A stretch of DNA of 64,000 bases. Source: Planctomycetaceae bacterium. Its GTDB lineage: Bacteria > Planctomycetota > Planctomycetia > Pirellulales > Lacipirellulaceae. The position numbers were made by a program, and so were the translations under genes. Shown piece by piece: positions 1 through 64,000 of the stretch. The stretch is from the NCBI GenBank assembly GCA_003233055.1, contig QIKP01000055.1, positions 16,722 through 80,721 on the forward strand, in the 5' to 3' direction. The notes beneath the pieces were generated by a model. The model was not told where the DNA came from and did not search any database. It worked only from the letters and a program-made list of their open reading frames with translations. Every line of letters starts with the position of its first letter. The stretch's first letter is position 1.

Positions 1-1
1 G

Positions 2-424
2 TCCGCCCGTGACGATCTGTGGAGCCACGCCCTCGAACTGGGGCAGTTGCAACCGATTACCGGCCTGGGGCTCAACGGATACCGCGCCAATAGCTGGACC
101 TACCCCCACAATCTTTTTCTCGAAGTATGGGTCGAAGGGGGGGCGGTTGGCCTGACGCTATTGCTTCTGGCTGGTGCCGTCTTTTTGCATGGAGCGTGGC
201 GATCTCGGCACCAAATATCGAGTGCCGCAGTCGCCGCCCTCGTGCTGGCAACCGTTGCAGCGCAAACCAGTGGCGACCTGTTCGACAGCCGGGGCGTCTT
301 CCTGCTTATGGCTCTCATTTCGCCGGTAGCCGCTGTGCAACCCAACGCCGTGCGATGGAGTAACAACACGATTCGTGCGAGAAAACCATTGCCCTCAGGC
401 GATGCAAAGCCGGCAATGGCCTAA
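2..424 (+). CDS. O-antigen ligase / polysaccharide polymerase-like membrane protein, C-terminal fragment (starts upstream of window)
   Basis: Frame is open from base 2 (SARDDLWSHALELGQLQPITGLGLNGYRANSWTYPHNLFLEVWVEGGAVGLTLLLLA); the PHNLFLEVWVEGG pattern is typical of O-antigen ligase C-termini. Confidence 0.7.
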   Translation, partial: SARDDLWSHALELGQLQPITGLGLNGYRANSWTYPHNLFLEVWVEGGAVGLTLLLLAGAVFLHGAWRSRHQISSAAVAALVLATVAAQTSGDLFDSRGVFLLMALISPVAAVQPNAVRWSNNTIRARKPLPSGDAKPAMA

Positions 425-599
425 CGGCGGCCGGCTCTTCACCCAGTAGGTCGGGCTTCGAGCCCGATGCCCTTTCCCTGACACTATTTTCACCCGACGC
501 TGCCGCTAACCCTGGAGCCCCCCGACGAGGCGTAGCTCGTCGGCTATTCGGATTTTGCTACTTCCACAACGACCGAACTCGCTGGTTGCGGAAGCAAGC

Positions 600-1541
600 T
601 CAAGCGGCGATGGCGACTTTGGTGGACGGCATCGCTTCGACGGCGGCAACGATCGCGGCGCGGTCCATGCCGTACTGCGAGCGCAAATATTGCTGGCTTC
701 CAACGACCGACGAAAAGGTATTGCGCAAGCCAATTCGTTGGAAGTGACGTGGCATAACACCCGCTTCCATGAGATTTTCGGCCACCGCGCTGCCGAGACC
801 TCCTTCCACCGTATGCTCTTCGATGGTTAGAAGACCCCCTGTTTCACGGGCAGCTCGTACGAGGACTTCGACATCGAGCGGCTTCAAGGTATGCACGCTG
901 AGCACTCGGCAATGGCATCCCTTGCTCTTCAGTTCCTCCGCTGCCGCTAGGGCTTCGCCAAGAATTCCGCCAGTGGCGACCAGCGTGCAGTCGTCCCCTT
1001 CTCGCAATTGACGAATTTTTCCTAGCTCGAATTGCTCTCCCGGCTGCTGGGTGTTTTCGGCGGCTGATTTGTCGAGCCGAAGGAAGGACGTCCCAGGTTG
1101 GGTGGCGAGCGCTTCGGTCGCTTCGGCCGCTTCCCATTTGTCGCCTGGTGCGACAACGGTCAAGCCGGGCAACGACCGCATGATGGCGAGGTCCTCGGTC
1201 GCATGGTGGGAAATTCCCAACGCACCGTAACTGAAACCTCCGCCGATCGAAACGACGTTGACATTGCAGTCGTGATAGGCGGCGTCGTTGCGAATTTGCT
1301 CCAGGCATCGCATGAAGACAAAATTGGCGATCGAGTAGGTGAATACAACATGCCCCTCCAGTGCCAGTCCCGTCGCGAGGCCGGTCATGCTTTGTTCGGC
1401 GACACCCGCATTGATAAATTGCTTCGGGAATCGCTCGCGAAAATCATCGAGCACCCCGAAGCCGAGGTCACCCGTGATCAGTACGATACGCGGATCGGCT
1501 TCGGCCATGCGCGTGAGTCGTTCGATAAATTCGTCTCTCAT
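600..1541 (-). CDS. transketolase, C-terminal subunit
   Basis: MRDEFIERLTRMAEADPRIVLITGDLGFGV...FINAGVAEQSMTGLATGLALEGHVVFTYSIANF; start overlaps the stop of the N-terminal subunit (ATGA at 1538-1541). Confidence 0.9.
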   Translation of the reverse strand: MRDEFIERLTRMAEADPRIVLITGDLGFGVLDDFRERFPKQFINAGVAEQSMTGLATGLALEGHVVFTYSIANFVFMRCLEQIRNDAAYHDCNVNVVSIGGGFSYGALGISHHATEDLAIMRSLPGLTVVAPGDKWEAAEATEALATQPGTSFLRLDKSAAENTQQPGEQFELGKIRQLREGDDCTLVATGGILGEALAAAEELKSKGCHCRVLSVHTLKPLDVEVLVRAARETGGLLTIEEHTVEGGLGSAVAENLMEAGVMPRHFQRIGLRNTFSSVVGSQQYLRSQYGMDRAAIVAAVEAMPSTKVAIAA

Positions 1542-2341
1542 GCTACTTCCTTTAGTTCCTGCAGTGCCGCGGCCAGTTCTTCGCCCTGGGGACTGCGGTA
1601 ATGCCAAAGCACGGAGTCTTCCATGAACGAGACTCCTTTTCCCTTGGTGGTATGTGCCAATACGCAAGTTGGCTTGCCGGGAGCCGACGTTTCGAGTCGC
1701 TCACGCAACTTGGCGTGGTCGTGGCCATCGACCTCCTCGACGTGCCAGCCAAAGCTACGCCATTTGTCGGCGAACGGCTCCAGCGCGAGTGTCTCGGAGA
1801 CCGACGCCAAGCTTTGGATTTTATTGAAGTCGACGATTGCCACGAGGTTGTCGAGTTGGTGGTGGGCGGCAAACAAGATCGATTCCCAGTTGGAGCCTTC
1901 GTCACATTCGCCATCGCCCAGCAGCACAAAAACTCGGTGCCCCGCGCCCCGCAACTTGGCGGAGTAAGCCATCCCCGTGCCGACAGGCAACCCATGCCCC
2001 AGTGACCCGGTGGAGAACTCCACACCCGGAATCCCTTTATGCGAAACATGCCCGCTCAGCTTGGAGCCATCTTGATAGTGAGTGCGAAGGTTTTCTACCG
2101 GGAAAAAACCGACCTCCGCTAGCGCGGCATAGACGCCTGCGCCGGCGTGCCCCTTACTGAGGAGGAACCGATCACGATCTGCTTTGCGAGGGTCTGCAGG
2201 GTCGATGTTCATTACCGAACCGTAGAGCACCGCCACGATGTCGGCCATCGACAAGATGGCACCGACATGAGAGCTTCCTCCGCGGCTGGTCATGTGGACC
2301 GCATCGATCCGAATTTTTCGAGCGAGTTCTTGAGTATTCAT
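1538..2341 (-). CDS. transketolase, N-terminal subunit (TPP-binding)
   Basis: MNTQELARKIRIDAVHMTSRGGSSHVGAILSMADIVAVLYG...LLGDGECDEGSNWE (TPP motif). Confidence 0.92.
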   Translation of the reverse strand: MNTQELARKIRIDAVHMTSRGGSSHVGAILSMADIVAVLYGSVMNIDPADPRKADRDRFLLSKGHAGAGVYAALAEVGFFPVENLRTHYQDGSKLSGHVSHKGIPGVEFSTGSLGHGLPVGTGMAYSAKLRGAGHRVFVLLGDGECDEGSNWESILFAAHHQLDNLVAIVDFNKIQSLASVSETLALEPFADKWRSFGWHVEEVDGHDHAKLRERLETSAPGKPTCVLAHTTKGKGVSFMEDSVLWHYRSPQGEELAAALQELKEVA

Positions 2342-2366
2342 GATGTTACGGAGCGGGAGGATGCGT

Positions 2367-3335
2367 TTATGCCGCCGATGAAGGGGAGCGAGAAAGGAAA
2401 GCCGCTGACGGGCGGCTCACAAACATCGAGGAGAGCGTCGCCAAGGTTTCGGCTGGTTTGCTTGCGAACCGACTATCCAAGGGAATCGCCGACGCTTGCA
2501 ATTGCCGAAGCGATGGGGCATCAGGTTCGGCTTCCATGAGCAGTACCTCTTGCTCGCTCTGGGCGTATATCTGCTCGAAGTCGTCGCATTGCAGCCGGTT
2601 CATGTACATGTAGCGATTGCCTGCCAAACGATCCCACTGCCGGTCGTTGTAACGCAGGAAGTGAAACGCCGGCAGCGACTTGTCGACATGAGAAAAATGA
2701 TCGCTGTGGTCGATGCAATGGACGAACAAGCCTCGCTCACGGAGGACGCGGTTTCCTTCTCGCAAGATGCCAACGAGCGTTTCTCGCGGGATATGCTCGA
2801 AGACGTTGCTCGAGACATGAAAGTCGATGGAATTTGCCGCAAGATCGAGGCGAGTTGCATCGGCGGGTGCAAGGTACTCGATGTGGGCAAGCCGAAGCAG
2901 TTCGTTCAGGCCTTGCTTTTCGACATCCCAACAGAGTAACTGGTCAAGCCGGTTCGGTTGATACTCCAGGCCATCGAGACTCTCCAGGAAATCCTCAGGA
3001 TTCCTTTGGAGGTAGGCAATGTCTTCGGCAATCAGCTCGACTTTCAAATAGTGATTCAGATCGACGGTGATGACTCGTTCGGCACCCAAAATCCACATCA
3101 CGATCGGAAGATTCAGCCGGCGTCCGGTACCGACTTCCATGCAGGTCCCCCCGGCAATCTTCCCGCCCTGGGCCAAAATCGCTCGCGCCATTCGAGCGGC
3201 GGCTTCGATTTGCGAACTTGGGTTCAGTCGGCGCAGCGCACCAAACCGCCGCTGCATCCAGTAGTAGGCAGGGTAGCTCATGCGGGCTGGCAACTTGGCC
3301 AGCGTGCTTTGAATCGCCGCTTTCACTCTCCAATC
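2367..3335 (-). CDS. class I SAM-dependent methyltransferase
   Basis: GGTCMEVGTGRRLNLPIVMWILGAERVITVDLNHYL (SAM-binding motif I); start chosen near MDWRVKAAIQ, approximate. Confidence 0.75.
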   Translation of the reverse strand, partial: DWRVKAAIQSTLAKLPARMSYPAYYWMQRRFGALRRLNPSSQIEAAARMARAILAQGGKIAGGTCMEVGTGRRLNLPIVMWILGAERVITVDLNHYLKVELIAEDIAYLQRNPEDFLESLDGLEYQPNRLDQLLCWDVEKQGLNELLRLAHIEYLAPADATRLDLAANSIDFHVSSNVFEHIPRETLVGILREGNRVLRERGLFVHCIDHSDHFSHVDKSLPAFHFLRYNDRQWDRLAGNRYMYMNRLQCDDFEQIYAQSEQEVLLMEAEPDAPSLRQLQASAIPLDSRFASKPAETLATLSSMFVSRPSAAFLSRSPSSAA

Positions 3336-3389
3336 CATTGGAGCCTCCCGGTCCATCGTGGCAAAGCAGGCTCCTCGCAATCCATTGCG

Positions 3390-4541
3390 CTAAGCTACCC
3401 TCGTTCGGCTTTGCGTGTTCGCTTGGTAGAACTCCTGAATGCATCCACAAACGTAGAGCACGTCTTCGTCCAGCAAGGAAGTATTCAGAGGCAGCATTAA
3501 CATCCGTTCAAACAGCTTTTCTGTAAAGGGCAGCTTCTGATCAAAACCAAGGGCGGGAAACTGATGCACGGCTTTGCCGCTCCATTGGACCAGGGTCCCG
3601 ACGCCACGAGATTTTAGGTAATCTTGCAATCGGTCGCGATCGGAGGCTTCGATCTCAAAGTTTTGGAAAATATCGAAGTGCTTCGGGCTACTGTCGGGGG
3701 CAGGAGGGAGGACCAAATCTTCGTGTCCACTTAGTTCGCCGTGGTAGATGCTAGCAATCTCGCGACGCCGGGCGATGTCCGCATCGTAGGAGGCGAATTT
3801 ATGGTTCAGGATGGCTGCTTGGAGATTATCAAGGCGGGAGTTCAGGCCCCAAGCGACGACCTCCCCCTCCTCGTTCCGACCATGGTCTCGCAGCAATTTG
3901 ACCTGCCGATAAACCTCCTCGTCGCTGGTGATCAAACAACCGCCATCTCCTAGGCATCCCAGCGTCTTCGCCGGATAGAAGCTGATGCACCCCGCCACGC
4001 CAAACGTGCCAGCGTGGCGGCCCTTGTACGTTGATCCAAGCGATTGGGCCGCATCTTCGATTATCAGCAGGTCGTGACGGTCGGCGATCTCTTGCAAGGC
4101 GTCCATGTCGGCGGTTCGCCCATTCAGTTGCGTCGGCATGATCGCCCTGGTTCGCGGGGTAACGGCTCGCTCGACCGCCTGGGGGTCGATCAGATGATCG
4201 TCACCGCAGTCGACCGGCACCGGTGTCGCGCCGGCGAAATGCACGGCCGCCGGCGTAGCGACCATCGTGTGGGAGCAAAAAATCACTTCGTCGCCTGGCC
4301 CGATCCCCGCCGCACGCACAGCAAAATGGAGGGCGTCGGTCGCGTTGGCCAGTCCGAGCACGTACTTGCTGCCAACGTATTGGGCGACCGACTGCTCGAA
4401 GTCCGCCAGGTCCTTTTGCATGATGTAAGCACCCCGACGGCCCACCTCTTGCACGATCGAGAGGATGGCCTCTTCGTCCGACTTAAAGACGGAGGGATAG
4501 TTGAAAAAAGGGACCGTTCGTTTGTTTTCGGAGTGCGACAC
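3390..4541 (-). CDS. DegT/DnrJ/EryC1/StrS family PLP-dependent aminotransferase
   Basis: YVGSKYVLGLANATDALHFAVRAAGIGPGDEVIF...EDAAQSLGSTYKGRHAGTFGVAGCISFYPAKTLGCLGDGG, canonical DegT motifs. Confidence 0.95.
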   Translation of the reverse strand: MSHSENKRTVPFFNYPSVFKSDEEAILSIVQEVGRRGAYIMQKDLADFEQSVAQYVGSKYVLGLANATDALHFAVRAAGIGPGDEVIFCSHTMVATPAAVHFAGATPVPVDCGDDHLIDPQAVERAVTPRTRAIMPTQLNGRTADMDALQEIADRHDLLIIEDAAQSLGSTYKGRHAGTFGVAGCISFYPAKTLGCLGDGGCLITSDEEVYRQVKLLRDHGRNEEGEVVAWGLNSRLDNLQAAILNHKFASYDADIARRREIASIYHGELSGHEDLVLPPAPDSSPKHFDIFQNFEIEASDRDRLQDYLKSRGVGTLVQWSGKAVHQFPALGFDQKLPFTEKLFERMLMLPLNTSLLDEDVLYVCGCIQEFYQANTQSRTRVA

Positions 4542-4586
4542 GTTGGAATTCCTTTTCCGGGTGATGTCGGTGAATGCCCTGCTCGA

Positions 4587-5237
4587 CTAGGCCGCCTGCT
4601 GAGGAGGCAACGGAGCCGCTTCGGGAATGTCGTAGGTATAGACGAGTGACGGGTCGCCCGCATGGATTTCTAGCTCGGAATGCTGGACAGCGCTGAGCGA
4701 TTCATAAAATCGTTGCGCGCTCCCCTGTTTCGCGCCCGTGACGATGCGAATGCTGCCAACCTGTCGGTCGCGAAATTCGGCCACCAACTCCCCAAAAAGC
4801 TGCTTGCCAATGCCGAGCCGCTGGCAATGCTGATCGACGCAAAAATTAAGGATCTCCGCACTTGGGAGCTGTAAATCTCGGTGCCGAGAGGGGTAGAGTA
4901 GCGTTTCGGCGACGCGACGAAGTCTCGCTGTGGACAATAGCTTCGGCAGCAGCGTGACGACCGCTCGCAGGCCGCCAGTCATCAGGAAATTCCGATAAAC
5001 CTTCTTCGTGTCGGTCGAGCCGCAAATGAAGCCGAAGACTCGCCCTTCGCTGACTGCGGCGATGAGAAAGGCGTGGGGCGATCGTGACAGTGACCGATAA
5101 AGCCGCTGCAAAAAATCAGCTCCCAGGCTACTCAGGAATCCCTGTCCGATCTCTTGTTGGTGAAGGTTGGCCAACTGGGAAAAATAGGAGTCGGGCGCGT
5201 CGCGCGTGATCCGTTCGATTTGATAGGGAGTCTTCAT
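4587..5237 (-). CDS. GNAT family N-acetyltransferase
   Basis: MKTPYQIERITRDAPDSYFSQLANLHQQEIGQGF...FCVDQHCQRLGIGKQLFGELVAEFRDR (acetyl-CoA binding loop); ATGA overlap with upstream CDS. Confidence 0.8.
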   Translation of the reverse strand: MKTPYQIERITRDAPDSYFSQLANLHQQEIGQGFLSSLGADFLQRLYRSLSRSPHAFLIAAVSEGRVFGFICGSTDTKKVYRNFLMTGGLRAVVTLLPKLLSTARLRRVAETLLYPSRHRDLQLPSAEILNFCVDQHCQRLGIGKQLFGELVAEFRDRQVGSIRIVTGAKQGSAQRFYESLSAVQHSELEIHAGDPSLVYTYDIPEAAPLPPQQAA

Positions 5238-6376
5238 CAGGCAGCCTCCTGCAATAGTTCGACAGCGCGGCCAATGTAACGGCGGGTCACGCGGCGATGC
5301 GTCGGCAACGAGACGACTTCCGCAGCTCTTTGCTCGGCATGGGGGCACGAATCCGCCTGGTAATTCACTTGCTCGGCGTTCCGTTGCGTGAGCGGATGGA
5401 TCGGCGTGTTGTACCACTCCGCCAGTTCAATGCCTTGCTGACTCGCGTTGGCGAGCAACCGAGGTTTGTCGGGAACTCGCAGTGGGTAGCGAGCAAAGAC
5501 CGCCTCGTCTCCGTCGTTGATCAAGGGGTGCGTGACGTGGGGCGAATCGACGCCTGCTTGATACTGCTCGACCACCTGCCGAGCATGGGAGGCGTGTTGC
5601 TCGACGTGGCCCAACGCGCGGAAGAGCCGGCGGCGGAATCGTGGAGCCATGCCCCATCGAAAATCGTGAGACGCCCCGTTCCCCTCTTCCGGAATGGCGT
5701 TGTAGTTGCCCTTAGCCAAGCCGATTTTGGAGGATCGGTGAAACAGCCTCCGAAGCGTCCAGTACCACTGAGGGCGATAAAGGGCCCAGTAGGCGAGGTA
5801 CTGCGCCTCCAGCTTTAGCTGCGGTAACAAGCCAGGATTTCCGAGCGACTGATGCTCTTTTTCTAAACGCTCAAAAAGCTCAGGGTGATTGGCGGTCGCG
5901 CTGCCACCTAGGCCGGCGACGATCGGCTTCCCCCACTCGTAAGAGTAAAAGGCGGCTGCCCCGAAGGTCCCAACTCGCTGGCCATCAATTTTCGAGGCCA
6001 AGGTATGGCAGCAATCTTCGATGACCGGGAGACCCCATTTCTCAGCCACCTTCAGAATGCGTTGGATGTCGGCAGGAATTCCAAAGGTGTGCTGCACCAC
6101 AATGGCTTTGGTACGCGCATCGAGCTTCTGTTCCAAGTCCCGGGCGTCGAGATTGAATCCGTCGCCGGTGATGTCGATGAACAACGGGCGAGCGCCGGTT
6201 GCCATGATCCCCTCGGGAACCGCAAGGCAAGTGAACGCCTGCGTGGCCACCTCATCGCCGCTGCCGATGCCGAGCGCCTGGAGAATCGAGTAGAGCGCCA
6301 CCCGCCCACGGAAGTAAGTCAGCTTCGGCAGGCAGAAAGTCGGTTCGTCGGAGGGGGAATTCGTTAACCGGGTCAT
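5237..6376 (-). CDS. second DegT/DnrJ/EryC1/StrS-like aminotransferase (divergent)
   Basis: MTRLTNSPSDEPTFCLPKLTYFRGRVALYSILQALGIGSGDEVATQAFTCLAVPEGIMATGARPLFIDI...GLPVIEDCCHTLASKIDGQRVGTFGAAAFYSYEWGKPIVAGLGGSA. Confidence 0.85.
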   Translation of the reverse strand: MTRLTNSPSDEPTFCLPKLTYFRGRVALYSILQALGIGSGDEVATQAFTCLAVPEGIMATGARPLFIDITGDGFNLDARDLEQKLDARTKAIVVQHTFGIPADIQRILKVAEKWGLPVIEDCCHTLASKIDGQRVGTFGAAAFYSYEWGKPIVAGLGGSATANHPELFERLEKEHQSLGNPGLLPQLKLEAQYLAYWALYRPQWYWTLRRLFHRSSKIGLAKGNYNAIPEEGNGASHDFRWGMAPRFRRRLFRALGHVEQHASHARQVVEQYQAGVDSPHVTHPLINDGDEAVFARYPLRVPDKPRLLANASQQGIELAEWYNTPIHPLTQRNAEQVNYQADSCPHAEQRAAEVVSLPTHRRVTRRYIGRAVELLQEAA

Positions 6377-7494
6377 GCTGCCTGCCCCCAGGAGGAGGGA
6401 AAAGAGGGAGACTCCGGCATCGCTTTTCCTTGCCAACGCGACACGAGCATCCCCGCCCATGCGCCAAGGCCATACCCGTAGTGGGTTACCGAAAACAATA
6501 GAAGCAAAAATGGTAGCAGCAGTGGTGAACGATTTCGGACCGCTTCCCGGGAAGAAAACCAAGCGGCCGTGAGCCAGTAAAGGGCTATCGGAGCGGTCGC
6601 CATTGCGGCATAGGCGGGTGCGAACAAGCCAATCACCACGGCCAACAGGTTCCATGCCACGAAAAGTGGGGGAATCCAATTCCGCGACGATCGCATACGA
6701 GTCTCGGTGAAACGATCCGCGTAAAAAACCCAGAACGCCCCTTGGTAGACCCATCGGGCATAGTCCTGCAGGCCCGTGCGAGGATAGTAGGTGCAGCGGA
6801 CGGCAGGGTCCAAGACGATTTTTCCGCCATGGGCAACCAGCCGCAAGTTGAATTCGCGGTCCTGAGTTCTCAGCAGTCCTCGGTTGAATAAACCAATCTT
6901 GGCAAACACCTCACGGCGGTAGCAGCCACAAAAAACCGTGTCGACCTCTCGTGGCTCGGCACTCTTGACGCCTGTCCGGTAGACCGCGTTTCCAGCAGCG
7001 AAAGGGTGCGAGATGGCAATCCCCACCGCCTGCTGCCATGCTCCCTCTCCCGAGCTGGTAACACGAACTCCCCCCATGTTGTCGGCGTCGTACTCGTCGA
7101 GCCCACGAACCAGTCGGCTAATGTAATCCGACTCGTACTCCGCATGGGCGTCGATTCGCATGACCACCTCGGAATCGGTCGCTTCGATAGCGAGGTTCAA
7201 CGCGGCCGGCTTGTTCCTTTGGGGATTGTCGAGCAATCGAATGTTTGAAAACCGTTTCGCGTACTGGGCGACGATCTCTCGCGTCTGGTCGTCACTCATG
7301 CCATCCACGACGACGATGTCGAGAAATCGGAGGTCGTAGTCGTTCGCGAGAATCGAGTCGAGACACCGTGCAAGGTACTTTTCTTCGTTGCGACAAGGAA
7401 TAATCACCGCCACGCGCTTGGTACCGCGAGAGGGGACAGCTTCGGGGCGGGCCACGTGATCGTCTTCGAGATTTTGAGGCCGAATGGTTTTCAT
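6373..7494 (-). CDS. glycosyltransferase family 2 with C-terminal membrane segments
   Basis: VAVIIPCRNEEKYLARCLDSILANDYDLRFLDIVVVDGMSDDQTREIV; start set to MKTIRPQNL. Confidence 0.9.
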   Translation of the reverse strand: MKTIRPQNLEDDHVARPEAVPSRGTKRVAVIIPCRNEEKYLARCLDSILANDYDLRFLDIVVVDGMSDDQTREIVAQYAKRFSNIRLLDNPQRNKPAALNLAIEATDSEVVMRIDAHAEYESDYISRLVRGLDEYDADNMGGVRVTSSGEGAWQQAVGIAISHPFAAGNAVYRTGVKSAEPREVDTVFCGCYRREVFAKIGLFNRGLLRTQDREFNLRLVAHGGKIVLDPAVRCTYYPRTGLQDYARWVYQGAFWVFYADRFTETRMRSSRNWIPPLFVAWNLLAVVIGLFAPAYAAMATAPIALYWLTAAWFSSREAVRNRSPLLLPFLLLLFSVTHYGYGLGAWAGMLVSRWQGKAMPESPSFPSSWGQAA

Positions 7495-8159
7495 GCGGCT
7501 TTCCTTAACTCGATCGCCTGGGTCGCGGGCGTTGGCTTGTCGTAGGTAGCAATCTCGCGCGGCACAAAGTCGGAATTCAACAGTTTGCCGAAGGTGTAGC
7601 TGATGATTTTGAGGTCGGTCCACAAAGAATGCTGTCGCGCGTATTTCAGTTGAAGCAGTAGCTTCGTGGGGCGAATGAGTTCCAAGTAAGCCTGGTCCGG
7701 GTCCTCGGCACCTGCTAGCACGGCCCCTTCGTCGGAGTTCCAAATCGACGCCCAGTCCGTTATGCCGGGCCGCATCGTAAGGATGAGTTGCTCCTGCTCG
7801 GTGTAAAGATCGACGTATTCCTGCACCTCGGGACGCGGGCCCACGAAGCTCATTTGGCCCAACAAGACATTGAATAGCTGCGGCAGCTCATCGAGCTTGA
7901 ACCGGCGAAGCACCTTGCCAGCACGGGTGATTCGCACGTCGGAGGCGGAAGTCGACGAGCCCCCCAACCGCTCGGCGTTGGCAACCATCGTGCGGAATTT
8001 TGCAATCTTGAACGGCTTGTTGAATCGCCCCACACGGGTGCCCAGGTAGAGAATGGGTCCTGCCGATTCGAGTCGAATCAATACCGCGATCACCAGTAGC
8101 ACCGGGCTCACAGCAACTAATCCGACAGAGGCTAGCAATAGATCGAACGCGCGTTTCAT
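7491..8159 (-). CDS. bacterial sugar transferase (undecaprenyl-phosphate glycosyl-1-phosphate transferase type)
   Basis: MKRAFDLLLASVGLVAVSPVLLVIAVLIRLESAGPILYLGTRVGRFNKPFKIAKFRTMV...RFKLDELPQLFNVLLGQMSFVGPRPEV. Confidence 0.95.
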   Translation of the reverse strand: MKRAFDLLLASVGLVAVSPVLLVIAVLIRLESAGPILYLGTRVGRFNKPFKIAKFRTMVANAERLGGSSTSASDVRITRAGKVLRRFKLDELPQLFNVLLGQMSFVGPRPEVQEYVDLYTEQEQLILTMRPGITDWASIWNSDEGAVLAGAEDPDQAYLELIRPTKLLLQLKYARQHSLWTDLKIISYTFGKLLNSDFVPREIATYDKPTPATQAIELRKAA

Positions 8160-8464
8160 GCAAACTCCGGGCACTCGTCAATCAGAACGGGGCGCAACGC
8201 CTCTCAAGGCGACCGAAGGTAACTAGCAAACCGGCAATTCGAGGTCAATTGCGGCTCTTGCACTCGGAGAGGGAGAGAGCACCGAGTGCGCAACAGAAAC
8301 GGCTCATCACGCCAGGGTTGCTAGCAATCGTGGAACTGGCGGTCGTGTGGAGATCGATCGTGCTCTGGTGCCTTAGACGGAGGGCCGGAGCCGGCTACCG
8401 CAGCATCGGGCGAAAAGTGTCGGGCTGGAAGCCCGCCCTACTGGCCGTGAACGACCCGTCAGAT

Positions 8465-11400
8465 CTACGACCAGTTGCCGTAGAGATTGAAAATCGCATC
8501 GACTGCACCGACAAACGCCTCGTCGGTGCTATCGCCATCTTCGTCCCTGACATCGATTTGATCGAAGCCTTCCGCCTGATTGCGATAGTTGGTGCCGGTG
8601 ATGTAAGCGGTCGTATTGCTAGCATGGACTTCGTCATGAGCCGACGAATCGCGGAGGATGGCCGTGTCGTAGCCACCGGTCGAGTAGGCGGTGGTCCGAC
8701 CAAATCCGAGTGCTTCGTTCTGGTACCCCGTGCCACTCATGATGGCCCGATTCCACCAAGTCGAGTAGGTGTCGTTGCCGGCAGAATCTCGGAAGACGGC
8801 AATGTCGTTACCGGCCGTCGAATAGGCGGTCGTTCGGTCGAAGCCTTGGGCGTCGTTGCGGAATCCATCGCCATACATAATCGCCCGGTTCCACCAAGTG
8901 GTGTAAATATCGTCGCCGGCGGAGTCGCGGAAGATGGCGATGTCGTTGCCACCCGTCGCGTAGGCGGTGGTCCGGTCGAAGCCCTGGGCATCGTTGCGGA
9001 ATCCATCGCCATACAGGATCGCTCGGTTCCACCAAGTGGTGTAGATGTCGTCGCCGGCGGTATCTCGGAAGACAGCAATGTCGTTGCCGGTGCTCGCGTA
9101 GGCGGTGGTCCGGTCGAATCCTTGGGCGTCGTTCCAGAATCCGTCGCCATACATTACCGCCCGGTTCCACCAGGTGGAGTAGAAGTCGTCGCCGGCAGTA
9201 TCTCGGAAGACAGCAATGTCGTTGCCGGTGGTCGCAATGGCAGTGGTTCGGTCGAATCCTCGGGCGTCGTTCCAGAATCCGTCGCCATACATCACCGCCC
9301 GGTTCCACCAGGTGGAGTAGAAGTCGTCGCCGGCGGTATCTCGGAAGACAGCAATGTCGTTGCCGGTGGTGGCGTAGGCGGTTGTTCGTCCAAAATCGTA
9401 AGCCTCGTTCCGGTAGCCATCGCCATACATGATGGCGCGGTCCGACCAAGTCGTGTAGACATCGTCGCCAGCCGTGTCTCGGAAAATAGCGGTGTCGTTC
9501 CCACCGGTGCTGAAGGCGGTTGTCCGATCGAAGCCGTTCGCTTCGTTCCAGTATCCGTCGCCAGACAGGATCGCTCGATTCCACCAGGTCGAGTAAGTAT
9601 CGTCGCCGTTGGTGTCGCGGAACACGGCGGTATCGTTGCCACTGGTGGCATAGGCGGTTGCTTGATCGAAGCCACGAGCGTCGTTCCAGAAACCGTCGCC
9701 ATACATGACGGCTCGGTTCCACCAGGTCGCATAAAAATCATCGCCGGCCGTGTCGTAGAAAGTCGCGGTGTCGTTGCCGGTCGTGGCGTAGGCGGTGACG
9801 CGGTCGAAATCAAACACCTCGCGAGAGAAGTCGGCGCCGATGAAGGTGGCGCGGTCGCTCCAGCCGGTAAACTGTTCGTCGCCGCTGGTGTCGTAGAAGA
9901 AGGCTTGGTCGTTGGCTCCGCCACCACTCTGCACGACAACATTATCGAAGCCAATGGCGGTCAGGTCGAACCCGCCACCGGTCATCGTTGTCTGAGTAAA
10001 GTACAGCCGGACCGTTTCGCTGGCGGACGAGCCGGTGATGTCGATCGAATCATCACCGCCACCCGCGTCGATCACCACGGCAGCGATGCTGCTACTGGCG
10101 AACGAATAGTCCACACCGTTGACGGTCACATCGTAATTGGCTCCGGCCACGAAGCTTATCGTATCGTTGGCGGTCGAGCCGGTGACCGAGAGGGTCGTCC
10201 CGGCGATGGCGACTTGGTTGGTGAGGCGGAAATCGACATCGCTGTTCGACCCCGACACTCGCAAGAAAATGTCTTCGCCGGCCGACGCGATGGTGTCGAT
10301 GCGTTCGCCGCCCGCTACTTGGGTGCTCGAAGCGATGAGCGTCAGGCTGGCGTCGTAGAAGGCAATGTCGACATCGCCCTGTCCTGACGCAAAGAAGGCT
10401 TCAGCCGTGACGTAGCCTGCTTGGCCCGCAGCGATGCGGTACCAGGTTTCGCCGCCGATGGCGAGGTTGCTCTGTTGCTGTTGACCGGTGACGCTGCCCC
10501 AATCGACAAAGCTGAAGGTCGAGTCAACCGCCACATTCAGGTCGTAGTAGCCAAGCCCATCGCTGGAAGAAAGGCCAACCGTGTAGGTTTGGCCTGCCAC
10601 GATGTTCATCACCCACTCGTTGCCATTTTGTGAAACGGATTGGCTTCCAAAGTCCCATTCAGCAGCGAGTTGATCGGTCGTTGAGGCCGACCAGGTGGCG
10701 GTGCCCGTGACGCCAGCGGTGAAGGTAAAGTAGTCGACGTCGTTGAGTGTCGAGACCATCCCGCTTATCTGGGTGCTGGCCGACAAATTGCCCAAATCCT
10801 GTGCCGTTGCGACGGTCGATCCATAGTCGTCGTCTGGCAGCAGGGCGTCGATGGCGGCTTCGAGGTTGAGTCGGTTGTAGCTTTGGCTGGTTATCGAATC
10901 GAAGATCGAGTCAGCCGTGGCGACCATGTGGTCGTAGATCATCTCCTGCGTGATGTTGGAATAACCAACCAACTCCATCGCCTCGCGGATCAGCACACTC
11001 GCTCCGGCCACGTAAGGCGACGCCATGCTCGTACCGGAGAAGTTGGCCCAATCGTCGGCGACGCCATTGTTGTTGCCGGCGTAGTCGGGAACCGTGCTGC
11101 GAATGAATCTTCCCGGTGCGGCAATGGCTCGGTCGAGGCGCTGGCTGAAATAGCTGAGCGATCCGCTATTGTCGACACTCGCCACCGGCACGACGTAAGG
11201 ACTGGAGGCAGGATAGCTGAGGCCAGGTTGGTTGTAGCTGGTAAAGCTATTTCCTGCCGACACGGCGATGAAAACCCCCACCGCGTTGAGCTCGGCAAAC
11301 TCATCTTCGAGCATGGCCCAGGAGGGCGTCGTATCGGAATTCCAAACCGTTCCCAGCGAGAGATTCACCGCGGTGATCGGATTTTCAAAGGCAGTCCGAT

Positions 11401-12001
11401 TGTCGATGACCCACTGTAGCGCGCTTTCTACCCAACTGAAGGAACCGGTGCCGGCGTCGTTAAAAACACGAAGGGCAACAAGATCGACGCCGGGAGCGAC
11501 ACCGACATTGTTTCCATTGTTGTCGCCCGTTGCGCCGACGATGCCCGCCACATGGGTGCCGTGAGACCCTTCGGCGCCATCGTCGTAGGGGTCGGCGTCG
11601 TTCTCCGCAAAGTCCCATCCGCCCACCACCCGGTAGTTCGACCCGTAACCGCCCCCCAAGGCGTTGTGATCGTAGGCGATGCCGCTGTCGATCACCGCAA
11701 CCGTTTGTCCGATGCCGGTAAATCCGTAGTTGGCTCGAACCGCGTCGGGACCAACGTTGCTAGTGGTCTGTTCGAGGTCGGCCAGGGAGTCGTTGGCCAG
11801 GTAATCTTCGTTGACGTCGAGCCGAAAGTCCCACTCTTCTTGATCGTGCTGGATAAGCGCAGGCGCTTCTTCAACGATGCCGTGCTGCTCAACGGGTCCG
11901 CCCAGGAGTCCGCCCAGCGGATCGGCCGACATCACCTGCCTTGCCTCCAGGGGTTCGATTCCTGTTCGGCGGGAAGGCTTCGGGCGTTGCTTCTTCGACA
12001 T
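8465..12001 (-). CDS. secreted subtilisin-like (S8) serine protease with C-terminal 46-aa repeat array and LEPR-XLL-like N-terminal signal
   Basis: TVAVIDSGIAYDHN, GSHGTHVAGIVGA and NFSGTSMASPYVAGASVLI carry the catalytic D/H/S; the N-terminus MSKKQRPKPSRRTGIEPLEARQVMSAD resembles planctomycete LEPR-type signals. Confidence 0.93.
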   Translation of the reverse strand: MSKKQRPKPSRRTGIEPLEARQVMSADPLGGLLGGPVEQHGIVEEAPALIQHDQEEWDFRLDVNEDYLANDSLADLEQTTSNVGPDAVRANYGFTGIGQTVAVIDSGIAYDHNALGGGYGSNYRVVGGWDFAENDADPYDDGAEGSHGTHVAGIVGATGDNNGNNVGVAPGVDLVALRVFNDAGTGSFSWVESALQWVIDNRTAFENPITAVNLSLGTVWNSDTTPSWAMLEDEFAELNAVGVFIAVSAGNSFTSYNQPGLSYPASSPYVVPVASVDNSGSLSYFSQRLDRAIAAPGRFIRSTVPDYAGNNNGVADDWANFSGTSMASPYVAGASVLIREAMELVGYSNITQEMIYDHMVATADSIFDSITSQSYNRLNLEAAIDALLPDDDYGSTVATAQDLGNLSASTQISGMVSTLNDVDYFTFTAGVTGTATWSASTTDQLAAEWDFGSQSVSQNGNEWVMNIVAGQTYTVGLSSSDGLGYYDLNVAVDSTFSFVDWGSVTGQQQQSNLAIGGETWYRIAAGQAGYVTAEAFFASGQGDVDIAFYDASLTLIASSTQVAGGERIDTIASAGEDIFLRVSGSNSDVDFRLTNQVAIAGTTLSVTGSTANDTISFVAGANYDVTVNGVDYSFASSSIAAVVIDAGGGDDSIDITGSSASETVRLYFTQTTMTGGGFDLTAIGFDNVVVQSGGGANDQAFFYDTSGDEQFTGWSDRATFIGADFSREVFDFDRVTAYATTGNDTATFYDTAGDDFYATWWNRAVMYGDGFWNDARGFDQATAYATSGNDTAVFRDTNGDDTYSTWWNRAILSGDGYWNEANGFDRTTAFSTGGNDTAIFRDTAGDDVYTTWSDRAIMYGDGYRNEAYDFGRTTAYATTGNDIAVFRDTAGDDFYSTWWNRAVMYGDGFWNDARGFDRTTAIATTGNDIAVFRDTAGDDFYSTWWNRAVMYGDGFWNDAQGFDRTTAYASTGNDIAVFRDTAGDDIYTTWWNRAILYGDGFRNDAQGFDRTTAYATGGNDIAIFRDSAGDDIYTTWWNRAIMYGDGFRNDAQGFDRTTAYSTAGNDIAVFRDSAGNDTYSTWWNRAIMSGTGYQNEALGFGRTTAYSTGGYDTAILRDSSAHDEVHASNTTAYITGTNYRNQAEGFDQIDVRDEDGDSTDEAFVGAVDAIFNLYGNWS
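8545..9905 (-). repeat. in-frame tandem repeat array, about 10 copies of a 46-aa (138-bp) unit, within the S8 protease gene
   Basis: Unit RDTAGDDFYSTWWNRAVMYGDGFWNDARGFDRTTAIATTGNDIAVF repeated with variation; the DNA motif tctcggaaga recurs 138 bp apart (about 9063 and 9201). Confidence 0.92.
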
Positions 12002-12433
12002 GTTCGGTTCCCCCGGAGCGCGGTACGGTTGGCGACGCGCTAACTCGGTAGCATCGGTTTCGGAAAAGGCTTTTTGCGTAGCTGCCGATGAAGACGAGAT
12101 ACGCGACGGGAAAAGTGCCAACGGCGGACCGCCTACCAGGATGGAGTCGCCAAGGCGACCAAATAGGCGATGCGTTGCAAGCGGACGGGCAAAGGCCCGA
12201 GGCTGCTTAAGCCTAGTTCACGAATGAAAAGGAGGCCGACGCAATCCGGTTGCTTTCGTGCGGTGGTTCGAGGCGTTTTTGCAACAGCCGGTCCGCGAGA
12301 CGTTGAGAAGGTACCAGGCCGAGAGACGGAGTGTGGGGATCGTTATTCATGAAGCGAAAAGGGGACGCGATGGACGATTGTTCGTAACCGTTCGTGAGAC
12401 AATCGGCTGCCGGCTCCCAACGCCTGGGAAAGG

Positions 12434-12771
12434 TAAGCCTCACGCCAAGGCACGAAGGCGCAAAGAAACAGGGGCGGGAGGTTTGCGAGTCGGAAGAAGG
12501 AGAACCACGAATTTTACGAATCTGACGAACTAGCCGCAGAGAAACAGCAGAGGTTCGGTTGGAGAACGCTAATATTCACTAATCGACGCTAATTTGATTA
12601 GTGGAAATTAGTGAAGATTAGTGTTTCTCCCCTTGCCTCCTCTCACGCAAAGTCCTGATACAACGAGTCGCTTGGAAGCACCAACCATCTATCTATCTGC
12701 GTCTATCTGCGATTCTCTGCGGCTATTCCTTCGATTCGTGGTTCACCCTCTTCCGACTCGTGAACGGTTAC
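12434..12771. repeat. composite intergenic repeat, copy A
   Basis: Contains taagcctcacgccaagg, gaaccacgaattttacgaat, cgctaat..attagtg, atctgcgtctatctgcga and cgattcgtggttc..cgtgaacggttac; the same modules occur at 32259-32438 (inverted) and 60444-60846. Confidence 0.8.
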
Positions 12772-12896
12772 TTTTTTCCTTAGCGGCAGCAGAGGCCCCG
12801 CAACCACGACGAGGCCCTTCCTTCGGCGGGTGAACTCCACTCGTCGGCTAGCTCCTGCGCTTGCGTTGGCGAGCTTCTCCGGCGAGAATTGCTCGT

Positions 12897-14228
12897 ATGA
12901 AAACGCTTATCAAGAATGCGACCGTGGTACTGCCTGGCGAGACGACCCAAGTCGATGTGGTCTTGGAGCGGGGGACGATTGCCGACATTGGCCCTGCGAT
13001 TCAGCTTGCGGCGGACGAAGTCATCGATGCGGCGGGACTCCATCTCTTGCCAGGAGTCGTGGACGATCAGGTTCACTTCCGCGAGCCGGGGCTGACGCAC
13101 AAGGAAGATTTGTCGTTTGCGTCGCGGGCTTGTGCCAAGGGGGGGGTTACCACGTTTCTGGAAATGCCCAACACGATACCGAACGTCACGACGCAGCGGT
13201 TGCTCGAAGAGAAGCTGGCCCTTGCGGCGACCAAGTCCGTAGTGAACTACGGGTTCTACATCGGCGCGACACCAGAAAACGTCCAAGACCTGAAGACCGC
13301 CACGCGCACGCCGGGGATTAAGATTTTTCTCGGTTCGAGCACGGGCGACCTGCTGGTCGACGACCAGGGGGCGCTGGAACGCATCTTCGCCGAGACAACG
13401 CTCCCGCTCACCGCTCATTGCGAAGACGAGCTGACCGTGCGCCGCAATCGTGAACGATTGGGAGAGACCCACGATGTGGCGGACCATTCGCGGATTCGCA
13501 ACCACGAAGCGGCAGTCGTCGCGACGCGGCGGGCGATCGACTTGGCGGTTCGGCACCAACATCGGTTTCATGTTCTCCATGTCTCGACAGCCGACGAATG
13601 CCAGTTGTTGGCGGAGAACCACCGCCTCATTACCGGCGAAGCCTGCCCGCATCATCTGTTCTTCAACACCGACGACTACGCCCGGCTCGGCACGTTGATT
13701 CAGATGAACCCGTCACTCAAGACCGCAGACGACAACCGGGCGATCTGGAAGGCGCTGTCGGATGGCCGACTCCAAGTCATCGCCACCGACCACGCCCCCC
13801 ACACGCTCGCGGAAAAACAGCAGCCCTACCCCGAATCGCCCTCCGGCCTGCCGGCGGTTGAGAATTCGCTGGCACTCTTGCTGAACGAAGTGAATCAGGG
13901 GCGTTGCTCGTTGGAGCAGGTGGTGCATTGGATGTGCGATGCGCCGGCCCGCGTTTGGGACCTTGTGGGCAAGGGACGCATCGCCAAGGGGTACGACGCT
14001 GATTTGGTGCTGGTCGATCTTGCAAAAACCCAAACCATTCGTAACGAGCAGCAACTCACCAAATGTGGCTGGAGTCCTTGGGATGGCGTGGAACTCACCG
14101 GCTGGCCTGTACGGACCTGGGTGATGGGGAAAGAGGTCTTTCGGGAAGGGGAAGTCGACCCGACCGGCCGAGGCCACGAGGCGCAGTTTGACCACGCTCG
14201 TGGTGGTTATTGGGCCACGTCCGATTAG
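12897..14228 (+). CDS. pyrC: dihydroorotase
   Basis: [26 protein letters not shown]...[43 protein letters not shown]...[14 protein letters not shown]. Confidence 0.9.
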
Positions 14229-14322
14229 TCTTTTTGAGGCAACTGAGTTTTTACCCTTGGCTTTCGTCGTTCGCGACTCGATCTTTAGATAGTCCCCCTG
14301 GTCCTGCATCCCGTAGCTAGTC

Positions 14323-15036
14323 ATGACCGAAAAACTTTGGTACCTCAAGAGCTGCGAACTGTTTCGCCAGCTTTCGCCGGACGAACTCGCCACGCTGGAA
14401 CGGCGATGTCGGTCACGCCAATTGGCCAAGGGAAGCCCCATCTATCTGCCGGCCGACCATGCCGATGGCGTGCTGCTCATGGCAAGTGGTCGGGCGAAGA
14501 TAGGTAGCTTTACCGACGAGGGGAAACAGGCCATCTTGGCTTTTATCGAGCCGGGTGAACTCTTCGGCGAGTTAGCGATCCTTGACGGAGGGCAACGCGA
14601 TGAATATGCCGAGGCCGTTGAAAAATCGAGAGTCATTCTCATTCCCTCCGACGTGATGCACGACTTGATGGAGCAGAACCCTCAAGTCTCTTTAGGCATT
14701 ACGAAGCTGTTTGGGTTCCGGCGTCAGCGGATTGAAAGGCGGCTCAAGTACCTGCTGTTTCGCTCCAATCGTGAGCGGCTGGTGAGCCTGCTTCTGGAGC
14801 TTGCGGAGCAGTATGGCTACCCGACACCCGAGGGAGTGGGGCTTAAAATCAAGCTGTCGCACCAAGACCTGGCGAGCGTCATTGGCAGTACCCGAGAAAC
14901 CGTCACGGTGTTGTTAGGGGAACTACAAACAGAAAATCTCCTACTTTTGGGGAGACGCAAGATTGTGATAACCAACCTGAAACAGCTGGCCGAGACCATC
15001 CAAGCCCAGCCACCAACGATTGTTCGACGGCGATAG
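14323..15036 (+). CDS. Crp/Fnr family transcriptional regulator
   Basis: cNMP-binding-like domain (EPGELFGELAILDGGQRDEYAEAVEKSRVI) plus winged HTH (LSHQDLASVIGSTRETVTVLLGEL). Confidence 0.95.
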   Translation: MTEKLWYLKSCELFRQLSPDELATLERRCRSRQLAKGSPIYLPADHADGVLLMASGRAKIGSFTDEGKQAILAFIEPGELFGELAILDGGQRDEYAEAVEKSRVILIPSDVMHDLMEQNPQVSLGITKLFGFRRQRIERRLKYLLFRSNRERLVSLLLELAEQYGYPTPEGVGLKIKLSHQDLASVIGSTRETVTVLLGELQTENLLLLGRRKIVITNLKQLAETIQAQPPTIVRRR

Positions 15037-15169
15037 CTCCCGAAGGCAACCTTGTAGGCCAATCGGAAAAACCTGCTCCGAGTGTGAGACGGCATACGGA
15101 TTCCTCTCCGGGAATCAACGATCATAGACGAAGAACCTTGCGAGAGATCCAGAAACAGGATCGATAGCC

Positions 15170-15583
15170 ATGAGAAAATCTTCTACCGACGAAGCAAATC
15201 AGAACGATTGGACCGAATGCCGCCCTGGCGAACTCTGTTCGCTTGGCGAACGCTTGAGGTCCGACTACCTGCGCACCAAACATGCCTCCGCTTATCGCAC
15301 CGTGGCTGCCTGCGCGTTGGTCGTGCTGCTGTCCTTGGGGGCGAGCCAGTGGTTACGTTCGGCCGACCGGCTAGGCGGAATGACCTGCATGGAGTGCGTC
15401 GCTCAATTCGATGCCTACCACGACCACCTATCCGGCACCGCCAACATGGCCCCAGAGCAAGCCAAGCAGTTGCAAGAGCACCTAGCCAATTGCAAAAAAT
15501 GCCAGTCTTTCTATGAAAACAAGTTATCCATTCAGCTCAGCGAGGCGTTCCGTTGGACAGGTGCGCTTCTCGCACTGCGGTAA
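15170..15583 (+). CDS. small single-TM protein with Cys-rich anti-sigma/zinc-finger-like C-terminal region
   Basis: TM segment VAACALVVLLSLGASQWL followed by CMECVAQFDAYHDHLSG...LQEHLANCKKCQSFY. Confidence 0.55.
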   Translation: MRKSSTDEANQNDWTECRPGELCSLGERLRSDYLRTKHASAYRTVAACALVVLLSLGASQWLRSADRLGGMTCMECVAQFDAYHDHLSGTANMAPEQAKQLQEHLANCKKCQSFYENKLSIQLSEAFRWTGALLALR

Positions 15584-15697
15584 TGTCGCTACCGCCCCCG
15601 CTTAGCCGGACCACCACGCGGTCCGTGAACGAGGCCCTCCTTCGGCGGATAAACTCCCTCGTCGGCTAGAGGTAGAGCGGGCTACTGACACCCTCCA

Positions 15698-15722
15698 TAG
15701 CCCCACCAAGCTTGGTCGGGGA
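15698..15722. repeat. palindromic element with CCAAGCTTGG core, copy 1
   Basis: tagccccaccaagcttggtcgggga; related copies at 27991 and 37125. Confidence 0.7.
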
Positions 15723-15733
15723 AATCATGAGGT

Positions 15734-16663
15734 CTATCGCCGGCCGCTCCCACCGATGGGTGCATTGGATCCCGAGCCGCTCCCGGAATCTGAGGGTGCT
15801 TGACTAGGGGCGCGAGCGGGGGAGCTTTCTGCGACACCTGCATAGCGATCGGGCGCAGCGGCAAAGGTGCTCTGGTGTTTGCCCTCGGCGAACTGATAGC
15901 GCCGGCCATGGTGCAACAGGGTGAGATGCTTCTGCCCCTGCGTTTGCATGTTTCCATCCACGCGGCAGACGACGCACTCGCCACCAAGTACCAAGTCCGC
16001 ATTGGCGTAGGCCGATGGGTTGGCATGGAAGGCTTTTCGATGTTGCTCGTTAGAAAAGAAGACGAGCCGATGGTTGTGGACCGCTCCGAGCCTCAAATCA
16101 CCCGGCACGCGCTGGCCCGTCTGAGCAAAGTGAACCAGGCAATCGCCGCCCAGTTGCGGGACGTATTGCACCGGATTTTTCCGGAAGGCGTCCAACTGTT
16201 TTTGCTCAGGGAAGAGGTAGGTTTTGCCGTCGTAATTCGCAGCGAAAGAGGGATTCCCGTTCACCCACTGGCGCATGTCCATCAGGCAGACGGGGCAGAA
16301 ACCTTGCAGCGCGACGGGCAACTTGTGCTCCCCTTTCATTTTCGAGGAACTGGCCATTTCCGAAGAACGGGCGGGGGAGGAGCCGTTTTCGATCGCCTGG
16401 CTGCCGCCCGAACCACTGGCGGCCGGTGCAGGGCGAGTGGGTGCAGGGCGAGTGGGTGCGGGGCGAGTGGGTGCGGGCGGAGCATAGCGAGAGGGTGGAA
16501 CGGGGCGAGGCTGCATTGAGCTACCGCTCTGCGCCATCGCATCCCCTGCGGCTGAAACCAAGAGGATGCCCGCAGCCAAGGCAAAAAAACCGATCCTCGG
16601 TAATCGCCGCCCCCACGATGGCTCTCGTCCCCATGTTTGCTGCTGAATAGACGCCATTGCCAC
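15734..16663 (-). CDS. secreted protein with three YHS-like domains and a Pro-rich linker
   Basis: ALQGFCPVCLMDMRQWVNGNPSFAANYDGKTYLFPEQKQLDAFRKNPVQYVPQLGGDCLVHF...GAVHNHRLVFFSNEQHRKAFHANPSAYANADLVLGGECVVCRVDG...LLHHGRRYQFAEGKHQSTFAAAPDRYAG; signal peptide ending AAGDAMAQ. Confidence 0.7.
   Translation of the reverse strand: MAMASIQQQTWGREPSWGRRLPRIGFFALAAGILLVSAAGDAMAQSGSSMQPRPVPPSRYAPPAPTRPAPTRPAPTRPAPAASGSGGSQAIENGSSPARSSEMASSSKMKGEHKLPVALQGFCPVCLMDMRQWVNGNPSFAANYDGKTYLFPEQKQLDAFRKNPVQYVPQLGGDCLVHFAQTGQRVPGDLRLGAVHNHRLVFFSNEQHRKAFHANPSAYANADLVLGGECVVCRVDGNMQTQGQKHLTLLHHGRRYQFAEGKHQSTFAAAPDRYAGVAESSPARAPSQAPSDSGSGSGSNAPIGGSGRR
16425..16480. repeat. 15-bp tandem repeat encoding (PAPTR)n linker
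   Basis: ggtgcagggcgagtg x about 3.7 in the antisense of the 15734-16663 CDS. Confidence 0.85.
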
Positions 16664-16963
16664 TACCTCGTTTCAAGGAAAAGATGAGTAAAAAAAACCG
16701 CGCCGGATGACTGGTGGCCTCGCCTCATGGGCCAAAGCCGACGAGGCTGAGTGGGGGTTAGGGGCGCCGCCAGCCATCCGGTTTCGCGGTAGGGAGAATC
16801 TACTTCACTGCTCGACCGTATTGTCGCCCCTGGGTGTTTTATCGTCTGTGAAGTATCGCACGGTGCGCCTCCCACCTTCCGATTTCGTAACCGTTCAGGG
16901 CCCAAAATAGCAACCACGAATTTTACGAATCCGTGGTTTTCTTGCCTTGGACTCCGTGGGTGG

Positions 16964-18781
16964 TTACGGTGTTTCTTTTCCTGGTTTGGTTGGTCGCCAG
17001 GATGTTTGGCGCCAGCACCAAGCCACCATTAGCCACAGCAGATAAATCCCGTGTTCCCAAGCCACCACGACGTAGTGGAAAAAATGAACCCCATCGTAGG
17101 GTGTGCCAAGTAGTGGGGGCGAGTCGTAGTGCGCCTTGAGCCAGAACCGCAGGTAGTACGCCATCACGAGGCCGCTCACCACGAGCCAGGCCCGCCCGCG
17201 AGCGAACGGTAGCAGTGGCACAACCCAGCACCAGTACCACGGATTTTGCGTTGGGGAGAGTAACCAAAACCAAGCGAGTGTGAGCAGGGCCGCTTCGAGC
17301 CAGCGATCCATCGTCACCCGCTTATTCGACGCCCGCCACCCGAGGACAAGGGCGATGGCGAGGAAGGCAAGGCCCGTTAGTAGACGCGCCAGCAGGAACG
17401 ACGCACGCGGGTGGTTGTTGGCCAGCTTTTCCCAGTGCGCGATGCCCGCAGCTTCGACTCGGTGGTCGACCCAAGTTGCCCAACGGTGGACCATACTTTC
17501 CGACCACGCATCGGGCACCACGGTAAACCATGGCCGCCGCTTCGGCTTGACCTCCGCCTGGGGCCTTAAGTTTTCGACGACGACCGCAAAGAAGAGATCG
17601 TTCATCTCCCACCGCTGAAAGAAGGCGAGCAGTCCGTTGTTATGGGCCGTGGCCCCTTCAAGCTGCGTCTGTAGCACCGCATCGGCCTCGAGCTGAGGTG
17701 GCGGGGACAAGTCGTCTGCGTGGGACGCGACGACTGGCGCAGGCCGTGGCTGCGGCTCGAAGTGATGCATGGGCCTTAGGCAAAGCAGGCTGCCCGCGAC
17801 CAGTACCATGCCGGTGGCCAGCCCCAGCTTCGCGCTTCCACGTCTCCACCACGTAAAGACGAGCCAAGGGGCCAGCACGAAGGGATAGAGCTTGGCCCCG
17901 ACGGCCAGCGCCAGCAGTGCGCCACTTGCCAGTGCCCAGCGACGACGTCGCTTCTCCTGACGCAGCCCGATGCCGGCCGCGAAGATTGCCGCGATCGTCA
18001 GCGCGATGGTGATCGTGTCGAGGTGGCCACTGTTGGCAAACTCCTTCAGAACGAGCGGGCACCAGCCATACACGAGCGCCCAACCGATGGGCCGGCCTGT
18101 CAAACGCAACAGTCCAATCACCATGGCCAGCGTCGCCAGATCGAAGAGCACCATCGCCACTTTTATCAGCAGCACGCGCCGGTCGGCACTCACGCCGTCG
18201 GGAGTCAAGCAAGCCGTTGCTTGAAAAACCATTTGGCTCACGGGCGGATAGACCGTCCGCAGTTCGGAAAAATGAACCGTATCAAGTACCTGGGCGATGC
18301 CCGCATCGGAGCGAACGACTGCGGCGAGTTTTGCCAGCGACGGATCGTCGACAGGCATGTCGAATTCCAGCTTGCTTGCTGCTAGGTTGACTTGCAGCGG
18401 CGAATAGCGAAACGGACTCTCCCCTTCGACCGCGACCACGCCATCCCAGGCGTAACGGTAAAGATCGATTTCCATAAACGGTGGGCTTGGCAACAGTAGC
18501 GCTCGAAATGCAACGCTCGTTCCGAATATCCACCAGCCAAGCTGCTTGGAATCGGGCAGTCGCACGGCGATCGCCAGCGCAAGCAAGTACAGAAAAAAAG
18601 CTGCCGAGAACAAGCCGAGGACCAGCAAGAGGGGCCGATCGACATGATCGATGCCCAGTCGATACCGCGGCCCGAGCAGCGTCAGTGCGAGGTAAATCGC
18701 GGCGCTCACGTGGGCGAGCAGCCACAAGGCGCACCATTTCTCCCCGTGGGAATTTGAATCGACTCGGTTCACGTTCTTCAC
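16964..18781 (-). CDS. multi-pass membrane glycosyltransferase (GT87/GT39-like mannosyltransferase)
   Basis: MEIDLYRYAWDGVVAVEGESPFRYSPLQV with an early acidic loop and many TM segments. Confidence 0.7.
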   Translation of the reverse strand: MKNVNRVDSNSHGEKWCALWLLAHVSAAIYLALTLLGPRYRLGIDHVDRPLLLVLGLFSAAFFLYLLALAIAVRLPDSKQLGWWIFGTSVAFRALLLPSPPFMEIDLYRYAWDGVVAVEGESPFRYSPLQVNLAASKLEFDMPVDDPSLAKLAAVVRSDAGIAQVLDTVHFSELRTVYPPVSQMVFQATACLTPDGVSADRRVLLIKVAMVLFDLATLAMVIGLLRLTGRPIGWALVYGWCPLVLKEFANSGHLDTITIALTIAAIFAAGIGLRQEKRRRRWALASGALLALAVGAKLYPFVLAPWLVFTWWRRGSAKLGLATGMVLVAGSLLCLRPMHHFEPQPRPAPVVASHADDLSPPPQLEADAVLQTQLEGATAHNNGLLAFFQRWEMNDLFFAVVVENLRPQAEVKPKRRPWFTVVPDAWSESMVHRWATWVDHRVEAAGIAHWEKLANNHPRASFLLARLLTGLAFLAIALVLGWRASNKRVTMDRWLEAALLTLAWFWLLSPTQNPWYWCWVVPLLPFARGRAWLVVSGLVMAYYLRFWLKAHYDSPPLLGTPYDGVHFFHYVVVAWEHGIYLLWLMVAWCWRQTSWRPTKPGKETP

Positions 18782-19542
18782 GTTGCTGCCTCTTCGTGAT
18801 CGAATCGCGCGTCGTTCGCCTGCCGATTTGCCTTACGCCTACGAGAACCAACGGCGTACTTGGCCAACGTCCACAAGATTTTGGTTCCTGCTTTCAGGGA
18901 GCCGACGAAGGTGCCACTAATTTTGCTTTTCCCGACTCGCCGGCGGTAAGCGACAGGCACTTCCAGCGTCCGCAGCCTTTGCTCCGCTGCTTTGATTTGC
19001 ATCTCGATCGTCCATCCAAAGTCGCGGTCGCTCATGCCGAGCGATTCGAGGGCCTCCCAGTCGATCGCGCGAAAGGGTCCCAGGTCGGTGTAACGGGCCC
19101 GCCAGAAGATTCGCATCAGCCAACAGGCAAGGTGGTTGCCCCAAATGCTCTGAGGCGGCATCGCTCCGCGCTCTCGCTCGCCGGTCAGCCTTGAACCAAG
19201 GACAAAGTCGGCCTTACCCGCAGCGATCGGGGCGACAATCTCTACCAGTTCCTCCGGGTAGTCACTGTAGTCGGCGTCGAGGAAAACGACCACTGCGGGC
19301 GGATCGTTGGCCCGCAAGTATTCCAATCCCGCAAGGCATGCCGAGCCGTAACCGCGGCGGGGCTCCGTGACGACGACCGCTCCCGCTTGCCGTGCTACCT
19401 CTGCCGAGCGGTCGGTCGATCCGTTATCGACGACAACCACTCGACCAACCGTTGGCAAATCGCGCAGCACCAGCGGCAACGATTGTTCTTCGTTGAGGGT
19501 TGGGATTACGACCGCCACGTTGGAAAGATCGAGCATTTTCAA
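18778..19542 (-). CDS. glycosyltransferase family 2 (dolichyl-phosphate mannose/glucose synthase-like)
   Basis: NVAVVIPTLNEEQSLPLVLRDLPTVGRVVVVDNGSTDRSAEVARQAGAVVVTEPRRGYGSACLAGLEYL...VVFLDADYSDYPEEL; 4-bp overlap with the downstream CDS. Confidence 0.92.
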   Translation of the reverse strand: MKMLDLSNVAVVIPTLNEEQSLPLVLRDLPTVGRVVVVDNGSTDRSAEVARQAGAVVVTEPRRGYGSACLAGLEYLRANDPPAVVVFLDADYSDYPEELVEIVAPIAAGKADFVLGSRLTGERERGAMPPQSIWGNHLACWLMRIFWRARYTDLGPFRAIDWEALESLGMSDRDFGWTIEMQIKAAEQRLRTLEVPVAYRRRVGKSKISGTFVGSLKAGTKILWTLAKYAVGSRRRKANRQANDARFDHEEAAT

Positions 19543-20095
19543 ATCCGAATTCTAACAGGGGCAACGCCACACGAGCGACTCCCCCACGGCCGCCGCTCTG
19601 GAAGCCAGCCGCCCTTCATCGATCGATCGTCAACGATTCGTTCGATTCGTGGTTGCTTCTTCCGGCGGTGAACGGTTCCCTTGGGGCGTTTAGGTTACGG
19701 GCCACTGCGCCAAAACGGACAAACGAGAGGCTCGAAGGCTCCGATTCGCCGAGAATCCTCGATATCTCGCTCTGGTTTTTGTCACGAATTCGACGTTTTT
19801 CTTGGAACCGTGGACAAATTGGCTTGGCTGACTCCACCTCGCATCGGCGCAACATGCTTTGTTAGGCGGGCAATGATGGCGACGGGTGGATGGCGTCGCG
19901 ACGCCATTTTCAGCAGTTCTATCCATCGAGGGGCGTTTCGGAGGAGTGGCATGGATCATCAGGGCAACGGTCGACTGGGTGGCTTATTGCGCGCAGGGTG
20001 TCTCGATACAATAAGAGCAGACTTCGGATAGGAATTCAACGACTATTCTTGAGCCAGGAGAGGCTGGCTGGTCTTGAGCGAAGAGAGGAGGGACC

Positions 20096-20929
20096 ATGCA
20101 ACCAACAGGCTACGCAATCGTCACCGGTGGAGGCTCGGGAATTGGGCGGGCGTTTTGTCTTGCGCTGGCAGAACGGGGATGGGCCGTCGCCGTGGTCGAT
20201 CGGGATGGCGAGTCGGCCTCCGCGGTCGTGGGCGAGATCGATTGCCTCGGTGGTGTTGCATCCTCCCACCCGTTCGATGTTTCCGATTCGCAAGCGTGGG
20301 AGCAATTCACTCTTTTACGGAAGCAAAGTTGGCCGCGGCTCGATTTGCTCGTGAACTGTGCCGGCAATCTGCTTAGCGGTGCAATCGACCAATGTGAGTC
20401 GGATGACCTTCGGCGGATCATCGAGGTGAATCTGCTGGGGGCCATGTATGGTTGCCGGGCGATGGCGCTGTGGCTTCAAGAAGGGGGCACCCAAGAACGT
20501 TTGCCTTCTCCTAGGGGCGTTATCAACATCGCCTCGATCTTCGCGGTCGTTTCGCCACCCGAGTTTGCCGCCTACAACGCAAGCAAAGCTGGTTTGGTGG
20601 CCCTGACCGAAACGCTGCGCAGCGAATGGGCCCCGCATGGTCTCGTAGCGACGGTTGTCTTGCCTGGTGTCACACCGACGCGACTCTTCGAGCGCGCCAC
20701 CTTTCGCGAGGAAGAACATAAAGTTCTTTGTGAAAAGTTCGTGGAGCGGTCGGCGATCACTCCTGAAATGGTGGCCAATTCCGCGCTGACGGCAGCCGAA
20801 CGCGGAAGGCTCTTTGCCGTGGTCGGCCGGCGGAGTAAACTCTATTGGTGGCTCAAACGACTCGCACCGCAAGGGCTCATCGACTTGGTGCGCCGGACGG
20901 CGGCGCGTGAGCGGAGGGCCAGAAGCTGA
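20096..20929 (+). CDS. short-chain dehydrogenase/reductase
   Basis: AIVTGGGSGIGRAFCLALAERGWAVAVVDRDGES...YNASKAGLVALTETLRSEW. Confidence 0.93.
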   Translation: MQPTGYAIVTGGGSGIGRAFCLALAERGWAVAVVDRDGESASAVVGEIDCLGGVASSHPFDVSDSQAWEQFTLLRKQSWPRLDLLVNCAGNLLSGAIDQCESDDLRRIIEVNLLGAMYGCRAMALWLQEGGTQERLPSPRGVINIASIFAVVSPPEFAAYNASKAGLVALTETLRSEWAPHGLVATVVLPGVTPTRLFERATFREEEHKVLCEKFVERSAITPEMVANSALTAAERGRLFAVVGRRSKLYWWLKRLAPQGLIDLVRRTAARERRARS

Positions 20930-20992
20930 GAGAGAGGGCTGCGTGGCAGAGTCCCCTCGCGTTTTGAGTCCCTGCACACCTTGAATGGCCCC

Positions 20993-21580
20993 ATGCTCCA
21001 CCTCCAATCCACCACTTCCGAGCGATGGCTGGCGCAGGTCGATGCGTCGCTCGACGATATTTTAATCGACCATGCCCATTGCGAAAAGAAGGCGGCCGGC
21101 ACGGCGCTCAATTTGATTTTTGCTTACGTCGAAGATGCCGAACTCTGCCGCGAGATGACGTTGATCGTCAACGAAGAACTGGAGCATTTCCACCTGGTTC
21201 TTGGCCTTCTCGAAAAACGAGGCGTCCCCTTTCGCCGGCTCAAACCCTCGACCTACGGCCGGCAGCTTAACGACCTCGTGCGAAAGGGCGAACCGGAGCG
21301 GGCGATCGACCGGCTGCTCATCGCGGGGCTGATCGAGGCACGAAGTTGTGAGCGGTTTCAAGTCTTGGCCGACCATTTGGACGCGCGAGGCGACGAACAG
21401 GAGCTGGCCGATTTCTATCGCAGTCTCTTCGAGTCGGAAGCCCGGCACCATGCCGTCTACACCCGGCTCGCTACCCATTTTGGCGACGATCAGGAGGTGG
21501 TGAGTCGCCTCGAAGAATTGTCCACCCAGGAGGCGGCAATCATCGGCATCGGCGAAGAACTGCCGAGAGTGCACAGTTAA
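20993..21580 (+). CDS. miaE: tRNA-(ms[2]io[6]A)-hydroxylase
   Basis: DILIDHAHCEKKAAGTALNLIFAYVEDAELCREMTLIVNEELEHFHLVLGLLEKRGVPF...LIEARSCERFQVLADHL; diiron E/EExxH pattern. Confidence 0.9.
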   Translation: MLHLQSTTSERWLAQVDASLDDILIDHAHCEKKAAGTALNLIFAYVEDAELCREMTLIVNEELEHFHLVLGLLEKRGVPFRRLKPSTYGRQLNDLVRKGEPERAIDRLLIAGLIEARSCERFQVLADHLDARGDEQELADFYRSLFESEARHHAVYTRLATHFGDDQEVVSRLEELSTQEAAIIGIGEELPRVHS

Positions 21581-21839
21581 AGGTACACCGTTAAGGATAC
21601 ACCAGCTTCCTCTATTCATCCCCCCGAAGCGTCTAGGTATTTCCAGGTATTTCCCCTTCGTCCTGTCGGGTATTTTCTAGCGAGCAAGGGTGAAACCAAC
21701 TCGCAAGCAGGGAAGTGACCCTACACCAACACGGGTTGTTCGATATTCAGTAGAAGCACGACCGAATCAAGCAGCAGGCGACCATGCTGGAACAACTGAA
21801 TTCCCTACGAAGCAGCGGAAGAACGACGGACGGGATCCG

Positions 21840-21934
21840 TTAGTGCGAGCCGCACACGCATGTTCCGGTCACGGCGCTGCTATTTCAGCGTCCAACGATT
21901 GCCTTAGCGGAACATCCGAGTGATCACGCTCTAA
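21840..21934. repeat. 95-bp structured intergenic repeat, copy 1
   Basis: ttagtgcgagccgcacacgcatgttccggtcacggcgctgctatttcagcgtccaacgattgccttagcggaacatccgagtgatcac; near-identical to 32434-32527. Confidence 0.85.
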
Positions 21935-22416
21935 TCTTGGGCCATCGCACTCTTCGCTGCCCCGACGAAATCGTTCACCAATCGGTAGAGCACTTCGCGC
22001 GTGATGGCAAACGGCTCGGCATGTCGCGCCTCGCTGCGGCCTTTTTTGTAACGCATGAGCCCGATCGCGCCGGCGGCCACGAGTATCTCGTAGTAGCTTG
22101 TCGCGTTCTCCGCACGGTACGGCGGCGTGCTGCGCATCTGCACCGTGCATTGCTCCTCGTCGACTTCGATCGGGGTAATGGCTTCGAGCAGGTAGCTGAC
22201 CCGCCCCGCCAAATCGTCCGCCACTTTGCGGAGACTGTCCGAAGAGAGGTTCGCCAGCTTGGGCGTCCGAAGCTCGAGCCGCTGTACCGACACGCCAAGG
22301 CTGCCTAGCTCGGTCAATTCGCAGACGAGATGATCCTCTCCGTCGCGCGCCGCCAAATCCACCGGCCCACCAATGGTAGCCCTGATTTGTTGTTCGAGTT
22401 GTTGGGATAAAGACAT
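21931..22416 (-). CDS. hypothetical protein
   Basis: Complete ORF with plausible composition; position and convergent context support coding. No family recognised. Confidence 0.6.
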   Translation of the reverse strand: MSLSQQLEQQIRATIGGPVDLAARDGEDHLVCELTELGSLGVSVQRLELRTPKLANLSSDSLRKVADDLAGRVSYLLEAITPIEVDEEQCTVQMRSTPPYRAENATSYYEILVAAGAIGLMRYKKGRSEARHAEPFAITREVLYRLVNDFVGAAKSAMAQD

Positions 22417-22433
22417 TTCTGCAAGCGTTCAGC

Positions 22434-23978
22434 CTATGACGCTCCTCCGTTGGGTAACCCTAAACTATCGATGCCGTTTACTTCGACCGGTTCGCCCCAG
22501 TCGATTTTTTGGTCGTCGCCGTCGAACGAGACAACGGCCGCTCTCTCTTCCAGGATGGTTTCGATATGCACGGGGCGTTGCCAAAGTTTTTCGAGGTTCA
22601 CGAGCGTGTCGCGGGCGTAGTCGAGGTCGAGTTCCACGCCGGTGTAGTGGTGTTTGAGGTAGAGCTCGCCTCGATTACGGTAGTTGCCCTCCTCCACGAC
22701 AATTTTTGGTCGGCCCATGTTGGTGAGGCTTGTGAGCAACTGCTGCTTGACCTTGGGGAACTCTCGACTTTCGATTTCGTAGTACTCGGTATGCTCGTTG
22801 TAGCCAAACCGAAACATCTTATGCTCGCGGACAAAGTCGAGTGTGAGGAACGTGTCGATGAAGGTCAGGTCGTTGTGGACTTTGCGAACCTCGAAAATCT
22901 TCTCTTTGCCAAGGCCTGTCTGCTTGTCCCAATCGCGGCGTTCTTGGCGGTCGTCGCAGTCGTCGTAGTCTTGGCCAAACGCCCCTCGATTCCAACGGCT
23001 CTCGATGTCGCGAAACAGCTCGATGCCGACCTTGTAGGGGTTGAGCTTGGCCGGGCTCATCGCCAGGGTGCCGCTGTGGTGGTCGCAGTAGTGGATGAGG
23101 TCGCCCGGCGCGAGCCCCTGCCGCGTCATAAGGGTCGAGTGCCAGTAACTGGCCCAACCTTCGTTCATGATTTTTGTCTGCCCCTGCGGCGCGAAGTAAT
23201 ACGCTTCGTCGCGGAGCATCGCCAGCACATCGGCTTGCCATGCGCTGAGCGGCGCGCGCTCGAGCAAGAAGAGCATGACATCTTGCTCCGGATGCTCGGG
23301 CACCTGGCGGGGCGACTCTTCCTCGTCCTCTTTTTTCGTGCCGATCGCGCCGGGCGGGTTGATGAACGCATCCATGTAGTCCTTCGCAGGGAACTTTGCG
23401 GGTCGGGTCTCTTGCTTCTCTTTTTCCTCAAAACTGTAGCGGCTTCGATCTTCCCGGCGTTTGATAAAGGGCGAATGGATATCGATCAGGTCGTCGATGC
23501 TCGATACCGCATCGATGAACTCTTCGACTTCTTCGCCCCCCACCTCGTCCATGTACCGACGAATCCTCGCACCATGGTTGGCCATCCCATCCATCATCTT
23601 GCGGTTCGTTTTGCTGAACCAGAAGTTGTTCTTGAAAAAATCGCTGTGACCATAGACATGGGCAATCACCAGCTTCTGATCGATCAGCCCATTGGATCGC
23701 ATCAAGTAGGCGTAGCAGGGATCGTTGTTGATCACCATCTCGTAGATTTTTTGCAGGCCGTAGCTGTACCCTTTCGAGAGCGACTCGTACTCCATCCCAA
23801 ATCGCCAGTGTGGGTAGCGAACCGGAAAACCGCCCCGCGCTGCGATCGCGTTAAGCTGGTCAGCGTCGATCAACTCAAAAATCGTCGGAAAAAAATCGAG
23901 CCCATGCCCGCGCGCGTACCCCTCCATCTCGACCTGAATATCGGAAATTTCTTTCGGAAGTGGTTCGATTTCGAGCAT
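22434..23978 (-). CDS. SpoVR family protein
   Basis: HGLDFFPTIFELIDADQLNAIAARGGFPVRYPHWRFGMEYESLSKGYSYGLQKIYEMVINNDPCYAYLMRSN...NEGWASYWHSTLM. Confidence 0.95.
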   Translation of the reverse strand: MLEIEPLPKEISDIQVEMEGYARGHGLDFFPTIFELIDADQLNAIAARGGFPVRYPHWRFGMEYESLSKGYSYGLQKIYEMVINNDPCYAYLMRSNGLIDQKLVIAHVYGHSDFFKNNFWFSKTNRKMMDGMANHGARIRRYMDEVGGEEVEEFIDAVSSIDDLIDIHSPFIKRREDRSRYSFEEKEKQETRPAKFPAKDYMDAFINPPGAIGTKKEDEEESPRQVPEHPEQDVMLFLLERAPLSAWQADVLAMLRDEAYYFAPQGQTKIMNEGWASYWHSTLMTRQGLAPGDLIHYCDHHSGTLAMSPAKLNPYKVGIELFRDIESRWNRGAFGQDYDDCDDRQERRDWDKQTGLGKEKIFEVRKVHNDLTFIDTFLTLDFVREHKMFRFGYNEHTEYYEIESREFPKVKQQLLTSLTNMGRPKIVVEEGNYRNRGELYLKHHYTGVELDLDYARDTLVNLEKLWQRPVHIETILEERAAVVSFDGDDQKIDWGEPVEVNGIDSLGLPNGGAS

Positions 23979-24014
23979 GGCATGTGGTTCGTGGTCAGGC
24001 GTTCGACGCTCCCT

Positions 24015-25130
24015 CTACCTTCCGGTTCCGAGGAAGGTCTTGATCGCGTCGTAAATCGCGTCGTTGTCTTCTAGCTCGGCGGTGATGAGTGCCTCGTAGC
24101 GATCGCCGAATCGGCCTTCGAGATGGCCCAAGTACTCGCCGCTTCCATAGGGGCTCTCGACTTGCCCGTAACAATAGAGATTCACATGGGGCAAAATTTG
24201 TTCCTTGAGGATCTCGAACGCCTGGTCGTTGTCTTCGCCCCAGTTGTCGCCATCGGAGAATTGGAAGCAATAAAGATTCCAGTCCGACGGCGGGAGTTCG
24301 TTCTCGAAGAGCTGCGCACAGACTTTGTAGGCGGAGCTAATCCGCGTGCCGCCACTCTCCCGCGTGTGGTAAAAGGTCTGCTCGTCGACTTCCTTTGCAG
24401 CCGCGTCGTGGATGATGTAGCGCGTCTCGATCCCGTCGTACTGCCGGCTGAGCCAGGTATCGATCCAAAAGGCGGCGGTCCGGACGATTTGCTTCTGCTC
24501 GTCAGTCATCGAACCAGAAACATCCATCATGTAGAGGACTGCCGCGTTGACTTCCGGCTTGTCGATCGTGTTCCAGGAACGGTACTGCTGATCCTGCTTG
24601 ATCGGCACGACCCTCGGATTCGCTGGTTCGTAGACGCCGGTGCTAATCTGCCGGCGGAGCGCCTTGAGGTAAGTTCGTTTTTTGTGGCGGAGTGCCTCGG
24701 GGCCGGTGGAGCGGATGCTGTTGTACTTGGCTTTTTCTTGGGTCATCTGTGCGTTGCCCTTGGGCTCGATGCGGGGGAGTTCGAGTTCGTCGCCCAGGAG
24801 GTCGGCCAGCTCTTCGAGGGTCATGTCGACTTCCATCAGGTGGCCATCACCCGGGTCGCATCCTGCCTCGCCCTGCCCTCCCGGTCGCTGCTGCCCTCCC
24901 TTTCCAACGGGCGTTCCCTCCTCCCCCTCGCCCTGCCCAACCCCGCCGTTGCCATTGTCGCCAAAGCGAAATCGCGGCACGTCGAGCTGCGGCACGGGAA
25001 TGCTCACCAGCTCCTTATTTTTGCGACCAATCATCTCGCCATGCGAAATGTACTTCCGAAGATTCGCGCGCACTTTCCCTCGCACAATCTGCTGAAAGCG
25101 TCGCTGGTCGCGTTCGATTTTTAGAGTCAT
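24015..25130 (-). CDS. DUF444 family protein (YeaH/YhbH-like, VWA-type)
   Basis: MTLKIERDQRRFQQIVRGKVRANLRKYISHGEMIGRKNKELVSIPVPQLDVPRFRFG...LYMMDVSGSMTDEQKQIV. Confidence 0.93.
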   Translation of the reverse strand: MTLKIERDQRRFQQIVRGKVRANLRKYISHGEMIGRKNKELVSIPVPQLDVPRFRFGDNGNGGVGQGEGEEGTPVGKGGQQRPGGQGEAGCDPGDGHLMEVDMTLEELADLLGDELELPRIEPKGNAQMTQEKAKYNSIRSTGPEALRHKKRTYLKALRRQISTGVYEPANPRVVPIKQDQQYRSWNTIDKPEVNAAVLYMMDVSGSMTDEQKQIVRTAAFWIDTWLSRQYDGIETRYIIHDAAAKEVDEQTFYHTRESGGTRISSAYKVCAQLFENELPPSDWNLYCFQFSDGDNWGEDNDQAFEILKEQILPHVNLYCYGQVESPYGSGEYLGHLEGRFGDRYEALITAELEDNDAIYDAIKTFLGTGR

Positions 25131-25212
25131 GGTTGGCACCGATAAACGATTAGCGATGAACGATGAACTGCAAGCAACAATCGATTCATTCATCGTTTAT
25201 CGTTCTTTTCTG

Positions 25213-27261
25213 CTATTCTTCTTTCGCGTCGCCGCGTGCGAAAATACTTGCCACGTAGTTCAGCACGTCGGTGGCACTTTCGTCGTCGTAGCCATGATTG
25301 CGGATGAGTCTCGCCTTGACCACGTCGATTTTCTTTTGCGTGTCGGCGTCGATGACGTTGGAGACGAGGCTCGTCAGCTTGATCGAGTCCTTTTGGTCCT
25401 CAAACAACTTGAGCTCGAGCGCCTTGCAGAGACGCTCGTTCGACTTGTAGTCAAATTTCTTACCGTCGATCATCAACGCGCCAATGTAATTCATGATCTC
25501 GCGTCGGAAGTCATCCTTGCGACTGTCGGGAATGTCGATCTTCTCCTCGATGCTGCGCATCAGGCGCTCGTCCGGGTCTTCGTTTTGACCGGTGAAGGCG
25601 TTCTTGACCTTTTCTTTTTGGGTGTAAGCCTTCACGTTGTCCATGTAGTTACCGCAGAGACGAGCGAGAGCCTCTTCGTCGGCGGCGATGGCTCGCTGGA
25701 CTTCGTTCTTCACGATGTTTTCGTACTCTTCCTTCACGACCGAGAGCAGCTCGCGATATTCCTGCTTGATATCGTCGCTGTTAATCAGGCTATGGTGTTT
25801 GAGGCCCGATTCGAGTTCGTTAAGCACCATGAACGGGTTGATGCTCTTCGCGTCGGGATGGGCAACCAGTGCGTTGGAAATTTTGTCTTGCACGTAACGG
25901 GGGGAGATGCCGATCATCCCCTCGGTGGTCGTCTGGTCGCGCAATTCCTTGATGTTGTCCTCGGTAAACCCCGGGAGCGTCTTGCCGTTGTAAAGCTTGA
26001 GCTTTTGCAATCGCGTGAGTCCCGCATGTTTGGGCTCTTCCAGTCGGGTGAGGACGGCCCACATGGCGGCCATCTCGATCGTATGGGGGGCGATGTGCTT
26101 GCCTCGGACCGACTTGCTGTTGTAGTCCTTCTCGTAAATTTTTATTTCGTTGTCGAGGATCGTCACGTACGGGATGTCGATCTTCACGGTCCTGTCGCGA
26201 AGCGCTTCCATGAACTCATTGCTTTGCAGACGCTTGTATTCCGGCTCGTTGGTGTGGCCGAGGATGACCTCGTCGATGTCGGTCTGTGCAAATTTCTTCG
26301 GCTTGATGCGATGCTCTTGGCTCGCCCCCAAAAGGTCGTAGAGAAATGCCACGTCGAGTTTCAGCACTTCGACAAATTCGATCATGCCACGATTGGCGAT
26401 GTTGAATTCGCCATCGAAGTTAAAGGCACGCGGATCGCTATCGCTGCCATACTGGGCGATCTTCCGATAGTTGATGTCGCCCGTCAGTTCGGTGGCGTCT
26501 TGGTTTTTCTCGTCCTTCGGCTGGAAGGTGCCGATGCCGATGCGGTCTTTCTCGCTCAGGATGACCCGTTTGACGCGAATATCCTGGACAACGCGGGTCC
26601 AATCGCCGTCGTACGCTTTGAGCCGATCTTGGTAGACGAATCGGCAGTAGGGGTCGAGCGCCCCTTCGATCTTGACCTGAAAATCGTCTTCGCCACACCC
26701 TTCGCTGAGGCGATCTTCGACGTCGGCACGGAATCGCTGCGGGACGAGATGCAGCGGTTCCTCGTTCATCGGGCACCAGTCGATCACGTCGGGATCGTCC
26801 TCGCTTACCCAACCAAGCGTGTAAAGCGCACCGTCGTCGGTCGTCGAGTAATGTTCGAGCCCCTTCTTGAGAAGCCGGGCGATCGTGCTCTTGCTGCTGC
26901 CGACCGGGCCGTGAAGCAACAGCACGCGGCGTTCGATGCCATACCCGGCCGCAGCGCTTTGGAGTGCGTTGACCAGACTCGAGAGGGAGTTGCGGAGGCC
27001 AAACACGGCATCCTTCCCACCGTTGTCGGGATCGTTGAAAAACTGGTAGTGCTTGGTTTTCTCTCGCCCCGACTCGACGACCTCGACACCATACGACAAG
27101 ATCATGTCGTAGAGCCGCTGGTAGGCGGTGCGAGTGATGAGGGGGTTTTTGCGCACGAGCTCCAGGTACTGCTCGAAGGTACCGACCCAATGTTTGCGTC
27201 GGAATTGCTCGCGATCTTGGCTTTGAGCCACGAGGTCGATAATGCTGCGTCCGTCGTTCAT
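25213..27261 (-). CDS. prkA: PrkA family serine protein kinase (YeaG-like)
   Basis: [36 protein letters not shown]...[26 protein letters not shown]; adjacent to DUF444 and SpoVR. Confidence 0.95.
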
Positions 27262-27990
27262 CGTCGATACTCCTTCTTGGCTAGATCGGCTTCCGCTCGT
27301 CGCACGGCGACGGCAACGTAGCTCGTCGATCGTTGCCGGCTCGTCCTCGGTTCCTTCGGATGCGAACAGCAACGCGTCGTGCGATCCGAGCACGCGGCAG
27401 TGTCGTGGGGCGCGACAGGGTGCCGCCCTGGCTCGTGGAAAACGGTGCGGGGGATAGACGGTCGACCCAGCGAGAGAAAAAGTTTCCCTACTTCGAGCAG
27501 GCAACAGAACCTTGGGCACTCGATTTCAGAAAGACTTCGACAACGGGAACTTCCCACGGTGGGAAGTCGCGTGCCGTTGCTTCGGAATCGCCTGCCTGAG
27601 GGCGAGGTTGGCAAAGAGCGGCGAGAGGAAGGTGGCGGCGGCCGGCCCGGCAGAAGGTTCCAGGCCGCGACTCGCATCAGCTGGGGCGATCCATGCCCAA
27701 GCAAAGTCGCACCTCGGTTCTCCCTTCAAGTATTGGGTCGAAGGGAGGATGCGGCAACAGAGATATCTCACGAATTCCGCATAAAACGAAATTCGCTCCC
27801 TTATTTCAACGAAGAATGCCTCAGGCTGCGTGGCGTAGACAGTTGTGAATACCTGCCGAAAGAAACCACTGACAACGGCCGAGCCCCCCCACCTGAGTGG
27901 ACTGCTATCGATTCGTTGAAAAGGAAAGGCACCACGAGGGCTTAGAAAAAAGGGAACCGGTCGGAGCGGGAAGAAGGAGCAAGCTTGCGT

Positions 27991-28016
27991 AGCCTCGACC
28001 AAGCTTGGTCGGGGCT
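27991..28016. repeat. palindromic element with CCAAGCTTGG core, copy 2
   Basis: agcctcgaccaagcttggtcggggct, 26-bp near-perfect palindrome. Confidence 0.75.
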
Positions 28017-28097
28017 AGGGGGCTGCTACCGCTCTGCAGAAAGGGACGCATGAATGGCCCCGGCGGGTCTCTTCTCAACGTCCGGCTGCGTCAGCCG

Positions 28098-29369
28098 TCA
28101 GCTTTCGCTTCTTCCACCCCGGCGACCCCGAGATCGGCCCCCACGGGACGATCCGCCTCGTCCACCGCCACGATAAGACTGTTTCCGCTGTCCGCGTGCC
28201 GCGATGTTGGCATCGACCACCACGCCGATCGCGTCGCCCCAAGAAGTAATATTTTTGTGGGAGATCGATTTGGTTTCGCCATCGTCCGACTCAGCCTCTG
28301 CGGACTCTACAACTTCCGCGGCTTCCTCCTCCCGCTGCGCGCTATCGAAGCTGGCGACTTGCCTTGCATCTCTTGCATCGCCATCGCCTTGCGTCGCTTG
28401 AACCGCGGCTTCTTCGCCTTCGCCTTCGCTTGCAGATTCGCCCGCATTCTCACTCGACCGCCGCGATCGACCTCGACCTCCGCGCCGCCGCCCGCGCCGC
28501 CGCCGCTTTCCAGGTGGTCGGTCTTCCCCTGTTGCCTCTTGTTCGCCCGTCGCGCCGTTGCCCGTCGCGCCGTCGCCCGCTTCGCCCGAGGAGACTAGGG
28601 GCGATTCTTCGGATGGGGTGGTCCGTGCCAGTTCGTCGCTGTTGGGCGACTCTTGAGGGGTTGCCTCAGGCGGTTCGGCTGGTAGAGCGACTTCTTCGGC
28701 TGGCTTCCGTTTTTTCTTGCCACCGAACGGGAACCAATCGGGAAGGGCCAGTGCGCCAACACCAAACCCAGCCGGCACCTTCGGTTCCTCTGCCGCTTGG
28801 GGAGGCGCCGCTTGGAGGGACTCTGTCGGAAGCGGAGAGGCCTCTTTGGCGACCGGCTCGCTTGTCGGCTTCGATTCCGTTCGCGGGACCGCGGGTCGAG
28901 CTGGCTCCTCTCTTTCCGTCGCTCTTTGGACTCGCTTCTCGGTTCGGCGGCTATCGACGTCGCGCCTGGCTGAGTCCCGGTTGGCTGTTTTTGGCTGGGC
29001 TTTTTGGGGCTGGTTTTTTTGGGGCTTTGGGGGGGAGGAGGACGATCGCTGGGACGCCTCTTGCCGGGGCGCCTGTTGCCGGGATGCCGGGGCCGGGGCT
29101 GGGGTCGCCTTGGGGGGGGCAGCCGATACTGGTTTTTCTACTTCAAGCCCCAATTCGCCAGCCAATGCCCCCCAACTACTTTTTTCCGATCCTTTTACCG
29201 GGGGGGGAGACGCCGCGGGCGGAGCAGAAGGTGGGGGAACGGGCGGCGCCGGTTCGGATTCTGGTCGAGATTCTTGAGATCCCGCTTGCGGAGTCTTCTG
29301 GCCCGGCGTGTCAATTCCCAAGTCGCCAATCAGGTCGGCCCAAGGATCGATTTTTTTTTCAGTTGCCAT
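28098..29369 (-). CDS. low-complexity, probably disordered protein with C-terminal RGG/RG-rich tail
   Basis: MATEKKIDPWADLIGDLGIDTPG... ending SYRGGGRGGSSRGGRSRGRRGGRSES; Pro/Ala/Glu/Ser-rich middle. Confidence 0.7.
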   Translation of the reverse strand: MATEKKIDPWADLIGDLGIDTPGQKTPQAGSQESRPESEPAPPVPPPSAPPAASPPPVKGSEKSSWGALAGELGLEVEKPVSAAPPKATPAPAPASRQQAPRQEASQRSSSSPPKPQKNQPQKAQPKTANRDSARRDVDSRRTEKRVQRATEREEPARPAVPRTESKPTSEPVAKEASPLPTESLQAAPPQAAEEPKVPAGFGVGALALPDWFPFGGKKKRKPAEEVALPAEPPEATPQESPNSDELARTTPSEESPLVSSGEAGDGATGNGATGEQEATGEDRPPGKRRRRGRRRGGRGRSRRSSENAGESASEGEGEEAAVQATQGDGDARDARQVASFDSAQREEEAAEVVESAEAESDDGETKSISHKNITSWGDAIGVVVDANIAARGQRKQSYRGGGRGGSSRGGRSRGRRGGRSES

Positions 29370-29506
29370 TCGTGGGTCGTTTCCGAGGGAAGATAGGCTA
29401 TTTTGCGGTAGATTGAGTGAGGCAGCATTCGCCGAGACCACTCTTTTCCGACCAGTCAGAATACCAGACAGTATAGGTAGTTGCCTGAATTCGCAAAAGG
29501 CTCACC

Positions 29507-30808
29507 ATGGCCTGCCCTCCCCCCAGGACCCCCCCCATGAAGCCAACATCGCCCTCGACGCGACCCGATCCGCCCCCGACGCCCGATCCGATGGAAGAAG
29601 TGGAGCTTCGCGGCCACATCATCGACAGCCTGTTGCTTCCCAAAGTGCTCGATGCCATCCATTCCGGCGGCGGGGAGTACGAAATTCAGGAGATTGCCAT
29701 CGGCAACGGGCGGCAGGATCCTAGCTTCGCCCTGCTGAAGGTCTCCGCCCCCACGCAGGAAAATCTCGACGCCCTCCTTGCCCAGATCGGTGACCATGGT
29801 GCCGTACCCACCAAGGGGCAAGACTGCGTGATGGTCGATGCCGACCTCGATGGGGCGCTCCCGGAGGGATTCTATAGTTCCACCAATCAGCGGACCGAGA
29901 TTCGTCTCGACGGCAATTGGGTCGGCGTCGACCACCAAGAGATGGACTGCGGAATCGTTTACGACGAATCGACCGGGCGGGCAACCTGCTTGCCGATGGC
30001 CGACGTACGGCGCGGCATGAAAGTCGTCGTCGGCCATGCCGGCGTCCGCGTCTTCCCGCTCGAACGAGCCGACACCGGCAGCGCCTTCGCCTTCATGAAC
30101 AGCTCGGTTTCGACCGAAAAGCCGAAGCGCGTGGTGGTCCAAGAAATCGCGAGTGAACTGTTCCAAAACCGTAGCGGCGAGGGAAAAAGTCTCGTGGTGG
30201 GAGGGCCGGCCATCGTGCATACGGGCAGCGGACCACTGCTGAGCGAACTGATCCGCCGAGGCTACGTCGACAAACTGTTTGCCGGCAACGCGCTGGCGAC
30301 CCACGATATCGAGCAGGCGCTCTTCGGCACAAGTTTGGGAGTCCACCTGAGCGACGCCAGACTGGCCGAGGCAGGGCATGAGCACCACTTGCGGGCGATC
30401 AACCGGGTTCGCCGCGCCGGTTCGATTCGTGCAGCGGTTGAGTCGGGCTGGCTAAAGAGCGGCATCATGTACGACTGCGTGAAGCAGGACGTCGAGTTCC
30501 TGCTCGCCGGCAGCATCCGCGACGACGGCCCCCTACCCGACGTCGAAACCGACATGGCCCGCGCGCAGCAGCAAATGCGCGAAGCGATCCGCGACATCAC
30601 CTTTTGTCTGACCATCGCTACGACACTCCACTCCGTCGCGGTTGGCAATGTGCTCCCGGCGTGGGTCAAGGTTGTCTGCGTCGATATCAACCCCTCGACC
30701 GTCATCAAGCTTTTGGATCGCGGCAGTTTCCAGACAGTCGGATTGGTGACCGATGTAGAGCCCTTCTTGCGCTCGTTGCTTTCGGAGTTGGATGACCTGG
30801 AGCGCTGA
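29507..30808 (+). CDS. TIGR00300/LOR-SDH family protein, ornithine cyclodeaminase-type (AgrE-like)
   Basis: MEEVELRGHIIDSLLLPKVLDAIHSGGGEYEIQEIAIGNGRQDPSFALLKVSAPTQENLDALLAQIGDHGAVP...VVGGPAIVHTGSGPLLSELIRRGYVDKLFAGNALATHDIEQALFGTSLG. Confidence 0.85.
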   Translation: MACPPPRTPPMKPTSPSTRPDPPPTPDPMEEVELRGHIIDSLLLPKVLDAIHSGGGEYEIQEIAIGNGRQDPSFALLKVSAPTQENLDALLAQIGDHGAVPTKGQDCVMVDADLDGALPEGFYSSTNQRTEIRLDGNWVGVDHQEMDCGIVYDESTGRATCLPMADVRRGMKVVVGHAGVRVFPLERADTGSAFAFMNSSVSTEKPKRVVVQEIASELFQNRSGEGKSLVVGGPAIVHTGSGPLLSELIRRGYVDKLFAGNALATHDIEQALFGTSLGVHLSDARLAEAGHEHHLRAINRVRRAGSIRAAVESGWLKSGIMYDCVKQDVEFLLAGSIRDDGPLPDVETDMARAQQQMREAIRDITFCLTIATTLHSVAVGNVLPAWVKVVCVDINPSTVIKLLDRGSFQTVGLVTDVEPFLRSLLSELDDLER

Positions 30809-30826
30809 GGAACTACAACGCTGCGT

Positions 30827-30851
30827 CCGACGAGGCGTAGCTCGTCGGCTA
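30827..30851. repeat. CCGACGAG-GCGTAG-CTCGTCGG hairpin element
   Basis: ccgacgaggcgtagctcgtcggcta; identical to 522-546, variants at 50087, 50138 and 55182. Confidence 0.8.
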
Positions 30852-30881
30852 TCCTTCCCCTTTCCCCCTCATCCGTTCGCC

Positions 30882-31700
30882 ATGCCTCGAATCTTAATGT
30901 GTCGGCCCGATTTTTTTGGGATCGAGTACGAAATCAATCCTTGGATGAATGTCCAGGTGGCCGTCGACCCTGCGCAGGCGATGTCGCAGTGGAATGGGCT
31001 GCATGACTTGCTGCTTGCATTGGGTGCCGAGGTGGAGCTGCTCCCGCCGGTCGAGGGGTTGCCTGATTTGGTCTTCACCGCCAACGCGGGGTTGATCTAC
31101 AAACGTCGAGCGATTCTCTCGCGTTTTCGGCATGCGCAGCGACAAGGCGAGTCGCCTCACAACCGCCGATGGTTGGAGGAGAAGGGTTTTGAGATCGTGG
31201 ACTTTGACGACGGGCAAGATTTCGAAGGGGCGGGCGACGCGCTCTTCTGCGGCGATACCCTCTTTGCCGGTTACCGAATGCGCAGTGACGCGACGTGCCA
31301 TCAGCAGATTGGCGCAATGCTCGGTGTCCGAGTCCTCCCGGTCGAGCTGGTCGATACCCGCTACTACCACATCGACACCTGCTTCTGCCCTCTCACCACG
31401 GAGGAGGCGATTTGGTACCCACCGGCGTTTGACGACTATGGCCGCCAAGTGATCGAGGCGGCGATCCCGCACTTGATTGCCGTCGAGCAAATCGAAGCGG
31501 AGCGATTCGCCTGCAACGCCGTGGTGGTCGGACGAAAGGTCGTCACCAACGCCGGCTGTCCCCAACTCCACGGCGAGCTCACTTCGCGCGGTTACGAACC
31601 GACCGCGACGCCACTCGACGAATTCGTCAAAGCGGGCGGCAGCGCCAAATGCCTCACACTCCGCCTCGACGGAGAAGAAGCCGCCAGCTGGCGAGGATAA
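30882..31700 (+). CDS. amidinotransferase-fold arginine dihydrolase/deiminase-like protein (ArgZ N-domain / DDAH-like)
   Basis: MPRILMCRPDFFGIEYEINPWMNVQ...LPDLVFTANAGLIYKRRAILSRF...DFEGAGDAL...YYHIDTCF...GGSAKCLTLRL (catalytic E/D, H, C). Confidence 0.85.
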   Translation: MPRILMCRPDFFGIEYEINPWMNVQVAVDPAQAMSQWNGLHDLLLALGAEVELLPPVEGLPDLVFTANAGLIYKRRAILSRFRHAQRQGESPHNRRWLEEKGFEIVDFDDGQDFEGAGDALFCGDTLFAGYRMRSDATCHQQIGAMLGVRVLPVELVDTRYYHIDTCFCPLTTEEAIWYPPAFDDYGRQVIEAAIPHLIAVEQIEAERFACNAVVVGRKVVTNAGCPQLHGELTSRGYEPTATPLDEFVKAGGSAKCLTLRLDGEEAASWRG

Positions 31701-31800
31701 ACGCCCCACCGCTTGCGTCTTCGCGGGGGCAATGTTGCGTCCCTTTCCACGACACGTCCCTTTCCACCCCATCGTGAACCTCCAGCGGAAAGCCTCTCCC

Positions 31801-32247
31801 ATGCGTCACGACCCGTTTCTTGAAGCCGCAGTAGCCGAAGCCCGGCAAGGCCTTGCCGAAGGAGGCATTCCGATTGGCTCGGTGCTCGTCGTCGATGGCC
31901 AGATTGTCGGGCGGGGCCACAATCGCCGCGTTCAGCGGGAGAGCGCCACCTTGCATGCTGAAATCGACTGTCTCGAAAATGCCGGTCGCCTTGCGCCGGC
32001 CGACTACCGCCGGAGCGTCCTCTATTCCACGCTCTCGCCCTGCGACATGTGCAGCGGAGCGGTGCTGCTTTACGGCATCCCCAAGGTGGTCGTCGGCGAG
32101 AGCCAAACCTTCCAAGGCCCCGAGGCGTACGTCCGCCAGCATGGCGTCGAACTCGAAGTCGTCGACCATCCCGAGTGCAGGTCGCTGATGAAGCAGTTTA
32201 TCCAACAGCACCCGGAGCTTTGGAACGAAGACATCGGGGAAACATAG
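31801..32247 (+). CDS. cytosine deaminase, fungal (FCY1)-like nucleoside deaminase family
   Basis: HAEIDCLENAGRL...LYSTLSPCDMCSGAVLLYGIPKVVVGES...MKQFIQQHPELWNEDIGET; zinc HAE/PCxxC motifs. Confidence 0.85.
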   Translation: MRHDPFLEAAVAEARQGLAEGGIPIGSVLVVDGQIVGRGHNRRVQRESATLHAEIDCLENAGRLAPADYRRSVLYSTLSPCDMCSGAVLLYGIPKVVVGESQTFQGPEAYVRQHGVELEVVDHPECRSLMKQFIQQHPELWNEDIGET

Positions 32248-32258
32248 CCTCCGGCTTC

Positions 32259-32438
32259 GTAACCGTTCACGAGTCGGAAGCGAGGGAACCACGAATCGAA
32301 GGAATGGCCGCAGATAAGCGCTGATAGACGCAGATAGATGGGGGGCAGTTCCAGACAATTCGTTGCATCGAGACTTCTCGCCGGAGGAGCCAAGGAGAGG
32401 AACACTAATTTTTGCTAATCAAATTAGCGTCGATTAGT
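32259..32438. repeat. composite intergenic repeat, copy B (inverted relative to A and C)
   Basis: gtaaccgttcacgagtcggaag..gaaccacgaatcgaaggaatggccgcagata..gacgcagatagatg..caaattagcgtcgattagtg aligns to the reverse complement of the right half of copy A. Confidence 0.8.
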
Positions 32439-32527
32439 GCGAGCCGCACACGCATGTTCCGGTCACGGCGCTGCTATTTCAGCGTCCAACGATTGCCTTG
32501 GCGGAACATCCGAGTGATCACTGCTCT
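32434..32527. repeat. 95-bp structured intergenic repeat, copy 2
   Basis: One mismatch over about 88 bp versus 21840-21934. Confidence 0.85.
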
Positions 32528-32626
32528 AGTCGTGTCGATTCGTCCGATTCGTGGCTTTCCCTGCCTTGGATTTTGTGAACGGTTACCCGGCTTCTGCGCG
32601 GAGCCATCGCAGAAAAAAACCGCCGA

Positions 32627-33979
32627 CTAGGGGAGTAGCTCGCCAGCGGGTAGCGGCTTGATCTGGATGTTCCGCCAGCGGATTTGGCCTTCTCGCCCGC
32701 TATGGACCTGCAGGGCGATGAACCCGCTCGGCGTGAAGTCGTCCGGATCGGTGTCGGTGTAGTCGCTGCACGGCACACCGTTGAGCCAGGTCTGCAATCT
32801 CCGATCTTGCGCCTTGATGACGAAGGTATTCCACTCGTCTTTCTTGAAGGCGCCTCGTGCCTCTTTGTTGGCCGGTCCGAAAAGAGGAAAGAGCCAACCG
32901 CGACGCGACTCGTCATAGATTCCCGCAGAATAGGAACGGTCGCTCGGATCGATTTCGCACTGGTAGCCAAAGACGCGTCCATCACCCTCCTGCTGGTTCG
33001 ACCGAAACTGGATGCCGCTATTGCCAAACAGGTCGTATTTCGCCTCGACCGTGAAGACGAAGTTGTCAAACGTCTTCTCGGTTCGCAGGAAGCCGTTCGA
33101 CTCGCCTGGCACGCAGGTGCCGACGACGCATCCTTCCTCGACTCGGTACTTCATTTTTCCATTGACGACTTTCCAGCCATCGAGCGTTTGGCCATCGAAC
33201 AGTGACACGAACCCCTCGGCGTCGACATTCGGTACGGGCTCGACTTGGCCGATTGGTTTGGCCGCGTAGAGTTTGGGAGAAAAGTCTCTATTGGTTTTGT
33301 TCGACCAAATTTTGATGTTGTCGATCATCCCGGTGTCGTCGAACGAGCCAAACCCGATCTGCCCGTTGCCGAAGGTCTTGTCGTCGGCCGTCATGATCGG
33401 CTTGGTCATGTCGTCGTAGTAGACGGCAATCGTTCCCACCCTGGCGTCCCGTTCGACACGAACAGAGTGCCACTGTTTTTGGCCCCAGTCGGCCCCGCTC
33501 GTGGTGGAGGTCGATATCTTGGTTCGCGGCTTGTTGTTGACGATGAACAGGTTGTGGGCGTGGGCGTCGGTCTTCGTGGCGATGTGGCTGTAGTAATAGT
33601 GCGACGGATCGACGAGTCCGAAGAAGAGGCACATGTCCCGATGGCCATAGTCTCTGCCCGTTTGGAGCAGGTCGACTTCAAGGATGAAATCGCCGAACCG
33701 AGCGGTGTTGATGGCGGCGATGTTGCGTGGCGATTGGTGCAGCGGCTCGTATCCGCTTAGGCCGTAGAGCTCCAACACCCCCGAACCATCGTGCTGAGCC
33801 AATCGCCAAGCGCGCGGATCGGTAAAGCGAAAATCGTTGGTTGCCGATGCCTCTTCAAAGTCTTGCTCGTAGACAAGTTGGTAGCCCTCAGGAACACCGG
33901 TGGCGGCGGACGCCGCCGTTGCGGTCCCGATTAGCAGAGCGAAGCAGAGGAAAGTAGTGACTCGCTGGCGCAGTAGCAT
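32627..33979 (-). CDS. secreted DUF1080 (3-keto-disaccharide hydrolase-like) protein
   Basis: Signal peptide MLLRQRVTTFLCFALLIGTATAASA; FVSLFDGQTLDGWKVVNGKMKYRVEEGCVVG...GFIALQVHSGREGQIRWRNIQIKPL. Confidence 0.9.
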   Translation of the reverse strand: MLLRQRVTTFLCFALLIGTATAASAATGVPEGYQLVYEQDFEEASATNDFRFTDPRAWRLAQHDGSGVLELYGLSGYEPLHQSPRNIAAINTARFGDFILEVDLLQTGRDYGHRDMCLFFGLVDPSHYYYSHIATKTDAHAHNLFIVNNKPRTKISTSTTSGADWGQKQWHSVRVERDARVGTIAVYYDDMTKPIMTADDKTFGNGQIGFGSFDDTGMIDNIKIWSNKTNRDFSPKLYAAKPIGQVEPVPNVDAEGFVSLFDGQTLDGWKVVNGKMKYRVEEGCVVGTCVPGESNGFLRTEKTFDNFVFTVEAKYDLFGNSGIQFRSNQQEGDGRVFGYQCEIDPSDRSYSAGIYDESRRGWLFPLFGPANKEARGAFKKDEWNTFVIKAQDRRLQTWLNGVPCSDYTDTDPDDFTPSGFIALQVHSGREGQIRWRNIQIKPLPAGELLP

Positions 33980-34161
33980 CCGAGGTGTCCCTTCGATGGT
34001 GGTAAGTTCGAGGGAGTCGTAGACCGGTAATGTCCCATCCCCACGGACTCCTGTCGTCCCAGACAAGGATACGGAATCCAAACCCATGCCTGCCGCCCTG
34101 GGCTCACCGTGTGAGCCCTCCTCCGTAGATTCGCAGCTTGCCAGGATTCGACGTGCTTCGC

Positions 34162-35475
34162 TCACCCCACGCCGACCGCTAAGACCGACGCCTGTCCCTG
34201 TGGCGTGACACTCAGGTTCAAGAAGCTCTCGCCGACCGACATTTGGCCATCGGCGATGCGCACCGGGCAGTCGGGGTCGGGTGCGTTGTAGTTGAGCACG
34301 CGTGGCAAGTGATTGTGCTGCATAGCGAGCAAGCTGCCGATGAGTTCCACCGCGCCGCTGCCAGCCCCCAGGTTGCCGAAATAGCTCTTCATCGCGGTGA
34401 CCGGAACGGTGGAAGCAGCCCCCGCCAGCAGATCGACCAAGGCACCTGCTTCGTCCCTATCGCGCTGACGGGTGGCGAGGCCATGGGCGTTGATGTGACC
34501 AAGGCCTGCTGGCACCAGATGGGAATCGGCGAGTGCCGCGCGCATCGCGCCGGTCAGCGCACGCCGGCAGTCGCCTTGAAGCTGGCGATTGGCGACCATG
34601 CTGGAACCGATGCCGAGGACCTCACCATAAATTTTTGCGCCCCGTGCTTCGGCAGCCGACCGCTCTTCGAGAACCACGACCCCTGCCCCTTCCCCCGCCA
34701 CCATGCCGAGGCGATTCTTGTCGAAGGGTCGGCAGGCAGTGGCGGGATCGCAATCGCCGGTCGCCAGTTCTTCGGTCTGTATGGCGTGGATCGCTTGCAT
34801 CGGAAGGATGCGAGTCCCTGTGGCACCGGCAAGCATCACGTCGGCGTGGCCTCGGGCGATGGTTCGGAAGGCCTCGCCGATCGCCATGTTCGATGCGGCC
34901 TCGCGGAGTGTGAGCGAGTTGTTAGGGCCGCGTAGGTCGTGGAGGATCGCGATGTGGCTCGCCGGCATGTTGGGCAGGTACTTGAGCATCCAGAGCGGCG
35001 TCATCTTTTCGAGACCCTCTGCGCCCCAATGCCCAAAGTCGAATTTTTCGTCCGTCGTGCAGGCGTTGATGCCGTCGGCGTAGTCTTCTGGGAGCGTGAG
35101 CATGTAGTCGCTTCCAAGCACGACTCCCGATCGCTCAGGCTCGGGCAAGCCATCGGCAAACTGGGCGTCGGCGATGGCGTGACCGGCAGCGGCAACCGCC
35201 ATTTGGGTCTCGCGGCACATTACCTTGAGCCCTTTGCGGATCATCTTCTTCCGCGACTTTTCGAGATCGCCAAAGTCTGCGATGTCGCCAGTAAATTGCC
35301 GGCACTCACCCGCGTAACGCATCGACGAACCAGCCGGAATCGTCTGGCACTCGGTAACGCCGCTACGCCCCGACTCGAGCGAGGCCCAAACATCGCTCGG
35401 CGTATTCCCGAGCGGGCAAACCATGCCCAGGCCGGTGATGACTACTCGTCGCTCTTTGGAAGAAGCAATACTCAT
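34162..35475 (-). CDS. beta-ketoacyl-ACP synthase family protein (FabF-like paralog)
   Basis: RRVVITGLGMVCPLGNTPSDVWASLESGRSGV...INAHGLATRQRDRDEAGAL...KSYFGNLGAGSGAVELIGSL. Confidence 0.85.
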   Translation of the reverse strand: MSIASSKERRVVITGLGMVCPLGNTPSDVWASLESGRSGVTECQTIPAGSSMRYAGECRQFTGDIADFGDLEKSRKKMIRKGLKVMCRETQMAVAAAGHAIADAQFADGLPEPERSGVVLGSDYMLTLPEDYADGINACTTDEKFDFGHWGAEGLEKMTPLWMLKYLPNMPASHIAILHDLRGPNNSLTLREAASNMAIGEAFRTIARGHADVMLAGATGTRILPMQAIHAIQTEELATGDCDPATACRPFDKNRLGMVAGEGAGVVVLEERSAAEARGAKIYGEVLGIGSSMVANRQLQGDCRRALTGAMRAALADSHLVPAGLGHINAHGLATRQRDRDEAGALVDLLAGAASTVPVTAMKSYFGNLGAGSGAVELIGSLLAMQHNHLPRVLNYNAPDPDCPVRIADGQMSVGESFLNLSVTPQGQASVLAVGVG

Positions 35476-35684
35476 AGCTTGGCAGCATAGCAAAACCGGG
35501 CGATCGTAGCACGGGACCCCGTCCCGGGTTGCTTGCGTCCCGACTCAGGGCATCTCGACTCGACTCACCTCGACTCGGGGCAACGACCCAAGCTGCGAGA
35601 GCTTTACTGCCCGTCTCAAAACTGTTGGGCGGTGCGGAGTTTCTCGGCCGCTGGATACCTCCAAGCAGGTTCTGGGAGAGGCTT

Positions 35685-36959
35685 TTAGTACCGCCCGTGG
35701 AAACTGGCGGGGCCGCGGAGGGCGGTCGACACCGGGGCGTTCGGGGCGGCGGGTGGGAGGAGACTCCCTTTGGCTTCGATGAACAGGAGAGCGTCGGCCC
35801 GGGGGGGCGTCTTGAGCATCGGGAGGGCCGCCGTGAGCGGGTTCCCCTTCGTCGGCCCGGGTGTGCCAATCACGCCCATCGAAAGCAGCAGCACCTGCCC
35901 GGTCGGCCAGCGAAATCGCTCGTGCAAATTCGCCATCGTCACCTGCGGCACCTCGATCTCCATCCGTTGGTTGGGCGCGACCGGTGTCGGGATGTCGAGC
36001 TTCACCGGCAGCATTTTCTCAACCTGCTGGAGCCGCAACTTCACCACGGCGTCGGCGGTCGCTTTGTCGAGCGCAAGCAACGGGCTAAACTCCAGCGAAA
36101 AACCTTCTTCGAGTTGGCCTTGCTCCGGCCGAAATCCTGGCCAAACGTTGCCGGTGGGCACCACCCCTTTGATGTAACTCCGGGGACGCATCGTCGAAAT
36201 GACGATCGACTTCCCGTTGCCGACCAATTGTTGGGGCGAGTTGTATTCGCGATAGTCGGTGCGGCGAGTGAGATCGGAAAGAAGGAGGGCCGCGTTTTCT
36301 TTCGGCATGATCCAACCTTGCACGCCGGGCGACTGGACCGGAATCGCGTTCATCAGCGGCAGCGCCTTGGTACGCCAGTTCGGATTGACAACCGTCGCCA
36401 CCCGGAGCGAAAATGCCTCGGCTTGCGACTGCTGATTGACAAACCGGTCGACAATGTCGGCGACCAGCAATTGCATCTCAGGCGTGTGGTAGACCTTCAA
36501 AGTCTCGCGATTGGCACTCAAGATGCCAAGCGGTTGAGCATGCCATGCTTCGTAGCCAGTCTCGCGAAGAATCCAATCGACGATCGCCTGCTCCGGCTTC
36601 GCGACCTCTTGGGCACGGGCCGTGTAAGGGCGAATGTCGTACTCTCGCCAAACTTGCCCATGGTCGCGGGGGAGCGTCCCCGAGCCTTTGGCGACGCGCG
36701 CCCGCGTGGGAGGGACTTGGGTAATGGGACGGAGACCGCCCGAGGGCACGGCCGCAGGTTGGATCGGCGTGATGGGCCTGCTCGCAGCGGGTGCCACGGT
36801 GGCGGAGCTGCCGGCGTACCGATTCGTGGTACTCGGTGCAGAAGCAGCAGGCGCATTCGACGCCTGCCAACCCGTCGGTTGTTGAGCCACCGCTGGAAGG
36901 GCAGCGACCGCCACTAGGAGCATCGCGCCCAACAGGATTTCTTGGCAAGGCTTGCGCAT
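35685..36959 (-). CDS. secreted hypothetical protein, possibly with secretin/STN-like region
   Basis: Signal peptide MRKPCQEILLGAMLLVAVAALPAVAQ; complete ORF; family not firmly recognised. Confidence 0.6.
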   Translation of the reverse strand: MRKPCQEILLGAMLLVAVAALPAVAQQPTGWQASNAPAASAPSTTNRYAGSSATVAPAASRPITPIQPAAVPSGGLRPITQVPPTRARVAKGSGTLPRDHGQVWREYDIRPYTARAQEVAKPEQAIVDWILRETGYEAWHAQPLGILSANRETLKVYHTPEMQLLVADIVDRFVNQQSQAEAFSLRVATVVNPNWRTKALPLMNAIPVQSPGVQGWIMPKENAALLLSDLTRRTDYREYNSPQQLVGNGKSIVISTMRPRSYIKGVVPTGNVWPGFRPEQGQLEEGFSLEFSPLLALDKATADAVVKLRLQQVEKMLPVKLDIPTPVAPNQRMEIEVPQVTMANLHERFRWPTGQVLLLSMGVIGTPGPTKGNPLTAALPMLKTPPRADALLFIEAKGSLLPPAAPNAPVSTALRGPASFHGRY

Positions 36960-37124
36960 GAGTCACGTACTCCGTCCGTGGATTGAGTGATCGGTTCCGC
37001 ACCGGTAGCGAGGGCGGGGAGTATAGGAGCGGCCGGCAAATCGCACAAGATCGGCAAAATTTGGTCGCCAACGAGCGCCGCCGCCCCGCTACAGGGGGAC
37101 TCGTCGGACGCCGAGAAGGACTCC

Positions 37125-37150
37125 TAGCCCCGACCAAGCTTGGTCAGGGC
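37125..37150. repeat. palindromic element with CCAAGCTTGG core, copy 3
   Basis: tagccccgaccaagcttggtcagggcgg, about 23 bp beyond the fabF stop. Confidence 0.7.
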
Positions 37151-37172
37151 GGCGTTGCACCCCTACTTTGCG

Positions 37173-38408
37173 TTACACCCGGCCCGCGATGATCGAGGCA
37201 TTATGCCCGCCGAAGCCGAAGCTGTTGCTCATGACGACCTGGAGTGGTTTTTCTTGGGGAGTGTTCGGCGTGTAGTTGAGGTCGCACTCAGGGTCGGAGT
37301 TTTCGAGATTGATCGTGGGGGGGCAGACGCCTTGCTGGAGCGCCTTGATGCTGAGAATGATTTCGACGCCGCCACTCGCGCCTAAGAGATGCCCCAAGTG
37401 GCTCTTGGTGCTCGAGACATTGAGCTGGTAAGCATGGTCGCCGAAGACGTTTTTGATGGCGGTTGTTTCGGCTTTGTCGCCGAGCGGGGTGCTGGTGCCA
37501 TGAGCGTTGATGTAGTCGACGGCATCGGGATTCAGCCCCGCGTCTTCGAGAGCCCCCGACATCGCTCGCGAGGCCCCCGTGCCATGCGGGTCGGGCTGGG
37601 TGATGTGGCCGCCATCGCCGCTCGCACCGAAGCCGAGAATCTCTGCATAAATCTCCGCACCGCGTGCTTTGGCGTGCTCATATTCTTCAAAGACCACCAG
37701 TCCCGCCCCTTCGGCCATGACGAACCCATCGCGGTCGGCATCGAACGGCCGGCTCGCAGCTTGGGGGTTGTCATGGCGTGTGCTGAGCGCTCGCATGTTA
37801 GAAAACGCCGCGACGCCCATCGGAGTGCAGGCCGCTTCGGCACCGCCGGTGATGATGATATCGGCTACGTTGTGCTGGATCGCTTGGAAGGCGGAACCCA
37901 TGGCATTGGTCGCGCTCGCGCAGGCCGTGACGACGGCGAAATTGATTCCCCGAAGACCGTAACGAATCGAAACGTGCCCCGAGGCCGCGTTGACCATCAG
38001 CTTAGGGATGGTGAAGGCGGAAACTTTGTCGGGCCCTTTGGCCAGGAGCCGCCCGACCTGGTCCTCGATCTCGTTGAGCCCGCCGATGCCCGATCCGATG
38101 ATCACTCCGCACCGAAACAGGTCTTCCTTGGAAAAATCGAGGCCGGAGTCGCTCACCGCGTCGATTCCACTGACCACGGCGAACTGCGAGAAGCGGTCGA
38201 TACGTTTCGCTTCTTTTCGTTCGATGTAACCCTCGGTACTCCAGTCGTAGATATCGCCCCCGAAGCGGACTTTGTGCCGCTCGGTGTCGAAGACGCGCAG
38301 CTCGTGAATGCCACTCTCTCCGGCAAGAATCTTTTGCCAAAGGTCGTCGACTTTGAGGCTGAGCGACGTAACCGCTCCCATCCCGGTGACTACCACGCGC
38401 CGTTTCAT
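37173..38408 (-). CDS. fabF: 3-oxoacyl-ACP synthase II
   Basis: MKRRVVVTGMGAVTSLSLKVDDLWQKILAGESGI...VVTACASATNAMGSAF...INAHGTSTPLGDKAETTAIKNVFG...STKSHLGHLLGASGGVE. Confidence 0.95.
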   Translation of the reverse strand: MKRRVVVTGMGAVTSLSLKVDDLWQKILAGESGIHELRVFDTERHKVRFGGDIYDWSTEGYIERKEAKRIDRFSQFAVVSGIDAVSDSGLDFSKEDLFRCGVIIGSGIGGLNEIEDQVGRLLAKGPDKVSAFTIPKLMVNAASGHVSIRYGLRGINFAVVTACASATNAMGSAFQAIQHNVADIIITGGAEAACTPMGVAAFSNMRALSTRHDNPQAASRPFDADRDGFVMAEGAGLVVFEEYEHAKARGAEIYAEILGFGASGDGGHITQPDPHGTGASRAMSGALEDAGLNPDAVDYINAHGTSTPLGDKAETTAIKNVFGDHAYQLNVSSTKSHLGHLLGASGGVEIILSIKALQQGVCPPTINLENSDPECDLNYTPNTPQEKPLQVVMSNSFGFGGHNASIIAGRV

Positions 38409-38488
38409 CGTTGAGCTTTCTGGGTAGGGGAATGCAGCTCCACACTCCGTGCGGAGAACTTACCCTACGGAGTAGGGTGGTACGAAAC

Positions 38489-38521
38489 GAAAAAAAGGCG
38501 CACGATCGTGGAGCGTGCGCC
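38489..38521 (-). terminator. Rho-independent-type terminator downstream of acpP
   Basis: On minus strand ggcgcacg-ctccacgat-cgtgcgcc (8-bp perfect stem) followed by TTTTTTT. Confidence 0.85.
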
Positions 38522-38554
38522 CAGATTTTTCCACGAACAATCTGCCGACAAGGG

Positions 38555-38794
38555 TCAGCCTTTACCGTTCGATTCGATGTACTCCACGGCTTGGCCGACG
38601 GTCTGAATTTTTTCCGCCGCGTCGTCGGGAATGTTGATGTCAAATTCTTCTTCGAGTTCCATCACCAATTCGACCGTGTCGAGCGAGTCGGCACCCAGGT
38701 CGTTGACGAAGGAGGTCTCGGAAGAAACTTTGTCTTTGTCGACACCGAGTTGTTCAGAAACGATGTCGGAAACGCGCTCCAAAATTGAGGCCAC
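38555..38794 (-). CDS. acpP: acyl carrier protein (GTG start)
   Basis: [80 protein letters not shown] upstream of GTG. Confidence 0.97.
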
Positions 38795-39002
38795 GTTGAC
38801 TCCTCCTATACTATCCGCTGAATGAATGGTTTGTTTGCCAAATAGAGGTGGTCGTCGGGGAGCACGAGACCCCAAGCCACCTCCCCTTTCGTGGCCCCTC
38901 AAAATAGAGGGTCTGCATAAGGGTGGTCAAGATATAACTGGTTTCCCGCCCACTGTCCACCCGACCCGGAAGGGTCCGTTGGGTACTGTCGCTCCTTGCT
39001 TG

Positions 39003-39776
39003 CTAAGCGGTAAGGCCGCCATCGACGGTCAGGACCTGGCCGGTGATGTAGGCCCCGGAGTCGCTGGCTAGGTAGAGAACGGCCTGGGCAACCTCCTCCG
39101 GCTGGCCAAGGCGGCCCAGCGGGATCTTCTGCTTCACCATGTCATCCAGGGCCGAGCCGAGGGCTTCGGTCATCTCCGAGGCAATAAATCCAGGGCAAAT
39201 GGCGTTGACCGTGATCTGACGACGTTTGCTAGCGAGCTCGCGGGCAACCGTCTGGGTGAAGCCGATGATGCCCGCCTTCGAGGCGGAATAGTTCGATTGT
39301 CCCGGATTGCCCATGAGGCCCGAGACACTCGATATATTGACGATTCGCCCCCGCTTGGCCCGCATCATGGGGTGGGTCGCAGCGCGGGTGAAGAGGAAAA
39401 CGCTCCGCAGGTTGGTCAAGATCACGGCGTCCCATTCTTCGTCCGACATCCTCGGCAACAGATTGTCGCGAGTGATACCGGCGTTGTTGACCAAGATGTC
39501 GAGCTGCCCCCAATCGGCGACCACCTTTTCGACGGCCGCCTGGGCTGCCTCGGAGTCGGTGGCATCGCAGGGAATGACCATCGCCGTGCCGCCGGCCGAC
39601 TGGATTTCGCCGACGGTCGCTTCGAGCTTCTCCGCATTACGAGCAAGGCAGGCGACCTTCGCGCCCGAGGCGCCAAGCGACAAGGCAATCGCCTTGCCAA
39701 TGCCTTGCGAAGCCCCGGTCACAAGGGCCGTCTGGCCGGAAAGATTGACTTCGATAGAGTGGTTGATCTGCGTCAC
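39003..39776 (-). CDS. fabG: 3-oxoacyl-ACP reductase
   Basis: LSGQTALVTGASQGIGKAIALSLGASGAKVACLARN...YSASKAGIIGFTQTVARELASKRRQITVNAICPGFI; GTG start assumed. Confidence 0.95.
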   Translation of the reverse strand: MTQINHSIEVNLSGQTALVTGASQGIGKAIALSLGASGAKVACLARNAEKLEATVGEIQSAGGTAMVIPCDATDSEAAQAAVEKVVADWGQLDILVNNAGITRDNLLPRMSDEEWDAVILTNLRSVFLFTRAATHPMMRAKRGRIVNISSVSGLMGNPGQSNYSASKAGIIGFTQTVARELASKRRQITVNAICPGFIASEMTEALGSALDDMVKQKIPLGRLGQPEEVAQAVLYLASDSGAYITGQVLTVDGGLTA

Positions 39777-39801
39777 ATTGAGTCCTGTAGGTTGAGGCAG
39801 T

Positions 39802-40164
39802 TTAGTCCAGTAATAACTCAGCACATCGGTAGTCAACAACCAGCTTACGGCCTTTCAGCAAACCGATACCAAGCAATGGAAGTTGACCCTCGTTGGCCAC
39901 CACTTCCACGGATCGCCACTCGCCAAACCACTTGATCTCGCAATCGAACGTTTCCAAGATCACCACCGTTCCGTCCGCCAAGGTTGCCTTGACCGCGGCA
40001 GACTGAGGCAGACCGAATTTCTCAATCATTGGGCGTGGTACGACCAATTCACCATCAAACGCGGTATCGACCCAGACCATCAAGCTGCTGGGTTCTCCCT
40101 CTTTGCTCGGACGAACCAGCAATTCCAGCAAAGCGCGATCGGCACCATCCACTCGTCCATTCAC
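39802..40164 (-). CDS. clan AA aspartic protease-like protein
   Basis: VWVDTAFDGELVVPRPMIEKFGL...GQLPLLGIGLLKGRKLVVDY, retropepsin-like D-T-x-F-D-G motif and closing LLG. Confidence 0.75.
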   Translation of the reverse strand: MNGRVDGADRALLELLVRPSKEGEPSSLMVWVDTAFDGELVVPRPMIEKFGLPQSAAVKATLADGTVVILETFDCEIKWFGEWRSVEVVANEGQLPLLGIGLLKGRKLVVDYRCAELLLD

Positions 40165-40412
40165 GTTGACAGAACTCCCAAATGGACAGCCGTTGAGTGT
40201 CCGACTCTTATCGCAAAGGAAATCCGATTTGGAAAGGCCCGCCGCGCGGCTTGAATCGCCTCGCTTAAAGTTTCGCCAAGGAAATGCCTACCCGATTCGG
40301 GCTCAATGGCTACGAATTGATGCTCGTGGCTGGATTCCAATTCTTGCCGCAGCTCAGATTCATAGATTTTCTCCGCTCGTCGAGCCACCTCAAGAGAATG
40401 ATTGGACGCCAT
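40161..40412 (-). CDS. small protein paired with the aspartic protease (DUF5678-like)
   Basis: 4-bp overlap with 39802-40164; HQFVAIEPESGRHFLGETLSEAIQAARRAFPNRISFAIRVGH. Confidence 0.6.
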   Translation of the reverse strand: MASNHSLEVARRAEKIYESELRQELESSHEHQFVAIEPESGRHFLGETLSEAIQAARRAFPNRISFAIRVGHSTAVHLGVLST

Positions 40413-40487
40413 GAGAATCCTCCAGAATGGGAGCCGGGGAACGCTGCTGTCGCCTCGATTATACCACTCACCGACGCCGTCCGCGAC

Positions 40488-41486
40488 TCACGCGGTTGCG
40501 TTTTCGCACTTCATCTTCCGATCGATCCGCCGCAGCAGCCCCCGTAGGACCCGGCCTGGGCCGATCTCGTAACAGGCCGCCACATTGTAGTCGGCGAGAA
40601 GCTTCTTCATCGAGTCTTCCCAGCGCACCGGGCTGACGACTTGCTCGCCAAGCAGGCGGCGGATTTCGACCGGGTCGTCGTGAGGTTCGGCGTCGACGTT
40701 CGAGATCACCGGGATGCGAGGGGGGCGGAGGTCGACCGACTCGAGCACCGCTTCAAGCCGCTCGACTGCCGACTGCATGAGATCGGTATGGAAGGCCCCC
40801 GCCACCGCGAGCGGGATCACCCGCATCGCCCCGCCGGCGTCGGCGAGGTCGGCAGCTCGCTGGCAGGCAGCGACAGCACCAGAAATCACGATGTTATTCG
40901 GGCAAAGCAGGTTCGCAACACTCAAGGTTTCCCCAGCAGCCGCCTCTTTGCAAATCGCTTCGATGTCGGCCAAATCCATTCCGAGAATGCTTACCATGCC
41001 GCTCGGCTCGGCCTCGGCCGCATCCTGCATGGCGGCTCCGCGTTCGGCGACCACCGCCAGACCATCCGCAAACGACAGCGCACCAGCAAACGTGAGTGCC
41101 GTGTACTCGCCCAAGCTCAGGCCGGCGGTCACGACGCAAGCATCAACCACTTCGGGATGGGTCGCGTCGAGTTGCTCCATCGCCGCCAGGCTTGCGACGT
41201 AAATGGCGGGCTGGCTATGGGCGGTCGAATCGAGCTGCTCGGCAGGTCCGCCGGTGCAAATCGCTAGAAGGTCGTAGCCCAGCTGCTCGCGTGCCTGATC
41301 AAACCGCTCGCGCGCGACGGGGAATTTTTCGCAAAGCTCCGCCGCCATGCCAACCGACTGAGCCCCCTGACCGGGAAACAAAAATGCAGTCTTGGCCGCC
41401 AACGTAGACTCCGTGGAAGGGACCCATTCCCAATTCCCATCCACCAATTCCTCTGGTCGAGGGGCATGCAGTCGATGGGCATGCAA
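40488..41486 (-). CDS. fabD: malonyl-CoA:ACP transacylase (true start may be internal, near 41400)
   Basis: KTAFLFPGQGAQSVGMAAELCEKFPVARERFDQA...VVTAGLSLGEYTALTFAGALSFADGL (GxSxG). Confidence 0.95.
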   Translation of the reverse strand: MHAHRLHAPRPEELVDGNWEWVPSTESTLAAKTAFLFPGQGAQSVGMAAELCEKFPVARERFDQAREQLGYDLLAICTGGPAEQLDSTAHSQPAIYVASLAAMEQLDATHPEVVDACVVTAGLSLGEYTALTFAGALSFADGLAVVAERGAAMQDAAEAEPSGMVSILGMDLADIEAICKEAAAGETLSVANLLCPNNIVISGAVAACQRAADLADAGGAMRVIPLAVAGAFHTDLMQSAVERLEAVLESVDLRPPRIPVISNVDAEPHDDPVEIRRLLGEQVVSPVRWEDSMKKLLADYNVAACYEIGPGRVLRGLLRRIDRKMKCENATA

Positions 41487-41509
41487 CAGGGTTGGTTATG
41501 AGAGAAAAA

Positions 41510-41692
41510 TCAGACCGATTCGACCATCGTGCGGCCCATGTAGTGGCCACAGTTGGGGTTAGGGCAAACGACGTGCGTTGGCACCATCGAGCCACACTTG
41601 GGGCAGGGATGAAGCTGCCTCGCTTTGAGAGCATTATGCGAGCGGCGCTTGCCAGAACGGGAATTCGAGTGTTTACGCTTGGGGACAGCCAT
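41510..41692 (-). CDS. rpmF: 50S ribosomal protein L32
   Basis: MAVPKRKHSNSRSGKRRSHNALKARQLHPCPKCGSMVPTHVVCPNPNCGHYMGRTMVESV. Confidence 0.97.
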   Translation of the reverse strand: MAVPKRKHSNSRSGKRRSHNALKARQLHPCPKCGSMVPTHVVCPNPNCGHYMGRTMVESV

Positions 41693-41822
41693 CGGACAGG
41701 GCCTCGCGGGGTCGCTAGCAGGGGTGGGGGAGGTCTAAGCAAGAAGCCCCACAGCATACTGCCCCCAAGAGGAATCTGTCAATGCCCTAGCCACAGAGGA
41801 GGGAACTTCCCCTCCTCTCTCG

Positions 41823-42896
41823 TCACCCTAGCTCGTTCGGCGGGGTTTCGCCCAGGTGTTCATAGCCTTTGGTGGTGAGCTTTCGGCCGCGAGGGGAGCG
41901 GATGACTAGCTCGGAACGGAGTAGAAACGGCTCGACTTCGTCGGTCAGTGTGTCGCAGGCGATGTTCAGCGTATGGGCGATCGCTTCCACGCCGACTGGG
42001 CCACCATGGAAGACCCGCAAGATGGTTGAAAGGTACTTCCGGTCCTGCGGGTCGAGCCCCAGGTGGTCGACCCCGAGCATGTCGAGTGCCCTCCTCGCCA
42101 CATCGCCCGTCATGTCACCGTCGGCGCGGCTCGTGGCGTAGTCGCGGACCCAGCGGAGGCGGTTGTTGGCAATGCGAGGTGTGCCGCGACTGGCGCGAGC
42201 GATCTGGTGGGCGGCGTCGTCATCGATCATCGTGCTAAGTTTCTTGGCGTTGCGTCGGACGATTTCGATCAGTTCCGTCTGCGAGTAGAAGTCGAGATGC
42301 TCGCGAATTTGGAACCGATCGCGGAGGGGGGCGGAAAGCAGGCCGGTCCGGGTGGTCGCGCCAATGAGCGTGAAGGGCTGCAGCCGCATGTTCACGGTCC
42401 GGGCGTTGACCCCTTCGCCAAGCGTGATATCGATGCGAAAGTCCTCCATTGCCGGGTACATGAACTCTTCGACCGTTTTGGGGAGGCGGTGGATTTCGTC
42501 GATGAACAGCACCGAGCCATGCTCGGCGTTGGTAAGATAAGGAAGGAGGTCCTTCGGCGCAGCCAGGGTCGCCCCGCTGGCGATTTGGAGCGGGACCCCC
42601 ATGTCGCGCGGGATGCACGTGGCGAAGGTCGTCTTGCCAAGCCCCGGCGGACCGTCGAGCAAGATATGCCCCAGCGGCTCGCTCCGTTTGTTGGCCGCAT
42701 CGACCGCAATCCGCAGCCGCTCCGCGACGTCCTCCTGCCCCACCATCTCCCGCATATGTTTCGGCCTGAGGGCAACATCTTCCTCCTTTTTCTCCTCGCC
42801 CTGGGGAGCGGGGGTGGTCGGGTCGATGTCCCCCTCAGCAAGGGGATCGCCGGCTGGCGCGGAGTCGTCGGCAGAAAGTATCGTTTCGCGGGGCAT
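41823..42896 (-). CDS. ruvB: Holliday junction branch migration helicase RuvB
   Basis: LRPKHMREMVGQEDVAERLRIAVDAANKRSEPLGHILLDGPPGLGKTTFA...VLFIDEIHRLPKTVEE...TLIGATTRTGLLSAPLRDRF. Confidence 0.97.
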   Translation of the reverse strand: MPRETILSADDSAPAGDPLAEGDIDPTTPAPQGEEKKEEDVALRPKHMREMVGQEDVAERLRIAVDAANKRSEPLGHILLDGPPGLGKTTFATCIPRDMGVPLQIASGATLAAPKDLLPYLTNAEHGSVLFIDEIHRLPKTVEEFMYPAMEDFRIDITLGEGVNARTVNMRLQPFTLIGATTRTGLLSAPLRDRFQIREHLDFYSQTELIEIVRRNAKKLSTMIDDDAAHQIARASRGTPRIANNRLRWVRDYATSRADGDMTGDVARRALDMLGVDHLGLDPQDRKYLSTILRVFHGGPVGVEAIAHTLNIACDTLTDEVEPFLLRSELVIRSPRGRKLTTKGYEHLGETPPNELG

Positions 42897-42958
42897 GGCA
42901 GTGTGGGGGTGGAGGGGGGACGCCTGACGATGATACCAAAATTGGGGCCGATTGCGCA

Positions 42959-44149
42959 ATGCGGATTGCGGAATGTCAGGCCAAAGAGGATATTGTGCGA
43001 TTCCGCTTACCACAGGCAAAATCCGCTTTGAATCTCCGCTCCACTCTTCAAGCCAAAACCCGACAGCCCGCATTCCTTTGGCGCATGGCGCTCGGAATCC
43101 TGCTTGTTGGGGCCCTCTTCGGGTACGCAGCGCAGTGGCTTCCGGCGTCGGTGCCGGAGTTCCTGAAAGGCAACAAGGCAGAACTTGGCAAGCAGGTAGA
43201 GCATCTCGAACAGATCCAACAGTGGGCGACCGATGGCGATTGGGGGCGCCTCTGGTGGAGTCTTCCGCGCAGCATGTGGCTGGGGCTGGTTCCTGGGGCG
43301 ACGGCTCTTGCCGCCGTGACGGGCTTCTGCTGGCTAGCTTTCACCCTCCAGGCGGGGCAACCTGGCGCGCGGGGCGGCATTCGCTGGCCACTGGCTCTCG
43401 TCGCCGTCGCGATGGGGGTCGCAAGCATTTGGCCAACGCTCTTTGCTCTCTATTACCAAGAAACGGTCTGGGGACTCACCGAATCGCAGGACCTGATCGG
43501 CGGACTCCGTTTCTTTATTCTTGGTGTCGGGCTGCGCGAAGAACTCTCGAAGCTGCTCCTGTTCCTGCCATTGGTCCCCTCGATTGTTCGACGAGGGAGC
43601 GAACGCGAAGCGCTGCTCGTTGCCGCTTGCGTCGGGCTAGGTTTTGCGATGGAAGAAAACGTGGGCTACTTTGCCGGTTCGCCCGGCAGTTCGATGGGGC
43701 GGTTCCTGCAGGCCAACTTCTTTCACATGTCGCTCACGGGTCTCGCCGGTTTGGCCCTCTGCCGCGGCGTATGGCACCCACGCGAGCGGGCGGCCGAAGC
43801 GGCGGCCATCGTGCTGCTCGCCGTCATCGCTCATGGGCTCTACAACGCCTTGATGGTACTCCCCTTCTTCGGTGAGTACGCGATCCTCAGCTCGATCCTT
43901 TACATCTTGCTCGCCTACCAATTTTTCCGCGAGCTACGCCATTGGTGGCAACCCCGTGGCGAAACGATCAGCCTGACCGCCACGCTCGTCGCCGCCTCGG
44001 CCCTCGTGGCGGCGGTGACGTTTGTCTTCGTCGCTGCCGTGACCAACTTTGGCGACGCCATCGACGGCGTTCTCCAGCCAGGAATCGGTGCGGCACTGCT
44101 CGTCTATGTCTTCTTACGCGAGGTGCCGGAGTCGCTGGTCGATGTCTGA
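42959..44149 (+). CDS. PrsW-family intramembrane protease-like protein
   Basis: VGLREELSKLLLFLPLV...CVGLGFAMEENVGYF...QANFFHMSLTGLAGLAL; EExxK, ExxN and H motifs in TM segments. Confidence 0.8.
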   Translation: MRIAECQAKEDIVRFRLPQAKSALNLRSTLQAKTRQPAFLWRMALGILLVGALFGYAAQWLPASVPEFLKGNKAELGKQVEHLEQIQQWATDGDWGRLWWSLPRSMWLGLVPGATALAAVTGFCWLAFTLQAGQPGARGGIRWPLALVAVAMGVASIWPTLFALYYQETVWGLTESQDLIGGLRFFILGVGLREELSKLLLFLPLVPSIVRRGSEREALLVAACVGLGFAMEENVGYFAGSPGSSMGRFLQANFFHMSLTGLAGLALCRGVWHPRERAAEAAAIVLLAVIAHGLYNALMVLPFFGEYAILSSILYILLAYQFFRELRHWWQPRGETISLTATLVAASALVAAVTFVFVAAVTNFGDAIDGVLQPGIGAALLVYVFLREVPESLVDV

Positions 44150-45010
44150 ATCCGACGGTTTCAGGTCGTGTGCGACATCTGCGGCCTCGGATCTTCCGGG
44201 ATATTCTCCGCGCGATGGCCGCTCCCTCTGCATTTCCGTCACGCGATCCAGAAAATTCCCCAGTGCGGTGTAGTAGTTGGGAGGGAGAGGTTCGTTGTGG
44301 CGGCCGTGCGGGACCTCGAAGAACTGCTTCAACTTGCCAGCGGCGTTCTCGGTTACTCGCTGGGCCTGCGCGACCGGCACTACTTCGTCGGTGGTGCGAT
44401 GGCTTTGGAAAATAGGACCGGCGTAGTCCTTGACGCGCGCGACCGAATCGAATCGGTCGCGCATCACGGTTTTCACGGGGAGCCACGGGTAGTTGTAGCT
44501 GGCCGCGTCGACCATGCTTGAACTCGTCGCGTCGAGCAGCAGCGCTTTGCATGGCTGCTTGACCGCCATCGCGACGCTGACACACCCCCCCAGCGATCGC
44601 CCCATGAGGAGAATCTCCGAAAGAGGGAGCCCCGTCCGCTCGGAGAGCCACTGTTGCGCGGCGAGGCCATCCGCAATAAGCCCCTCTTCGGTCGGCTTTC
44701 CTTCGCTCTTGCCATAGCCACGATAATCGTAAACCAGCACGGTCGCATCGAGTGTCGACTGCAACCGGAGCAACGTGTTGACTTGATTGCCGACATGCTC
44801 GTTGTTGCCATGCGAGTAGAGGATCACATGCCGAGGCTTCGGGTGCGAAACGAACCAGCCAAAGAGTCGGGTGCCATCGCCTGACTCGAACCAAACGTCT
44901 TCTTTGTCGATCCACTTCGGATCCCAATCGCCCGACTTCATGGAGGGGGCGGGGTAGGTCAGCAGTCGTTCAACGAAGCGAATCACGTCGTCTTGTCCGC
45001 CAATGCGCAA
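44114..45010 (-). CDS. alpha/beta hydrolase (Bem46/YfhR-like)
   Basis: RHVILYSHGNNEHVGNQV...LVYDYRGYGKSEGKPTEEGL...LMGRSLGGCVSVAMAVKQP; C-terminus overlaps the PrsW-like CDS 3' end antisense. Confidence 0.88.
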   Translation of the reverse strand: MRIGGQDDVIRFVERLLTYPAPSMKSGDWDPKWIDKEDVWFESGDGTRLFGWFVSHPKPRHVILYSHGNNEHVGNQVNTLLRLQSTLDATVLVYDYRGYGKSEGKPTEEGLIADGLAAQQWLSERTGLPLSEILLMGRSLGGCVSVAMAVKQPCKALLLDATSSSMVDAASYNYPWLPVKTVMRDRFDSVARVKDYAGPIFQSHRTTDEVVPVAQAQRVTENAAGKLKQFFEVPHGRHNEPLPPNYYTALGNFLDRVTEMQRERPSRGEYPGRSEAADVAHDLKPSDSDIDQRLRHLA

Positions 45011-45201
45011 AGGAAATGAAGGGGCCGGAAATAGAGGGTCGCCAGCAATTCCAGCCTAGCCCAACGGCGGGCCAGTGTCGATTGTGGGAGTGCCGAAGAT
45101 CGCGGCCCTCCGCAGCTAGCAAGCCGTGGCGTCCTCGCCCACGGACATTCCCTCCAGGCCCGGGGACGGGCCGGCTCACTTTTTATCGGGAGAAGGGCAG
45201 C

Positions 45202-46032
45202 TCACTCTTGCTTGTTGACTTGATGCAAGAAGGCTCGCAGGGTGTCGTAGTACTCGGGCGGTGGCGGGGTGTTGTGCGTGCCGCCGTGGAATTCGAGGAA
45301 GGTCTTCTCGTCCGTTGGAATCGCGTCGAACAGCCGCCGTCCGTCGGCCATCGGGACGACCTGGTCCGCAGTGCCATGACTTTGGAGGACGGGGCCGTGG
45401 TAGTTCGCAATTCGGCCAATCGAGTCGTATCGATTCTGCATGACAAGGCGAACCGGCAGCCAAGGGTAGAGGTTCGCTGCCGTGTCGACCATCCGTGCGA
45501 ACGTGCTTTGCAGTACGAGCGCCTTCGCCCCCTGCTCTGCCGCCATGGCAATCGCGATGCCGCCGCCGATCGACCTACCGATGAGCACCACTTGGTCGGT
45601 GGCAACTCCAGCTCGTTCCGCTAGCCACGCCTGCGCCGCCATGCCGTCGGCCACGACTCCCGCCTCGTTCGGTTTGCCTTGGCTCTTGCCGTAGCCGCGA
45701 TAGTCGAAGACGAACACCGTCGCGTCGAGTTCGTCGCGAAGCAGGGCCATGAGCTGGGCATTGTCGGCTACCTGCTCGCCATTCCCGTGACAGTAGAGAA
45801 CCACATGCTGCGGATCGGGATGAGTAAACAACCATCCGGAGAGAGAAGTTCCATCGGTCGACTCGAACGAAACTTCTTCCTGCCCCAAACCGACCGGGTT
45901 CCAATCGGCGCGATCAACGGGCGGAATGGGATAGACGAGCCACGATTCGATAAAAGTCATCGACAAAACCACTAGGAGGTAAACAATAAGTAGTGGGCGA
46001 GCCATCCGCCAGATTCGTTTCCCTGCGGACAT
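45202..46032 (-). CDS. alpha/beta hydrolase, paralog of 44114-45010
   Basis: QHVVLYCHGNGEQVADNAQ...FDYRGYGKSQGKPNEAGVVADGMAAQAWLAERAGVATDQVVLIGRSIGGGIAIAMAAEQGAK. Confidence 0.9.
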   Translation of the reverse strand: MSAGKRIWRMARPLLIVYLLVVLSMTFIESWLVYPIPPVDRADWNPVGLGQEEVSFESTDGTSLSGWLFTHPDPQHVVLYCHGNGEQVADNAQLMALLRDELDATVFVFDYRGYGKSQGKPNEAGVVADGMAAQAWLAERAGVATDQVVLIGRSIGGGIAIAMAAEQGAKALVLQSTFARMVDTAANLYPWLPVRLVMQNRYDSIGRIANYHGPVLQSHGTADQVVPMADGRRLFDAIPTDEKTFLEFHGGTHNTPPPPEYYDTLRAFLHQVNKQE

Positions 46033-46033
46033 G

Positions 46034-46657
46034 CTACTTGCCTCGATTTTCATAGACCGCGTGCAACAGGTCCTCGACGTTCTTGTACTTTTTCTTCCGC
46101 TCCATGGCGTCGTCGAGTAGGCGTCGGGCGTCGGCTTCGCTATGCCCCAGGGCCCGCAGTGTCTCGAACGCTTCGCTTGCCAGGTCGCGTTCGCGCGGGG
46201 CGACGTCGGGCGAGTCGTGGCCAATCAGCAGCGCAAACTTGGGGACCTTTCGCCGGAGTTTCGCAATGACGCGTTCCGCCGTCGCCGGGCCAATGCCTGG
46301 CAGCGTAGCGAGCCCCTTGGCGTCTTGGTCTTCGATCAGCATGGCGACTTCTTGCACCGGCCGGACCATCGCCCGAAGTGCCTTCTTCACGCCAACCCCA
46401 TCGACCTGGCAAAACAGCACGAAGAACTCCCGCTCGATTCCGCTGGTGAACCCGATCATCCGCGGGGTGAGTCGCCCCCGCGACGGGTCGCCTTCGAGGT
46501 ACTCGATGGTATGCAAGGAAGTCTCCTTGCCGATCTCGTTCTGCAATTGCCGGCGTGTGAACTCCGGGATGAGCACTTCGTGCTCGTAAGCGCCGACCCC
46601 GAGGGTCAAAACATCGCCCGACAGGGCAACCAACTTGCCAGTTATCTTCGTGATCAT
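46034..46657 (-). CDS. ruvA: Holliday junction DNA helicase RuvA
   Basis: MITKITGKLVALSGDVLTLGVGAYEHEVLIPEFTRRQLQ...LATLPGIGPATAERVIAKLR (HhH). Confidence 0.92.
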   Translation of the reverse strand: MITKITGKLVALSGDVLTLGVGAYEHEVLIPEFTRRQLQNEIGKETSLHTIEYLEGDPSRGRLTPRMIGFTSGIEREFFVLFCQVDGVGVKKALRAMVRPVQEVAMLIEDQDAKGLATLPGIGPATAERVIAKLRRKVPKFALLIGHDSPDVAPRERDLASEAFETLRALGHSEADARRLLDDAMERKKKYKNVEDLLHAVYENRGK

Positions 46658-46689
46658 GGGGGGTTCGTCCGTGGTTTGTTGCGAGTTAT

Positions 46690-46902
46690 CTACCGTCCAC
46701 CGATTGGGAGTGAGCGCACGCGAATCCTTCCAGTTGTTACCGAGACCACTGCGCCCGATTGCCGCTCGATGGCAAGATCCAGAATCTCTTGGTCAGAGGC
46801 TGTAGAACGGCCTAACTCGCCAACATGTTCGGCAAAGATACCGATGTCCCTCAGATACTGGACCGAGGATCGCGGAAGACCTTGGTCGAGTAACAGCTTC
46901 AT
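46690..46902 (-). CDS. DUF5615 PIN-like toxin homolog, apparently shortened
   Basis: MKLLLDQGLPRSSVQYLRDIGIFAEHVGELGRSTASDQEILDLAIERQSGAVVS; the expected TLDxDF segment is absent. Confidence 0.7.
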   Translation of the reverse strand: MKLLLDQGLPRSSVQYLRDIGIFAEHVGELGRSTASDQEILDLAIERQSGAVVSVTTGRIRVRSLPIGGR

Positions 46903-46908
46903 GTCGTA

Positions 46909-47133
46909 CTACTTGAGTTCCAAGACTCGATCTTCAAGATTCGCCGCAGCATATTCTAGCAACTGGCGAATATCCTCCTCTTCCAGTTCAGGATACTCTT
47001 CGGCCAGTTCACTACGGTCCGGATACGTAGCGAGCAATTCCAGCACTCGACGTACGGTTAGACGCATTCCCCGAACGCAAGGTTGCCCCCCCATGACGTT
47101 GGGATCCACAGTGATCCGGTCGAAAGAGATCAT
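46909..47133 (-). CDS. DUF433 antitoxin-like protein
   Basis: MISFDRITVDPNVMGGQPCVRGMRLTVRRVLELLATYPDRSELAEEYPELEEEDIRQLLEYAAANL. Confidence 0.9.
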   Translation of the reverse strand: MISFDRITVDPNVMGGQPCVRGMRLTVRRVLELLATYPDRSELAEEYPELEEEDIRQLLEYAAANLEDRVLELK

Positions 47134-47227
47134 GGCGGTAATCCTCGTTATTTTGCGCTCGTTTATTTTGCGTTGGATGAGGCGGCCCCTCCTCTGTTTC
47201 CATTCTACCACAAGCTGCCAGAAAGGC

Positions 47228-47728
47228 CTACGGCTGGCCCAGCACCGACAACCGGCTGAGATGCCAATGGGTGACGGCAATCGCGAGGGCGTCGGCCACG
47301 TCGGGTGGGTCGGGTGGTTTGGTGAGTCCCAGTTCGCGCGTGATGGCTTGTTGCATCTGCGATTTGGGGGCACGACCATGGCCAGTGAGCGTTTTTTTGA
47401 TCTGCGTCGCCGCGTAGTGCTTGACTTGGAGACCGCCCAGTTGTCCGGCGAGGATGATCGCGCCGCGGGCATGGGCCATCAGGATGGCCGTCTTCGGGCG
47501 TTCGTAGTGCGAGTAAAGCTCTTCAACCGCCATCACCTGGGGAGAGTGGGCCTCGATTACCTCCGCCACACCTCGATAGATTTCCGCCACCCTCTCGGCA
47601 AGTGACTTGTTCGCCGACGTCCCCCCCCGGACGATACCCGCCTCGACGAGTTTCGCCTGCCCGGTCGCCGTGTCGAGCACGCCGTAGCCGGTAATGTTGA
47701 GTCCAGGATCAATGCCAAGGATACGCAT
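47228..47728 (-). CDS. ruvC: crossover junction endodeoxyribonuclease RuvC
   Basis: MRILGIDPGLNITGYGVLDTATGQAKLVEAGIVRGG...MAVEELYSHYERPKTAILMAHARGAIILA...KSQMQQAITRELGL. Confidence 0.96.
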   Translation of the reverse strand: MRILGIDPGLNITGYGVLDTATGQAKLVEAGIVRGGTSANKSLAERVAEIYRGVAEVIEAHSPQVMAVEELYSHYERPKTAILMAHARGAIILAGQLGGLQVKHYAATQIKKTLTGHGRAPKSQMQQAITRELGLTKPPDPPDVADALAIAVTHWHLSRLSVLGQP

Positions 47729-47828
47729 GGTGAAAAAGCGGAAAGCGGAAAGCGGAAAGCGGAGGTGTCGCTGGCGGGCTTGCCTCCACGGTGGGCCTAT
47801 CAAAGTAGTTTCTTGAATGCTTCAACCG

Positions 47829-48029
47829 TTAGTCCGGCGTCACGGGTAGTCCGGCGTCACGGGCTATGCCACCCATTGTGAATGCGTTAATGGGATCATG
47901 TCTCGGAATCGTAAGGACGCGATTGCCATCGGACATCACCGTGTGCTTGCCTTCGCGAACGACAGCAAAGCCGATTTTTTCAAGCGATTTGATTGCCCGC
48001 TTGTGGTGGACGCCTTGAATCTTGGGCAC
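47829..48029 (-). CDS. hicA: HicA-family toxin with frameshifted C-terminus
   Basis: HKRAIKSLEKIGFAVVREGKHTVMSDGNRVLTIPRHDPINAFTMGGIARDAGL then PVTPD-stop caused by a 17-bp duplication. Confidence 0.85.
   Translation of the reverse strand: MPKIQGVHHKRAIKSLEKIGFAVVREGKHTVMSDGNRVLTIPRHDPINAFTMGGIARDAGLPVTPD
47830..47863. repeat. 17-bp exact tandem duplication in hicA 3' end
   Basis: tagtccggcgtcacggg tagtccggcgtcacggg. Confidence 0.97.
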
Positions 48030-48032
48030 AAG

Positions 48033-48233
48033 TTACGCCTCAACTTCAACTTCATGAACTTCCTGTTCTTTACTGAGCATATCCACAGCTTCGAGGTACT
48101 CACGAATGGCATCCTTTACGTTATCGAGCGCTTCCTGCTCATTGATGCCTTGAGAGTGGCAGCCTGGCAGCCCGAGGACCGACGCGGCGACTCCCTCTTC
48201 CGAATGTTGGAGAACAATTCGATAACGCATCAT
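48033..48233 (-). CDS. hicB: HicB-family antitoxin
   Basis: MMRYRIVLQHSEEGVAASVLGLPGCHSQGINEQEALDNVKDAIREYLEAV. Confidence 0.9.
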   Translation of the reverse strand: MMRYRIVLQHSEEGVAASVLGLPGCHSQGINEQEALDNVKDAIREYLEAVDMLSKEQEVHEVEVEA

Positions 48234-48266
48234 GAAACCTCCGTTGGCAAGTGAAGACAAAACAGA

Positions 48267-50033
48267 CTACCCCATTATACTCCACTCGGTCCCGCCGGCA
48301 CGGTCTTCGAGAGTTACGCCGATCGCTTGGAGCCGGTCGCGGACGGCGTCGCTGGTGGCGAAGTCTTTGCCCTCGCGGGCCGTTTGGCGAAGGTCGATCA
48401 ACATCTTGATGACCACGTCGAGCGCGTTTTCGTCGCCGCCGGTCCATTCGGTCCCCCCTGCGCGGTCTTCCAAGACAATGCCGGTCGGGGCGAGCCCGTC
48501 GCGCACGGCGTCGGCGGTCGCGAAGTTCTTGGTGGCTCGGGCTTCGGCGCGGAGGTCGATCACCAGTTGCATGACTTGGCCCAGTAGCTCGCCACCCCCT
48601 GCTTCGGCGGGGGCCTGCTGAAAAATCCCAAGGGTGCTTGATAGCTCCTTGAGTGCCTGGACCCCCCGGACAAACGGCTCGACTTTTTCCGATAGCTGGC
48701 CAGGCATTTCGCCCGTCACTTCGAGCTGGGCGTCGTCGCAATATTTGTTGAGTGTGCGGACGAGTTCGAAGAGCTCGCCAATCGCCCCGCCCGTGTTGAA
48801 ATCGTCATCCATCACGGTGAGGAATTTTTTCCGCAGTTGGGCAACCTGGGCAAGCAGGTCGGCTGCTCCCGGCTCCATTTCGCCCCCCTCGCGAGTGGCC
48901 GGCGCGTCGAGTTCGTAGAAACTGCTGCCGGTAACTCGCTCGTACCGCTTGAAAAACCGGTAGAAGGTTTCCAAGCCGATCGCGGCCTCTTCGATGGCTG
49001 GTTCGCTGAAGAGGACCGTGCTGCGGTAATGGGTACGGAGGAGGAAGAAGCGGATGCGTTCGCCCCCTTGGGCGGCGATCAGGTCCCCAAGGCCGCCGGC
49101 ACCGGCGGAGCGGGACATCTTGCCCGAATCCTCCGTGACGGAATCCCCCGCCGCTGAAGCGGCGTCACCACGGCCTCCGATTTTTCCGGCGGCGGCATCT
49201 TTGCGCAGGAGGCCGTTGTGGGCCCAGTACTTGACCATCGGCTTGGCATGGCAGCATTCGCTTTGGGCGATTTCGTTTTCGTGGTGCGGGAAGACCAGAT
49301 CGAGCCCGCCACCATGAATGTCGAAGGTCTCGCCCAAAATTTTCTTCGCCATGGCCGAGCACTCGATGTGCCAACCAGGACGACCGTTACCCCAAGGGCT
49401 CTCCCAACTCGGCTCGTCTGGCTTGGCAGATTTCCAAAGTGCAAAGTCGGCCGCACTTTTCTTCCGCTCCACCATGCCCCCCCCTTCGCCCTGCATCGCC
49501 TCGACGGTTCGGTTCGAGAGCTTGCCATACTCGCGATCCTTGCCGACATCAAAGTAGACATCGCCTTCCGACGCGTACGCAAAGCCTTGCTCGACGAGCG
49601 ACTCAACAAGACGGATGATCTCTCCCATGCACTCGGTCGCGCGGGGGAAGTGATCGATTTGGTCGACGCCGAGTGCCGCAAGATTCTGCTTGTAGTCGGC
49701 AATGTTCTCCTCGGCGACTTCGAGCATGGTCATGCCACGCTCGTTGGCTTTCTGGATCAGCTTGTCGTCGACGTCGGTGATGTTGACGACCCAATTCACC
49801 TCGTACGCGTTGTACGTGAGGTAACGCTTGATGCAATCGAAAATCACCGGCCCGACCATGTGGCCAATGTGCGCCTCGGCATAGACGGTCGGCCCGCAGA
49901 GATAGATGCCGACTTTGCCCGGCAAGACCGTCTCGAAAGGCGACTTCTTTTTGGTGAGCGTGTTGTAAATCCGCAGCGTTGGATGGGCGGCAGCGGTAGC
50001 GGTGGTGGGATTCGTCGCGGTGGAAGTCGGCAT
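48267..50033 (-). CDS. cysS: cysteinyl-tRNA synthetase
   Basis: GIYLCGPTVYAEAHIGHMVGPVIFDCIKRYL...GRPGWHIECSAMAKKILGETFDIHGGGLDLVFPHHENEIAQSECCH...KMSRS. Confidence 0.97.
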   Translation of the reverse strand: MPTSTATNPTTATAAAHPTLRIYNTLTKKKSPFETVLPGKVGIYLCGPTVYAEAHIGHMVGPVIFDCIKRYLTYNAYEVNWVVNITDVDDKLIQKANERGMTMLEVAEENIADYKQNLAALGVDQIDHFPRATECMGEIIRLVESLVEQGFAYASEGDVYFDVGKDREYGKLSNRTVEAMQGEGGGMVERKKSAADFALWKSAKPDEPSWESPWGNGRPGWHIECSAMAKKILGETFDIHGGGLDLVFPHHENEIAQSECCHAKPMVKYWAHNGLLRKDAAAGKIGGRGDAASAAGDSVTEDSGKMSRSAGAGGLGDLIAAQGGERIRFFLLRTHYRSTVLFSEPAIEEAAIGLETFYRFFKRYERVTGSSFYELDAPATREGGEMEPGAADLLAQVAQLRKKFLTVMDDDFNTGGAIGELFELVRTLNKYCDDAQLEVTGEMPGQLSEKVEPFVRGVQALKELSSTLGIFQQAPAEAGGGELLGQVMQLVIDLRAEARATKNFATADAVRDGLAPTGIVLEDRAGGTEWTGGDENALDVVIKMLIDLRQTAREGKDFATSDAVRDRLQAIGVTLEDRAGGTEWSIMG

Positions 50034-50249
50034 GGTGTTCGGTTTTGCTAAAGAGTGCTTGTTTGCAAACGAAAGAGTTCTGGAAATAGCCGACGAGCTA
50101 CGCCTCGTCAGAACGCCCCCTCGGCGCCCCTTTCGGACCGACGAGACGCAGCTCGTCGATGAGAGGGGAGCGTCCTACAGGTTAGAGTCTCGGGGCCGTT
50201 CGTGAAAAGGGCGAAAAAGCGGGGCGATGGCGGCCAGGGACGGCCCGGC

Positions 50250-50741
50250 TCACTTCGAGAGCTTTTCTACAAGGACGATTGCAGTCGCTTCGATGGCTTC
50301 CTCGCGACCGACGGGGCCGACCCCCTCGCCTGTTTTCGCCTTGAGGCCAATGTCGAAGGGGTTGGCACCGAGAATGCCGGCCATCCGGTGGCGGATCGCC
50401 TCCTTGTAAGGACTCAGCTTGGGGCGTTCCGCCGCGATCACGCAATCAAGGTTCACGAGCTGGTAGCCGGCGGCGCGGACTTTTTCGTAGGCAAGCCGGA
50501 GGAGTTCGGCCGAATCACGGTCGCGGTTTTCTTCGCGAGTGTTAGGAAAAAGCTCGCCAATGTCGGGCAGTCCGACCGCGCCGAGCAATGCGTCGATGAC
50601 GGCGTGGAGCAGGACGTCGGCATCGCTGTGGCCTACCAGCTGCCGATCGTGCGGCACCTGGACGCCACCGATCACCAGTGGCCCTCCCGGCTCGGTGCGG
50701 TGGGTGTCGGTGCCGAGGCCAATGCGGAAGTGGGTGGACAT
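50250..50741 (-). CDS. ispF: 2-C-methyl-D-erythritol 2,4-cyclodiphosphate synthase
   Basis: MSTHFRIGLGTDTHRTEPGGPLVIGGVQVPHDRQLVGHSDADVLLHAVIDALLGAVGLPDIGELFP. Confidence 0.97.
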   Translation of the reverse strand: MSTHFRIGLGTDTHRTEPGGPLVIGGVQVPHDRQLVGHSDADVLLHAVIDALLGAVGLPDIGELFPNTREENRDRDSAELLRLAYEKVRAAGYQLVNLDCVIAAERPKLSPYKEAIRHRMAGILGANPFDIGLKAKTGEGVGPVGREEAIEATAIVLVEKLSK

Positions 50742-50795
50742 GAAACAACCACTCGCGACCATGTTCGTCGCAGGGCAGAAAAAAGGGAGGGAGGG

Positions 50796-51614
50796 CTATT
50801 CCGCTGACGGCTCGAACGCGGCGACTTCTACCATGACGTGGGCTGGCTCGAGCGAAGGGTCGTCGAGATCGACTTCGATCTGTGCTCCATTGTGCAGCGA
50901 CTGAATCACCTTGGCTACTGCCGGCACACCGTCGATCACTTCCGCTTCGACCTGGGGCAAGGATCGAAAAGGGGGGCAAAATCCAACGTAGAGCATCACC
51001 GTCCGCGTGCCTGGCTCAAAATTGCCTCGCAGTGTCGCGTAGACATATTCCTGACCGGTCTCATCCCGAATGCGCAAGATATTTTGCAGCACCGTCTCGC
51101 CGGCGCCACAGGGGTCGTTGGCGAGGGGGTTGGGCGGTCCCGATTCTAGCTCCGCTGGTATTGCTGGGACGCCGGCAACTGGAGACAAGGTGGCTTGGTC
51201 GGTTACCAGGGCGGCAGCAGGGCGCGCGCACTGGGCAAGTCTCTTCTTGGCAAACAAGTCCCCGCATACGGCCAGGGCCCAAATCACCCAGCCCCCCACC
51301 TGCGAGCCGGGAAAGGAACAGGCAACGGCCCAAACGCCGATGGCGAACGTCGGGGTCCACTCCGTGATTTTTGAGGCAAAGGAACCTCGGGAAACCGACC
51401 GCAACAACAGGGCAATCGTCGTCACAACGATCGCCGTGGCGAGGGTTGCCAGGAGCGGGAGAGGCGCTGCATGGGCAACGGCAAGTCGCCTGACTGCCAA
51501 GAGCAAGCCCAACATCACGAGCAGAGCCAGCGCGCTACCCGTGAGGTAGGGGTATCGCACCGCCAGGAGATTCCATCGCGCGACCGGAGCAGCTTTTTGC
51601 GGGGGAACGGACAT
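50796..51614 (-). CDS. membrane-anchored hypothetical protein
   Basis: Three to four N-terminal TM segments and a soluble C-terminal domain; complete ORF; family not recognised. Confidence 0.6.
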   Translation of the reverse strand: MSVPPQKAAPVARWNLLAVRYPYLTGSALALLVMLGLLLAVRRLAVAHAAPLPLLATLATAIVVTTIALLLRSVSRGSFASKITEWTPTFAIGVWAVACSFPGSQVGGWVIWALAVCGDLFAKKRLAQCARPAAALVTDQATLSPVAGVPAIPAELESGPPNPLANDPCGAGETVLQNILRIRDETGQEYVYATLRGNFEPGTRTVMLYVGFCPPFRSLPQVEAEVIDGVPAVAKVIQSLHNGAQIEVDLDDPSLEPAHVMVEVAAFEPSAE

Positions 51615-51749
51615 TTCTGCGGACAGCAGTGGTTGGTGGCCTCGCTCTGCGGAGCAACATCATGGACGATTCACGAGAATCGCCTCCTGCCTTTAGCTTG
51701 GCAGGGGGTGAGTCCCATTGCAACCACTAACCGGGGAGGGAACCTCCAA

Positions 51750-52931
51750 TCAGCTTGCCGCCAGAGCCCCTTCGGCCGCCTTCGCCAGCTTGTCGGCGAC
51801 ATCGGTTTTTTCCCACGTGAACTCCGGCTCGCTTCGGCCGAAGTGCCCTCCGGCAGCCGTCTTACGGAAAATGGGCCTTCTCAGGTCGAGATGCTCGATG
51901 ATTCCCGCCGGGCTGAGGGGGAAGTGCTCTCGGACCAGATCGCAAATCGCGGCGTCGTCAATTTTGCCCGTTCCTTCGGTATCGACTCGGACGCTCACCG
52001 GCTCCGACACACCAATGGCGTAGGCCAGTTGCACTTCGCAACGATCGGCTAATCCTGAGGCCACGATATTCTTGGCCACGTAGCGAGCCATGTAGGCGGC
52101 GGAGCGGTCCACCTTCGTGGGGTCTTTACCACTAAACGCCCCCCCCCCATGCCGACCCCAGCCGCCGTAGGTGTCGACAATAATTTTTCGCCCGGTGAGC
52201 CCGCAATCGCCGTGCGGTCCGCCAACAACAAATCGGCCAGTCGGGTTGATGTGGTAGGTGATGTCGTCGTTGGACCATTCGCCGAGCGTCGGTTGAACGA
52301 TTTTTTCGGTGATGAATGCACGAATCTCGTCGTTGGTCACATCGGCTGCGTGTTGCGTCGAGACAACCACGGTGTCGACTCGAAGTGGCGTGTTACCCTC
52401 GTATTCGATAGTGACTTGGCTTTTGCTGTCAGGGCGGAGCCAATCGACCTCGCCACTCTTTCGGGCTTCGGTGAGTCGATTGAGAATGCGGTGGGAGAGC
52501 GAGATAGGGAGTGGCATCAGCTCGGGAGTGTCGTTGCAGGCGTAGCCAAACATAAGCCCTTGGTCGCCTGCCCCGATATCCTTGCCGGTCGAGGCGTCAC
52601 TATCGACCCCCATCGCAATGTCGGCCGACTGCTCGTCGATGGCAACCAATACGGCACAGTGGTCTGCGGACAGCCCCATCGCGGAGTCGGTGTAGCCAAC
52701 ATCGCGAACCACATCGCGGACGACCTGCTGCATGTCGACCGTCGCTTTGGTGGTGATTTCGCCCGCGATCACCACCATGCCGGTCGTCACCATCGTCTCA
52801 CACGCCACACGGCTGCTGGGGTCCTGGTCGAAAAGAGCGTCGAGAACGCCATCGGAAATTTGGTCGGCCAGCTTGTCGGGATGCCCCATGCTTACCGCTT
52901 CGCTAGTAAATAGGTACTTGCCAGATGCCAC
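51750..52931 (-). CDS. metK: S-adenosylmethionine synthetase
   Basis: [33 protein letters not shown]...[12 protein letters not shown]...[29 protein letters not shown]. Confidence 0.98.
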
Positions 52932-53141
52932 GTCCGAGTCTCCTTAATAAGGGGTTCGATCTCGCCAGGATTGCCCCGCAGTATACGGGCCAGCCCAGAC
53001 CTCCGGCAACGGGGCGATGCGACCAGCAGGCGGTAGCCGTCCGGCGACCCAAGGCAGGCCAGCTCACTCCACTAGCCAACAGGCTTGCTGCCGCCGATAA
53101 TGGTCGGCCTGTGACCCCGTCCCTGTTTTCCCACACCGACC

Positions 53142-54551
53142 ATGAAATACGAAGCACTCTCCAATCACCTGGCCCCTTATGGGCAAGAGCATCTGCTTGC
53201 GTTTTGGGACGAACTCCATGAACAACAACGGTCGGATCTAGCGGCACAAATCGAGGCGGTCGACCTAGAACAGATCGAGTCCCTCTTCAAGGGCGACTCT
53301 GCAGGCCCCGATTGGACCGCGCAGTCGCGCCAGGCGACCCCCCCTATCGCGATGCGTCGCGGTGCGGCGACTTCGGCGACTCAAGCGGTCGTCTCCCCTG
53401 AGCAGGCGCGACAAGCAGGCACCGCCGCGCTGGCGGCGGGGAAAATAGGCGTGCTCCTCGTTGCGGGTGGCCAAGGGAGTCGACTTGGATTTGAGCACCC
53501 CAAGGGGATGTACCCGATTGGGCCGATCTCGGGCGCCACGCTCTTGGAGCTCCATCTCAAGAAAGTGGTGGCGATTGCCAAAAAGCATGGCCAGCCGGTG
53601 CCGGTCTACTTGATGACCAGCCCGGTGACCCACGACGAGCAGCTTGCGTTCCTGGAGGAGAATGACCGGTTTGGTCTTGCGGAGGACGACCTGGTCGTCT
53701 TTTGCCAAGGGACGATGCCGGCAGTCGACGAGAAGAGCGGAAAAATTCTCCTTGCCGATCGTGACCGACTGTTCCAAAGTCCCGACGGCCATGGTGGAAT
53801 GCTCGCGGCCCTTGCTGCATCTGGTGCGATCGACGACATGCGTCGGCGTGGCATCGAGCAATTGTTCTACTTGCAGGTCGACAATCCCATTATCCCGATC
53901 GGCGACCCGGAGCTCATAGGCGACCACTTGCTCGCCGAGTCGGAATTAACGTCGGTAGCGGTCGCAAAAAGGGAGCCACAAGACAAGCTTGGCAACTTCG
54001 TGATGCTAGGCAACCAGATGCATGTGATCGAGTACAGCGACTTTCCCGACGACGTTGCGAACCAGAAATCAACGGATGGTTCGCTCAAATTCTGGGCCGG
54101 AAGCATTGCGGTCCATCTCTTTCGCGTCGCGTTCCTGGAACGCATGCTCCAGCGGAAGGAGGGCTTGCCCTTTCACATCGCCCGAAAAAAAGTGTCGCAC
54201 ATCGACGCCGAAGGAAACCGAGTCGAACCCTCAGAGCCGAACGCCATGAAGTTTGAGCGGTTTATCTTTGATCTTCTGCCGCAAGCGAAGAATCCCCTTG
54301 TCGTGGAGATGGCCGAAGAAGATTGGCTTGCCCCGGTGAAAAACGCCCCCGGTGCGGAAAAAGACACCGCCGAGTACGTCCAGCGTTTCCTGGTCGATCA
54401 ACATCGCCGCTGGCTCGAAGCAGCTGGCGCCAAGGTAGCCGACGGCATCACGGTGGAAATCGACCCGCTGTGGGCCATCGACGAGGAGACGGTTCATCAG
54501 CGAGTGAAGCCCGGCATGGTCCTCAACGAACCGACCTACCTGTGCGACTGA
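53142..54551 (+). CDS. UDPGP-family uridylyltransferase (UDP-GlcNAc/UDP-glucose pyrophosphorylase, eukaryote-like)
   Basis: GKIGVLLVAGGQGSRLGFEHPKGMYPIGPISGATLLELHLKKV...YLQVDNPIIPIGDPELIGDHL...MKFERFIFDLLPQAKN. Confidence 0.92.
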   Translation: MKYEALSNHLAPYGQEHLLAFWDELHEQQRSDLAAQIEAVDLEQIESLFKGDSAGPDWTAQSRQATPPIAMRRGAATSATQAVVSPEQARQAGTAALAAGKIGVLLVAGGQGSRLGFEHPKGMYPIGPISGATLLELHLKKVVAIAKKHGQPVPVYLMTSPVTHDEQLAFLEENDRFGLAEDDLVVFCQGTMPAVDEKSGKILLADRDRLFQSPDGHGGMLAALAASGAIDDMRRRGIEQLFYLQVDNPIIPIGDPELIGDHLLAESELTSVAVAKREPQDKLGNFVMLGNQMHVIEYSDFPDDVANQKSTDGSLKFWAGSIAVHLFRVAFLERMLQRKEGLPFHIARKKVSHIDAEGNRVEPSEPNAMKFERFIFDLLPQAKNPLVVEMAEEDWLAPVKNAPGAEKDTAEYVQRFLVDQHRRWLEAAGAKVADGITVEIDPLWAIDEETVHQRVKPGMVLNEPTYLCD

Positions 54552-54629
54552 GCACTCTCATCGCACTCTCTTCATTGGCTTGCGTCTTCTTGCTTCGTTT
54601 TTTCGGCTTCGTTTTTTTCGGAATCGTCC

Positions 54630-55178
54630 ATGCCACTCGAAATCGAACAGAAATTCCCTCTCGTCGATGCCGAGCCTCTCGTCGTGCGATTGCAAAAGAT
54701 GGGAGCGGAAAAACTCGACACCGTTCAGCAGTGCGACACTTACTACAACCACCCCTCGCGAGACTTTGCGGTCACCGACGAGGCGCTGCGGATCCGGCAG
54801 ACCCCTACCGGCGCCCACGTGACCTACAAGGGACCGAAGCTTGACGCCGTGGCGAAGACTCGCCGAGAAATCGAGTTGCCGCTTGAGTCACCCGAAAGTT
54901 GGCCCGAATTGTTAGCTGCGCTCGGTTTTGGGGAAGTGGCGACGGTTCGGAAACAACGCAAGCGGTGGAACCTCTGCCGGCCTCCTTTTTCGATCGAAAT
55001 TTGTATCGACCACGTCGACGACGTCGGGACCTTCTCGGAGATCGAGATCGTGACCAACGAGGCGCAGCAAGAGACGGCGCAGGAAGCGATCGCCCAGTTG
55101 GCCGAGCAACTGGAGCTGAAGGATCCCGAGTCCCGCAGTTATCTCGAAATGCTGCTGGCGTGTCCCAACGACACGTAG
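54630..55178 (+). CDS. CYTH-domain protein (class IV adenylate cyclase / triphosphatase-like)
   Basis: MPLEIEQKFPLVD (ExExK); LDTVQQCDTYYNHPSRDFAVTDEALRIRQT...VTYKGPK. Confidence 0.92.
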   Translation: MPLEIEQKFPLVDAEPLVVRLQKMGAEKLDTVQQCDTYYNHPSRDFAVTDEALRIRQTPTGAHVTYKGPKLDAVAKTRREIELPLESPESWPELLAALGFGEVATVRKQRKRWNLCRPPFSIEICIDHVDDVGTFSEIEIVTNEAQQETAQEAIAQLAEQLELKDPESRSYLEMLLACPNDT

Positions 55179-55181
55179 GTT

Positions 55182-55206
55182 CCGACGACGCGTAGGTCGT
55201 CGGCTA
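55182..55206. repeat. CCGACGAC-GCGTAG-GTCGTCGG hairpin, compensated variant
   Basis: ccgacgacgcgtaggtcgtcggcta. Confidence 0.8.
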
Positions 55207-55243
55207 CGAATGACAAACAATCGACTGACGACAGCCAAACTGC

Positions 55244-56614
55244 ATGCGCTATTCTGATGAACTGCCCGTCGATGTGGAGCCTTATGCTTCTTCCTTGGCG
55301 TCCGATCGGCGAGAAGATCGCGACGCGGGCACCAACTTCGTTTGCCTAGCGCTGCATCAGATATTCTTGCGAGTGGGCTGGATATTCAAGACCGAGAGCG
55401 TGGTGATTCCGGTCTTCATGGACTTCATCGGCGGCGGGCCCGTTTTACGTGGCTGGCTGATGGTGCTCAATCGGATCGGGTTTAGCCTGCCACCGGTGCT
55501 GTTTTCTCGTCGGCTCAAAATTGCGCCCCGCAAGAAATGGCTCTTCGCCGCCTGCAGCCTTGGCATGGCGGTGCCGTTTGCCTGTTTGTCGCTGCTCTGG
55601 TTCTCCGGCATCTGGCAGGGGCCCGACGGCAAAGCGCGTTGGTGGATGCCGATGGTGTTCCTCTTTCTGTACGCGCTGTTTTTTGTCGTGACCGGCATGA
55701 ACCAACTTGCGGCTCATGCGTTGCAAGGAAAGGTCATCCGGGAGACACGTCGCGGGCGGCTCTTTATGGTGTCGATCGTTTTGGGTTCGCCTCTGGCCAT
55801 TGCGGCGGCGTGGCTTTGGATGCCAGGTTGGCTGGCGGAACCGATCTGGGGATTCGGTCCTCTCTTTGCCCTCCCCGCCATCGCCTTCGCCCTTGCCGGG
55901 ATAACGGTGCTGGCCTTGCGTGAAGAGCCCGATGATTTTCAGCAGGAACAATCGAAGGTGTGGGAGTATTTTCACCATTCGTGGGAAGTCGTGCGCGACG
56001 ACGCCGACTGCCGGCGATTGGCGGTGATGGCGGCCCTGTTTAGCGCCACGTTCATGCTCTTCCCGCACTACGTCGCTGCCTTAGTGGGTGGGGAGGACTT
56101 CGATCTGCGGAAGCTGGCCCTGTGGGTCTGTGTGCAGAATGCTTCGACCGCTCTCTTCAGCCTTGTGGCCGGCCCACTCGCCGACCGCAGGGGCAATCGG
56201 GCCGCGCTCCATTTCACCATGGCAGGCGCGGCGCTCGCGCCACTCTTCGGGCTGGTTGCACTGCTGGCCCCCCCTGCCCTGCGGATCGAGTACGCTTGGT
56301 GGCTCTTCGTGCCGATCGGTTTCACGCCCATCACTCTTCGGCTTCTGGCTAACTACGCGCTGGAGATCGCCCCTCGCCACGACCACCCGAAGTACATCAG
56401 CGTGCTTGGACTCTCTCTGGCTTTGCCGGTGATTGTCGGAGCACCGCTCGTCGGCCTTGCCATCAACGGGGTCGGGTTCGCCCTGGTTTTCGCGGCCGGG
56501 TTCCTTGCGCTAGCGGTCGCCGCGGGGCAAAGTTTTCGCATTGCGGAGCCTCGCCGAGGGGAATCGGCCAATCTGCCGGCGTTGGATGCGATCCCACCCG
56601 ATTCTCGCGACTGA
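55244..56614 (+). CDS. MFS-type transporter
   Basis: About 10-12 hydrophobic segments; SLVAGPLADRRGNRAALHFTMAGAALAPLFGLVALL loop motif. Confidence 0.85.
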   Translation: MRYSDELPVDVEPYASSLASDRREDRDAGTNFVCLALHQIFLRVGWIFKTESVVIPVFMDFIGGGPVLRGWLMVLNRIGFSLPPVLFSRRLKIAPRKKWLFAACSLGMAVPFACLSLLWFSGIWQGPDGKARWWMPMVFLFLYALFFVVTGMNQLAAHALQGKVIRETRRGRLFMVSIVLGSPLAIAAAWLWMPGWLAEPIWGFGPLFALPAIAFALAGITVLALREEPDDFQQEQSKVWEYFHHSWEVVRDDADCRRLAVMAALFSATFMLFPHYVAALVGGEDFDLRKLALWVCVQNASTALFSLVAGPLADRRGNRAALHFTMAGAALAPLFGLVALLAPPALRIEYAWWLFVPIGFTPITLRLLANYALEIAPRHDHPKYISVLGLSLALPVIVGAPLVGLAINGVGFALVFAAGFLALAVAAGQSFRIAEPRRGESANLPALDAIPPDSRD

Positions 56615-56740
56615 ATTGCCGTTCACGCGATGGCCCAATTCTGGGATACTCCGCCCGCACCTTCTTACCCACCCTACCTACTCCCCTGCTAGCCGGACCG
56701 CCGCGCGGCGGACCGGCTGTCGAGAAACCGAACGTACCTC

Positions 56741-57967
56741 ATGAAAATTTTCTTCTCTGTTGGCGAACCGAGTGGCGATCTGCATGGCGCGAACCTGATT
56801 CGCGCACTCAAGTCGCATGCGGAGGCGGGGAACATCGATTGCGTCGGCTTTGGTGGCCCGCGAATGGCGAAGGCGGGGTGCGCCTTGCACCACGATCTGA
56901 CGCAACTCGCCATCATGTGGTTCGGCCGAGCACTGTGGCATTTGCCCAAGTTCTTTGGCTATCTGAAGCAGGCGGAGGAATGCTTTCAGCACGATCGCCC
57001 CGACGCGGTCGTACTGATCGACTACCCTGGATTCAATTGGCACGTCGCCCGTCGCGCCAAAGCGCATGGGATCCCCGTCTTCTACTATGGGACGCCTCAA
57101 CTTTGGGCCTGGGCCGGGTGGCGGATTAAGAAAATGCGGCGCACGGTCGACCACGCCCTCTGCAAACTTCCTTTCGAGGAATCGTGGTATCGCGAGCGGG
57201 GTGTCCACGCCACGCATGTCGGCCATCCTTACTTCGACGAACTCCGCACCCGAAAGTTGGACCAGCCCTTCGTCGACAAGCAGACCACCCAGGAATCACC
57301 CCTGGTGACGATTCTCCCCGGCTCGCGTACCCAAGAAGTGAAAGGGAACCTGCGTTGGCTTTTGAAGGCGGCTGGCAAGGTTCGCCAGCAAGTCCCTGGT
57401 ACTCGATTTGCCATTGCCGCTTTCAAGGAGAGCCAAGCCGAGTATGCCCGGCAATTGGTCGCCCAGATGAACCAGTCAGCGGACTTGCCTGTCGAGGTCC
57501 ATGTCGAGCGAACGCCGGAATTGATCGCTGCAGCTACCGCGACGATGGCGGTCTCGGGCTCCGTGTCGCTGGAACTCCTTTACCATGCCAAGCCAACGGT
57601 GATCCTCTACCACATCTCCCGTTTTGCCTATGCGGTGCAGCGGCGTTTGCGTAAAGTGCGGTACATTACCCTGGTCAACCTGCTCACCACAGACGACCTG
57701 TTCCCGAAAGAACACGCCCTCTACGACCCAAACGACCCAGCCGACGCCCACGTCCTGATGCCAGAATATCTTACCTCGGAAGATCGTTCGACCGAGATCG
57801 CGGAGCATGTCATTGGCTGGTTGCAAGATGTGCCGAAGCGGCAGGAGTTGGTGGCGAAGCTCGAAGCACTTCGCGATACCGTAGCCCATGGCGGTGCGTC
57901 GGAACGGGCGGCGGAGTATGTTGTAAGAGAACTTGGCTCGCAAGGAGACCAGCGGACGGCGGCGTAA
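56741..57967 (+). CDS. lpxB: lipid-A-disaccharide synthase
   Basis: KIFFSVGEPSGDLHGANLIRALKSHAEAGNIDCVGFGGPRMAKAGCALHHDLTQLAIMWFGRALWHLPKFF...YYGTPQLWAWAGWRIKKMRR...LPGSRTQEV. Confidence 0.95.
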   Translation: MKIFFSVGEPSGDLHGANLIRALKSHAEAGNIDCVGFGGPRMAKAGCALHHDLTQLAIMWFGRALWHLPKFFGYLKQAEECFQHDRPDAVVLIDYPGFNWHVARRAKAHGIPVFYYGTPQLWAWAGWRIKKMRRTVDHALCKLPFEESWYRERGVHATHVGHPYFDELRTRKLDQPFVDKQTTQESPLVTILPGSRTQEVKGNLRWLLKAAGKVRQQVPGTRFAIAAFKESQAEYARQLVAQMNQSADLPVEVHVERTPELIAAATATMAVSGSVSLELLYHAKPTVILYHISRFAYAVQRRLRKVRYITLVNLLTTDDLFPKEHALYDPNDPADAHVLMPEYLTSEDRSTEIAEHVIGWLQDVPKRQELVAKLEALRDTVAHGGASERAAEYVVRELGSQGDQRTAA

Positions 57968-58025
57968 CGACCCTCGACTCGCCGCCCACTTCCCACTGCT
58001 ACGTCCTACCGCCACGAAATTCAAC

Positions 58026-58841
58026 GTGATTCTTTCCGAACCTCCTCCGACTCAAGCGGACCTGCACTTTCGTGTGGCCGGTTTTCCGGTGCGCATTCAC
58101 CCCTTCTTTTGGATCGTTGGTCTCCTGTTAGGGCTCAATGCGTTTAACGGCGAGCCGAAGGGGACGATGCTTGCAGTGGGCGTGGTTTTTATCTCGATCT
58201 TGGTCCATGAGCTAGGGCATGCTTTCTTGCAACGCAAGTTTGGCGGTCGGCCTCGCATTGTGTTGCATGGGTTCGGTGGCCTTGCGATTTGCAGCGACTG
58301 CGACCGCTCGCCACGAAGCCAGATTCTTATCTCACTCGCAGGGCCTTGTGCTGGGTTCGTGCTGGCGATCGCGCTGGCCCTTCTGGTTGGGTTGACCTCA
58401 GGGTACCTGGCTCTTGTCCCTGGATGGATGGCTTCTTCTTGGAAAGAAAGTTTGGATCCCCAAGTCATGGGCCGGTTAACAGGCGTCGATCTTCTGTTGG
58501 GCGTCCTTTGGTTTCGTGCCTACGACATGGAATTGCTGAACATGGCTATCCGGATGATGTTTTGGATCAATATCTTCTGGGGTCTTATCAACTTATTGCC
58601 CGTCTACCCGCTCGACGGCGGACAGGTAGCCCGGGATCTCTTCTCCTTAAGCCAAAACCCGCACGAAGGGATCACCAACTCCTTGCGGCTGTCGGTCGCT
58701 ACGGGCGCCGCAGCGGCTCTGTTGGGGTTGGTGGTGCTCCAGTCGATCTTCATCGCCCTCATGTTTGGCTATCTTGCTTACACCAGTTACCGGACGTTGC
58801 AGGCTTACGCCGGTCGTGGGCCTGGGGTGGGCTGGCGTTAG
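58026..58841 (+). CDS. site-2 protease (M50) family membrane protein
   Basis: ILVHELGHAFLQRKFGG (HExxH) and LLPVYPLDGGQV (N/PxDG); GTG start proposed. Confidence 0.9.
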   Translation: MILSEPPPTQADLHFRVAGFPVRIHPFFWIVGLLLGLNAFNGEPKGTMLAVGVVFISILVHELGHAFLQRKFGGRPRIVLHGFGGLAICSDCDRSPRSQILISLAGPCAGFVLAIALALLVGLTSGYLALVPGWMASSWKESLDPQVMGRLTGVDLLLGVLWFRAYDMELLNMAIRMMFWINIFWGLINLLPVYPLDGGQVARDLFSLSQNPHEGITNSLRLSVATGAAAALLGLVVLQSIFIALMFGYLAYTSYRTLQAYAGRGPGVGWR

Positions 58842-58844
58842 TCC

Positions 58845-59636
58845 GTGTCGAAACCTAATCACTTGCCGCCCGCCGCGCGCCTGGTTCTGCTTGGCGCGAG
58901 CAACTTACGCCGGTCCCTGCCGACGGTGCTGCGTGTGGGATCGGAACAAGTGGAAGGTCCGTTCGAAGTTTTCGTCGCGCATGGGCATGGTCGTTCGTAT
59001 GGGCAGCGTTCGAGAGTTCTTGGTCGGACGCTCCCTGGTATTCTTTCATGCCAACTCTGGAACGACCTGAACGATCGTCCGAGCTTACCTATCTTCGCAC
59101 TACTAACCGACATTGGAAACGACCTTTTGTATGGCGTAGAGCCGACTCGACTTCTGCAATGGGTCGACGAATGCATCGTTCGTTTGTTATCGCACGATGT
59201 GCAAATTGTGGTAACACAACTCCCGATCGAGTCGATTCTGGGCTTAAGTCGATTCCAATACAAAGTTTTTCGGAACTTTTTTTTCCCTCGTTCACGTTTG
59301 TCGTTAGAGACCATAACCGAGCGCGCTCGCACAACGAACGAAGGACTCATCAAGTTGGCTAAGCGCTACGAAATCGCGGTTCCGAACCCTCTTGGCGAAT
59401 GGTTTGGCATCGATTCAATTCACTTACGTCGACGCTCGTTTGGCACGGCTTGGCGAGCGCTACTTCGGAGCTGGGGCGACGGCCAATTGGGACACAAATC
59501 GATTGTTTTTCCCTGGAAACAAAGGGTAGCGTTAGAAATAGCCGTTCCCCGCGAGAGGAATCTTTTTGGATTCACACAGACGCGCATTCCACCTTCGTTG
59601 CGTCTTGAGGAAGGCTCAACAATCGCTCTTTACTGA
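58845..59636 (+). CDS. SGNH/GDSL-hydrolase-like or hypothetical protein (GTG start)
   Basis: ARLVLLGASNLRRSLPTVLR...FALLTDIGNDLLYGVEP...FGIDSIHLRRRSF; starts 4 nt after the preceding stop. Confidence 0.6.
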   Translation: MSKPNHLPPAARLVLLGASNLRRSLPTVLRVGSEQVEGPFEVFVAHGHGRSYGQRSRVLGRTLPGILSCQLWNDLNDRPSLPIFALLTDIGNDLLYGVEPTRLLQWVDECIVRLLSHDVQIVVTQLPIESILGLSRFQYKVFRNFFFPRSRLSLETITERARTTNEGLIKLAKRYEIAVPNPLGEWFGIDSIHLRRRSFGTAWRALLRSWGDGQLGHKSIVFPWKQRVALEIAVPRERNLFGFTQTRIPPSLRLEEGSTIALY

Positions 59637-60033
59637 CCGTGGCGCGCGCGGCGCTAACGAGTCGGGCGAACGACCCCATTTCGGAATTCACCGTAGCGAA
59701 AGAGCGCGGGGCGCACCAAGGAATTGGAGTCATGAAGCCGTTGTGCAGCACCGCAAATGTAAATTTTTTTGCGATAACGTGTTGCACAAAGGAGGAGAAC
59801 TTGTACAACTACGCATTAAGGAATAGAGGTTGACGTTTTCGTTGCAATTCGACAGGTCACTCCCATGGAGGGATCGATGGAACGAGCAGCGGAGAGTTGC
59901 CTCGTCGGTCGTCGCGGAAGGACGGCCAGGTTTGTTCAAGGCAACGCTGAACTGCTGACTGGCGAAGGGCTCTGGTCCTCCAGCTGGAAAGAAATTGTTC
60001 GGCGTGCCGTGACTCGTTGATGGAGGATTGATT

Positions 60034-60324
60034 GTGGCCAAGAAGAAGAAACGGGCAGTCAAACGTAAGACTGCCAAGAAGCGTAAGAAGGCAACCAAGC
60101 GTAAGGGTGCCAAGAAGCGTAAGAAGGCAACCAAGCGTAAGGGCACCAAGAAGAAGGCCACTAAGAAAAAGGCCAAGCGCAAAACCAAGAAGAAGGCCAC
60201 TAAGAAAAAGGCCAAGCGCAAAACCAAGAAGAAGGCCACTAAGAAGAAGGCCAAGAAGAAGGCCACTAAAAAGAAGGCCAAGCGCAAGACGAAAAAGAAG
60301 GCCAAGCGTAAAAAGAAACGCTAG
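60034..60324 (+). CDS. histone H1-like lysine/arginine-rich DNA-binding protein (GTG start)
   Basis: VAKKKKRAVKRKTAKKRKKATKRKGAKKRKKATKRKGTKKKATKKKAKRKTKKKA...; GGAGG upstream; strong terminator downstream. Confidence 0.8.
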   Translation: MAKKKKRAVKRKTAKKRKKATKRKGAKKRKKATKRKGTKKKATKKKAKRKTKKKATKKKAKRKTKKKATKKKAKKKATKKKAKRKTKKKAKRKKKR

Positions 60325-60388
60325 AGTCCTCTTGTCTCGTCCTCGCCGATTTCGCTACCTGCGATAGCGGCGACTGAAGTAACAAGAA

Positions 60389-60427
60389 AGAGCCGACCGC
60401 CCCCGGGCGTGTCGGCTCTATTTTTTT
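60389..60427 (+). terminator. Rho-independent terminator of histone-like gene
   Basis: agagccgac-cgcccccgggcgt-gtcggctct (9-bp stem with GC-rich inner stem) followed by attttttt. Confidence 0.93.
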
Positions 60428-60443
60428 ACCCCCCTCGTAAGAC

Positions 60444-60846
60444 GGTAACCGTTCACCGGATCCGAGGCAGGGAAAACCACGAATCCGACGAATCGACACG
60501 AATAACGGCTATTCGTGGTTCACTCTTTCGACTCGCTTTCGACTCGTGAACGGCTATCTGTTTCTTTGCGCCTTGGCGTGAGGCTTACTTCTCCAGGCGT
60601 TCGGATCCGGGGATTTTTTAACGCAAAGTCGCGGAGACGCAAAGGAATTGGCCACAGAGAAACGCAGATGTTCGATTGAAGAACGCTAATCGGCACTAAT
60701 CAACGCTAATTGGATGAGTGAAGAGGAGTGTTCCTCTCCTTGGCTCCTCTCACGCGAAGCCCTGAGGCAACAAGTTGCCTGGAACCACCAACAATCTCTA
60801 TCTGCGTCTATCTGCGCTTCTCTGCGACTATTCCTTCGATTCGTGT
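60444..60846. repeat. composite intergenic repeat, copy C
   Basis: gtaaccgttcac...accacgaatccgacgaatcgacacgaat...tgtttctttgcgccttggcgtgaggctta...cgctaatcggcactaatcaacgctaatt...atctgcgtctatctgcg...ttccttcgattcgtg. Confidence 0.82.
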
Positions 60847-60924
60847 TGCTAACGAGAAAAGTTGGCAAAGCGTGCGCAAGTTTTCTGTAACCACCCGCGG
60901 AAGCCGAGGCAGGGAATCCCTGCC

Positions 60925-62004
60925 TCACAGCACCGGAAGCGATGGCATCGCAGGCTGGTCGCCCCGCTGGGCGACGATGTTTCGCACCATCTGCGCGGTG
61001 ATGGCTTGGAGGTAGCGGCTTGTCTCCGAGTCGGTCAGATTTTCTGAAGTCTCGCCCGCATCGCCGCGCTCTCGGATCGCAATCTGAATCGGCAACTCTC
61101 CCAGGAAGGGGACTTGAAGTTCCACCGCCTTGTCGCGAGCTCCGCCGGAACCAAAGATGTCGTACCGCTTGCCGTTGTCGGGGCAAAGGAAGTAGCTCAT
61201 GTTTTCAACGACACCCAACATGGGGATGTTGACCTTGTCGAACATGGCAATCGCCTTGACCGCGTCGAGCAGCGCCACGTCCTGTGGCGTGCAAACCACC
61301 ACCGCCCCGGTGAGGGGCAAGAGCTGTGAGAGGGTCAGCGCGATGTCGCCTGTGCCGGGCGGCATGTCGATGAGCAGGTAGTCGAGGTCGCCCCATTCGG
61401 TGTCGCGAAGGAACTGAGTGATCGCCCCGTGAAGCATGGGCCCGCGCCAAACCACCGCCTCGCCTGGTGGCACGAGAAAGGCCATGCTCATGACCGGCAT
61501 CCCGTCTTTTGTGATCGGTTGCAGACGCTTCTCAACGACTTGTGGCCGGCCCGTCGCACCAATCAGATGGGGCACGCTTGGCCCGTAAACATCCGCATCC
61601 ATCAGGCCGACTTTCGCGCCAGCATTCCGGAGGGCGTAGGCGATCGAGACAGCCAGCGTGCTCTTGCCAACGCCCCCTTTGCCCGACCCGATGGCGATGA
61701 CGCTCTTCGCCCGGAGGCCGATCGGCCCCGTTTTTTCCGCCGGTCTGGCATGTTCGACGATGCGAACCGTGATCGACTTGGCCTCGGGCAACCGCTCTCG
61801 GAGCCACTGTTCGCAGTCGGTGCGGGTCGACTCGTGGAGAGGAGCGGCCCAAGAGGTCAGTCCCAATTCCACCTCGACGTTGCCCGACTCCACGCCAATG
61901 CGCTTCACCTGCTCGAGTCGGACCACACCACGTCCTAGCTCCGGGTCCAAAAAATCGCCCAGCGCACGCTCCACATCACTCGATTGGACAGCATTGTCCG
62001 ACAT
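60925..62004 (-). CDS. Mrp/NBP35 family Fe-S carrier ATPase
   Basis: SVIAIGSGKGGVGKSTLAVSIAYALRNAGAKVGLMDADVYGPSVPHLIG...DYLLIDMPPGTGDIALTLSQLLPLTGAVVVCTPQDVALLDA. Confidence 0.97.
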   Translation of the reverse strand: MSDNAVQSSDVERALGDFLDPELGRGVVRLEQVKRIGVESGNVEVELGLTSWAAPLHESTRTDCEQWLRERLPEAKSITVRIVEHARPAEKTGPIGLRAKSVIAIGSGKGGVGKSTLAVSIAYALRNAGAKVGLMDADVYGPSVPHLIGATGRPQVVEKRLQPITKDGMPVMSMAFLVPPGEAVVWRGPMLHGAITQFLRDTEWGDLDYLLIDMPPGTGDIALTLSQLLPLTGAVVVCTPQDVALLDAVKAIAMFDKVNIPMLGVVENMSYFLCPDNGKRYDIFGSGGARDKAVELQVPFLGELPIQIAIRERGDAGETSENLTDSETSRYLQAITAQMVRNIVAQRGDQPAMPSLPVL

Positions 62005-62031
62005 AGGGACTCCATGAAAGAGAAACACGAT

Positions 62032-62616
62032 TCAGCCGCGGCCCGTCGCCAACGCGATCTCGGGCCGACATCCTACTAACCTATCGGCTGCCCCGCCCGT
62101 TTGCCAACCCGGTCCCCAGCAGGCAAGCGGCAAAGTATCGAGGGCGTCGCCCGGAGTGCTGGCTCGAAGGAGAAAGAATCGCTGGGCGAACTGCATGGCT
62201 CGAGAAAGGGCACGAGGGGAGGCGATCGAGAAGCTCGCGCCCGCTTCGTGTAGCAAAGTTGCCGCCATGGCACGGTCCGCCGGCGAAAGGAAGGCGTGGG
62301 GCCCCGTCCGCTCGAGGAGTGCGACAACTTGCCAAGATTCGTGGGGGGGCCTCCGCGACAAACTTGCCACGAACTGCTGCAAGTTTTCCCGCCCTACCTC
62401 GACGAGCTTTAATTCGGCCCTGGCAGACAGCGCGGTGTCTTCCAAGGCTTCCCATGTGGCGAAAAAGTCGAACTGCGGGGAAGAAAGGGTTTCCCATTGC
62501 CAGCCAACCATGGCGCGCTTCACCCCGGCGATCCAAACCGGATCTTGAGCCACCAGTCGAACCATCGGCCCGCAAGATTCCACGACAGAGCGACCGAGAA
62601 AGGAAGGAAGAGGCAT
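62032..62616 (-). CDS. hypothetical protein, probable partner of the NtrC-like gene
   Basis: MPLPSFLGRSVVESCGPMVRLVAQDPVWIAGVKRAMVGWQWETLSSPQFDFFATWEALEDTALSARAELKLVEVGRENLQQFVASLS; starts 8 nt after the stop of 62624-63724. Confidence 0.65.
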   Translation of the reverse strand: MPLPSFLGRSVVESCGPMVRLVAQDPVWIAGVKRAMVGWQWETLSSPQFDFFATWEALEDTALSARAELKLVEVGRENLQQFVASLSRRPPHESWQVVALLERTGPHAFLSPADRAMAATLLHEAGASFSIASPRALSRAMQFAQRFFLLRASTPGDALDTLPLACWGPGWQTGGAADRLVGCRPEIALATGRG

Positions 62617-62623
62617 GACGGGC

Positions 62624-63724
62624 TTACTCGGCGGAGGGGGAGTCTGGCTCGACCGGCAGAAACTCGATCTCGTCCGGACGTGGCGGTAGGGGCGTTTTCT
62701 CGCTCGGGGGCTGGCGCCTGTCGGCAACTGGTTCCGGTTCCGGCTCCTTCAGCTTGGTTGGTTCGAGTAGGCCCAGTTGCTCCAGCTTTCGATAGAGCCT
62801 CGGACGAGAGACCCCCAAGAGCCGGGCCGCTTCCGCTTTGTTGCCGCGCGCCAGTTCGAGCGCCCGACCGAGGAGCAGACCCTCCACTTCCAGCAGGTAG
62901 GCATCGAGTTGAATCGGCTCGGGCGGGAGAGAGGCAAGCTCGCTCTGTTGGAGAGCATGGTGAAGGATCTTGGGAAGATCGTCCGCAGCGATGAGGGAGC
63001 CTCGGCATCGGCCATGGGCTTGGGTCACCACTTCCCGCAACTCAGCAAGTTCGCCCGGCCAGTCGTAGAGCACCAGATGATCCAGGGCATCGTCCGTGAA
63101 ACCGGCGACTTGCTCGTCAAACTTTGCGTTGAGCTCCTCGAGCATCCCATGGGCGAGGAGTGGAATGTCTTCCGGCCGATCAACCAACGGCGGCATCGCT
63201 ATCGAAAGGGTCGCGGTCAAGGCGAGTAGCTCGTCGGAGAGATTCCCAAGCGTGTCGCGGCTAGAAAAGGTTTGTGTTGCGAGCAATTGTCCTTGCCAGG
63301 CGGGCTGCGCAAGCCGAGCGAGCAGCTCCGCTTGGTGCGAGGGAGGCATTTGGTCGATCGCCTCAATGAGCAGCGTGCCGCCAAGGGCCGACCCTGTTGC
63401 ATCGGGCGAAAGGGCGCGCCGGTAGTTATCCGGAAGTGCAAGGGCTCCGTCGACACGGACCAAAGGGGCGTCGCCCTCGGGGTGGGCGCGATGGTGGATC
63501 GTCTTGGCAATCTCAAGAAGCTCCCACCCGGAAGGCCCGCTTAAAAGGACGTTGGCTCTACTCGTAACGGCAGCGGCAACCTGCGCGCGAAGCCGAACCA
63601 TGGCGGGACTCTCGCCCACGAGAAATTCGATCGAAGCTCCCTCCGCACAGCGACTCCCCTCGCTCTGTCGGAATCGAACGAGCGCTGCATGCAGGTCATC
63701 GGTCGTCGGTAGTTCGAGACTCAC
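62624..63724 (-). CDS. NtrC-type AAA+ domain protein with degenerate Walker motifs and C-terminal Fis-type HTH (GTG start proposed)
   Basis: FLVGESPAMVRLRAQVAAAVTSRANVLLSGPSGWELLEIAKTIHHRAHPEGDAPLVRVDGA...GGTLLIEAIDQMPPSHQAELLARL...GNKAEAARLLGVSRPRLYRKLEQLGL. Confidence 0.88.
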   Translation of the reverse strand: MSLELPTTDDLHAALVRFRQSEGSRCAEGASIEFLVGESPAMVRLRAQVAAAVTSRANVLLSGPSGWELLEIAKTIHHRAHPEGDAPLVRVDGALALPDNYRRALSPDATGSALGGTLLIEAIDQMPPSHQAELLARLAQPAWQGQLLATQTFSSRDTLGNLSDELLALTATLSIAMPPLVDRPEDIPLLAHGMLEELNAKFDEQVAGFTDDALDHLVLYDWPGELAELREVVTQAHGRCRGSLIAADDLPKILHHALQQSELASLPPEPIQLDAYLLEVEGLLLGRALELARGNKAEAARLLGVSRPRLYRKLEQLGLLEPTKLKEPEPEPVADRRQPPSEKTPLPPRPDEIEFLPVEPDSPSAE

Positions 63725-64000
63725 GGTGGCTACCTTCCGAGGAGGAGTGAAGTGGCTCTTCCGCTCATTGTAACCACAAATCGGTAAGCCGCCGAGCAGG
63801 GTGGACTCGCCATCAGGACGCTTGCCAAGTCGCCGAATAAAAGAAACCGCCAAGGCGCCAAGAAGAGTTGGAGGAGAGAGGCAACCGTTCCCCGAATCGG
63901 AGGCAGGGAAAACCACGAATTCGTGCGAATCGACACGAATAGCGGCAAAAGAACACCCCCTCTATCTCTTGGGGTTCGTGCTCTTTGGGTTCGTGCGTTT

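What the first reader, a model, noticed from the sequence alone, without database searches (positions are those of the whole stretch)
47829..48233. A 17-bp tandem duplication frameshifts the HicA toxin C-terminus; one copy fewer restores a canonical tail
In the hicA 3' end the sequence tagtccggcgtcacggg occurs twice back-to-back (47830-47846 and 47847-47863). As it stands the ORF reads ...GIARDAGLPVTPD-stop. Deleting one 17-bp copy gives ...GIARDAGLTVEAFKKLL-stop (stop at 47800-47802), which matches the usual HicA C-terminal helix. Because 17 is not a multiple of 3, the duplication shifts frame. The allele may be a recent inactivation, or a reversible switch that toggles by slippage or recombination between the two copies. 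The hicB ORF is intact.
Basis: partly seen in the sequence, partly recalled or inferred. Interest (0 to 1): 0.72.

Follow-up and report, generated by a model that had tools for sequence, protein, structure and literature searches.

The report
HicA toxin tail lost to duplication
In one environmental planctomycete genome, a 17-letter stretch copied twice in a row has knocked the end of a bacterial self-toxin gene (hicA) out of frame and replaced its last nine, normally conserved, amino acids; it is most likely an ordinary gene-damaging mutation rather than an evolved switch.

Summary
TAGTCCGGCGTCACGGG occurs as two identical back-to-back copies (47830-47846, 47847-47863) inside the 3' end of hicA (minus strand, GTG start 48029, TAA 47831-47829), in a hicBA operon between cysS and ruvC of a 2.78-Mb planctomycete draft genome. 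The present protein ends DAGLPVTPD. The neighbouring frame still encodes RDAGLTVEAFKKLL and a stop at 47802-47800. The duplication is therefore a derived frameshift. AlphaFold2 gives an intact homologue a confident third helix (63-69) that the window protein lacks. Inactivation is not shown: the catalytic His and whole Pfam domain remain, and HicA toxins of S. pneumoniae, B. pseudomallei and E. coli with solved structures stop at this point. A reversible switch is possible in principle (pneumococcal capsule precedent) but nothing here supports it; no single-copy allele was found. Other hicA genes of this subfamily carry unrelated lesions beside an intact hicB, which points to ordinary toxin decay. 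Best reading: loss or attenuation of a Class 2 HicA toxin by a short tandem duplication.

The parts
48033..48233 (-). hicB, small antitoxin (66 aa, no DNA-binding domain found), intact
   Evidence: ORF list; PF15919 sub-threshold 24.5 bits; full-length alignment with relatives' HicB, 65-68% identity
47829..48029 (-). hicA as it stands: 66 aa, GTG start, ends DAGLPVTPD, TAA 47831-47829
   Evidence: PF07927 34 bits, profile 2-58 of 58; own-genome family search
47847..47863 (.). 17-bp repeat copy (5' copy in the hicA direction), TAGTCCGGCGTCACGGG on + strand
47830..47846 (.). 17-bp repeat copy (3' copy in the hicA direction), identical
47800..47829 (-). displaced tail codons TVEAFKKLL (47829-47803) with stop TGA (47802-47800), out of frame in the present allele
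   Evidence: same nine-residue tail as in homologues
48267..50033 (-). cysS, upstream neighbour; order cysS-hicB-hicA-ruvC shared with five other genomes of the family
47228..47731 (-). ruvC, downstream neighbour
   Evidence: PF02075 142.6 bits

Best explanation
A single 17-bp tandem duplication arose in a formerly normal, 70-residue, tailed HicA toxin gene of a small hicBA (Class 2) operon lodged between cysS and ruvC. Because 17 is not a multiple of 3, it replaced the last nine residues (TVEAFKKLL, a conserved third helix with an invariant Phe) with PVTPD. The most likely consequence is loss or attenuation of the toxin with the antitoxin left intact: ordinary toxin decay, not an evolved switch. 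Shown: the duplication, the frame change, the derived state, and the loss of a conserved, predicted helix. Inferred: loss or attenuation of activity, and that the change is recent (the two copies are identical and the displaced tail is undamaged).
For: Nine close homologues of the same order (57-73% identity) end AGL + 9 residues. Of 80 genome-contig loci from many phyla (60-75% identity), 79 end in the same short tail of 9-10 residues with Phe at position 5; seven of them have a variant of AGL such as ANL, AGF or AGM. Across 87 intact homologues the Phe is 87/87, and none has the window's Pro at position 62. The displaced frame carries exactly that tail, undamaged, with its stop, identical to the tail of L066. 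AlphaFold2: the intact homologue has helix 63-69 at pLDDT about 95; the window protein has no such helix and tail pLDDT 65. Unrelated hicA lesions beside intact hicB recur: internal deletion in G028 (L145), nonsense codon in L126, frame slip near the start in G042. In a 464-kb sample of this genome this is the only exact tandem duplication with a unit of 14 bp or more, not divisible by 3, that lies inside a recognisable conserved gene. The window HicA sits on a long branch (0.7 against a median of 0.17), consistent with relaxed constraint.
Against: Apart from S15, the window protein keeps every body residue (1-61) that is 90% or more conserved, including the invariant His29, and the full Pfam domain, so catalysis may survive. 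HicA chains of S. pneumoniae (5yrz), B. pseudomallei (4c26, 6g26) and E. coli (6hpb) end at or just after the equivalent of AGL, so a tail is not needed in every HicA. Whether tail loss affects stability, RNA cleavage or HicB binding in this subfamily was not testable here.
Confidence: 0.62

Rival explanations
1. The shortened HicA is still an active toxin: the change only converts a tailed HicA into the tail-less architecture natural in S. pneumoniae and E. coli HicA, and the operon remains a working toxin-antitoxin module.
For: Catalytic His and all of PF07927 (2-58 of 58) are retained. Foldseek's best solved match for the window model is the S. pneumoniae HicA 5yrz_B, whereas the tailed homologue matches tailed 1whz best. 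Several solved HicA chains stop at AGL. Distant HicAs in the same bacterial family end soon after the second helix, e.g. ICRQLGVPEP. hicB is intact.
Against: In this subfamily the tail is nearly invariant (Phe 87/87) and predicted as a confident helix. Tail-less HicAs are distant (about 21-33% identity) and may compensate elsewhere.
Confidence: 0.25
2. A reversible ON/OFF switch: slippage or recombination between the two direct copies toggles HicA between tailed and tail-less forms.
For: Perfect adjacent direct repeats are inherently revertible (general knowledge). There is precedent in pneumococcal capsule genes, where spontaneous sequence duplications within an ORF cause phase variation (Waite 2001 and 2003, known here only through the text and reference list of PMC4022640).
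Against: Only two copies, one genome, and no single-copy allele found: congeners lack hicBA at this site, and the displaced-tail sequence has no match in viral contigs. No homologue carries a repeat at this position. Unrelated lesions elsewhere in hicA look like decay.
Confidence: 0.06
3. Assembly or minor-strain artefact: the true majority allele has one copy.
For: The genome is a draft of 79 contigs; reads were not available.
Against: A 34-bp array is short enough for ordinary short reads, and junction k-mers must have existed in reads for an assembler to emit it (inference). The 464-kb sample shows no flood of such duplications.
Confidence: 0.07

Closest known systems
Class 2 hicBA modules (classification of PMC10865869)
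   Same: Order hicB then hicA, small HicB (66 aa) with no recognisable DNA-binding domain, small HicA, genes 3 bp apart
   Different: HicA's last nine residues are replaced by a frameshift
Thermus thermophilus hypothetical protein 1WHZ (tailed HicA-like)
   Same: Fold and C-terminal ...RDAGLTEEEF tail as in intact homologues of the window gene
   Different: The window protein lacks that tail
S. pneumoniae HicA (5YRZ)
   Same: Best structural match of the window protein; also ends at AGL
   Different: Tail-less, distant in sequence, paired with a HicB that has an RHH domain (PMC10865869)
Spontaneous tandem duplications in pneumococcal capsule genes (Waite 2001, 2003; cited in PMC4022640)
   Same: Short duplication inside an ORF that disrupts the gene and can in principle be excised precisely
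   Different: There, phase variation was reported; here there is only one static allele

Membership tests
HicA toxin (PF07927) | Match to the family profile over its length | tested here: met
   34 bits against cut-off 27, positions 2-58 of 58
HicA toxin (PF07927) | Conserved histidine in the GxH motif | tested here: met
   His29 invariant in the alignment and present in the window
[quoted passage not shown]
   H9-18 E22-26 E29-33 E38-42 H49-58; Foldseek to solved HicAs
HicA toxin (PF07927) | RNA cleavage and toxicity | not testable with these tools
   needs expression
Tailed HicA subfamily (70 aa, ...DAGL[TS]xEEFRKLL) | Nine-residue C-terminal helix with invariant Phe | tested here: not met
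   absent from the present ORF, present only in another frame
Class 2 hicBA | hicB upstream of hicA, small HicB without DNA-binding domain | tested here: met
Phase-variable contingency locus | Both repeat states observed in one lineage or population | tested here: inconclusive
   only the two-copy state seen; no conspecific genome or reads available

The most novel reading that the evidence does not exclude
The 17-bp direct repeat toggles a toxin-antitoxin toxin between a tailed and a tail-less form, giving a heritable, reversible change of toxin strength in part of the population.
Probability: 0.05. Interest if true: 0.7.

Novelty: new member of a known kind. Interest (0 to 1): 0.28.

Why it matters
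It is a clean example of how toxin-antitoxin operons may decay: the toxin is hit while the antitoxin stays. It also exposes a nearly invariant C-terminal helix in a large HicA subfamily that lies outside the Pfam model and, per PMC10865869, belongs to a class (small hicBA) that had not been tested experimentally. The natural tail-loss allele makes a ready question about what that helix does.

Tried and rejected
Ribosomal frameshift rescue: reaching the displaced tail would need a -1 shift around CTA CCC GTG; no slippery heptamer is there (by inspection), so rejected. Genome-wide toxin erosion: ParE-family matches and two of three DUF5615 matches in this genome have no internal stops and near-normal length, so a general collapse of toxins is not supported, although the two other HicA-like genes look irregular. 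Simple vertical inheritance of a family-wide cysS-ruvC hicBA: the 70-column tree does not group the window HicA with the four neighbours at the same site, but it is poorly resolved and the window row is a long branch. NCBIfam gave no HicA or HicB match. Literature searches for frameshifted hicA gave nothing directly on point.

Full report
Observation. The window's hicA lies on the minus strand, GTG at 48029, TAA at 47831-47829. Inside its 3' end TAGTCCGGCGTCACGGG occurs twice, identically and back to back, at 47830-47846 and 47847-47863. No third match with up to three mismatches exists in the window. The frame in use reads RDAGLPVTPD-stop; another frame over the same DNA reads RDAGLTVEAFKKLL-stop with TGA at 47802-47800.

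Context. The window lies in a 2.78-Mb, 79-contig genome. The lineage is planctomycete: a member of the same bacterial family (G007) has a HicA identical to that of a named Planctomycetota genome (L077). The order is cysS - hicB - hicA - ruvC - DUF433/DUF5615 - ruvA. Five other genomes of the family carry hicBA at the same place between cysS and ruvC (G006, G008, G019, G022, G042), whereas the three held congeners show no hicA match and no hicBA remnant there. HicB is 66 aa with no DNA-binding domain found, and the gene order is hicBA, so the module fits Class 2 of the HicA classification in PMC10865869, a class whose toxins and antitoxins that paper describes as not yet analysed experimentally.

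Ancestral state. Nine homologues with 57-73% identity from the same order end exactly nine residues after AGL. One scan of GTDB genomes gave 80 loci with 60-75% identity from many phyla: 79 end in the same short tail of nine or ten residues (a few with ANL, AGF, AGM or AGI in place of AGL), and the 80th (L126) has a nonsense codon in mid-gene. Across 87 intact homologues the Phe at tail position 5 is invariant, the penultimate Leu is 92%, and none has the window's Pro at position 62. The nine residues in the displaced frame are identical to the tail of L066. The duplication is therefore derived. The identity of the two copies and the undamaged displaced tail suggest it is not old, though it cannot be dated.

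Structure. AlphaFold2 on an intact homologue (L066) gives the HicA fold plus a helix 63-69 at about 95 pLDDT. The window protein has the same core, but its tail is unstructured at 65 pLDDT. Foldseek pairs the tailed form with T. thermophilus 1whz over 68 columns and the window form with S. pneumoniae HicA 5yrz_B. By sequence, solved HicA chains of S. pneumoniae, B. pseudomallei and E. coli end at or just after the equivalent of AGL. Nature thus has tailed and tail-less HicAs, and the duplication has turned one into roughly the shape of the other. The body of the window protein keeps all residues that are 90% or more conserved except at position 15, including His29, and the whole Pfam domain. 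Inactivation is plausible but not shown.

Mechanism and rivals. Damage to hicA beside an intact hicB recurs in relatives by unrelated routes: an internal deletion in G028 (L145), a nonsense codon in L126, and a frame slip near the start in G042, which could be a homopolymer sequencing error in a one-contig genome. This favours ordinary toxin decay. In 464 kb of this genome, this is the only frame-breaking exact tandem pair with a unit of 14 bp or more inside a recognisable conserved gene; the exact pairs inside ORFs with units of 12 bp or more are mostly multiples of three. Short duplications inside ORFs can revert and cause phase variation, as reported for pneumococcal capsule genes (Waite 2001, 2003, cited in PMC4022640), so a switch is physically possible. 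But only one state has been seen, with two copies, in one genome. An assembly artefact is unlikely because the 34-bp array is easily spanned by reads, but no reads were available.

Verdict. Real, correctly described, derived, and probably attenuating. It is an ordinary kind of mutation, with a modest bonus: a nearly invariant HicA tail helix outside the Pfam model, and a natural allele that lacks it.

Noticed in passing
46690-47133, minus strand: A DUF433/DUF5615 pair next to ruvA: the DUF433 gene is whole, but the DUF5615 gene (70 aa) lacks about 53 internal residues, in frame, that congeners keep. This is a second damaged toxin-like gene beside an intact partner in the same cysS-ruvA interval.
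   Followed up: partly
47735-47763: AAAGCGG repeated 4.1 times directly upstream of the ruvC ATG. This array is the only one in the genome, but the same roughly 29 bp match at 87-100% in several other genomes of the order, often in many copies.
   Followed up: partly
L003 (G000:C10, about 49963-50335) and L002 (G000:C14): The two other HicA-like genes of this genome also look irregular: one lacks a recognisable N-terminal part of both hicB and hicA, the other runs on past the usual end.
   Followed up: partly
L145 (G028), L126, L144 (G042): Independent hicA lesions next to intact hicB: internal deletion, nonsense codon, frame slip near the start.
   Followed up: partly
whole genome G000: At 2.78 Mb (90% complete) it is much smaller than its three held congeners (4.6-7.8 Mb).
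   Followed up: no
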